Below are positions 1 to 38,144 of a DNA stretch of 38,144 nucleotides, piece by piece. The DNA comes from Microcaldota archaeon (GTDB taxonomy: Archaea > Micrarchaeota > Micrarchaeia > Micrarchaeales > CABMGC01). How positions within the stretch are numbered: position 1 is the stretch's first letter; every line of letters begins with the position of its first letter. A program made the translations under genes and the position numbers. The stretch lies in NCBI GenBank assembly GCA_021828295.1, contig JAKASF010000009.1, positions 1 through 38,144 on the forward strand. Direction: 5' to 3'. The notes beneath the pieces are model-generated. The model saw only the letters and a list, made by a program, of their open reading frames with translations. It did not search any database and was not told where the DNA came from.

Positions 1-548
1 CGTATGTACCTGGCCCGGAATCCAGCGCCGTGGCGCATGAGGTCCTCTGTGCTTATTTCGGCCAGCGACTCCGGGGTCGGGAAGCTCCTGAAACTCAGCA
101 GAGCCGCGCCCGCAGAGAAGGCGTGCTCCTCCCCGTAGCTCGATATCAGCCTCTTCACTATCCCCCTGATGCGCTTCACGTTGTTGAACTGGGAGATGAC
201 AAAGCAAAGGGTAGCCTCCCACGGATCGTTCCTCGTTATGCGCATGCCCCTATACCTGGCTATCGCCTTCCTCATGAAAGCGTCGGTGGCTATGCCGCCG
301 TATACCTCTCTCATGCTGTCCGCGAGCCCGAACCTCGACGCCACCTCCTTCCTGAGAGCCCCGGCCCCTATCTTCCCGTATGCCCTGTACCGCAGCGCTC
401 CGCCCCTCTGCTCCACCTCTATCATGCTCCCCCCGTGCGCGTACGCTATGCCCTTGCCGTCTTTGCGCTCGTCCCCGAAGAAGGTGAGCGGCTGCCCGCT
501 CTCTATCGTGTGCGTGATGTCGAAATCAGCTACGCGCACCCTCTGCAT
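1..548 (-). CDS. 8-oxoguanine DNA glycosylase (OGG1-type, HhH-GPD), truncated by window edge
   Basis: My translation of the minus strand from ATG at 548: MQRVRVADFDITHTIESGQPLTFF...DPWEATLCFVISQFNNVKRIRGIVKRL...FPTPESLAEISTEDLMRHGAGFRARYI, OGG-like N-domain and HhH-GPD features. Open to the window edge, so absent from the ORF track. Start overlaps the GlyRS stop (TGATG). Confidence 0.85.
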   Translation of the reverse strand, partial: MQRVRVADFDITHTIESGQPLTFFGDERKDGKGIAYAHGGSMIEVEQRGGALRYRAYGKIGAGALRKEVASRFGLADSMREVYGGIATDAFMRKAIARYRGMRITRNDPWEATLCFVISQFNNVKRIRGIVKRLISSYGEEHAFSAGAALLSFRSFPTPESLAEISTEDLMRHGAGFRARYI

Positions 549-2047
549 CAAATCTCTCCGATAAGCTTCCTGGTCTGCTTGGTCGTGTCCCTGCTCCTTA
601 TCGTCACCGTGTCATCCTCGAGCGTGGTGTAGTCTATGGTTATGCAGTACGGCACGCCTATCTCGTCTGCGCGCGCGTAGCGCTTGCCTATGCTCGCCGT
701 CTCCGAGTAGTAGCAGTCTGTGCCCTTCTCCTGTAGCAGCCTGAACATCTCCCTGGCCTTCGCTATCAGCTTCTCGTCCTTCTGCAGCGGGAACACCCCA
801 TACCTGTAGGGCGCTATCCTCTCGCTCAGCTTCAGCCACTTCCAGCCCCTGCCGTCATCGTCGACGACGCTGTTATCGAGTATGGCGAATACGGGCCTGT
901 CGCCGCCTACGGTCAGCTCGACCACGTGCGGCACCACCTTCTTACCGCTCTCGGTAGTTATGGAGAGCTCCTTGCCCGATTCCTTCGAGTGCTGCGCCAG
1001 GTCCCAGTCGGAACGCGACGCGCATCCCGAGAGCTCTATGTAGCCGTATGAGGTCTTCATCTCCAGGTCGACGTTGCCCTTGGAGTAGTGCGGCAGCTCC
1101 TCCTTCTCAAGCTCCCTGAACCTGTACAGCCTCTTGTCTATTCCAAGCTCCTGCATAAGCTTCTCCTGAAGGTAGATCAGAAATGCCATGTACTTGTTCG
1201 GCAGCGAGCCGCGCTTCAGAAGCTCGTCAATGCTCTCGCTCCTCTCGTCTTCGCTGCCCTTTGCGACGAAGTTCACCTTCTCGCGCAGCACGCTCCGCGT
1301 GTCGAACCCCAGTATCTCGCTCGGGTCCTCTTCGGGATCGATGAAGAGCTCGAGGTCCATCTGGGTGAGCTCGCGCAGCCTCACGAGCTGCTGCCTCGGG
1401 CTTATCTCGTTCCTGTAGGCCCTGCCTACCTGCGCTATGCCTACAGGAAGCTTGAATCCGTAGGTCTTGTACAGGTGTATGAAATCGACGAAGATGCTCT
1501 GCGCTGTCTCGGGCCTGAGGTACGCGGCGTTCCCCCCGGCGGTAGGGCCTATCTGCGTCCTGAATGTCATGTTGAACTTCTCGACCTTGCCGAGCTTGTT
1601 GCCGCAGCGCTCGCACTTTATCGCGTGCTCCTCAAGCTTCTTTTCCATCTGCTCCATGCTCATCTTCTTGACCTTCGCAGCCTCTGCGCCCATCCCCCTC
1701 TTCTCGTAGTACTCTTCCAGGAGCTTGTCGGCCCTGTACGGGGTCTTGCATATGCTGCAGGCGACCATCGGGTCCGTAAAAGCAGAGAGGTGTCCGCTGG
1801 CCCTGAGCACCGGCTCGGGCACTATGTTCGTGCTCTCTATCTCTAGCGCGCCTGTCCTGTTCACGAAGAGGGAGCGCCATGCCTCTTCGAACTTCCTCTT
1901 GATCCTCACGCCTATGGGACCGTAGTCGTAGAATCCGGCCACGCCGTCGTATATGCCGAAGGCCTGGAAGTAGATGCCCCTTCTCGCCGCTATGTCGCCA
2001 GCCTTGCTCTCCGCCTTCGACGCCATGGAACCAATTACATTACTCAA
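548..2047 (-). CDS. glyS: glycyl-tRNA synthetase (archaeal/eukaryotic dimeric type)
   Basis: Class II motifs: RRGIYFQAFGIYDGVAGFYDYGPIG, NMTFRTQIGP...AYLRPETAQSIFVDF, QVGRAYRNEISPRQQLVRLRELTQMDLE. ORF starts at a TTG; ATG at 2026 is a likely alternative. Confidence 0.95.
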   Translation of the reverse strand: MSNVIGSMASKAESKAGDIAARRGIYFQAFGIYDGVAGFYDYGPIGVRIKRKFEEAWRSLFVNRTGALEIESTNIVPEPVLRASGHLSAFTDPMVACSICKTPYRADKLLEEYYEKRGMGAEAAKVKKMSMEQMEKKLEEHAIKCERCGNKLGKVEKFNMTFRTQIGPTAGGNAAYLRPETAQSIFVDFIHLYKTYGFKLPVGIAQVGRAYRNEISPRQQLVRLRELTQMDLELFIDPEEDPSEILGFDTRSVLREKVNFVAKGSEDERSESIDELLKRGSLPNKYMAFLIYLQEKLMQELGIDKRLYRFRELEKEELPHYSKGNVDLEMKTSYGYIELSGCASRSDWDLAQHSKESGKELSITTESGKKVVPHVVELTVGGDRPVFAILDNSVVDDDGRGWKWLKLSERIAPYRYGVFPLQKDEKLIAKAREMFRLLQEKGTDCYYSETASIGKRYARADEIGVPYCITIDYTTLEDDTVTIRSRDTTKQTRKLIGEI

Positions 2048-2166
2048 CGGTATTATTAATCTGATACAGGCGCGCCGAGCGCAACAGGCTTCCGCTTCCG
2101 CGTTTTATATCAACCTTTAAATACGTGGAAATGCAAAATCAGTATTAAGGCGTTCGGTTAGGTTGG

Positions 2167-3345
2167 GTGGGGGATACGCTTGAGGGTCTCAGGGCCCAAG
2201 CGTCGTTGGAGTACCTGATGGCGTTCGTGGTTGCCCTGGGTATAGCAGTCGCAGCGGGGTACGCGCTGCTTGGGTTGGGATCTGGCGCTGCAAACCTTGT
2301 TCCCACGAGCTGCAGCTTCGACCTAGGAATAAGCTGCCAGGACATAGCCATAGTCTCAAACTCGTCATCGAGCCTTCTCGCTTTTCTCGGAAGCAACTCG
2401 CGGGAGTACGCGATAAACGGGATAAGCATGAGCCTTCTTGTATCTGGCCAGAGGGTCGCGCCGCAGTGCACCACGGGCAGGATAAGCCCCGGCGAGACTT
2501 TCGTCTGCTTCGCAAGGATGAGCGCGTTGCAGAAGCCCGGATCCGCAGCATCGGGGAACCTTACGGCCAGCGTGGGCTACTGCTCCATGAACGGGGGCGA
2601 CTGCAACGGGGGCGCTATCCAAGAGACGTACGTTGGGAGGTACACCACCTCAGTCAGTAACGGCGCAGAGCGCGTCGGCCTCGTCTTCTCGAAGCCTTTC
2701 AGGGAGCCCAACGGGAACGTAGCGATCAACGTGAGCTTCGACCTGCTCGGGTACGGGCTCTTCCTGGCTTCTGTCAGCATAAGCCCGCACTCCGGAACCA
2801 AGCCAGCAATCTCATACTCGGGTCCCGGCTCAACGTCGCTCAGCGTCACAGCATCCACTCTCGCTGACTACTGCGCCGCGCTCGTGAACGTAACCTACGC
2901 GAACCAGACAGGCACAGACGCTGTCGCGCTAAACGCGAGCAACTACACAGGAAACAGCTACAAGATATCGGGCAACACGAACGCGAACTGCTACACGCTC
3001 TCCTCGTCTACGAAGACAGTATCGGTGAGCGGGCAGGGCAACACGGCCGGGCTCTTCACCCTGGCGAACGTCTTCATCAACATCTCCTCTACCGGCGGCC
3101 ACAACGACCTAGCAGTGTTCAACAGCACCGCGACGCTGAAGATAGCGGGCAATAACAACAACGTGACTATGTTCGGCAGCAACGTAGTGCTGACAATAAC
3201 GGGCACGTACAACATGGTCACGTTCATCAACAGCAGGATAAGCAACCTAACTGCAAGCGGCAACGACAACCTCATAGTGCTCAGGAACACGACAGTGGCC
3301 CACGAGTCCATCACGGGCGCCAACGACATAGTGCAGGGTTCCTAG
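2167..3345 (+). CDS. class III signal peptide (pilin-like) protein with beta-solenoid-like C-terminus
   Basis: N-terminus GLRAQASLEYLMAFVVALGIAVAAGYALLGLG fits the archaeal QxSxEYL class III signal. C-terminal ~125 aa show ~19-aa xGxxNxV repeats. Start may be GTG 2167 or TTG 2179. Confidence 0.75.
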   Translation: MGDTLEGLRAQASLEYLMAFVVALGIAVAAGYALLGLGSGAANLVPTSCSFDLGISCQDIAIVSNSSSSLLAFLGSNSREYAINGISMSLLVSGQRVAPQCTTGRISPGETFVCFARMSALQKPGSAASGNLTASVGYCSMNGGDCNGGAIQETYVGRYTTSVSNGAERVGLVFSKPFREPNGNVAINVSFDLLGYGLFLASVSISPHSGTKPAISYSGPGSTSLSVTASTLADYCAALVNVTYANQTGTDAVALNASNYTGNSYKISGNTNANCYTLSSSTKTVSVSGQGNTAGLFTLANVFINISSTGGHNDLAVFNSTATLKIAGNNNNVTMFGSNVVLTITGTYNMVTFINSRISNLTASGNDNLIVLRNTTVAHESITGANDIVQGS

Positions 3346-3401
3346 AACGGAGCCTGTGCAACATATTTATAGTCTAAGCTGCCAATTGATTCGGGGCTTT
3401 T

Positions 3402-4310
3402 TTGGCTGAGACTGCGGAGGAGAAGAGGAGGAGGCTACTCGGCTTAGCGAAGCAGGCGGTCAGCAAGGCCTACTCCACAGGCGAGCACTCCATAGCCCAG
3501 GCGATAAACGCATACAACGAGATAGAGAAGACGCGCAACCTCCTGCACGAGCGCGTGGAGGAGTGGTACGGCATATACTTCCCGGAACTCACGATAGGCA
3601 GCCCGGAGAAGTACACGAGGTTCGTGCTCAGCGCCGGGGCGAACAAGAAGCAGGCTACCGAGCAGCAGCTCGCGGAGATCTTCGGCGACGGGAGCAAGGA
3701 TCTGCTCACATGGATAAAGAACAGCATAGGCGGCGAGCCGGAGCAGGGGGAGTTCGCAGCGTTGAAAGCCATAGCCGGCGCGGAGCTGGAGCTGCTGCGC
3801 ACGGAGAAGGAGATCGACGCTTACCTGAAGGAGAACGTGCCGAAGCTGATGCCAAACGTCTCGTATCTTGTCGACTACAAGCTCGCGGCGGAGCTGCTGA
3901 GCCGCGCAGGCTCGCTAACCAAGCTGGCGATGATGCCCTCGGGAACGCTGCAGCTTCTCGGCGCAGAGAAGGCGCTCTTCAGGCACCTGCGCTCGGGCAG
4001 CAAGCCGCCCAAGTACGGCGTGCTCTTCAAGCTGAAGGAGGTGACAGAGGCGGACAGGCGCAGCCGCGGGCGCATAGCCAGGCTCTTCGCTACGAAGCTG
4101 AGCATAGCCGCCAGGGCAGACGCGATCTCGAAGAGGTTCATAGGCAAGGAGCTGCGCGAGCAGATAGACAGGAGCCTTGTGAAGATAAGGGAGAAGGAGA
4201 AGCTGCCTAGGAAGCCGTCGCAGTGGAGCCCGAGCCCGGGAAGGCAGCAGAGGCCGCAGGGCCGGCAGCAGGGCAGGCCGAGATGGCAGGACCGCAGAGG
4301 AAGGAGGTAG
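3402..4310 (+). CDS. nop5: Nop5/Nop56-type C/D box sRNP core protein
   Basis: Nop domain: LTKLAMMPSGTLQLLGAEKALFRHLRSGSKPPKYGVLFKLKEVTEADRRSRGRIARLFATKLSIAARAD; TTG start; R/Q-rich tail. Confidence 0.9.
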   Translation: MAETAEEKRRRLLGLAKQAVSKAYSTGEHSIAQAINAYNEIEKTRNLLHERVEEWYGIYFPELTIGSPEKYTRFVLSAGANKKQATEQQLAEIFGDGSKDLLTWIKNSIGGEPEQGEFAALKAIAGAELELLRTEKEIDAYLKENVPKLMPNVSYLVDYKLAAELLSRAGSLTKLAMMPSGTLQLLGAEKALFRHLRSGSKPPKYGVLFKLKEVTEADRRSRGRIARLFATKLSIAARADAISKRFIGKELREQIDRSLVKIREKEKLPRKPSQWSPSPGRQQRPQGRQQGRPRWQDRRGRR

Positions 4311-4311
4311 C

Positions 4312-4917
4312 ATGGCAAAAGAGGTAGAGAGAGCCAAATCCGAGGTTGAGCAAGCGCAGCTGAGCGCGCTTAAGAGGGAGAGCGCCATGAACCAGACCCG
4401 GCTGATACAGAGGCTGGAGATACCGCGCGAGAAAGTGATAGACAATCCCTTCACTTTCGGAGCGGGCCTCGAGCACGGGGGCCTGAACAAGAAGGCATAC
4501 ACTAAGCTCAGCAAAATATTCGCGTTCGATTACATGGGTGCCGCTGAGTATGAGTGGGGCGCGATTCCGGAATCGCTCGGCAAGATGCGGGACTACGGAA
4601 CGCGGAAAGAGCTGATAGCCGGAGTCCTTAAGCTGGAAGAGGGGGATGTGTTCTACATCTGCAACAAGCTGATAGAGAAGGAGATGAGGACCGTAATCAA
4701 GAGGATTGCGCACGGTGGAATAAGGACAAGGGACTACGTTGGCCTTAGGGAGGCAATCAAGAACAAGGATATGAAGCCTGGAGATCTCGCCGGATGGCTC
4801 GAGATGGACAACAGCTTCATGTTCTTCGTCGACAGGCAGATGTTCGAGAGGAGCGCCGTGCTCTTCGGAATTGAGCTCTCCGTGCCGAAACTCGCGGATA
4901 AGCGCAGGCTTCGATGA
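4312..4917 (+). CDS. conserved-looking protein of unknown function (DYMGAAEYEWGAIPESL motif)
   Basis: Follows nop5 by 1 nt; motif FAFDYMGAAEYEWGAIPESLGKM. No SAM-binding fibrillarin motifs seen. Confidence 0.7.
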   Translation: MAKEVERAKSEVEQAQLSALKRESAMNQTRLIQRLEIPREKVIDNPFTFGAGLEHGGLNKKAYTKLSKIFAFDYMGAAEYEWGAIPESLGKMRDYGTRKELIAGVLKLEEGDVFYICNKLIEKEMRTVIKRIAHGGIRTRDYVGLREAIKNKDMKPGDLAGWLEMDNSFMFFVDRQMFERSAVLFGIELSVPKLADKRRLR

Positions 4918-4997
4918 TGAACGAACGCTTCCATGCGGATGGACTGGAATAAACTTAAATATCTTATGTTCATAACAGAGTAATAACGGTGTTTTGA

Positions 4998-6947
4998 TTG
5001 GGAATAAGTAGCGCATCTAGACCCTCTGACATACTCCAGATAGACGAGAAGACGAACACGGTTGTCAACGCGGCGACAGGCGCGCCCGTGGACGCTCTCC
5101 ACGCTCCTTATCACAGGACGATGGAGGAGATAGAGGGCATGCCCGTGATAGACAAGACCAAGACCGTCTGCCCGGAATGCAAGCTCATCATAGACGGCAT
5201 AATCTACAAGGACGGCGACAACGTCATGATCAGAAAGCACTGCCCCGACGACGGCTGGACCATAGAGAAGTACTGGGAAGACTACGACATGTACATGCGA
5301 ATGAGGAATTACAATTACTACGGCAGAGGTTTTGACAACCCCGACGTGATCAACAAGGGAGAGAACTGCCCGTTCGACTGCGCCATGTGCCTGAGGCACA
5401 AGAGCCACAGCGGCCTCGTGAACGTGGTCATAACGAACAGGTGCCACCTCTCGTGCTGGTACTGCTTCTTCTACGCCAAGGAGGGCGAGCCCGTATACGA
5501 GCCCTCGACCCAGGAGCTGAACAAGATGTTCGTGAAGCTGAGGAACCAGAAGCCCATACCGGCGAACGCGCTCCAGATAACAGGCGGCGAGCCCACCATG
5601 CGTGAGGACCTGCCGCAGATAGTCACGATGGCGAAGGAGGCAGGCTTCGACCAGATACAGCTCAACACAACTGGCATAAACCTGGGCCTCCATCCGGAGC
5701 AGATGGTCAGGCTGAGGCACGCCGGCGTGAGCACGCTGTACATGAGTTTCGACGGCGTCAGCAAGAGAGCGAATCCGAAGAACCACTGGGAGGTTCCCGC
5801 CACGCTCGCGGCCGCGAGGAAGGCGAACCTGAGCATAGTGCTCGTCCCAACGGTCATACGCACTATAAACGACCACGAGCTCGGCAATATCATAAACTTC
5901 GCGCTCAACAACGTTGACATAATAAGGGCTGTGAACTTCCAGCCAGTCTCGCTCGTCGGCAGGATGCCTGCGAGGCTGAGGGAGAAGCAGCGCATCACTA
6001 TACCCGGAGCTATCAAGCAGATAGAGGAGCAGACCGGCGGTGTCATAACAAAGGAGGACTGGTTCTCAGTGCCGTATGTCGGCGGAATCAACAGGTTCAT
6101 AGAGGCGCTCAGCGGCGAGTACAAGTACGACCTCTCGATACACTTCGCCTGCGGCGCGGGAAGCTACATCTTCCTCGACAAGGACAACAAGATAATACCG
6201 CTCACAAGGTTCGTCGACGCTGCCGGGCTCCTGGAGCACCTGCAGGAGACGGTCAACGAGATGCAGGGCAAGAGCAAGCTGCAGCGCAGGCTGCTGGCGC
6301 TCAAGGCGCTGACGCAGATGGGCAAGTTCATAGACAAGGAGAAGCAGCCCAAGAGCGTAAACTTCGCAAAGCTGTTCATGAGCGTGCTGATGAAGCACGA
6401 CTTCGCGAGCGTCGGCATGTTCCAGATGAAGAGCCTGTTCCTGGGCATGATGCACTTCCAGGACGAGTACACGTACGACATCAAGCGTGTAGAGAAGTGC
6501 GACATACACTACTCGATGCCCGACGGGCGTGTGCTCCCGTTCTGCACGTTCAACGTCTTCCCGGAGGTGTACAGGGACAAGGTGCAGAGGCAGTACGCCA
6601 TACCCAGCAAGGACTGGGAGGCGACGCACCCGTCGTGGAACTATGCCGCTGACAAGTACAAGAGGGACATAAAGGCCATAGAGGCAACGCCCGAGTACCA
6701 GAAACTGTACCAGCAGGCAACCAACTTCTTCACGCTTCCAGTCAATGCCGCAGAGGCCGCGAAGATCCAGGCGGCGAAGGCCGGGATCGCGCCCAAGATA
6801 GCAGTGGTGGAGACCAACAGGGGCTCGCAGGAGGTCACGCTTCCCGCTTCCGCGGTAACGCACGAGGCGAAGGGTGAGACGTGCGAGTGCGGCAGGTCAG
6901 ACTGCGCCTGCGGCGGGCACGAATCCGGAGCAAGCTGCGACTGCTAA
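4998..6947 (+). CDS. tes: radical SAM protein, tetraether lipid synthase (Tes)-like
   Basis: Radical SAM core VITNRCHLSCWYCFFYAKEG (CxxxCxxC), GGEPTMR, and upstream cysteine motifs CPECKLIIDG / CPFDCAMC typical of the MJ0619/Tes family. Confidence 0.85.
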   Translation: MGISSASRPSDILQIDEKTNTVVNAATGAPVDALHAPYHRTMEEIEGMPVIDKTKTVCPECKLIIDGIIYKDGDNVMIRKHCPDDGWTIEKYWEDYDMYMRMRNYNYYGRGFDNPDVINKGENCPFDCAMCLRHKSHSGLVNVVITNRCHLSCWYCFFYAKEGEPVYEPSTQELNKMFVKLRNQKPIPANALQITGGEPTMREDLPQIVTMAKEAGFDQIQLNTTGINLGLHPEQMVRLRHAGVSTLYMSFDGVSKRANPKNHWEVPATLAAARKANLSIVLVPTVIRTINDHELGNIINFALNNVDIIRAVNFQPVSLVGRMPARLREKQRITIPGAIKQIEEQTGGVITKEDWFSVPYVGGINRFIEALSGEYKYDLSIHFACGAGSYIFLDKDNKIIPLTRFVDAAGLLEHLQETVNEMQGKSKLQRRLLALKALTQMGKFIDKEKQPKSVNFAKLFMSVLMKHDFASVGMFQMKSLFLGMMHFQDEYTYDIKRVEKCDIHYSMPDGRVLPFCTFNVFPEVYRDKVQRQYAIPSKDWEATHPSWNYAADKYKRDIKAIEATPEYQKLYQQATNFFTLPVNAAEAAKIQAAKAGIAPKIAVVETNRGSQEVTLPASAVTHEAKGETCECGRSDCACGGHESGASCDC

Positions 6948-6979
6948 AAAGCAAGCAAACAAGCAAGCAAGTGATCTGA

Positions 6980-7702
6980 ATGGACAAGCGCGGTGATGCA
7001 GAGATACACACGTATCAGCAGGAGCTCGCCAAGGAGAAGGCTGACACGAAGAGCTATGACGAATACGTTGAGGAGAACGGCAAGAGGTTCTACGTTCCAT
7101 ACCACACCGTCAGGGAGGTGATCTTCTCGGGCGTGAGCAAGGAGGACCTGCGCGACACGGAGCACGCGGCGCGCCTGCAGTACAGGCTCATGCTCAAAGA
7201 CTCCATACTGTTCGCTAAGGTGGAGTTCGTCGCAAGGAGGATAAAGATAACGTTCAATCCCGAAGGCGCCGACAACAGGAAGGAGAAGATGAGCCTGCAG
7301 CAGCTGATAGAGTTCCTGGCGAAGGAGGGCGTGAACGTGGACCAGAAGCAGATGCAGCAGCGCGACGTCGACTACTACAACGAAATATACAAGTACCAGT
7401 ACAACCCGCCCAGCATAAGGGAGCACCCGCCCTATGGGTACACGCTCGAGGAGTGGAGGAACGGCATGAAGGCCGAGTACGAGACGCACAAGCAGCAGTA
7501 CGACAAGGCCAAGCTCGACAAGTTCCACACCTTCCAGAAGTCATACGTGCTCGAGCATCCGGAGCTGGCCGAGGAACTCGGCATAGACATAAACGCGATC
7601 AAGGAAGAGGAGGAGAAGAAGGTTTCGCTCATCGACAAGGTACTGAAGAAGGACAAGGCCAAGAAGAAGGACGAGAAGGGCTTCTGGTTCCACGGGGTCT
7701 AG
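6980..7702 (+). CDS. hypothetical protein downstream of tes
   Basis: Intact ATG ORF with SD-like GTGATC upstream (6973-6978); co-directional with tes; charged C-terminus. Confidence 0.7.
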   Translation: MDKRGDAEIHTYQQELAKEKADTKSYDEYVEENGKRFYVPYHTVREVIFSGVSKEDLRDTEHAARLQYRLMLKDSILFAKVEFVARRIKITFNPEGADNRKEKMSLQQLIEFLAKEGVNVDQKQMQQRDVDYYNEIYKYQYNPPSIREHPPYGYTLEEWRNGMKAEYETHKQQYDKAKLDKFHTFQKSYVLEHPELAEELGIDINAIKEEEEKKVSLIDKVLKKDKAKKKDEKGFWFHGV

Positions 7703-9126
7703 CCCAGAGCCTCCTTCAGCTTCTCTACCACAGAGCCTATGACCGCCTTCTTCATCTCGTCTCCCTTCAATTTTATGCTCGCGGCGTTGCTGTGGCCTCC
7801 GGTCGAATCGACGTAGTTCGAGTAGTCGGAGTGCACCTCCTCGAGTATCTTCAGCAGCTCCACCCTGCCTATCAGCTTCTTGCTCATTCGCGTCGAGACG
7901 AAGCTGCCGAAATGCAGCAGCAGTATCGCCGGCGAGTTGTTCAGCTCCTCTATCCTTCCCAGAAGCCTCGAGGCGAACCTGCCGGGCAGCGGATAGCGCT
8001 CCTGCCCGTCGCCCCTCACGCCCTCGAAATCGAGCACGTATATCTGGACCTTCGCTGCCCTGTAGACCTTGACCGAGGTTATCGCAAGGTCGAGCATCTC
8101 GCTCACCCTGTTCTCCGCATATGCTATCAGCTCGTCGCTCTTGGCCTTGTCCTTGACAACGGTGTCTATCTCTTCTGGGGTGAGGTTGCCCTTCGCCCCG
8201 GCTATCACGCGCGTATCGCTCGTGAGCAGGTCGAGCAGCGCGGCCAGCCTCCTGCTGCCCGCTCCTGGCTTTGAGTACTCGCTGTAGTCGCCTATTAGCG
8301 ACGCTTCTGCCATCTCGTTGACGTCGATATCCGCGAGCGTCTTGGCGAACGCGCACGTGAGGAAGCCGGCCGTGTAGTTGGAGTCGCCTCCGAACTGCCA
8401 GGGATTTATGTAATGGGCGAGCTCCTTGCCCCCAAAGCCCTCGATAACAGGATGGTGGTCCAGCCAGATTATGTCGAACCTGTCCCTCGCTATCTCTATG
8501 CCTGCGTTGCTCTCCTCTGCTGTCCCGAAGTCCAGGATTACGAGCAGCGGCTTCTCCATGCACTCGAAGTTGTTGCAGTTGAGCACGTCGCCCGTCGCGT
8601 CCTCCCTGGAATAGGAGACGGAGCCGTGCATGCGCCACATTATGTTTGGCTTGTAAGCCATGTGTTCGCTTGTCTCGGCTGCGGACGCGATCGCCTTGTG
8701 GAGCGCGTAGGCGCCGCTGGATCCGTCGATGTCGTTGTGGAACCTTATGACTATCGGAGCCCCTATCGTGAGCTTCCTGGCGAGAAGCCGCATAGCCTCT
8801 TGGAGCTTTGGCAGCATCTTGGCGGTAATCTTGTCGAGCGCCGCCACTCCCTTCTCGTACGCCCCACCCTTGATCATCGCCGAGGCGCTGGCCTCTATGG
8901 CCTTGTCGATCGCTTCCCTCTCCTTCTTGTCATCGGTCTGCTGGAACATGCCAACGTAGCCATCTGCTATGCTCAGCTCAGCCAGCTCTCCGGCATTCAG
9001 GTTGAGCTTGCTGTGCAGCGAGCGCGTCCTTATCCCGTTGTCGTTCACTACTATGAAGTAATCGGTAGAATCGGCGTCGCCCCTGCGCCTTACGCATGAT
9101 ACAAGTCCCTTCACGCGACCACTCAC
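7699..9126 (-). CDS. DHH/DHHA1-family phosphoesterase (RecJ-like)
   Basis: Motifs IRFHNDIDGSSGAYAL, WLDHHPVIEG, STGGHSNAASIKL. The upstream part of the 582-aa ORF (to 9447) lies in the neighbouring gene; GTG at 9126 overlaps the preceding stop (GTGA), so that start is preferred. Confidence 0.85.
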   Translation of the reverse strand: MSGRVKGLVSCVRRRGDADSTDYFIVVNDNGIRTRSLHSKLNLNAGELAELSIADGYVGMFQQTDDKKEREAIDKAIEASASAMIKGGAYEKGVAALDKITAKMLPKLQEAMRLLARKLTIGAPIVIRFHNDIDGSSGAYALHKAIASAAETSEHMAYKPNIMWRMHGSVSYSREDATGDVLNCNNFECMEKPLLVILDFGTAEESNAGIEIARDRFDIIWLDHHPVIEGFGGKELAHYINPWQFGGDSNYTAGFLTCAFAKTLADIDVNEMAEASLIGDYSEYSKPGAGSRRLAALLDLLTSDTRVIAGAKGNLTPEEIDTVVKDKAKSDELIAYAENRVSEMLDLAITSVKVYRAAKVQIYVLDFEGVRGDGQERYPLPGRFASRLLGRIEELNNSPAILLLHFGSFVSTRMSKKLIGRVELLKILEEVHSDYSNYVDSTGGHSNAASIKLKGDEMKKAVIGSVVEKLKEALG

Positions 9127-10166
9127 GAACCTGCTGTGCAGTTGCTCCTCTCGCCCGCGTTGGAGATGTAGCCGCAGTAGGAGGAGTTTGCGTATGTGCT
9201 GGCCAGCAGCGTGTAGCACGCGTCCGCCTGGCCTGACGCGAGCTGGGAGCAGAGCGTCGCGTTCATCGTGTTTATAGCCTGCGAGAGTATCACAGACTCT
9301 TGGCACTGCTGCGCGTATGCCCCCGTTGAGGCGCACGACGAGAGCAGGGAGGAAAGGCTCTCGTTGCCGCTCGCGGTGTAGTTTGCTGCTGCAGTCGCCT
9401 GGCTTATGCACGCATCGGTCGCCGCGCCCGCGGTGACCTTCCCGCACAGCGTTCCGTTTGCAGTCTCTGCGGCGAGCGAGATGTAGCAGTAGTCCCTGGC
9501 CGTGTATGTCGCGTTCTGCTGGAACGGCAGCGAGCCGAGCGCGAAGCTGCCCTGCACCGATGCCGTGGAGGCGCCCGCGCTAGCGTTGAGTATTATGTAG
9601 CTGGTGAGGTTCCTGTCAATCGATGCGGTCACAAGCCCGCAGTAGCTCGCGTTCTCAGTCAGCTGCGCCTTGCGTATCCCGATCACCGAGGCGCAGACGG
9701 TCGCGTAGGTGGAGTTGCCTATGCCGGTACACAGGCTCTCGTTATCTAGCTTGACTGCCACGTCCGCCTGGCAGCTAGACGCGTATGGCTCTCCGGCGCT
9801 GGCGCATCCTTGGTAATCGTCGTTCGCGCTTGCTATCGCAGCCACGCACAGGCCAAGGGTTGTTCCGTTCGAGATGCTGCCGCATGCGCTCTCATTGCCA
9901 GTCTGCCGCGCCACCTGCGAGTAGCAGGAATCCGCATATGCGCCCGAGGCGTAGCCGCACAGGCTCACGTTATTCTGGGAGAGCGCCAGGGAGGTTATGC
10001 ACGCGTACCTGCTGCTTGCGAATACGAGCCTGTCGCACGAGCCGAGGCTGTTGCCCTGCGGGACGAGGAGGAAGGAGAGCGCCGCGATTACTATCAGCGC
10101 TGCTGTCATGATAGCGTATGTCCTGAACCTCTTCGCGCGATCCGAGCCCGTGCTCTCTTGCATCAA
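9123..10166 (-). CDS. membrane-anchored, Cys-repeat, sequon-rich extracellular protein
   Basis: N-terminal TM (YAIMTAALIVIAALSFLLV) then repeated C-x2-3-A-...-N-x-S-x-C units with many NxS/T sequons. Confidence 0.7.
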   Translation of the reverse strand: MMQESTGSDRAKRFRTYAIMTAALIVIAALSFLLVPQGNSLGSCDRLVFASSRYACITSLALSQNNVSLCGYASGAYADSCYSQVARQTGNESACGSISNGTTLGLCVAAIASANDDYQGCASAGEPYASSCQADVAVKLDNESLCTGIGNSTYATVCASVIGIRKAQLTENASYCGLVTASIDRNLTSYIILNASAGASTASVQGSFALGSLPFQQNATYTARDYCYISLAAETANGTLCGKVTAGAATDACISQATAAANYTASGNESLSSLLSSCASTGAYAQQCQESVILSQAINTMNATLCSQLASGQADACYTLLASTYANSSYCGYISNAGERSNCTAGS

Positions 10167-10181
10167 AACCAGCTTTGGCTG

Positions 10182-10994
10182 CTAGAGGCCCATCTCCTCC
10201 GCAGATAGGACGTTGAACCCGTCTGCCGTTATCTCGTATGGCGTGGTCACAAAGCTGTGCTTCGTGCCCCTGCTCTTTATCACTTCCATCGCAAGCATTC
10301 GCTTCTCCGCCTCTCCCTTCTCGTACATGATTATTATGTCGTCGAAAACGAAGTACTCGGTCCTGAACCTGAGCCTGCTCCTCTCCGGCGTTGGCATCTC
10401 TGCCGTGAGCAGCGCAGTGACCCCGAGCCTGCGTAGGTTGTTCACGAGGGCGAGCATCGATCGCCTGTACACTGTAGGATCGTTGACAAGCATGTCAAGC
10501 ACGGAGAGCGAGTCTATGACTATGTTCTTCGCCCCGCTGCTGATTATCAGCGACTCTATGTCAGATACGACCTTCCCGAACTCGTACTGCGAGGAGCCGT
10601 CTCCAGAAGCGCCGCCGTGCAGCACAGCTGTCGGGTCCTCCCCGTCGATTATCAGCTTCTTGCTCTTCACCAGGTCGTCTATGTCGCTAAAGTTGGAGAA
10701 TGCTGCCTTCGCGTTCTGCAGCACGCGCTCCGGGGTCTCCTCAAGGGCGAAGAAGACGCACGTGCGCCCCGCCTTTGCGTTGCTATACAGATACTCGAAC
10801 GAGAGAAGAGTCTTGCCCGCGCCGGGGCCCCCGGCCACAACCACCTGATTGCCCGCCGGTATGCCGCCGAAAAACATAGCGTCGAGGCCAGCTATACCGG
10901 TCTTGACGAGTTCAACCAACTGATCACTGCTACTATTGCTACTAGACCATTTATATAATCTTATGCGCCGCGTTGAGGAAAAAGATTTAAGCAT
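10182..10994 (-). CDS. KaiC/RecA-like ATPase
   Basis: GIAGLDAMFFGGIPAGNQVVVAGGPGAGKTLLSFEYLYS (Walker A), NIVIDSLSVLDML (Walker B), ALEET. TTG at ~10919 is a more likely start, since the putative TATA box lies at 10951-10958. Confidence 0.85.
   Translation of the reverse strand: MLKSFSSTRRIRLYKWSSSNSSSDQLVELVKTGIAGLDAMFFGGIPAGNQVVVAGGPGAGKTLLSFEYLYSNAKAGRTCVFFALEETPERVLQNAKAAFSNFSDIDDLVKSKKLIIDGEDPTAVLHGGASGDGSSQYEFGKVVSDIESLIISSGAKNIVIDSLSVLDMLVNDPTVYRRSMLALVNNLRRLGVTALLTAEMPTPERSRLRFRTEYFVFDDIIIMYEKGEAEKRMLAMEVIKSRGTKHSFVTTPYEITADGFNVLSAEEMGL
10951..10958. promoter_or_regulatory. palindromic TATA box between divergent genes
   Basis: TTATATAA reads the same on both strands, between the KaiC-like gene (likely start ~10919) and the + strand gene (10998). 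Confidence 0.4.
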
Positions 10995-10997
10995 TGG

Positions 10998-11708
10998 ATG
11001 CGTGCTCTACTGGATCGCTTGAAGAAGAAATTCCTGTACATAGGCCTGGCGCTGCTCATCGTGGCGATAGCCGTATTCGTTGTCGCCCCGGGCTCGGTGA
11101 TTCCCGGCGCGTTTCCCGCCCCGATCCCTCGCTCCCTCTCTGTAGGCTCCGGGTCGCTCGACAGCATAGCGATGACGCTCAACCAGTCTGGCATAGTCAT
11201 AGTGACGTTCAACTCCAGCGCCAACGTCGACCTGTACGTGGCCAACGCTACTGCGTTCGGAGCAATACGCGGCGCGCAGATGTCAAACTACTCGGCAAGG
11301 TCCGCGGCGCTCGCCCTCGAAGGAGGGGGCGTGTACGAGGTGTACGAGGACAGCGGAAGCGGCGCTTTCCCATACACGGGCTACCCTAATGTTACAGCTC
11401 CCGCGTATCTGCTCAACATCTCGCTGATGCCGCCGGGCACCTACTACGCGATGTTCTACAACCCTGGGGCAGCGTCCGCAAACCTGAGCGTCTCATACCT
11501 GCCTGTATCGCTTGCACAGATACAGTCAGGAGGCTCTTCCGTTCTCGCCTACCTTGCCGTCTCGTTCGTAATCTTTGTCGCCGGCCTGGGCTTCGTGATA
11601 TACTCGTTCTTGGCCAAGGAGAAGGCAACCGAGGTCGCGACCATAGATGCGGATGCGGCCAAGGAGTACGACAGGCTGGAGAAACAAGGCAGGAAGAAGA
11701 GGGGTTGA
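10998..11708 (+). CDS. two-TM membrane protein with extracytoplasmic beta-rich domain
   Basis: N-terminal TM FLYIGLALLIVAIAVFVV and C-terminal TM LAYLAVSFVIFVAGLGFVIYSFL, with sequon-rich middle. Confidence 0.65.
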   Translation: MRALLDRLKKKFLYIGLALLIVAIAVFVVAPGSVIPGAFPAPIPRSLSVGSGSLDSIAMTLNQSGIVIVTFNSSANVDLYVANATAFGAIRGAQMSNYSARSAALALEGGGVYEVYEDSGSGAFPYTGYPNVTAPAYLLNISLMPPGTYYAMFYNPGAASANLSVSYLPVSLAQIQSGGSSVLAYLAVSFVIFVAGLGFVIYSFLAKEKATEVATIDADAAKEYDRLEKQGRKKRG

Positions 11709-11777
11709 TCGGGTCTCTTGTGCGAGTACAATTTGCGCTAACTGTTCGATGGGTGGTATGGGAAAGAGCGGGGGCAT

Positions 11778-11807
11778 AGAGTTTTGGTTGGGTGGGTGGT
11801 AAACTCT
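11778..11807. other. hairpin with G-quadruplex-capable loop
   Basis: AGAGTTT-tggttgggtgggtggt-AAACTCT. Confidence 0.4.
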
Positions 11808-11961
11808 AAAGAATAAGCATACAGAATATGCCTGCCCTGATCCTCCTTCCCATGTGTATATGTTATTCTGGAGCACATATTAATACTTATTGGTAAAATA
11901 ATATTAAATATTAGATGATTAAGAAGAAATCATAAGTTATTTTTATAATTATGGGATTAAA

Positions 11962-12993
11962 ATGAGGGCGGCTCGGGAAGGCAAGGAGTACGTGGAGAAC
12001 GAGCTTCCGCACAGGCTGCTGATAGAGATGTACAAGGACTCAAGGAGATCGCTTAAGGAGCTGGGCAGGGGCCTGCATATCTCATATCACACCATATCCA
12101 AGACGCTCTCGAGGCTGGAGGAGGAGTACAAGCTCAACTATACCATCGAGATCGACACCAACAAGCTCGGTTTCTCTGAAGGGCGGATAATAGCTATAAA
12201 ATTCAGCGAGAGGCCGCCGGTCGAGCTGCTGAAACAGAGGCTCCAGAAAGATGTCTTTGTTCAGGACGCATACCTCGCTGAGGGGGACTTCGATCTCCTG
12301 CTTTACGTCATAGGCCTCTCGTCCAGGGAGTTCGTAAGCTGGCAGTGGAAGCTCAGGATGGAGCTGAGAAAGTATGCGCCCTCGTTCAAGACATCCACTG
12401 CCGACCAGAATGTCATCGGCTTCTTCCCGGTGAAGAACGCGCTCATCGAGGCAAGCGAAAAGCTGTCGGACACGGAGAAAAAGGTGCTCTGCGCCCTCAA
12501 CGACAACTCCCGGATGAAGCTCAAGGAGCTAGTTCAGAAGTCAAAGACAACGCAGATGAGGGTGATCTACGTGCTCAAGAAGTTCAAGACAGAGGGCGTG
12601 ATCAAAAGATTCTCTGCGCTGACCCAGAACCCTTCAAAAAGGATCTTCCTTGCCTACGCCGTCTATCTCAACCCCGGCGTGAATCACGATAAGCTTATGC
12701 TTGATTTCGGGGAGGAGCTTCTGAAGGAGGGCACTCGCGGGGTAACCTCCGACTACACCCTCGTGGTCGATGCCGTCGGGGCGTACGACCTGCTCTACGT
12801 CTGCACCTTCGAGAACGGCGAAAAGCTTTCAGAGAGGGGACCGGACCTGATCAAGACGATACTTGCCGAGGAGTCACCGAAGATTGAGAAGGCTATGCTA
12901 ACGGACGTTATCGCAGGCAGGTGGCCGTTTCATTTCGACGACTACAACTTCTACAGGAAGATGTCGAAGAAAGAGACCGTAGCCGCAGACTAG
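11962..12993 (+). CDS. Lrp/AsnC-like regulator, apparent tandem HTH-RAM-HTH-RAM
   Basis: Two winged-helix segments (SLKELGRGLHISYHTISKTLSRLEEE; MKLKELVQKSKTTQMRVIYVLKKFKTEGVIKRF), each followed by a RAM-like segment (AEGDFDLLLYV; VDAVGAYDLLYVCTF). Confidence 0.75.
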   Translation: MRAAREGKEYVENELPHRLLIEMYKDSRRSLKELGRGLHISYHTISKTLSRLEEEYKLNYTIEIDTNKLGFSEGRIIAIKFSERPPVELLKQRLQKDVFVQDAYLAEGDFDLLLYVIGLSSREFVSWQWKLRMELRKYAPSFKTSTADQNVIGFFPVKNALIEASEKLSDTEKKVLCALNDNSRMKLKELVQKSKTTQMRVIYVLKKFKTEGVIKRFSALTQNPSKRIFLAYAVYLNPGVNHDKLMLDFGEELLKEGTRGVTSDYTLVVDAVGAYDLLYVCTFENGEKLSERGPDLIKTILAEESPKIEKAMLTDVIAGRWPFHFDDYNFYRKMSKKETVAAD

Positions 12994-13217
12994 TCGAACA
13001 GTTTAGCAAGCAGTCCCTTGTTCACAGGGAAGTAGCCGCCGTAGTCGTCCTTCAGCCTGACCAAGTTTTTCGAGAACAGGATCTCGGGGCAGCTTGATCC
13101 GCTAGGGCTCAGCACAAGCGGAATCGACTCGCATACCGGCAGCATGTCCAGGGCATCAGACGACAGCGTGCCGCATATCTTGAGCGTGCGTTTGCCTCTT
13201 GCTGTGAACATTCGCAT
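12990..13217 (-). CDS. small hypothetical protein
   Basis: 75-aa ATG ORF; TATA-like TTTTTTAAAG upstream on the minus strand (~13248-13258); convergent 4-nt overlap with the Lrp gene. Confidence 0.5.
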   Translation of the reverse strand: MRMFTARGKRTLKICGTLSSDALDMLPVCESIPLVLSPSGSSCPEILFSKNLVRLKDDYGGYFPVNKGLLAKLFD

Positions 13218-13361
13218 GAAAGCATCCGCCTTAACCTAAGTATCAAAGCTTTAAAAAACCTCTTATTTCGGGACTATACGGGAGTACACCTCGCGCTAGG
13301 GAGAAGTGACGAACCCAAGTTAGACGCATAGCTTATTAAACCTCATCGGCCAATTCCTTGC

Positions 13362-14054
13362 ATGGACAGCTTGGAGGAAAGAATCGGGGGAGAGATTGCA
13401 ATGGCAGAGAGCGCGGGCAGCTCCATGAAGAAGTGGCGCGAGCTCTTCGGCATCTCGCAGGTCGAGCTGGCCAAATATCTGAAGATCTCGGCTAGCACGA
13501 TAAGCGACTACGAGGGCAACAGGAGGGCCAGTCCAGGCGTAGGCATAATCAAGAGATTCGTGAAGGCGCTTCTCACGCTCGATGAGCAGAAGGGCAGCGA
13601 GGTCACGCGCAACCTGGAGAAGTTCAACGCATCGAAGGAGCAGACCGGCAGCTTCTACATGATCAAGGACTTCTCGACGCCGATAAGCGGCATGGACTTC
13701 TCAAGATTGATAGAGGCGAAGATAGCAGCAAATCCAGGACTCCTTGACACGGTCAAGCTCTTCGGCTACACGCTGCTGGACAGCCTCAAGGTCATACTAG
13801 AGATCAGCCCGACCGAGTACCCCAAGCTCTTCGGGACGACGACGGAGCGCGCCTTCGTCTTCGACCAGGTATCTACGGGCAGGTCGCCGATGGTTGTCAT
13901 ACGCGTCGCGCCGATAAAGCCAAAGCTCGTCGTGATACAGAACGTGGACCAGGTGGACAAGCTTGCTATAAAGATAGCCCAGATAGAGAAGATACCGCTA
14001 TTGACGACGCGCCTCAACGGCGAGGAGCTGAAGGTCAGGCTAAACAATATATAG
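13362..14054 (+). CDS. XRE-type HTH transcriptional regulator (archaeal)
   Basis: WRELFGISQVELAKYLKISASTISDYEGNRRASPGVGIIKRFV. Confidence 0.85.
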   Translation: MDSLEERIGGEIAMAESAGSSMKKWRELFGISQVELAKYLKISASTISDYEGNRRASPGVGIIKRFVKALLTLDEQKGSEVTRNLEKFNASKEQTGSFYMIKDFSTPISGMDFSRLIEAKIAANPGLLDTVKLFGYTLLDSLKVILEISPTEYPKLFGTTTERAFVFDQVSTGRSPMVVIRVAPIKPKLVVIQNVDQVDKLAIKIAQIEKIPLLTTRLNGEELKVRLNNI

Positions 14055-14074
14055 CCGGACTAGCAATTAGGACA

Positions 14075-14752
14075 GTGCAGAAATCAATCCTTTACGACAA
14101 GATAGCAGCCTGCAGGCTCTGCCCCAGGCTCGTGCGATACAGGGAGTCGGTCAAGCCAGCGAAACGGTTTGCAGATTGGCAGTACTGGCACAAACCCGCC
14201 CTGGGCTTCGGCGACATTAACGCGAGGGTGCTGATCGTGGGCCTCGCGCCGTCGGCGCACGGGGGCAACCGCACCGGCAGGGTCTTCACCGGAGACCCTT
14301 CCGGAGATTTTCTCTTCGACGCGATCTACAAGGCCGGCTTCTCCAACCAACCGCGCTCGGTTAGCAGGGACGACGGGCTCACGCTCAAGGATCTCTACGT
14401 GACCGCTGTTGTGAAGTGCGCCCCTCCCGACAACAAGCCCGAGAGGATAGAGGCTGTGAGATGCGTCTCCGCATTCCTGATGAACGAGGTGCTTGCGCTG
14501 AAGAAGGCAAGGGTGATAGTCCCGCTGGGTGCCTTCGCCCACAAGTGGCTCGAGTTCTCGCTCGCGCAGCTCGGAGTCGACACAAGCAGGGTTGCTGATT
14601 TCGGCCACGGGGCAGAGTACACGGCCGGCAGGTACACGATACTCACCTCGTACCACGTCTCGCCAAGGAACACAAACACGGGCACTCTCACAGAGAGGAT
14701 GTTCGTTGGCGTGCTCAAGAAAGCCAGGTCGATAGCATCAAGGACGCAGTAG
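14075..14752 (+). CDS. uracil-DNA glycosylase family V (UDGb-like)
   Basis: CRLCPRLVRYRE... VLIVGLAPSAHGGNRTGRVFTGDPSGDFLF, VVKCAPPDNKP; GTG start. Confidence 0.9.
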   Translation: MQKSILYDKIAACRLCPRLVRYRESVKPAKRFADWQYWHKPALGFGDINARVLIVGLAPSAHGGNRTGRVFTGDPSGDFLFDAIYKAGFSNQPRSVSRDDGLTLKDLYVTAVVKCAPPDNKPERIEAVRCVSAFLMNEVLALKKARVIVPLGAFAHKWLEFSLAQLGVDTSRVADFGHGAEYTAGRYTILTSYHVSPRNTNTGTLTERMFVGVLKKARSIASRTQ

Positions 14753-14816
14753 TCATCTTGGTGTACTTAAGAACAGAAGCAAATCTGTATAAATATCGAG
14801 CGTAATAATACTCTTG

Positions 14817-15173
14817 ATGGAGCGGGGAGTAGTACTCGGGACAGCGATTGGATTGGTCGCGATAGTGTTTCTAGGGTGGGTGCCAGTAGTAGGCGCTCTG
14901 GTCTCCGGTTACATGGCCGGCATTAACACCAGCTACAGGAAAGAAGGGATAATCGCGGGTTTCGTCGTGGGCGCGATAGGATCGCTAATCCTCACGTGGG
15001 CGTTCTTCCTTATGCCTTCTCAGGTATTCGTGGTCACAGAAGGGCCGCTCTCTGGATGGGTGGGCCAGTTCTTCACCAAGTTCTACACCCTCGGGCCCTT
15101 GGTTCTGATAGCTACCACCGTGGCCTGTTCGATGATAGGCGGCGCGATAGGAAGTCTGGGGAAGAAGAGGTAA
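14817..15173 (+). CDS. small glycine-rich multi-TM protein (DUF5518-like)
   Basis: MERGVVLGTAIGLVAIVFLGWVPVVGALVSGYMAGINTSYRKEGIIAGFVVGAIGSLILTW; TATA-like TATAAATA upstream. Confidence 0.65.
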   Translation: MERGVVLGTAIGLVAIVFLGWVPVVGALVSGYMAGINTSYRKEGIIAGFVVGAIGSLILTWAFFLMPSQVFVVTEGPLSGWVGQFFTKFYTLGPLVLIATTVACSMIGGAIGSLGKKR

Positions 15174-15183
15174 GCAGTTAGAA

Positions 15184-15197
15184 AGTGGAGGCAACGA
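15184..15197. repeat. direct repeat of tRNA-Val 3' end (putative outer att)
   Basis: agtggaggcaacga is identical to 19309-19322. Confidence 0.6.
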
Positions 15198-15339
15198 CTA
15201 TTCCTGTTTTGGTTTGGTTTGGAAAGCAGCAATACAGAGATATACAATTCTCTATCCTTTAGCTAGGCGCTTTGTGGAAGCTAACTACTATAAACAAAGG
15301 TTTATTAATATTCATCACTATAAAATAGTAGTGATTGCC

Positions 15340-15594
15340 ATGGATTACGAAGGTAAAGTTACGCGGCAAGGCCAGATTACTCTGCCTCAAAAAATAAGAA
15401 GGAGGTATTCCATAAAAGAAGGGGATATAGTCACTTATGTTGATTTAGGAGACCACATAGTTGTGTTACCTCGCACCAAAAGTGCGCTACAAACCTTACT
15501 TTCGCTTAAAATAAAAACAAAAGAATCTGTACAAAAAATAAAGCAGAAGATACGCTACGCCGCTACGGAAGAGGCAAACAAGAGAGGCGTTTAA
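15340..15594 (+). CDS. vapB: AbrB/SpoVT-type antitoxin (VapB-like)
   Basis: MDYEGKVTRQGQITLPQKIRRRYSIKEGDIVTYVDLGDHIVVLP; stop overlaps next start (TAATG). Confidence 0.85.
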   Translation: MDYEGKVTRQGQITLPQKIRRRYSIKEGDIVTYVDLGDHIVVLPRTKSALQTLLSLKIKTKESVQKIKQKIRYAATEEANKRGV

Positions 15595-16001
15595 TGCTGA
15601 TCGAAACAGACTCTTTCATAGCCGTGATGAAAGAGAAAGACAGACTCAAAGCCTCGGCCTCACGTCTGCTGGCCGATATAGAGACTGGCAAAATCAAAGG
15701 TGCGTATGCCTCCATCGCAGTAGTCCAAGAGGTTATCTTCTGGCTATCGAATGAAAAGAGGGGTGGCGACACCGTAAAAGCAGTAAATGCGCTCCTAAAC
15801 ACCACCAACTTGGAATGGGTCGATTTAAGCAGGAATATTTGCCTGACTGCTTCTGCTCTAATTGAAGAGTACAATCTGAGTCCTTTTGACGCCTATCACG
15901 CCGCCACAGCGATAAACAGAGATGGAAAAATAGTAAGTAGCGACCGCGCATATGACAAAATAAAAGGCATCGAAAGAATCGACCTTTTTTCTTTCAAATG
16001 A
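15594..16001 (+). CDS. vapC: PIN-domain toxin (VapC-like)
   Basis: MLIETDSFIAVMKEKD...EVIFWLS...LSPFDAYHAATAINRDGKIVSSDRAYDKI: PIN acidic residues and gene order. Confidence 0.88.
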   Translation: MLIETDSFIAVMKEKDRLKASASRLLADIETGKIKGAYASIAVVQEVIFWLSNEKRGGDTVKAVNALLNTTNLEWVDLSRNICLTASALIEEYNLSPFDAYHAATAINRDGKIVSSDRAYDKIKGIERIDLFSFK

Positions 16002-16160
16002 CGGGTGCTGCGGGAACACCATTGGGAAGCTGGAGATGGGGGAGTGGACACCAACTTTTATGCTTAGCGTTTCTCGCTTTCCCCGTTCCTAAGCAACCAA
16101 AATTACTTGTTGTTTCTCATATATAAACAGTACTGAACATACACCCGACTTTAGGTCAGA

Positions 16161-16177
16161 TGGAGGCAACGAGCATC
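16161..16177. repeat. direct repeat of tRNA-Val 3' end (putative internal att)
   Basis: tggaggcaacgagcatc vs tggaggcaacgagaatc at 19311-19327 (16/17). Confidence 0.65.
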
Positions 16178-16300
16178 CCACGCAACGTGCGCTTCTTTTT
16201 CGATAGCGTTTGATATCGTTTACTATCAGCTAAGAATTTAAGTTATTCGCGCATCGATCGGCAGTTCATTGGCTCATTACCTTAAGGTACGCTCGCTTTT

Positions 16301-16762
16301 TCATCTAGTTAAATCCTTTTCCATGAATAATCGTGGTTCTCCATCACCGTAAGGATTTTCCTCAGGACGAACTGCCTTGAAGCCCCGCCTCTCATACATT
16401 TGTTTTGCCTTTTCATTGCTTGGGTGAACTCTTAGTGTAGCCTTCTTATGGCCCGTTCTCACTACCTCAGCCAGTAGCCAGTCCAGCGCTTCTCTTCCAA
16501 AACCCTGTCCTTGATGTTTACGCAAGATCCCAAGACTAACGAGGTAGGCAGTTCCTTTTTCTCCAGTGTCGTAAGAAGTCGTGCCGATCAGCTCTCCATC
16601 TGATTTTATCAAGAAGACATTACTTTTCTTGAACGAATCCCGTACTTCCTTTTCAGTTCGAAAAGATGCGTATGTTTTGCTCATCAGATCCAACTCCACC
16701 CTGAACACTTCCTTCCAGTCAGCTTCGCTAGCTCTAACAAAAGAAACCTTCTGCAAAGCCAC
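16301..16762 (-). CDS. GNAT acetyltransferase
   Basis: YLVSLGILRKHQGQGFGREALDWLLAEV...LRVHPSNEKAKQMYERRGFKAV. Confidence 0.9.
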   Translation of the reverse strand: MALQKVSFVRASEADWKEVFRVELDLMSKTYASFRTEKEVRDSFKKSNVFLIKSDGELIGTTSYDTGEKGTAYLVSLGILRKHQGQGFGREALDWLLAEVVRTGHKKATLRVHPSNEKAKQMYERRGFKAVRPEENPYGDGEPRLFMEKDLTR

Positions 16763-16833
16763 AATTACCCCTCATTTTGGCATCGGCATTAAAAGAATTT
16801 AAACTATTGCATTGTATTAACTTTATTTGAAAT

Positions 16834-16852
16834 TATTGCGGAAAACGCAATA
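16834..16852. promoter_or_regulatory. inverted repeat upstream of Lrp paralog, possible operator
   Basis: TATTGCG-gaaaa-CGCAATA next to AT-rich TATTTATTATAT. Confidence 0.4.
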
Positions 16853-16881
16853 TTTATTATATGCTGTTACGAAGTCTAAGT

Positions 16882-17883
16882 ATGCACTACGGGCGAAGGG
16901 AAAAACTGGTGCTTAGGGCGCTGAGCGAGAACGCACGAGCGACAACCACAGAACTAGCCAAGGTTGCGAGGTGCTCCAGAACAACCATCAGCAAACTCAT
17001 AAAGCAGATGGCAGACGAACTCGACATCCGGTTCACTCTGGAAATCGACGTCTCAAGGCTCGGTACACTTGAAAGACATGTGTTAATGGTAAAGTTATCC
17101 AAAAATCCCGGAGCTGCAGCTTTGGAAGGCATCTTCAAGGACAAAAAATACGTTCATGAAGTATACATAACCGAAGGGGACTTTGACCTTACAATCATTG
17201 CCACCGCAAGCAATCCCATTGATTACATAATTAGAGAAACCGAGATGATAGAAGGATTATCTGATTTTGTGCCAGTGGTCAGACCCTCAACCATTGGGTA
17301 TCTGAGCTTCGGATTTGTGCCGTTCAACGACAGCTTTGTTGAGGATATAGGGAAAGAGATCAAAGTTGACGAAGGAGAGAAACGCATCCTGCGCACATTA
17401 AATCATAACTCAAGAATCAGTTACAGGGAACTTGCAAGTTTGACCGGGATGAGCGAGGACGCGGCGAGATATAAAGTATTCAACCTAAAGAAAAAGGGGA
17501 TAATAAAGCGGTTTACCATTGCGGTGCAGAGGCCTCAGAACGATTACATTTTGGCCTTCTTTGAAAATTGGACTTATAACAAGCAGTTCGATGACAGGGC
17601 TGCGATTGATAGAGAAGGTATGATGAATGCCGACGCCGAACTGCCGTTGTTGGCCACTTTTCAATTCTCCGGACCGCTCACCGGTAGCTTCGGCAACTTC
17701 GCCATCGGGCTGTTCGAAGACAGAAAAGAAGCCATGCAAAAAGCGATCCAAAAGCACAAAACCATATACCTGAAAGACAGGGTCGAGATAAAACACGCGA
17801 GGATAGTTAAAGTGCTAAAAGGCCTATTGCCGTTAAGAAACTTGGATATAAAGACCAATTACCTGGTTGTGAGGTGGGCGTAA
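16882..17883 (+). CDS. Lrp/AsnC-like regulator, apparent tandem HTH-RAM-HTH-RAM (paralog of 11962-12993)
   Basis: RREKLVLRALSENARATTTELAKVARCSRTTISKLIKQM; ITEGDFDLTIIATA; KRILRTLNHNSRISYRELASLTGMSEDAARYKVFNLKKKGIIKRF. ORF opens at 16861; ATG 16882 seems likelier. Confidence 0.75.
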   Translation: MHYGRREKLVLRALSENARATTTELAKVARCSRTTISKLIKQMADELDIRFTLEIDVSRLGTLERHVLMVKLSKNPGAAALEGIFKDKKYVHEVYITEGDFDLTIIATASNPIDYIIRETEMIEGLSDFVPVVRPSTIGYLSFGFVPFNDSFVEDIGKEIKVDEGEKRILRTLNHNSRISYRELASLTGMSEDAARYKVFNLKKKGIIKRFTIAVQRPQNDYILAFFENWTYNKQFDDRAAIDREGMMNADAELPLLATFQFSGPLTGSFGNFAIGLFEDRKEAMQKAIQKHKTIYLKDRVEIKHARIVKVLKGLLPLRNLDIKTNYLVVRWA

Positions 17884-17922
17884 ACTAGAAACTCTATGGC
17901 AGTTCCAGAGGAAGGCTAGTTT
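17882..17922 (+). terminator. possible 3' hairpin after Lrp paralog
   Basis: AAACTAG (17882-17888) / CTAGTTT (17916-17922) perfect 7-bp inverted repeat with inner CTCT/AGAG pairing, starting at the stop codon. Confidence 0.3.
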
Positions 17923-18345
17923 CAAAATCCGTTATTTTATCAAATAAAATTTAGATTTCGCTAAGCTATAAATATAAGGGCAGCCATATTCTATCCTGTG
18001 GGTAGGGATCGAGGACATGGGAGACGCCAAAGAATCTGTTTATAACCCCTCCAACCGGCGTTTATTTTATCCAGCCTTAGGCCTACCCTCTTATGCTATG
18101 TGCCGCGGAATCCTTGGAAGACACGCAACAGTCTTTCCAGCTTGCCTTCTGTGGCATCACGATATAAGGTAAAACGCGGACGCGTATGGGAATTAGAATG
18201 AAGAACCAAAACACAAGGTTGATAGATGACTCAGGGAGCAGCATTGGTAACAAGATCAACACTGATGATGAGACAAGGCCGGTAAAGTGGATACAAGAGG
18301 GCAAGAATGCCTGGCGCATAGTTTACGCTGATTGAATTAGGTGGA

Positions 18346-18627
18346 ATGGTGGGAAATGGAAACATAAGGATGAGGACAGCCACTGAGAGCTTTCTGTTGC
18401 TGCATCCTGATACTGAGAAGAGCTCGCACGAGGTGGCGATGAGCATAGCTGCATGTAAAGGCGTGAGGAAAGTGTTCATTACCAGTGGTGAAGTCGGTTT
18501 CGTGGTATCCACCGCAGAAAACCACGCCTATAATTCTGAGAAAGTTAGCAGGACAATTACCAAGGTTCTTGGACGTGGGAAAGTCAGGATCGCAAAAGGG
18601 CATTATGTCTACGCTAAAAGTCCCTAG
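18346..18627 (+). CDS. stand-alone Lrp/AsnC effector (RAM)-like domain protein
   Basis: TATESFLLLHPDTEKSSHEVAMSIAACKGVRKVFITSGEVGFVVSTAE... resembles a RAM fold with no HTH. Confidence 0.5.
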   Translation: MVGNGNIRMRTATESFLLLHPDTEKSSHEVAMSIAACKGVRKVFITSGEVGFVVSTAENHAYNSEKVSRTITKVLGRGKVRIAKGHYVYAKSP

Positions 18628-18697
18628 ATCATGTACGCTTGGAAGCGATAGGCGGCACAAGGAAAGGATTTAATAGCAGTAGAGGCGCAATACTTTT

Positions 18698-18898
18698 ATG
18701 GCGATAACAAGGACGGAGATGAAGACCATTGAGCGGAAGCTTGACAGAATGGAAATAGAGTTAATGAAGATTAAAGCTCGCTTGGTGCCTACTGTAAAGA
18801 TAAGCAAGAAGGATCGAGCAGAGCTGGAGGCGATAAAAAAGGACATGGCGAAGGGAAACTGGGTGAGCGGGCGAGAACTCATAAAGAAGCTTGGCTGA
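18698..18898 (+). CDS. relB: RelB-like antitoxin
   Basis: 66-aa charged helical protein ending ...SGRELIKKLG, overlapping the start of a RelE-like toxin. Confidence 0.65.
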   Translation: MAITRTEMKTIERKLDRMEIELMKIKARLVPTVKISKKDRAELEAIKKDMAKGNWVSGRELIKKLG

Positions 18899-19166
18899 TT
18901 TCTTGTTCCTGGTCCACGTATCCAAAAAAGCCGATAAATCAGCTAGCCGGATGCCAGAGCACTACAAAAGACGGATTCAAGAACTTATTATCGTTTTAGA
19001 AAGCGAGCCGGTGCCTGCAAAATTGTATGACGTAGAGAAACTTGAAGGCGGCATAGACGAGTACAGGATAAGAATAGGCGGCATACGTGTCATCTATCGA
19101 GTGCTCTGGGAAATTGCACAAGTTGAAGTATTGAAGATTGAATGGCGTGGTAGAGCTTACAAGTAG
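18891..19166 (+). CDS. relE: RelE/ParE-family toxin
   Basis: KKADKSASRMPEHYKRRIQELI...DVEKLEGGIDEYRIRIGGIRVIYRVLWEIAQVEVLKIEWRGRAYK; TTG start. Confidence 0.88.
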   Translation: MADFLFLVHVSKKADKSASRMPEHYKRRIQELIIVLESEPVPAKLYDVEKLEGGIDEYRIRIGGIRVIYRVLWEIAQVEVLKIEWRGRAYK

Positions 19167-19310
19167 CCTGTTATAATCATGCCGCAATGCGCCCATAAAT
19201 CTAAATGTAAGAGAACTGGATTCCAGATACGATGGAGTTTTACAGAATCGAACTTAAAACACATCTATGGAATTTTACAGAGAGAAAGAGTCTTTAAAAA
19301 TTAAGTACAG

Positions 19311-19381
19311 TGGAGGCAACGAGAATCGGACTCGTGCTTGCAGAATGTCAATCTGCCGTCCTACCACTAGACGATGCCTCC
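19311..19381 (-). tRNA. tRNA-Val(GAC)
   Basis: GGAGGCA TC GTCTAGTGGTAGGAC G GCAGA TTGACAT TCTGC AAGC ACGAG TCCGATT CTCGT TGCCTCC A; all four stems pair; anticodon GAC. Confidence 0.9.
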
Positions 19382-19404
19382 GCAATTCCTTTTTGTCGTT
19401 AGGG

Positions 19405-20298
19405 TTAAATAATTAGGGTGTAGCCGTCCCTGGCCACGACCGTATTCTTGAATATCTTCCTCGCGTCGCTCAGCAGCTCGGCGTCGGTCCTGTGCCTCGC
19501 GCTTATGTGCGTGAGCACCAGTCTCTTCACCCCTGCCTTCTTCGCGAGAGCGGCCACCTCGCCCGCGGACGAGTGCAGTCTCTTCTTCGCCAGGCCTATC
19601 TCCGAGGCCTTGTACGACGACTCGTGTATCAGCAGATCGGCGTTCTTCGCAGCAACAATCGTGCTCTGGGTGGGCCTTGTGTCGGTAGCATAGACTACCT
19701 TCTTGCCCTCCTGCTTCCACGAGACCTGGTCTAGCGTTATTGTCTTCTTACCCAGCTTCACCCTCCCGCTCCTCTCTAGTTTTGAGAACATCTCTCCCTT
19801 TAGGCCCATCTTGTGCGCCAGCTCCTTCCTGAACTTGGTCCTGCTCTTCTCGCGGAAGACGTAGCCGTATGTGGGTATCGTGTGCCTCAGCTTGAAGGCC
19901 AGCACCTCGTACTCCCTGCCCGAGTAGACGCGACCCGAGCGCACGCCCCTGATGAGTACCTTGTAGTTTATGAGCGCCCTGTCGAAGGTTATCAGGCTCT
20001 CTATCACCTTCTCGTCGCCCGCTGGGACGAAGATGTGTAGCGGTTCCTTCCTGTTGTTCATGCCCATCGTGCGCACCAGGCCGGCTATGCCTATCGTGTG
20101 GTCGCCGTGCGCGTGGCTCACGAATATGGCCCTGACCCTGACCGGGTTTATGTCGTGCTCGAGCATCTGGAACTGCGTCCCCTCGCCGCAGTCGAAGAGC
20201 AGCACGTCGCCCTCGTATATCACCGCGACGCTAGGCATGCGTCTCTCCTTTGTCGGCGCCGAGCCAGCCGTGCCCAGTATTATCGTCTTTATCTGCAT
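19405..20298 (-). CDS. rnz: ribonuclease Z (tRNA 3' endonuclease)
   Basis: ILGTAGSAPTKERRMPSVAV, FVSHAHGDHTIGIAGLV, VYATDTRPT, HESSY, LTHISARH. Confidence 0.95.
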   Translation of the reverse strand: MQIKTIILGTAGSAPTKERRMPSVAVIYEGDVLLFDCGEGTQFQMLEHDINPVRVRAIFVSHAHGDHTIGIAGLVRTMGMNNRKEPLHIFVPAGDEKVIESLITFDRALINYKVLIRGVRSGRVYSGREYEVLAFKLRHTIPTYGYVFREKSRTKFRKELAHKMGLKGEMFSKLERSGRVKLGKKTITLDQVSWKQEGKKVVYATDTRPTQSTIVAAKNADLLIHESSYKASEIGLAKKRLHSSAGEVAALAKKAGVKRLVLTHISARHRTDAELLSDARKIFKNTVVARDGYTLII

Positions 20299-20302
20299 CT
20301 GC

Positions 20303-21151
20303 TCAATCCAGTTCTATCGTTACTGTCTTCCTCTTCGCATCCAGCCTTTTTACTTTTATGTTTCCCACGCCCTGCAGCCCGTCCGCGCTCCTTGCCTTGC
20401 TCTTCTTCGCCGCTTCCAGCAGCTCGTTTATCTCGCGCATCCTTGCGAATATCCCGTTCGCGACTTCCTTGTACTCTTTGCCCTTCTCCCTCATCTCGTC
20501 TATCTGCCTCTTCAGCTTCTCCACGCTCGCTCCCAACTCCTCCAGCTCCCTCGCCTTCTCCGGGTTCTCCTCGCTGGACCTCTCTTGCATGTACTCGCTG
20601 TCGAGCAGAGCGCTGAGCGTTTGGTATCTGCCTCCGACCTCTGCCAGCCTTTCGGATTTAGAGCCGGGCGCGGGTCTGCCGCGCTGCTGGGGGAAGGCGT
20701 AGAGCGCTCCCCTCTTCACGCTCCTCTCGCTGAAGTCCCTGCCAGCGTAGACCTGCTCTATCACGCCATCCTTGTCCAGCAGTAGCAGGTTGCCCCTGCC
20801 GAACATCTCTATTATCAGCCGCTTCTCCTCCTTGCCACCGAATCCTATGACGAGTATGCGGTCGGAGCCGTGCTGCTCCACTCCCTCAACCCTGCTGCCA
20901 TCGAGCCTCTTCCTCAGCGAGAGCGCGAACTCCGTGGGCTTGGTGTCCCTCTCCTTGAACTCCGTTATGTTGACTGTGCTGGCAAGGTTCACATACACGG
21001 CTGTCTCCCTGCGCTCCTTCGAGAACGTAATGAGGAACGAGCCCTCTCTCAGCTCATAGAAGCTCTTGAAGTGCGAGCCCTCCAGGATTCCAAGCTCTTT
21101 CGCTATGACCCCTAGCTCCTGGGAAGAGAGCGGGCGTATCTTTCCGGGCAC
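20303..21151 (-). CDS. NFACT/RqcH (fibronectin-binding A-like) protein, short form
   Basis: NFACT-N features (SFLITFSKERRETAVYVNLA...FALSLRKRLDGSRVEGVEQHGSDRILVIGF...LIIEMFGRGNLLLLDKDGVI), a coiled coil, then a stop. GTG start. Confidence 0.8.
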   Translation of the reverse strand: MPGKIRPLSSQELGVIAKELGILEGSHFKSFYELREGSFLITFSKERRETAVYVNLASTVNITEFKERDTKPTEFALSLRKRLDGSRVEGVEQHGSDRILVIGFGGKEEKRLIIEMFGRGNLLLLDKDGVIEQVYAGRDFSERSVKRGALYAFPQQRGRPAPGSKSERLAEVGGRYQTLSALLDSEYMQERSSEENPEKARELEELGASVEKLKRQIDEMREKGKEYKEVANGIFARMREINELLEAAKKSKARSADGLQGVGNIKVKRLDAKRKTVTIELD

Positions 21152-21158
21152 AATAGCC

Positions 21159-21953
21159 TCACCTCCTCTTCCTGCCCTCCTCCTTCGCCACCTTCGCGAA
21201 CTTGGAGACGAGCGCCTTGGTGCCTCCGTTCTTCTCTTCGAGCACCGCGCCTATCTGAACTATGTCTGCTCCGGCCTTGTAGGCGCTGCGCAGCTGTTCC
21301 GTGCTTCGCACCCCCCCGCCGACTATGTACGGCACAGTTATAGCGCTCCTTACCGAGCTTATCAGGCTCGGGGGTATTGGGCCAAAGCCCTGCATCTGCG
21401 GGTTCGACCCCGCGTCCGTTATTATCAGCCTGTTTCCCAGGAACTCGCCCGCGTTCGCTAGCGCTGCGGCAATCCTTGGCTTTGCTCTTGGCACCATGTT
21501 CACGTCGCCGACCCAGCCCACCGTGCCTCCGGGCTCCACCACTATGTAGCCTACGGGCAGCGGCTCTATCTTGAGGTGCTTGATCAGCGGCGCGGCAAGC
21601 ATCTGCGCCTGTGTTATCCAGTACGGGTTCCTCGCGTTGAGCAGCGACATGAAGTACACAGCATCTGCGTGCGGAGTGATCGTTGCTATGTTTCCGGGGA
21701 AGAGGACTACGGGCACGCCCTTCACCTTGTCCTTTATGCCGAGAGTTACCGAGTCGAGCAGCTCGCCCTGCGCCCCTATGCTCCCGCCTATCAGCACAAG
21801 GTCTGCCCCTCCCTCCGCGCTCTCCACGCCCGTCTTTATGGCATCCTCGGGGCTCTTGTAGTCTACGGGGTCGATGAGCATGAAGAGCATGCTTCCCTTT
21901 CTCTCCAGTGTCTCGTTTATGTATCTCTCTACCCTTCCTATTCTGACCGACAT
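21159..21953 (-). CDS. geranylgeranylglyceryl phosphate synthase
   Basis: FMLIDPVDYKSPEDA, GADLVLIGGSIG, VVLFPGN, GYIVVEPGGTVGWVGD, PYIVGGGVRSTEQLRSAYKAGADIVQIGAVLEE. Confidence 0.95.
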   Translation of the reverse strand: MSVRIGRVERYINETLERKGSMLFMLIDPVDYKSPEDAIKTGVESAEGGADLVLIGGSIGAQGELLDSVTLGIKDKVKGVPVVLFPGNIATITPHADAVYFMSLLNARNPYWITQAQMLAAPLIKHLKIEPLPVGYIVVEPGGTVGWVGDVNMVPRAKPRIAAALANAGEFLGNRLIITDAGSNPQMQGFGPIPPSLISSVRSAITVPYIVGGGVRSTEQLRSAYKAGADIVQIGAVLEEKNGGTKALVSKFAKVAKEEGRKRR

Positions 21954-21963
21954 GCGAACAAAC

Positions 21964-22929
21964 CTATTTCTCCTTAGCCTTATTTAAAAACTCGTTTATC
22001 ATCGCCATTCCCCCGGTTTTTATGTCGACATCTGGTATGAACCCGAGCTCGTTCCTTATCCTGCTCGTGTCTATTACGCGGTCGGATGTCATGAAGCGCA
22101 GCTCGTCGCTGTCAAGGTTCCTGGCCTTTGCCAGGGCTCTTACCAGTATCTCCTGCATGTGTCTCTTCGGCTTCGGCACCTTCATCAGCTCGGCCACGAA
22201 GTCGATGAGGCCCTCCTGCGTGTAGATCATGCCATCGGTGAGATTGTAAGTCTTGCCGATGCTCGCCTGCGGGTTCTCCTTTATCAGCATCAGCGCCTTT
22301 ACCACGTCATCGACGTGCACGAGCGCCATGTGGTTCTCCCCGCTGCCTATTATGACCATCTTGCCCTCCTTAACCGCCCTGAATATCTTGAAGAACGAGC
22401 GCTCGAACCCAGGGCCGTAGATGTTTGCCGGCCTGACTATCGTGTAGGGCACGCCGCTGCCGGAGATCTCCTGCTCCGCGAGCATCTTGCTGTGGCCGTA
22501 CTTGTCTGTAGGCAGCAGCTTTGCGTCCTCGTTCAGCGCGCCGCTCCTCTTCCTTCCGTACACGTCTACAGTGCTTGTGAATATCATGTGCTTGACCTTT
22601 CCCTTCTCGCACGCTTTGAGCAGGTTCTTCGTTCCCTCCACGTTCGATTCCATCACCGCCTCTGCGGTAGAGTTTGCCACGTGGGTGAGGCCGGCGAAGT
22701 GCAGCACCACATCGGCACCCCTGCATGCCTCATCAAGCACCTCGGTATCGCCGAGCGAGCCGACAAACGGCACGGTTCCCGGAGGGAGCAGTTTGACGTC
22801 CTCCTTCTCCACCATGAGGGCCCTCACCGCGGATCCGGATCCCACGAGCGCCGGAACAACGGCCCTGCCAAGCCTGCCTGCCGCACCGGTGACGAAGACC
22901 GTGTCAGCGTGCATATTCTGCTGTTGCAT
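21964..22929 (-). CDS. NAD-dependent epimerase/dehydratase (SDR)
   Basis: VFVTGAAGRLGRAVVPAL, VLHFAGLTHV, YGHSKMLAEQ, YTIVRPANIYGPG. Confidence 0.92.
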   Translation of the reverse strand: MQQQNMHADTVFVTGAAGRLGRAVVPALVGSGSAVRALMVEKEDVKLLPPGTVPFVGSLGDTEVLDEACRGADVVLHFAGLTHVANSTAEAVMESNVEGTKNLLKACEKGKVKHMIFTSTVDVYGRKRSGALNEDAKLLPTDKYGHSKMLAEQEISGSGVPYTIVRPANIYGPGFERSFFKIFRAVKEGKMVIIGSGENHMALVHVDDVVKALMLIKENPQASIGKTYNLTDGMIYTQEGLIDFVAELMKVPKPKRHMQEILVRALAKARNLDSDELRFMTSDRVIDTSRIRNELGFIPDVDIKTGGMAMINEFLNKAKEK

Positions 22930-22931
22930 AT

Positions 22932-23672
22932 CTACGCCTCCTTCAGTATGCGGTTTGCCAGGAACCTCGCGTACCTCTCCGGCGTCCTGCTCACCGCGTA
23001 GTGCTCCCAGTCCTTCCCGAACGGCACGTACACGCTAGCCCTGGCCCCCCTCTTCACTATCCTGCTCATCTTCTTGCTGCTGTACCCGAGCTGCATCTCG
23101 AATATGACCGATTTCTTGGCGTTGCCGCCGTTGAGCAGCTCGCGCATCGCCGTATCAGGCGCTGACTGCACCACGGCGTTGGCCACGCTCTTCACCGCGC
23201 TCTTGACCCTGCCCGAGATCATGCTGCCCGCCTCCTTCCCGTCGCCGTGCGCCTCAGTGCACAGTATCTTTATCGCCTTTATGTGGCCCCTGTTCGCGTA
23301 GAGGTAGTCATCGGAGTGGTCTGCGTTGACTGCATAGCCCACGCCTTTTGCATCGTGCAGAAAGCCCGGCAGCGCGTATCTCCTGTCCCTTATCTCGAGC
23401 CAGACGAAGACGCCGTATGTCTTCGCCGTGTTCAGTATCTCGTTAACGTTCTTCTCCGCGACCTCGTCAGATATGTCGTAGCCTATCTGATCCAGCGGCA
23501 CCTGTATGCTCGCCTTCAGGCCCAGCCTCGCTATGCGCCTTATCAGCTCCAGGTACGTGGTGGTGGCGTACCTCGCCTTGGTGCTGTCTGTCGCGCTCTC
23601 GCTCAGGAAGGCTATCGAAACGGGCAGCTTCTTGTCGTTCAGCTCCCTCGCCTTCTCTATCGCGGAGCTCAT
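22932..23672 (-). CDS. proline dehydrogenase-like (ProDH barrel) protein
   Basis: ASIQVPLDQIGYDISDEVAEKNVNEILNTAKTYGVFVWLEIRD; FEMQLGYSSKKMSRIVKRGARASVYVPFGKDWEHYAVSRTPERYARFLANR. Confidence 0.7.
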   Translation of the reverse strand: MSSAIEKARELNDKKLPVSIAFLSESATDSTKARYATTTYLELIRRIARLGLKASIQVPLDQIGYDISDEVAEKNVNEILNTAKTYGVFVWLEIRDRRYALPGFLHDAKGVGYAVNADHSDDYLYANRGHIKAIKILCTEAHGDGKEAGSMISGRVKSAVKSVANAVVQSAPDTAMRELLNGGNAKKSVIFEMQLGYSSKKMSRIVKRGARASVYVPFGKDWEHYAVSRTPERYARFLANRILKEA

Positions 23673-23821
23673 GGTCGTGCCTGCTATGTGTCTCTTTATG
23701 AGCCTGTAAAGAAGCCTTTCAGCTATAGCTCGTTCGGCCAGATAAACCCCCTCATGCCTGCGTCTGTTACGGTTATAAGGTATTAGTCTACCATCCTATT
23801 TAATAGCTTTTAATTGATTCG

Positions 23822-25021
23822 ATGCTGCCTCTTTCAAAGCATGCGGGAACCGGGGGAAGAGCGAAGCGAACCCCGGACGACTTCGTTGTCAAGGAGATAA
23901 CGGACAGGGGCGTCGTGCTGCAGCCAAACACGAGTTACGATGCCAGAGCGCTCGGCATCGAGGAGGTTCCCGATGGCAAGTTCATAAGCTTCGTGCTGCA
24001 GAAGCGCGACTGGAACACGGTAGATGCGCTGCTCGCAATAGCGAAGAAGATGGGCCACGGCAGGAAGTCGATAGCCTACGCGGGCTCCAAGGACAAGAGG
24101 TCGGTGAGCGTGCAGCTTGCCAGCATCTTTCACGCCACGCCGTTCGACATGGGCTCGCTGCGCATGAGCGGGATAAGCATAAACGGCCAGTGGAGGAGCA
24201 ACGGGGTGGAGCTGGGGCAGGATCTCGGCAACGCGTTCGAGGTTCGCATCGCAGACGCTGAACATGCGGAGAACGCAGCGGCTATAGCCGACGAGCTCGC
24301 CGGCCGCATGCCCAACTACTTCGGCGAGCAGCGCTTCGGAGAGCGCGGAAACAACGCCAGCATAGGGGTCTCGATCCTGCGGGGGGACTTCGAGGGCGCG
24401 GTGATGGAGTACCTCACCGGAGCGGGAGGCGAGAGGAACGAGAGGGTGCGCGAGGCTAGGCGCCAGCTCAAGGACAGCCTCGACTTTGCCGGGGCGCTAA
24501 GCAGTTTCCCAAGGTTCCTGCGGGGCGAGCGGAAGGTGCTCTACTACCTCTCCAAATACCCGGGCAACTACGCCAACGCGCTCAGGCTACTCCCCAGGGG
24601 GATAGCCATGATGTTCATACACGCGGTGCAGTCGCAGGTCTTCAACGAGGAGCTCGAGCAGCGGATAAGGAACCAGGACTTCAGAAGCGCTGTCTACTCC
24701 GGAAGCGACTTCTACGGTTTTCCGGACATGGAGAGTATAGGGCCAAGCGGAGATTTCGCGCTTGGATCTCTTGTGGGGTACGAGAGCAAGGTGGAGGAGA
24801 TGGGGGAATATGCAGAGGAGTCCATGGAGCGCATGGAGCTATCTAAGGAACAGTTCGCCATAAAGCCTATGCCGGAGCTCGCGATGAAAGGGGCGTTCAG
24901 GCCGCTTCTCTCGCCTGTAAAGGAGCTTGCGTGCAGAGCTGATGGCAGCGCACTCTCGCTGTCTTTCTCCCTGCCTAAGGGTGCCTACGCAACGGTGCTC
25001 CTGGCTGAGTTCATAAAATGA
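23822..25021 (+). CDS. truD: tRNA pseudouridine synthase TruD
   Basis: KRTPDDFVVKEI, KRDWNTVDALLAIAKKMG, IAYAGSKDKRSVSVQ, PNYFGEQRFGERGNN. Confidence 0.95.
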   Translation: MLPLSKHAGTGGRAKRTPDDFVVKEITDRGVVLQPNTSYDARALGIEEVPDGKFISFVLQKRDWNTVDALLAIAKKMGHGRKSIAYAGSKDKRSVSVQLASIFHATPFDMGSLRMSGISINGQWRSNGVELGQDLGNAFEVRIADAEHAENAAAIADELAGRMPNYFGEQRFGERGNNASIGVSILRGDFEGAVMEYLTGAGGERNERVREARRQLKDSLDFAGALSSFPRFLRGERKVLYYLSKYPGNYANALRLLPRGIAMMFIHAVQSQVFNEELEQRIRNQDFRSAVYSGSDFYGFPDMESIGPSGDFALGSLVGYESKVEEMGEYAEESMERMELSKEQFAIKPMPELAMKGAFRPLLSPVKELACRADGSALSLSFSLPKGAYATVLLAEFIK

Positions 25022-25066
25022 GTGCCTCGACCGCGTCTGGCTATCTCGGCCAGGCAGCGTTGGCCT

Positions 25067-25288
25067 TCAGCGTCTCCTTGCGCCCGTCTTCGAGAGCCTG
25101 TGGCGTATGTCTATCAGCAGCGCGATTATCGCGGCGAAAAGAACGACTGTGACAACGAGTATCGCGATCTCCATGAACAGTATAGTGCCGCTTGTTACGG
25201 AAAGGTCTGTTATCTGCGCGCTGCTGATCGAAGAAAGCGAAGCCACCGATAGCAGGGCGCCAAGCAGGAAGCCGGTTGGTTTTGCCAT
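25067..25288 (-). CDS. small membrane/secreted protein
   Basis: Signal-like N-terminus plus C-terminal TM (ILFMEIAILVVTVVLFAAIIALLIDI), basic end. Confidence 0.5.
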   Translation of the reverse strand: MAKPTGFLLGALLSVASLSSISSAQITDLSVTSGTILFMEIAILVVTVVLFAAIIALLIDIRHRLSKTGARRR

Positions 25289-25362
25289 GGCGAATCAATG
25301 AATCCTAAAAACTATAAAGGTTAGCTCGAGCAGGCCACCCGAAAGGAGCCCGGCGCAAGCAT

Positions 25363-25449
25363 CGCCGGGGTAGGGATTTGAACCCTAAAGTCCGTAAACG
25401 GACACTGGTTTTCGGGACCAGCGCGATGACCAGATTCTGCCACCCCGGC
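25363..25449 (-). tRNA. tRNA-Ser(CGA)
   Basis: GCCGGGG...CTGGT CCCGAAA ACCAG, long variable arm GTCCG TTTA CGGAC, T-arm TAGGG TTCAAAT CCCTA, CCCCGGC G. Confidence 0.88.
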
Positions 25450-25514
25450 ACCGATAGCTATCTCAACACTTAATTAATATTAGTATCTAACCTATCATCA
25501 ATCATCTGCCTCTG

Positions 25515-27077
25515 ATGGTAAGTATGAGTGAAAGCAGGAAGAGCAAACCGCTTCGATTGTTCATCGTTGCGCTGTTCATCGCGATATCGCTTCTCAGCAT
25601 GGGCTTCGCGGTATACCTGATGCTTAACGCTGCGAACGGGTTCGTCTTCGCGCTCGCGGTGGCGTACGGCTTGCTCTCTCTCATCTCGCTGGTCTTCAAC
25701 GCCGTCACCTCATATTCCTATTACAAGTCCTACTTCTACGACGAGTACCTGGAGAAGCTGACCCGCAGCCTCAAGCCCATAAGGAGCTACCCGACGGTCG
25801 CTGTGCTGATACCCACATACTCAGAAACGCCAGAATTCATAGAGAGGAATCTCAAGACGCTGAAGGGCATAGACTACGACCCCAAGAAGATAGCATTCTA
25901 TCTAGCCGACGACTCGCAGGATCCGGAGATGGTAAGCGGCAAGCGCGCCCTCTGCGAGAGGTACGGCGTCAACTACATACACAGGAACGACAGGAAGGAC
26001 TTCAAGGTAGGCGCCCTGAACAACGCGCTTCTGCACTCGAAGGAGGAGTTCGTGGCCATATTCGACGCTGACGAGCGCATCGTCGACCCGCGCTTCGTGA
26101 AGGACCTGCTCCCATACTTCCAGGACGAGAGCGTCGCTTTCGTCCAGACGGAGAAGAGGTTCGAGAAGGCGTCTCTCTTCTCCGACAGCGTCGACCTCTT
26201 CGACACCCTCTTCTTCAGGTTCATACAGCCGGCGAGGGCGCTTAACGGCACCGCGATATTCGCTGGCTCGTGCGGCCTGATAAGGCGCTCTGCCATAGAC
26301 GCGATCGGCGGGTTTCCCGCGTACGTCACAGAGGACACGTTCTTCAGCTTCGAGTCAGACATGCACAACTTCAAGAGCGTGTACGTGCCCAAGGCCTATG
26401 CCCTGGGCAAGCCGCTCACCTTCTCAGAATTGTGCAGCCAGCAGTGGCGCTACAACTACGGCGACACGCAGTTCCTCTTCTACTTCCTAAAGCGCATAAG
26501 GTCTGACAAGGGCCACAGGGCTACGCTCTTCTCCAAGGTGGACTACCTGGCCCACGGCTTCGGGCTCAACTACCTCTCTGCAATACTGATACTCTTCACA
26601 GTCGTCTCGCTGCTCACCGTCTTCTCCGCGGCGCCCTTCGCGTACTCGAGCGCGGCGCAGTTCGTCACCGCGTCTTCCACGGCCATAAATCTCGAGATAC
26701 TCGGCGTCATCTCGTTCCTCCTCTCGCTCATAGTCCCGGTTGCGCTGACCAAGGCCTACTTCGACTCGTATCTTGAGGGCCTTATGCTCTTCTTCCTAAA
26801 CTTCGCGCTCTCGTTCGTGAGGCTCAAGGGGGCCGTATCTGCTATGCTCGCCGCGAACCCGTTCAAGGGCTGGTTCAAGGGAAGCATAGGCCGCAGCGGC
26901 ACAGGCCGCATCCTGGCCTCGCTGCGCAACTCTAGCATAGAGCTGGTCTTCTCGGCCATACTCCTATTCGGCAGCCTCACCGCCATGCTCCTCTCCAACA
27001 TATCCGGGGCGCTCTGGATGCTCTGGTACGGAGCGCTCTACACGTCGACGTTCGTCTTCTTCCTCAGATACGGTTAG
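25515..27077 (+). CDS. family 2 glycosyltransferase, membrane-bound (cellulose-synthase-like)
   Basis: VAVLIPTYSE, FYLADDSQDP, AIFDADERI, TEDTFFS, QQWRYNYGD and multiple TMs. ATG at 25524 possible. Confidence 0.9.
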   Translation: MVSMSESRKSKPLRLFIVALFIAISLLSMGFAVYLMLNAANGFVFALAVAYGLLSLISLVFNAVTSYSYYKSYFYDEYLEKLTRSLKPIRSYPTVAVLIPTYSETPEFIERNLKTLKGIDYDPKKIAFYLADDSQDPEMVSGKRALCERYGVNYIHRNDRKDFKVGALNNALLHSKEEFVAIFDADERIVDPRFVKDLLPYFQDESVAFVQTEKRFEKASLFSDSVDLFDTLFFRFIQPARALNGTAIFAGSCGLIRRSAIDAIGGFPAYVTEDTFFSFESDMHNFKSVYVPKAYALGKPLTFSELCSQQWRYNYGDTQFLFYFLKRIRSDKGHRATLFSKVDYLAHGFGLNYLSAILILFTVVSLLTVFSAAPFAYSSAAQFVTASSTAINLEILGVISFLLSLIVPVALTKAYFDSYLEGLMLFFLNFALSFVRLKGAVSAMLAANPFKGWFKGSIGRSGTGRILASLRNSSIELVFSAILLFGSLTAMLLSNISGALWMLWYGALYTSTFVFFLRYG

Positions 27078-27080
27078 CCC

Positions 27081-27392
27081 ATGATATTTGTAAAGAAGCA
27101 CGCCGCGGAGCAGGGCCTCATAATCGCGATGTGCGACGAGGAGCTTATGGGAAGGGTGCTCGAGGAGGGCAAGCTCTTCATCGACCTCGACAGGTACTCC
27201 GAATTCTACAGGGGGGAGCTGGTCAGCGAGGAGAAGGCGAAGGCGATGGTGGACGGCGTTGAGCTCTACTCGGCGAACATCGTCGGGGAGCGCTCGGTAG
27301 CTGTGATGATGAACAAGGGCATCGTGGGCAAGGAGGACGTGAAGAAGGTCGGCAGGGTGCCCTTCGTGCAGGTCTTCAAGGTCGACTTCTAG
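27081..27392 (+). CDS. DUF424 family archaeal protein
   Basis: MIFVKKHAAEQGLIIAMCDEELMGRVLEEGKLFIDL...YSANIVGERSVAVMMNKGIVGKEDVKKVGRVPFVQVF. Confidence 0.8.
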   Translation: MIFVKKHAAEQGLIIAMCDEELMGRVLEEGKLFIDLDRYSEFYRGELVSEEKAKAMVDGVELYSANIVGERSVAVMMNKGIVGKEDVKKVGRVPFVQVFKVDF

Positions 27393-27745
27393 GGACCGGA
27401 ATCCTTCTCGCTCTTCAGCACGAGTATCGCGTCGGCGATGTTGCCGTGGTTCGCCTCAAGCGTCTTCCTTATCAGAGCGGTGTCCTCTACCCCTGTCTGC
27501 TCCCTCACAAGCTTTATGTCATCGTCGCTTATCTCGACCTTGCTCCTGTCTATCTCGTGCACGCTGCCGCTTATCTGGAAGCTGCTCATTCCCTGGCCCT
27601 CTATGAGCGTGACCTGCGGCGCCTCCACAACTATGTCCTTGTCGTTGCAGTGTATGACCACCTGCGTGCTCGCTATCTCTGTACTCTTTATGCCCAGCTT
27701 GTCGAGCATGCCTTTCAGCTTCTTCGGGTCTAGGTTCGGGAACAT
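27389..27745 (-). CDS. nac: nascent polypeptide-associated complex protein (archaeal aNAC)
   Basis: NLDPKKLKGMLDKLGI...NAC barrel; UBA-like end VREQTGVEDTALIRKTLEANHGNIADAILVL. Confidence 0.93.
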   Translation of the reverse strand: MFPNLDPKKLKGMLDKLGIKSTEIASTQVVIHCNDKDIVVEAPQVTLIEGQGMSSFQISGSVHEIDRSKVEISDDDIKLVREQTGVEDTALIRKTLEANHGNIADAILVLKSEKDSGP

Positions 27746-27756
27746 GCAATCACTAA

Positions 27757-27828
27757 TGGACTCTGCGGGATTCGAACCCGCAACCTCCCGCCTGCAAAGC
27801 GGACGCGCTACCGTTGCGCTAAGAGCCC
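27757..27828 (-). tRNA. tRNA-Ala(TGC)
   Basis: GGGCTCT TA GCGC AACGGTA GCGC G TCCGC TTTGCAG GCGGG ... TGCGG GTTCGAATC CCGCA AGAGTCC A type cloverleaf with the G3-U70 Ala identity pair. Confidence 0.92.
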
Positions 27829-27910
27829 ACAGGTACTTTTAGCGCACGCAGTTTAATATAAAGCTAATGCTTAAATAGACTGGAAAGCCTAATAAATAAG
27901 GGGTAGTGGG

Positions 27911-29572
27911 ATGGTGGAAAAAGCGCCCGTTGTGCGCGCTTCTAACAGGAACAAGAATGTCAGCGTGAGCGAGGAGAAGGTGCTAGAGATGGCGCCCAAG
28001 GTGAGCACTATCAGCAGCCAGCTTCCGGCAGTGGTGTCGTTGCTTCTACCAGAGGAGGTTAAGCTCCAGCAGTCAAAGGTTGCGGGCGCCAGAAGCATGC
28101 ACGAAGAGAGGCTAAAGAAGCTTAAGCAAGAGCTGGCAGATCCGGCTAATGAGGAAGCCTATTACAAGCTGACGGAGATCGAGAAGGACATGAAAAGCGT
28201 GGCCGGTCTCGGCCAGGGGCGCCCTGGCTCTGCCGCAAAGGAGCTCAAGGAAGAGATAAGCGGGAGGGACCCCTACGCCAACGAATATGGCAGGCTTGCC
28301 AAAGAGGCAGAAGCAATAAGAGCTGCGATGCCCGCGTCTTTGCTCGCCGTGATTAAGCAGGAGCAGAGCGCCATGGAGAAGTACGAGTCGGAGGAAGAGA
28401 CGCTGGCAAAGCTCTCTTCTGTAGACAAGAAGTTCAAAGAGTACGCAAAGAAGATGATGCCCAGCGGCTCTGAAAATAAGAATATTTTCGAAACAAGCCT
28501 CGAGACCGCGCCCGTTGAGGCCCAGAACGAACTCAAGGGCCTGATCAAAGGAATCGGCATATCAAATATTGATGCTTTTGTGGAAAGGCTCAAAGAAAAG
28601 AAGGCGGAGGCCGAGAAGGCGCTTAAGAGGTTTGGAGAGGAAGACTCTGAAATCGGGGCACTTTACTCCCTGGCTCACGAGACAGAGCAGTACGAAAGCA
28701 AGAGCGGCAGGCGCGAGTTCCTGTATAAAACGGCTCAGGCTTTTGGCGGTTTCAAGAGCAGAGCCGGCCAGACGATGACGATGCTTGATGTGCTCAATGC
28801 GGTCGATTTCGATAGCCTCCAGAGCGAGTTCGCCGATTTCGATAAGAATGTCATACTGATAAATGCGATAGACGAGGCGCTAGAGCAGAGCAGGTCTGGA
28901 ACCGCGAAGGGGGTGCTGTTCCTGAAGCAGCTCGCCGAGGGCGACGCCGAGACTGTCGGCGCGTATGGCCTTTCCAACTCGGTGAGGCTGAGCACGCCCG
29001 CGGTGCTTGTAGCAGAGGCGAAGCTGAATGCCAAGGAAACGCTCATCATGAAAGAGGAACGCCACGTGAATCAGGTTGTTGCAGCGCTGGAAGGACTTAC
29101 CGACATGAATAACACAACCCAAGTGAAGAGGGTAAAAGCCCTGTACAGAGACGCGCTTGTTGAAGTCAAATATGCGCTTCCAAGCGTTTTTGCAAACAGC
29201 CTGTCTCCGAAAGAACAGGAAGAGCTGAAGGCCATGGCCAAGCTGCTCGAAAACACGCTGGACAAGACAGCCAAGAAGCTTGGCGTTACCCCTGTGGCAG
29301 AGGAAATACACGACAAGCACGTCAAGATACTGATGGACCACTTCAGCGACATAGCTAACTGGAAGGAAGAGGAGTTCGTTGGGCGCAGCATAAGCACGTA
29401 CTGGCAACTCGTGCAGCTCTTCTCAGAGGCCTATTCGATAAAGCTCAAGGATGTACAGGAGACCTTGGACGAGTTCGTGAGAAGGCACCTTGAATTGGCC
29501 GCAGCCTTGAGGGAAAAAGCAGTTGAAAAAGGCACCGAACTCGGCGCGACGCAGATTCCAAACCTGCCGTGA
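27911..29572 (+). CDS. large coiled-coil/helical protein of unknown function
   Basis: 553-aa intact ORF, charged helical composition, upstream TATA-like CTTAAATA (27869-27877). Confidence 0.75.
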   Translation: MVEKAPVVRASNRNKNVSVSEEKVLEMAPKVSTISSQLPAVVSLLLPEEVKLQQSKVAGARSMHEERLKKLKQELADPANEEAYYKLTEIEKDMKSVAGLGQGRPGSAAKELKEEISGRDPYANEYGRLAKEAEAIRAAMPASLLAVIKQEQSAMEKYESEEETLAKLSSVDKKFKEYAKKMMPSGSENKNIFETSLETAPVEAQNELKGLIKGIGISNIDAFVERLKEKKAEAEKALKRFGEEDSEIGALYSLAHETEQYESKSGRREFLYKTAQAFGGFKSRAGQTMTMLDVLNAVDFDSLQSEFADFDKNVILINAIDEALEQSRSGTAKGVLFLKQLAEGDAETVGAYGLSNSVRLSTPAVLVAEAKLNAKETLIMKEERHVNQVVAALEGLTDMNNTTQVKRVKALYRDALVEVKYALPSVFANSLSPKEQEELKAMAKLLENTLDKTAKKLGVTPVAEEIHDKHVKILMDHFSDIANWKEEEFVGRSISTYWQLVQLFSEAYSIKLKDVQETLDEFVRRHLELAAALREKAVEKGTELGATQIPNLP

Positions 29573-29635
29573 GCGCTGCGCGCGCAACCGTTTCGCGTAT
29601 TGAACTTTAGCGTCCAGCGTCAAGCATCAGCATAC

Positions 29636-29645
29636 CTTTAAATAG
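29636..29645 (+). promoter_or_regulatory. TATA-like promoter of acidic microprotein
   Basis: tttaaatag about 60 nt upstream of the ATG at 29699. Confidence 0.45.
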
Positions 29646-29669
29646 TTTTCCCCGATAATCAGATTGCAT

Positions 29670-29683
29670 TCGGGGAAACCCGA
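29670..29683 (+). promoter_or_regulatory. 5'-UTR hairpin with GAAA tetraloop
   Basis: TCGGG-GAAA-CCCGA perfect 5-bp stem immediately upstream of the SD-like AAAGGTG and ATG. Confidence 0.5.
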
Positions 29684-29698
29684 GAAAGGTGCCCAAAC

Positions 29699-29824
29699 AT
29701 GGCAAAGAAAGACGACGAAGACGACACAAGCGACGACAGCGACGAAGAAGACAGCGACGAAGACATGGACGACGAGGCCGGCGAAGACGACGATTTCGAC
29801 AGCGACGAGTCAGAAGAGTTCTAG
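29699..29824 (+). CDS. hyper-acidic 41-aa microprotein
   Basis: MAKKDDEDDTSDDSDEEDSDEDMDDEAGEDDDFDSDESEEF*; SD-like GGTG upstream; promoter-like TTTAAATA. Too short for the ORF track. Confidence 0.65.
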   Translation: MAKKDDEDDTSDDSDEEDSDEDMDDEAGEDDDFDSDESEEF

Positions 29825-29888
29825 CAGCTCCTTGCTGGTCAGTTATCAAAGCCCAATGATTTGTGCCCAGCCCTTGCAGCGTCTCTTG

Positions 29889-31025
29889 TCAGCCGCCCAG
29901 CTTCTTTTTCACTTTCTTGCCCGCATCCAATATCGAGCCGAGCTTTTCTGATTCACGCACCTTTGACCTTATCGAGTTAAGCGTGTCGGATCCGATCATC
30001 TTGGCGTTAGGAATCGTGCGTATGGGGGTGATCACTCCTATGCCAGACATCTGCCTGTCTACCTGGGCTTTTATAGCATCCTCGTTAAGCGAGGATATAG
30101 CCCCGGCCTTGCTGATTCCGCTAGCCTCTCTGCTGAGCCGCCTGGCAACGCCCCTGGTGTTTTCGCTGTTTAGCACTCCTCCCAGCGCCGCTATCTCGCT
30201 CCATTCCTTGAATTCATCTCCAAGAGCCTTGCGTGTGTTTAGCCTGATGAGCGCGTTCCTTACTGTAGCAGCCTCGCTCTGCGTGAGAGGTCTGCCCTTT
30301 GCCTGCGCCTCTTTCAGCGTATAGCTGATGGCGTCGCTGGTGGAGGCATGCTCGAGAGGTGAGCTCATCGGTATATTCTCCTTTTCCGCCATGTCTTGGA
30401 GCTGATGCGCGTATTTCTCCCTGTCGGCCAGAGCGCTTTCCTGTTCCAGCTTGCTGCCTGCCGCCTTGTATTTTTCACTCGCATTTTCGTATTTTTTGAG
30501 CGTGCTGTTGTACTTCTCCTTTGCAACCATTCCCCCTCCTTTCGAGCTTAGGACCGAGCCCAAGAAAGCCCCCCCGGCTGCCTGCCCTGCCACGTGCAGG
30601 ATTCTGCCTACGGCAGACTTAAACGCGCTGCCGCCGCTAATGCTATTTCCTGAGATTCCAGGAAGCGAGTTTGCTTGTTTGTTGGCGGCGCGGCCTGCTT
30701 GCCACGAGTTGACCTTGCTCCTCGCGAACTTTCCAGGAGAGACTGTCTTGCCCTGTCTGTTTTTGAGGCCCGTCGCCCTGTAGGCGAACTGCCTCCCCAC
30801 GCCCTTGGCCTTTACCGGGCTCTTGCTGTACGAGGTCTTGCCGACAAGGGAGCCCTTGCCCGAAAGGCCAGCCGCGCCTATGCCAGCGAGCGTGCCTATG
30901 CCAAATATCCTGAAGAGGTTGTAGCCCCTCGTGAGCCCGGCAGCCGCTGCTATTAGTATCATTATGACTAGAAGTGGTATCAGCGCGTCGACGGCGCCGA
31001 ACGATAGAACAACGGCCAACAGCAT
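29889..31025 (-). CDS. membrane protein of unknown function (N-terminal TM, Ala/Gly/Lys-rich cytoplasmic part)
   Basis: LIPLLVIMILIAAAAGL and FGIGTLAGIGAAGL segments then long soluble region; TATA-like TATTTATAGG upstream. Confidence 0.7.
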   Translation of the reverse strand: MLLAVVLSFGAVDALIPLLVIMILIAAAAGLTRGYNLFRIFGIGTLAGIGAAGLSGKGSLVGKTSYSKSPVKAKGVGRQFAYRATGLKNRQGKTVSPGKFARSKVNSWQAGRAANKQANSLPGISGNSISGGSAFKSAVGRILHVAGQAAGGAFLGSVLSSKGGGMVAKEKYNSTLKKYENASEKYKAAGSKLEQESALADREKYAHQLQDMAEKENIPMSSPLEHASTSDAISYTLKEAQAKGRPLTQSEAATVRNALIRLNTRKALGDEFKEWSEIAALGGVLNSENTRGVARRLSREASGISKAGAISSLNEDAIKAQVDRQMSGIGVITPIRTIPNAKMIGSDTLNSIRSKVRESEKLGSILDAGKKVKKKLGG

Positions 31026-31068
31026 GCTCCACTCCCAATATGTATTTTGCCTTTTTCCCTATAAATAC

Positions 31069-34000
31069 CTATCCCCTGTTATCGTCGTGATGACGTCGGG
31101 CTTTTCGCCCGTGGGCGCGCCTCCTCGTGGATCCCAGCAGGAGCGCCAGCAGAGCCGTTGCGACGCTGGCCAGGAGCCAGAGAGTGTTCACGTCCCCGTA
31201 GCTGAGCTCGAAGAGGCCTATCTGGAACGGTGAGCTCCTGGTCTGCACCGGCGCCTCGCTGTAGTTTAGCTCGCCCACGATGACCGCCGATGGGTTGCTC
31301 TTCCCGATTGTGCTCTGCAACGATGCGGGCTGCGACGGGTCTATCTCTGACAGTCCCAGGGGCACCACCTTGGCCTGTATGGGCTCCGGGGCGGGGTAGC
31401 CGTAGAAGGCTGCCAGTATGCTGTCCTGCTCGGTTCCGCACGCGGTTATAGAGCCGCTGAACGCCCCTCCGGCGTTGGTGGTGAAGTACGAGCCGCCTGT
31501 CTGCTGGTTGCCTATAAGCCCTATCTGCGAGGTGCATACTCCTGCTCCTGTCGTCGGGCTTATGTCTGCGCAGTACTGGGGCTGGCCTGCCCCGGCCGGG
31601 AACGGACCAGCCTTCGCGTTGTTTACGCATGTGGCGTAATCTGGGAATTGGCCCTCGCAGTATGTGTAGCTGTGCAGCATGAGGCACGAGGCGAGATTGT
31701 CGGCCGCGGCACTACCGTGCTCGTTCTGGTAGCAGGCGAACGCCTGCGAGAGCACGCCGGTCGCGGGGCAGATGTTGGGATAGCCGTTGTTGCCGTAGAT
31801 GTTGCAGAGCGTGCTGCCCTCCTGCAGCAGCGATGGCGGCTGCGGGTTGCACTGCGCGTTCTTGCTTGCGTCGGCAAAGCCGTTGTACGAAGGCGCGTAT
31901 GTCGCCACCTGCGAGTTCGCGTACCTGTTGTTCAGGCTTGTGGTGAATACCGGATTGGACTGCACGCAGGAGTACGGGCCCGGCAGGGGGCACGAAGCGC
32001 TCGAGCTCGGCAGGAAGCTCGAATCGGAGAGCGCGTAGGCGCAGTACGCCGCGTCGAGCGGGCAAGTGACCGGGTTGTAGTCCGCGTAGTCCAGGTTGGT
32101 GTTGTAGTAGAGGTAGACGTCGTTGTTCGGGAGCGGCGTGAAGCCGCCGAAGGCGTTCTGCACGCCGAGCAGGCCGTTGAACGTTATCGTGGTCTGGTTG
32201 ACGTTGTTCGGGTTCACCTGGGAGCTCACTGTGAGCGAGAGCGAGACCGTGTTCGCAACGTCTATGTCCATCGGCACGTAGATGTTGTTCCCGAACCTGT
32301 CGTTCATCACGTAGGTTATGCGCTGGTAGCCGTAGGTGCTGCACCTTCCGGATGAGCATCCGGGTCCCGAACTGGGCGTGTAGCTCTGCGAGTTTATCGA
32401 GAGCGCGAGGTCGCTGTCGTATACTGCCTGCTTGTAGATCTCGAAGAGAGTCACAGTCGCCGCCTCCTGCAGCGGGTTGTACGAGAGCGTCGCGGTGCCG
32501 CTGCCCGCCGACGCGCCCCCTACTTCCGCGGGTCCGCTGCCCGGGTTCGATGAAGCTACCAGCGTATAGAAGCCCCCCTGCGACTGCGCGTAGTGGTCTA
32601 TCTCATATGCGTACAGCCTGCTCGAGTCGAGCACCGCCTGGTTGTTCCTTGAGCAGTCCCATATCTGCGCCCCGCCGGAGTACCCGGTTGTGCAGGCGCT
32701 GGTTATGTTGGCGTAGATGTAGCCGAAGAGCCTGTCGTTCTGCAGCGTGTAGTCTATCAGCGGCGGCACCACGAGGCCGTAGTTCGAGAGGTTGGGCATG
32801 AAGTAGCCGCCCGTAGGCGCAGTGCTGAGCAGGTAGCTGTAATCGCCTTCTATCGTCGCGGTCTGCGTACCCGACGGCCCGTTCACGAGCGCGAAGCTGT
32901 ACACGTCCGTCGGGGCGGCGGTCTGCTGCGTCAGCGACGGAGGCGCGCAGAGGCTGGACGGGCTGTCCGGGCTTGCGTCCCCGCTCTCAGAGACCACGGT
33001 CGGCCCGGATTCAAGCGCCGATTTCTGGCTTATCGAATACGTGTACTTGTACGGCACCACCAGATAGCCGGATATCCGGCTGCTCAGTGTCTCCGCCTGC
33101 GCTGGTACAGAGCTCCCGGTTCCTGAAGATGTGGACTGCACAGTTAGCGTCTGGCTCGTGCTCTTCCCGTTCTCCGTAGCTGTCATCGTGTAGGTCTGGC
33201 CCGGCGAGAGCCCGCAGGTCGCATCCATCTTGTTCCCCGAGTTGGGGCAGATGAAGAAGTAGACGCCGTCCTTGAACGTGTTAGAGGTGCCGACAGTCGC
33301 GCCGTTCGGGCCCGTTAGCGCTATCGTGACCGAGTCGCCGGGGTTGTAGGCGACGGCATAGGCGGTGTCTGGGATTATGTATAGGCTGCTGTCAACGGTG
33401 TTGGTGGCCTGCACCGCTATCGGGCTCGCGATGTTTAGGAATGGGACCTGGTTGACGCTTAGCTTATAGGTGTTCGGCTCGCCGCTGGCCAGGCATGGGG
33501 GCGAGCTGCACGTGTCAGATGGCGCGAACTCGTTGCCCGTTATGGCTATCGGGCTGTTGCTGGGCAGAACGCAGTCGAGCGGCCTGTTTACTGTCTGCGT
33601 GCTGCCGGGGGTTATGCTCGGAGGCGTGCCGCAGATGGTCACCGACGCGGATTGCGAGGAGCTGCTCACGGGGCTGCCCCCGAGCTCGTTGCCCTTGCTG
33701 TCGATCGCGTTCGCCGCGACGCTGTCTCCGGCGTTCGTCGCCGTGACAGTTACCTGGTCCGTGACCCCGTAGTCGACCGGCGCCAGCTGCTCGCTCAGCG
33801 TTGGAGTTCCGCTCTGCGTCGCCCCTCCCGATGCGCACTGGTTGCTGCTCGTCGCCTGCGAGCTGCAGCCCGTGTTCTGCAGGTTCTGCAGGAACGAGCT
33901 GTAGAACTGGCTGGCTAGGCTCTGGGTCTGCGCCGAGCCCAGGTTCTCCACATACCTCAGCGGGTTCGTGACCAGGTACACCGGGGCGGCGATGCTGTTC

Positions 34001-37000
34001 ACCGCGGTCGATGAGGCGCACGAGCCGCTGTCAGATTGCGAGAGGGATGAGATGCACGTGTACGGCTGGAATCCCTTGAACACGTTGGTGTAGTTCTCAG
34101 CCCGCGTGTTGGCGAAGAGAAGCTCGTTGTAGAAAGTCGCATCCTGCACCTGGCAGCTGTACCCTAGCAGCAGGCCCGAGGAGCAGAGCGACGTCGAGAG
34201 CCCCGCGGGGAGCGGAGGGAAGAGCATGCTCGAGGTCTCGTTGAAGTTTATCGTGAACGATGAGTCGTAGATCATGGGGGCGAACGCCGCGCCGGTGCGT
34301 TGGTATGTGGGGCTCTCGAACGCTCTGGGCGTCTTGCTCGAGAGCGGCGCCGATACCTCCGCGGTCTGCACGGCCCTGAGGAGAGGCCCCACAGGCATGT
34401 AGCCTCCGAGATAGACCGCCGGCATATTGCTCGGGTTGAAGGTGCACTCTGTGGATGAGCAGAAGGTGATCGGGTTGCTCGCGCCGGGTGTGCTCGCGTA
34501 TCTTTCATACACGGTGTTGAAGAACGCGGACCTGAAGAACTGGTTCAGCGAGTTCATGCCGGTGATGTTTGCCGAGAGTATCCAGCCGTAGGGCGGATAC
34601 GCACCGCCGAGACCTGCCAGAGAGCTTGCGGGTGTCTGCGTCCAGTACTGGGAGCCCTCTCCTGTGCTAGGCGAATGGCATCCGAACTTATCGCCGCTCT
34701 TGCCGTTGATGGTGCAGCCTATGTACAGGGTCTGGCATTCGTTGCTGGGGTTGCACTGCAGGCTCCAGCTCTGTGTGTCGGTTATGCACTCTTCCTGCAC
34801 CGGGGTCTGCGGCGGGATTCCCAGCCCGGTGTAGACGAAGGTCGCCGAGCAGCTTTGCGGGGAGAACATATCATCGAATCCGGTCGGATTTATTGGAGTA
34901 TCGACTCCCTGCGAGTTGAGCGCACGCAGCACGAGTATGTCAAAATAGGTGCCGGGCCCGTACGAGGACTCGCCAACAGCGCCCGGGGGCGAGTACATAA
35001 CGTTAGCGGAGCCAGCCCAGTTGTCAAGCACGTACAGGTAGCCGTTGACCACGCTGATTCCTATCGGGTGGTGGTACGCGGCCTGGTCCATGTCGTTCGT
35101 GGCGTATATGGCCTGGCCTCCGGACTGCGTGCCCTGCGTAGCGGGCCCCGCATAGAAGGCGGTAACAGAGCCGCCTCCTGTCGTCTGCGTCTGCGTCTTG
35201 CCATCGAACTTCACGCCGAAGAGGCCCCCGTTTAGCAGCCAGTCGCTTATGCTCAGCGTCGACTGAGCGCCCTGGCCCACGGCGCTCTGGTAAGCGAGGT
35301 CGATGGTGCCGCTCTGCGCCAGCGTAGTGCCGTCGAACTGGTAGACGTAGCCGCTGGTCTGGTTGGCCCCGTAGACTATCTGGCCCGTCGACGTAGAGGC
35401 TATCTCGTTGAGTATCGGTATGGCAGGCGCGCTGCTAGAGGCGAGCGACCACTGCAGCGTCGTGTTCGCGAAGAGCGAAGGCGTCGCGCCCCAGTTCACC
35501 TGCCCGTTCGAGCCGGTCGGGAAGAGAAGCCCGATTATGGCCGGGTAGGTGTTGTAGTTGTTTCCAGAGTTCTCTGTCACGAGGATGTTGCCCGTTATGA
35601 AGACCGCTCCAGAGTCGGACACGCTCATGTTGAGCGGCGTGAAGCCCGAGGCAGCGTAGCCTTTGTCGGAGCAGCTGGCCGTGTTCACGCTGTTCGAGCA
35701 CGCATTGCCCAGCGACGTCGCAAACGAGCCCAGCTGGGATTTCAGGTCCTGGGCGTTTATGTTGTACACGGCCTGGTCCTGCAGCGTTATCACGTTGCTC
35801 CAGTAGCTGTTCCAGCCGCTTGTCCACGCGCCCGGGCTGCCTGCCTGGTACGGCGTGTCTGGGTTGCTCGGTGACGGCTGGTAGCCCGTGACGTTGAAGT
35901 AGCCGTGGGGTATGAGACGCAGCACGTCGATGTAGTAATCGCCGTTGCCGCTGCTTGCAGGGTTGGACCAGTTCAGCACGAGCACGTAGTCGTTGGCCAG
36001 CGCCGATATCGAGATGGCATTTGCTACGAGTGGGCTGTAGAGCCCGGAGCTCGCAGTCTTGTGGTTAGAGAGCGCGTCGAGCAGGCCGCCTATGCTGCCC
36101 TGCGCGTCCTGCAGGAATGTCTGTATGTTGCCGAGGAGCTGCAGCACCGAGTTGCTCAGCCCTCCTGTCCCGCTCGCTGGCGAAGAGAGCAGCGTGCCCT
36201 GGTAGTTGAAGAAGAGCGTGTTCGGCGTATCGATCGGGAAGGTGTCTATCACGTTGACCGGCGTCGGGTAGTTCCACGGGCTGAATATGTCATAGGAGTC
36301 GGCGAGGTTCTGGCCGTCGAGCCCAGGAAGAAGGTAGTTGTAGGTGAAGTACGGCACAACGTTGGCGTTGAACGTGTTCTCTATGTTCGTCGTGCCGCCG
36401 CTGCTCTTCGTGGCTGTTGTGTACGGTATGTAGTAGTTCTGCACGTTCTGCAACTGGGTGGTCTCGCTGTACGAGTAGGTGTACGCGCAGGTCAGCGTCT
36501 CTGTCTGCTCCTGCGACGCGCAGATGGTGCTGCTGGAGCTGCTGCTGCTGCTGGTGCTGGTGCTCGGCACTCCGGTGCGCACGTTGCAGGTAGAGCATGC
36601 AGGCTCATCGCCAACGCCGCACTGCTCCTGTATCGTGTTGGTTGTCTCCACGCTCACCGGGTTGGCGCTGGCCGTTAGCGAGTCCAGCTCCATGCTGTTG
36701 AAGTTTGCGAATATCGCGTTCCACGTCCAGACCCCGTGCTGCGCGTATGAGGGCACCTGGCCGAAGACGTATGTGTTTGTGGAGAAGCCGTTCGAGAGCA
36801 CGTTTCCGCTTCCGCTCTCGAGCATCGGCGAGTAGCCGAAGTTTGTTATGGTGAGCGATGCTGGCTTGAGGTCGTTGAACGTAAGCGCGCCCACGCTCGC
36901 GCGGGCCGGGCTGTATTGACCCCAGCTTATCGACGTGGGCAGGTCTATGCTCGTCAGCAGCTTCGTCTGCTTGTTGTAGCATGCGTCGCCGAGCACGTTC

Positions 37001-38067
37001 TGGTACTGCATGTCGTTAGGGTAGCCGTAGAAGAGGCCCTGATTAGAGGTGCTGAACGTGCTCTGCGGGCAGATGAGCATCAGCGGCACGGAGGCGGCGT
37101 TGCTCTGGTTTACCTGGTTGGCGGGAGAGGCATCCGAAGCCGAGGATTGCGTAGAGGTGAGCGGTCCCGTTCCCGCCGTCACCTGCGTCGTTATCACCTG
37201 CGTGTCGTGGCACGTGCCCCCGTAAGATTGCGGGCAGGCGCCGCCTGCGCAGAGGTCCAGCGTCGCCGTATTGCTTGTAGAGGATACCTGGCCCGCGGGC
37301 GTGTTTGTGCAGTAGTTCCAGAAGCTCGGGGGCGTGGTGCTGCTGCTTCCCGTGCCGCTGCTCCCTCCGCCAGTTGTCTGGCATGGGGGCGAGCTGCATG
37401 CTACGGTGTATGATATGGACGCACCCTCTCCGCCGCAGCCTGCCCCCGGGGGCCCCACGCAAACGGATACGGAAACGCCGTATTCTCCTCCAGAGCTGTA
37501 TGCATGGGTAGTGGTGGCGCTAGTTCCCTGCCCGCTCACATAGGTGGTCTGCGTCTGGCCATCGCCGAAGTTCCAGTTCACGCTATTCTGTATCGTGCCG
37601 CTTCCCGAGCAGGTCACAGTGAACGTGACCGTCTGTCCGGGGATCGAGGAGGTCGGGCTGGCTGACAGGGTGCAGCCCCCGGAGTTGGAATTGCCGAAGG
37701 TGACGGTTACCGGGCTTGAAGTGTACTGCGTGCCCGAATAGGTGTACGATGCGTACACAGTCACAGTGCCCGCCTGTCCAAAGCTGTACTGCACGCTGCA
37801 CGAACTGCCGCCGTTCAGGCTGCACGACTCTGCGCTGGTGCCAGCACCATAGGGCTGTTCAAAGCTAAATTGCACGCTGCCAGACGGCGAGCCGATTCCG
37901 CCGATGGTCGCGGTGCACGTGGTGTGCTGGTTGCTGCTCAGTTGGGTGGGGGAGCACGAGAGCGATATGGTGGGTGAGCTTGTCTGCTGCGCGCTCAGGT
38001 TTGGCGCAAGGATGATGCTTATGATTAGGAATAGAAGAAATGCGTAACGAACGTTTGCCGCTAACAT
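31069..38067 (-). CDS. giant secreted, C-terminally anchored surface protein (2332 aa) with Ig-like and PKD-like domains
   Basis: Signal peptide YAFLLFLIISIILAPNLSAQ; Ig-like GSVQFSF...VTVYASYTYSGTQY; PKD-like VNWNFGDGQTQTTYVSG...TTHAYSSGGEYGVSV; C-terminal TM LWLLASVATALLALLLG plus basic tail. Confidence 0.9.
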   Translation of the reverse strand: MLAANVRYAFLLFLIISIILAPNLSAQQTSSPTISLSCSPTQLSSNQHTTCTATIGGIGSPSGSVQFSFEQPYGAGTSAESCSLNGGSSCSVQYSFGQAGTVTVYASYTYSGTQYTSSPVTVTFGNSNSGGCTLSASPTSSIPGQTVTFTVTCSGSGTIQNSVNWNFGDGQTQTTYVSGQGTSATTTHAYSSGGEYGVSVSVCVGPPGAGCGGEGASISYTVACSSPPCQTTGGGSSGTGSSSTTPPSFWNYCTNTPAGQVSSTSNTATLDLCAGGACPQSYGGTCHDTQVITTQVTAGTGPLTSTQSSASDASPANQVNQSNAASVPLMLICPQSTFSTSNQGLFYGYPNDMQYQNVLGDACYNKQTKLLTSIDLPTSISWGQYSPARASVGALTFNDLKPASLTITNFGYSPMLESGSGNVLSNGFSTNTYVFGQVPSYAQHGVWTWNAIFANFNSMELDSLTASANPVSVETTNTIQEQCGVGDEPACSTCNVRTGVPSTSTSSSSSSSSTICASQEQTETLTCAYTYSYSETTQLQNVQNYYIPYTTATKSSGGTTNIENTFNANVVPYFTYNYLLPGLDGQNLADSYDIFSPWNYPTPVNVIDTFPIDTPNTLFFNYQGTLLSSPASGTGGLSNSVLQLLGNIQTFLQDAQGSIGGLLDALSNHKTASSGLYSPLVANAISISALANDYVLVLNWSNPASSGNGDYYIDVLRLIPHGYFNVTGYQPSPSNPDTPYQAGSPGAWTSGWNSYWSNVITLQDQAVYNINAQDLKSQLGSFATSLGNACSNSVNTASCSDKGYAASGFTPLNMSVSDSGAVFITGNILVTENSGNNYNTYPAIIGLLFPTGSNGQVNWGATPSLFANTTLQWSLASSSAPAIPILNEIASTSTGQIVYGANQTSGYVYQFDGTTLAQSGTIDLAYQSAVGQGAQSTLSISDWLLNGGLFGVKFDGKTQTQTTGGGSVTAFYAGPATQGTQSGGQAIYATNDMDQAAYHHPIGISVVNGYLYVLDNWAGSANVMYSPPGAVGESSYGPGTYFDILVLRALNSQGVDTPINPTGFDDMFSPQSCSATFVYTGLGIPPQTPVQEECITDTQSWSLQCNPSNECQTLYIGCTINGKSGDKFGCHSPSTGEGSQYWTQTPASSLAGLGGAYPPYGWILSANITGMNSLNQFFRSAFFNTVYERYASTPGASNPITFCSSTECTFNPSNMPAVYLGGYMPVGPLLRAVQTAEVSAPLSSKTPRAFESPTYQRTGAAFAPMIYDSSFTINFNETSSMLFPPLPAGLSTSLCSSGLLLGYSCQVQDATFYNELLFANTRAENYTNVFKGFQPYTCISSLSQSDSGSCASSTAVNSIAAPVYLVTNPLRYVENLGSAQTQSLASQFYSSFLQNLQNTGCSSQATSSNQCASGGATQSGTPTLSEQLAPVDYGVTDQVTVTATNAGDSVAANAIDSKGNELGGSPVSSSSQSASVTICGTPPSITPGSTQTVNRPLDCVLPSNSPIAITGNEFAPSDTCSSPPCLASGEPNTYKLSVNQVPFLNIASPIAVQATNTVDSSLYIIPDTAYAVAYNPGDSVTIALTGPNGATVGTSNTFKDGVYFFICPNSGNKMDATCGLSPGQTYTMTATENGKSTSQTLTVQSTSSGTGSSVPAQAETLSSRISGYLVVPYKYTYSISQKSALESGPTVVSESGDASPDSPSSLCAPPSLTQQTAAPTDVYSFALVNGPSGTQTATIEGDYSYLLSTAPTGGYFMPNLSNYGLVVPPLIDYTLQNDRLFGYIYANITSACTTGYSGGAQIWDCSRNNQAVLDSSRLYAYEIDHYAQSQGGFYTLVASSNPGSGPAEVGGASAGSGTATLSYNPLQEAATVTLFEIYKQAVYDSDLALSINSQSYTPSSGPGCSSGRCSTYGYQRITYVMNDRFGNNIYVPMDIDVANTVSLSLTVSSQVNPNNVNQTTITFNGLLGVQNAFGGFTPLPNNDVYLYYNTNLDYADYNPVTCPLDAAYCAYALSDSSFLPSSSASCPLPGPYSCVQSNPVFTTSLNNRYANSQVATYAPSYNGFADASKNAQCNPQPPSLLQEGSTLCNIYGNNGYPNICPATGVLSQAFACYQNEHGSAAADNLASCLMLHSYTYCEGQFPDYATCVNNAKAGPFPAGAGQPQYCADISPTTGAGVCTSQIGLIGNQQTGGSYFTTNAGGAFSGSITACGTEQDSILAAFYGYPAPEPIQAKVVPLGLSEIDPSQPASLQSTIGKSNPSAVIVGELNYSEAPVQTRSSPFQIGLFELSYGDVNTLWLLASVATALLALLLGSTRRRAHGRKARRHHDDNRG

Positions 38068-38144
38068 GCAAACGCTGTAATAGATACATATAAGGTATAA
38101 ATAACAAGCGAGTTCCGCCAGTGCGGCTATCTGACAGACAACCG

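Follow-up and report, generated by a model that had tools for sequence, protein, structure and literature searches.

The giant surface protein and its membrane partner

The window, a 38,144-nucleotide stretch that is an entire contig (G000:C32:1-38144), carries at one end two adjacent genes on the (-) strand. A giant surface protein of 2332 aa (31069..38067, (-)) is followed downstream, after a gap of 43 bp between the ORF calls, by a partner protein of 378 aa (29889..31025, (-)) with homologues in 44 of 59 relatives. Both ORFs match the giant and membrane partner described in the initial annotation. As the contig ends here, the region upstream of the giant is not visible in this genome. The same annotation had added a 553-aa protein on the divergent side and an acidic microprotein. 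The 553-aa helical protein (27911..29572, (+)) is instead convergent with the partner; its clear homologues are restricted to the genus, with weak HMM hits beside other giants beyond it, so that it was rejected as a core component outside a few lineages and is regarded as optional and lineage-restricted. No acidic microprotein belonging to the module was found, the nearby small genes being NAC (27389-27745) and DUF424 (27081-27392).

The predicted domain architecture makes the giant a type-I surface glycoprotein with a single membrane pass (62 cysteines and 14 N-glycosylation sequons), the glycosylation itself being presumed. All of its parts are given on the (-) strand. Hydropathy places a signal peptide region at approximately residues 1-26 (37990..38067), with the hydrophobic stretch at residues 4-22. 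It is followed by variable N-terminal Ig/PKD-like modules (residues 27-280; 37228..37989), which have a mean column occupancy of about 0.3-0.4 in 29 orthologues and include a PKD domain (residues 133-203; 37459..37671) recognized by PF18911 and PF00801 above curated cut-offs (PF18911, E 9.6e-8, residues 139-202). The orthologue alignment, profile, model, and fold search delimit a conserved head (residues 281-1425; 33793..37227) with a YVTN-type beta-propeller sequence at around residues 700-1075. The head was best matched, locally only, by the Methanosarcina surface layer protein 1l0q, both by sequence profile (E 4.3e-7) and by Foldseek (E 1.5e-4), which bears out the propeller-like middle that had been proposed from the sequence. 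The head model reached a moderate pLDDT of 67 and pTM of 0.71, and fine structural claims are therefore withheld. A likeness of the head to Tc toxins was considered and rejected, the Foldseek matches being weak (TM approximately 0.1 or less) and generic for beta-propeller or beta-rich proteins.

A poorly conserved linker in the orthologue alignment (residues 1426-1639; 33151..33792) leads to the membrane-proximal half (residues 1640-2291; 31195..33150), which is the most conserved part and is modeled as an Ig-like beta-sandwich stalk (pLDDT 77, pTM 0.72). A fold search with the C-terminal half returned generic Ig-like chains only, none below 1e-3. The C-terminal transmembrane (TM) helix (residues 2292-2316; 31120..31194), supported by hydropathy and the model, is preceded by a juxtamembrane LSYGxI motif and followed by a short basic tail, cytosolic according to hydropathy, with the stop codon (31069..31119). 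The signal peptide, PKD domain, numerous cysteines, C-terminal TM and basic tail noted initially were thus all recovered.

The partner consists of a near-invariant N-terminus of about 65 aa (residues 1-67; 30825..31025, (-); LSxGAIxALIPIIIIxILIAAAAGLTRGxDIFxxFGIGTL), which anchors it in the membrane, and a variable basic tail (29892..30824, (-)) with 16% KR versus 9% DE in the window protein. The tail is predicted to be cytosolic on the basis of the DnaJ domains found in the tails of 4 of 54 partner homologues. In two genomes, the proteins are fused (L131 and L105), the giant ectodomain continuing into the membrane helix of the partner with one TM replacing two. A relationship of the partner to VirB2/VirB6 hairpins was suggested by its by-eye likeness to the VirB6-like N-terminus and was rejected at an hhalign probability of 2%.

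Distribution and linkage to a T4SS-like operon

The giant is single-copy, with orthologues in 41/59 relatives and in 99/148 genomes of its order (Micrarchaeota), including those matched to the cultivated Ca. Micrarchaeum harzensis and Ca. Mancarchaeum. The orthologues range from 1559 to 3348 aa, a 2805-aa protein in G041 among them, and are about 28-44% identical in matched parts; they share the same core, which confirms the giant as a genuine gene. Co-occurrence in relatives, the lack of which would have overturned the initial annotation, was found in 38 of 42 giant-bearing genomes, which also have the partner, the counts being drawn from incomplete MAGs and confounded by completeness. Thirty-six partners adjoin a giant, and about ten others lie inside or at the head of an operon of VirB6-like, c9 and VirB4 genes. 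No partner was present within 4 kb at 35 of approximately 74 giant loci, and among the 59 genomes none has the partner without the operon (44/0/9/6).

This operon comprises a tandem set of about six VirB6/CedA-like membrane proteins, with two VirB4-N-like proteins (c9) and one VirB4/CedB-like ATPase (c22). In the genome of the window, it is located on another contig (G000:C14:~11.4-22.8 kb), with a conserved membrane-anchored protein of ~800 aa downstream of the ATPase. The c22 ATPase is assigned to the VirB4 family by PF01935, PF12846, and PF19044, matches the CedD, TraC, CedB, and VirB4 models with E 1e-19 to 1e-15, and has PDB profile matches to HerA and VirB4-like 4ag5. The ATPase of the small system aligns with CedB residues ~250-522 (E 7e-17) and c9 with residues 4-184, the latter weakly and through one family member (E 1.4e-3); both matches are far below the curated CedB cut-off, marking relatives and not CedB proper. 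From these alignments, c9 and c22 together look like a split CedB/VirB4. The c9 family has no Pfam match. The six polytopic paralogues form one family (hhalign 98.9-99.3%) with 6-10 TM segments beside the ATPase; they have no Pfam, NCBIfam, or PDB match and none to PrgH by hhalign, and are labeled VirB6-like from their topology and synteny. When the c9 and VirB6-like families were compared with single sequences of pCF10 PrgI, PrgJ, and PrgH, no signal was obtained, and only the ATPase aligned with pCF10 proteins (64%).

In most Micrarchaeales, the giant/partner pair is located away from the operon. In family f11 of a second order (G166, G164, and G161), one strand encodes, in this order, the VirB6-like array, two c9 proteins, the VirB4 ATPase, small genes, the giant, and a partner-like gene, the last two standing at the 3' end of the operon. 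A protein of ~800 aa stands between the small genes and the giant in G166 and G164; in G166 it matches its counterpart behind the ATPase gene in the operon of the window's genome (E 7e-54). The f11 giants are homologous to the window giant family (G166; A8 profile, E 5e-13; A7 profile, E 3e-8). In G035, a single locus contains, in this order, the partner, six VirB6-like genes, two c9 genes, one opposite-strand gene, and the giant. The suggestion to look for VirB4/HerA-like ATPases beyond the window was borne out: about ten relatives have the partner in VirB4 operons, and in f11 such operons end with the giant. Of the secretion-like envelope module originally envisaged, the envelope pair gains a link to a VirB4 ATPase through the operon, and the 553-aa protein and the microprotein drop out of the core. 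The operon is kept and the giant is absent in several near-complete genomes, and in genus g31 (G039 and G053) the partner sits at the position expected for the giant, which implies that the machine can do without the giant in those genomes.

Alternative roles at the cell envelope

The surface location of the giant and its PKD and propeller domains, resembling those of Methanosarcina 1l0q, could point to the S-layer lattice protein of the lineage. This is very improbable, as the giant has no S-layer family match in Pfam or NCBIfam, its length varies by the range given above within one order, which is unusual for a lattice protein, and a separate and better conserved PF05124 S_layer_C protein occurs in 52/59 genomes, including that of the window (G000:C5, cut by the contig). 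The giant does not match a simple S-layer family; such a match would have overturned the initial annotation. In Ca. M. harzensis, the S-layer protein is presumably Micr_00292; with icd2 (Micr_00902) at 842 kb, number 292 would fall at about 273 kb, the position of the 992-aa PF05124 gene (E 7e-16).

A structural envelope role, such as a SlaB-like TM-anchored stalk of the S-layer, with the T4SS-like link reflecting shared envelope regulation or history, is unlikely but deserves more weight. The 992-aa S-layer protein has a signal segment and no other predicted TM, and the giant, present in one copy, is Ig-rich and anchored at its C-terminus; AglB-like or GT4 genes lie upstream of it in several relatives. 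The anchoring of the S-layer is marked as unknown in a published scheme (PMC8975820). However, the S-layer family is more widespread than the giant and the lattice protein is kept without it, for example in G039, G053, and G058, so the giant is unlikely to be a required anchor, and such a role leaves its embedding in VirB4-ATPase operons in two orders unexplained. That the giant and partner are a general adhesin or signaling receptor with no part in translocation seems a poor prospect. The fusions do show a receptor layout of ectodomain, TM, and variable cytosolic tail, some with DnaJ, and the N-terminal modules of the giant vary as those of adhesins would, but a receptor alone accounts neither for the operon positions of partner and giant nor for the confinement of the partner to operon-bearing genomes.

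Proposed translocation machine and known systems

The giant and partner probably make up the outer, distal part of a minimal translocation machine of T4SS-like type, encoded on the chromosome and resembling those that transfer DNA or protein. The giant would be an exposed arm that runs from the variable PKD/Ig tip through the conserved head with its propeller and the Ig-like stalk to a single TM. The partner would form the membrane and cytosolic half, its constant anchor in the membrane and its variable basic tail inside the cell. The machine itself would consist of the six or so VirB6/CedA-like proteins, the two VirB4-N/CedB-N-like proteins, the separate VirB4/CedB-like ATPase, and the ~800-aa membrane-anchored protein. 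In this model, the giant probably extends across the S-layer to recognize or tether a second cell, the host being the likeliest, and couples that contact, by way of the partner, to the membrane-located channel and ATPase. The sequences establish the architecture and conservation, the pairing and fusion of giant and partner, the operon linkage in a second order, the operon in the genome of the window, and the family of the ATPase, and from these we infer a pore formed by the polytopic proteins, physical touch between giant and channel, and contact with the host, as well as what would be transported and in which direction. More tentatively, the Micrarchaeota machine could be vertically inherited, domesticated, and contact-dependent, with a hetero-oligomeric pore of six paralogues, a VirB4 split into two N-halves and a motor, the giant as host-facing arm, and a partner with interchangeable tails. 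If so, the T4SS of CPR epibionts would have in it an archaeal counterpart, and exchange between DPANN archaea and their hosts a physical conduit. The giant, partner, six VirB6-like genes, and split VirB4 make up a conserved, testable gene set bearing on how DPANN archaea take material from hosts, and the giant and partner are a concrete candidate for how Micrarchaeota cells connect to them.

No description of a Micrarchaeota VirB4/T4SS-like system, or of a link of the giant family to one, was found in the surveyed literature. In Ca. Mancarchaeum acidiphilum Mia14, strain-specific PKD/propeller surface proteins were treated as surface-layer proteins, with no mention of VirB4 or T4SS (PMC5498576). 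Candidate nanotubes and filaments were seen in DPANN, with no Micrarchaeota gene set assigned to them (PMC8975820, PMC11329633). With Methanosarcina 1l0q, the giant shares the YVTN propeller and PKD as local domains only, the rest being without a match.

Patescibacteria/CPR epibionts, host-dependent ultrasmall cells, carry a VirB4 system of monoderm type on the chromosome, and some of its components were reported as essential for epibiotic growth (PMC12102498, PMC12857230). It differs in being bacterial, with PrgI/PrgJ-type VirB3/4 and VirB6, and a text search of PMC12102498 found no giant surface protein. The SPEARE giants of Nanohaloarchaeota (8,880-9,409 aa) have a VirB4/TraG ATPase domain fused at the cytosolic end, and SPEARE, tied to VirB4/TraG-type ATPases, was proposed to act with a T4SS (PMC10266531). 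SPEARE and the giant described here are both single-pass surface proteins of DPANN symbionts with a signal peptide, Ig-like domains, propellers, and a C-terminal TM, a likeness of architecture and not a claim of homology. Unlike SPEARE, the present giant measures 1.6-3.4 kaa and has a small partner beside it or fused to it, no ATPase domain was found in the giants scanned, and the ATPase is encoded separately and split. The DNA-import systems Ced and Ted of Crenarchaea, a chromosomal minimal T4SS derivative, combine a VirB4/CedB-like ATPase with a CedA/VirB6-like protein of 6-7 TM (PMC9905601). The operon described here likewise pairs a VirB4/CedB-like ATPase with polytopic proteins, labeled CedA/VirB6-like, but it has about six polytopic paralogues in place of one CedA, no CedA1-type pilin that was found, a CedB divided over two genes with its N-half present twice, and the giant in addition.

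The giant protein and its membrane partner

The window is one entire contig (C32) of a genome of 768,693 bp in 32 contigs, and most genes at its low end are of ordinary housekeeping type. The 2332-aa ORF (giant) and the 378-aa ORF (partner) 43 bp downstream lie at 29889-38067 on the minus strand, as in the initial annotation with minor corrections. The gene at 2167-3345 (plus strand) encodes a protein of 392 aa that has DUF3060 and an N-terminus like that of pilins (QASLEYLMAF); it grouped loosely with proteins of giant loci. The named relatives are nearly all 'Candidatus Micrarchaeota' MAGs, a few of them carrying a Marsarchaeota label.

The N-terminal signal segment and the single C-terminal transmembrane (TM) helix with a basic tail, both proposed initially, are seen in the giant sequence, and PKD, likewise proposed, is its sole confident Pfam domain. 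The propeller-like part also held up, with 1l0q, a Methanosarcina surface protein with YVTN-propeller and PKD domains, matching the head in both the profile (E 4.3e-7) and the structure comparison (E 1.5e-4; head model pLDDT 67, pTM 0.71). The C-terminal half was modeled better (pLDDT 77, pTM 0.72), as beta-sandwiches and a terminal helix, and its structural matches were generic Ig-like chains only. Comparison of 29 orthologues shows little conservation in the N-terminal ~280 residues and a conserved core at residues ~281-1425 and 1640-2320, where invariant Cys, Gly, and Pro residues are found. Of the order's 148 genomes, 99 have the giant, each in one copy, and distant family members occur in another order of the same class.

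A lysozyme-like SLT_3 domain just below the cut-off (E 2.4e-5) is inserted at residues 1663-1771 of one giant, that of G035 (L079:7904-17734), and recalls T4SS VirB1-type enzymes. Upstream of the giant in L067, L075, L077, L092, L093, L104, and L161 lies an AglB/STT3-like oligosaccharyltransferase gene (TIGR04154, 59 bits, below cut-off), accompanied in several relatives by topoisomerase I and a GCD14-type methyltransferase.

Judged by sequence, the giant is not the S-layer protein, because the relatives encode a distinct one, which is 992 aa long, secreted, Cys-free, and sequon-rich and matches PF05124 S_layer_C (E 7e-16); the giant itself has no S-layer match in Pfam or NCBIfam. It occurs in 52 of 59 genomes with identity up to 71%, including the window's genome, where the gene is cut at a contig end. 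By arithmetic on locus numbers, its position in 'Ca. Micrarchaeum harzensis' presumably fits the published S-layer locus number. Directly upstream of it in that genome is a 5127-aa ORF with 204 sequons (G067:C1:256225-271608).

Partner homologues were found in 44 of the 59 relatives and share only a ~65-aa N-terminus, LSxGAIxALIPIIIIxILIAAAAGLTRG..., near-invariant across the order, which holds the membrane helix initially annotated. The remainder is variable and Lys/Arg-rich (length, 304 to 938 aa), and DnaJ domains in 4 of 54 tails (E down to 1.4e-17) place the tail in the cytosol. Among ~74 giant loci, a few of them duplicates, the partner lies within 300 bp in 32 and within 4 kb in 5, is fused in 2, and is absent within 4 kb in 35. 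In the fusions (L131 and L105), the giant ectodomain runs directly into the partner helix, joined at a common LSxG-like motif and leaving one TM, not two. The frequency of this motif is 77% among partners and 48% among giant C-termini, compared with 1.5% among 473 control N-terminal-TM proteins; the partners being mutually related, these frequencies are support, not a clean P value. Adjoining the partner on its 3' side at L065:13619-15544 and many f2 loci, a conserved TrkA_N (RCK) potassium-channel-like gene trio lies on the opposite strand.

A VirB4/VirB6-like operon and a smaller second system

In ~10 relatives, rather than adjoining the giant, the partner lies within or heads an operon that encodes several 350- to 630-aa proteins with 6 to 10 TM, two ~275-aa VirB4-N/CedB-N-like (c9) proteins with an N-terminal hairpin, a ~500-aa ATPase (c22) of the VirB4/CedB/HerA superfamily, and a small protein, and that also includes an HNH-like gene. 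VirB4/CedB appears from these sequences to be split into two genes, since one c9 protein weakly matches CedB residues 4-184 (E 1.4e-3) and the ATPase of a small paralogous system matches residues ~250-522 (E 7e-17).

Every fully mapped operon (G000, G001, G002, G035, G041, G044, and G057) has six tandem polytopic proteins of a single homologous family (hhalign, 98.9 to 99.3%). The array beside the split VirB4 is seen in L208, at ~11.4-22.8 kb of contig C14 in the window's genome (G000), and in L211, L213, L214, L215, L218, and L219. The small system, present in nearly all of the 59 relatives (e.g., L118, L157, and L212) and at G000:C14:~62.7-65.6 kb (L209), has one polytopic protein, one c9 protein, and one ATPase, and is a candidate for Ced-type DNA import in these archaea, the Micrarchaeota. 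Six paralogues versus one suggest a hetero-oligomeric channel. Downstream of VirB4 in the window genome's operon (L208:16373-18724), a conserved ~800-aa membrane-anchored protein without a Pfam match is homologous across two orders (L227, G166:C1:46902-49337; E 7e-54).

Linkage of the giant to the operon

The VirB4/HerA-like ATPase sought beyond the window was found, in operons that contain the partner in the ~10 relatives and precede the giant in another order. Three observations tie the giant to this machine. At the G035 locus, partner and giant share one strand with six VirB6-like and two c9 genes, and one opposite-strand gene separates c9 from the giant. In G166, G161, and G164 of the other order, one strand carries the VirB6-like array, c9, c9, VirB4, small genes, the giant, and a partner-like gene, with the ~800-aa protein directly before the giant in G166 and G164; these giants are homologous to that of the window, and the pre-TM motif can be recognized by eye in the partner-like genes, whose HMM scores are only weak. 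The partner never occurs in a genome that lacks the large operon (44/0/9/6 of 59, some MAGs being incomplete). Against the link, genus g31 lost the giant and kept the partner and operon. Its members G039 (L156) and G053 (L157) show no giant between the usual neighbors, and G053 has two partner copies. A search of 18 giant-poor genomes with the giant-family profile A8 found no giant.

Proposed mechanism and relation to known systems

The giant would probably form a type I surface arm through the S-layer, with a variable tip, a conserved propeller head, and an Ig stalk; the partner would provide membrane/cytosolic coupling, the VirB6-like set the pore, and split VirB4 the power source. Transport of a putative cargo would run either inward, like Ced import, or outward as delivery, with putative contact to the host. 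The secretion-like envelope module initially suggested is partly supported and made more specific by the link to VirB4-operon genes; the machine would work like a T4SS, with formal membership only partly shown because VirB6 homology of the polytopic proteins was not found by sequence comparison.

As a working model, the SPEARE giant of nanohaloarchaea comes closest; in it, an Ig/propeller ectodomain, a TM, and a VirB4/TraG ATPase are fused in one protein (PMC10266531), whereas in Micrarchaeota the functions are spread over several genes. The giant and operon would be a variant among archaeal T4SS-like systems and SPEARE-like giants.
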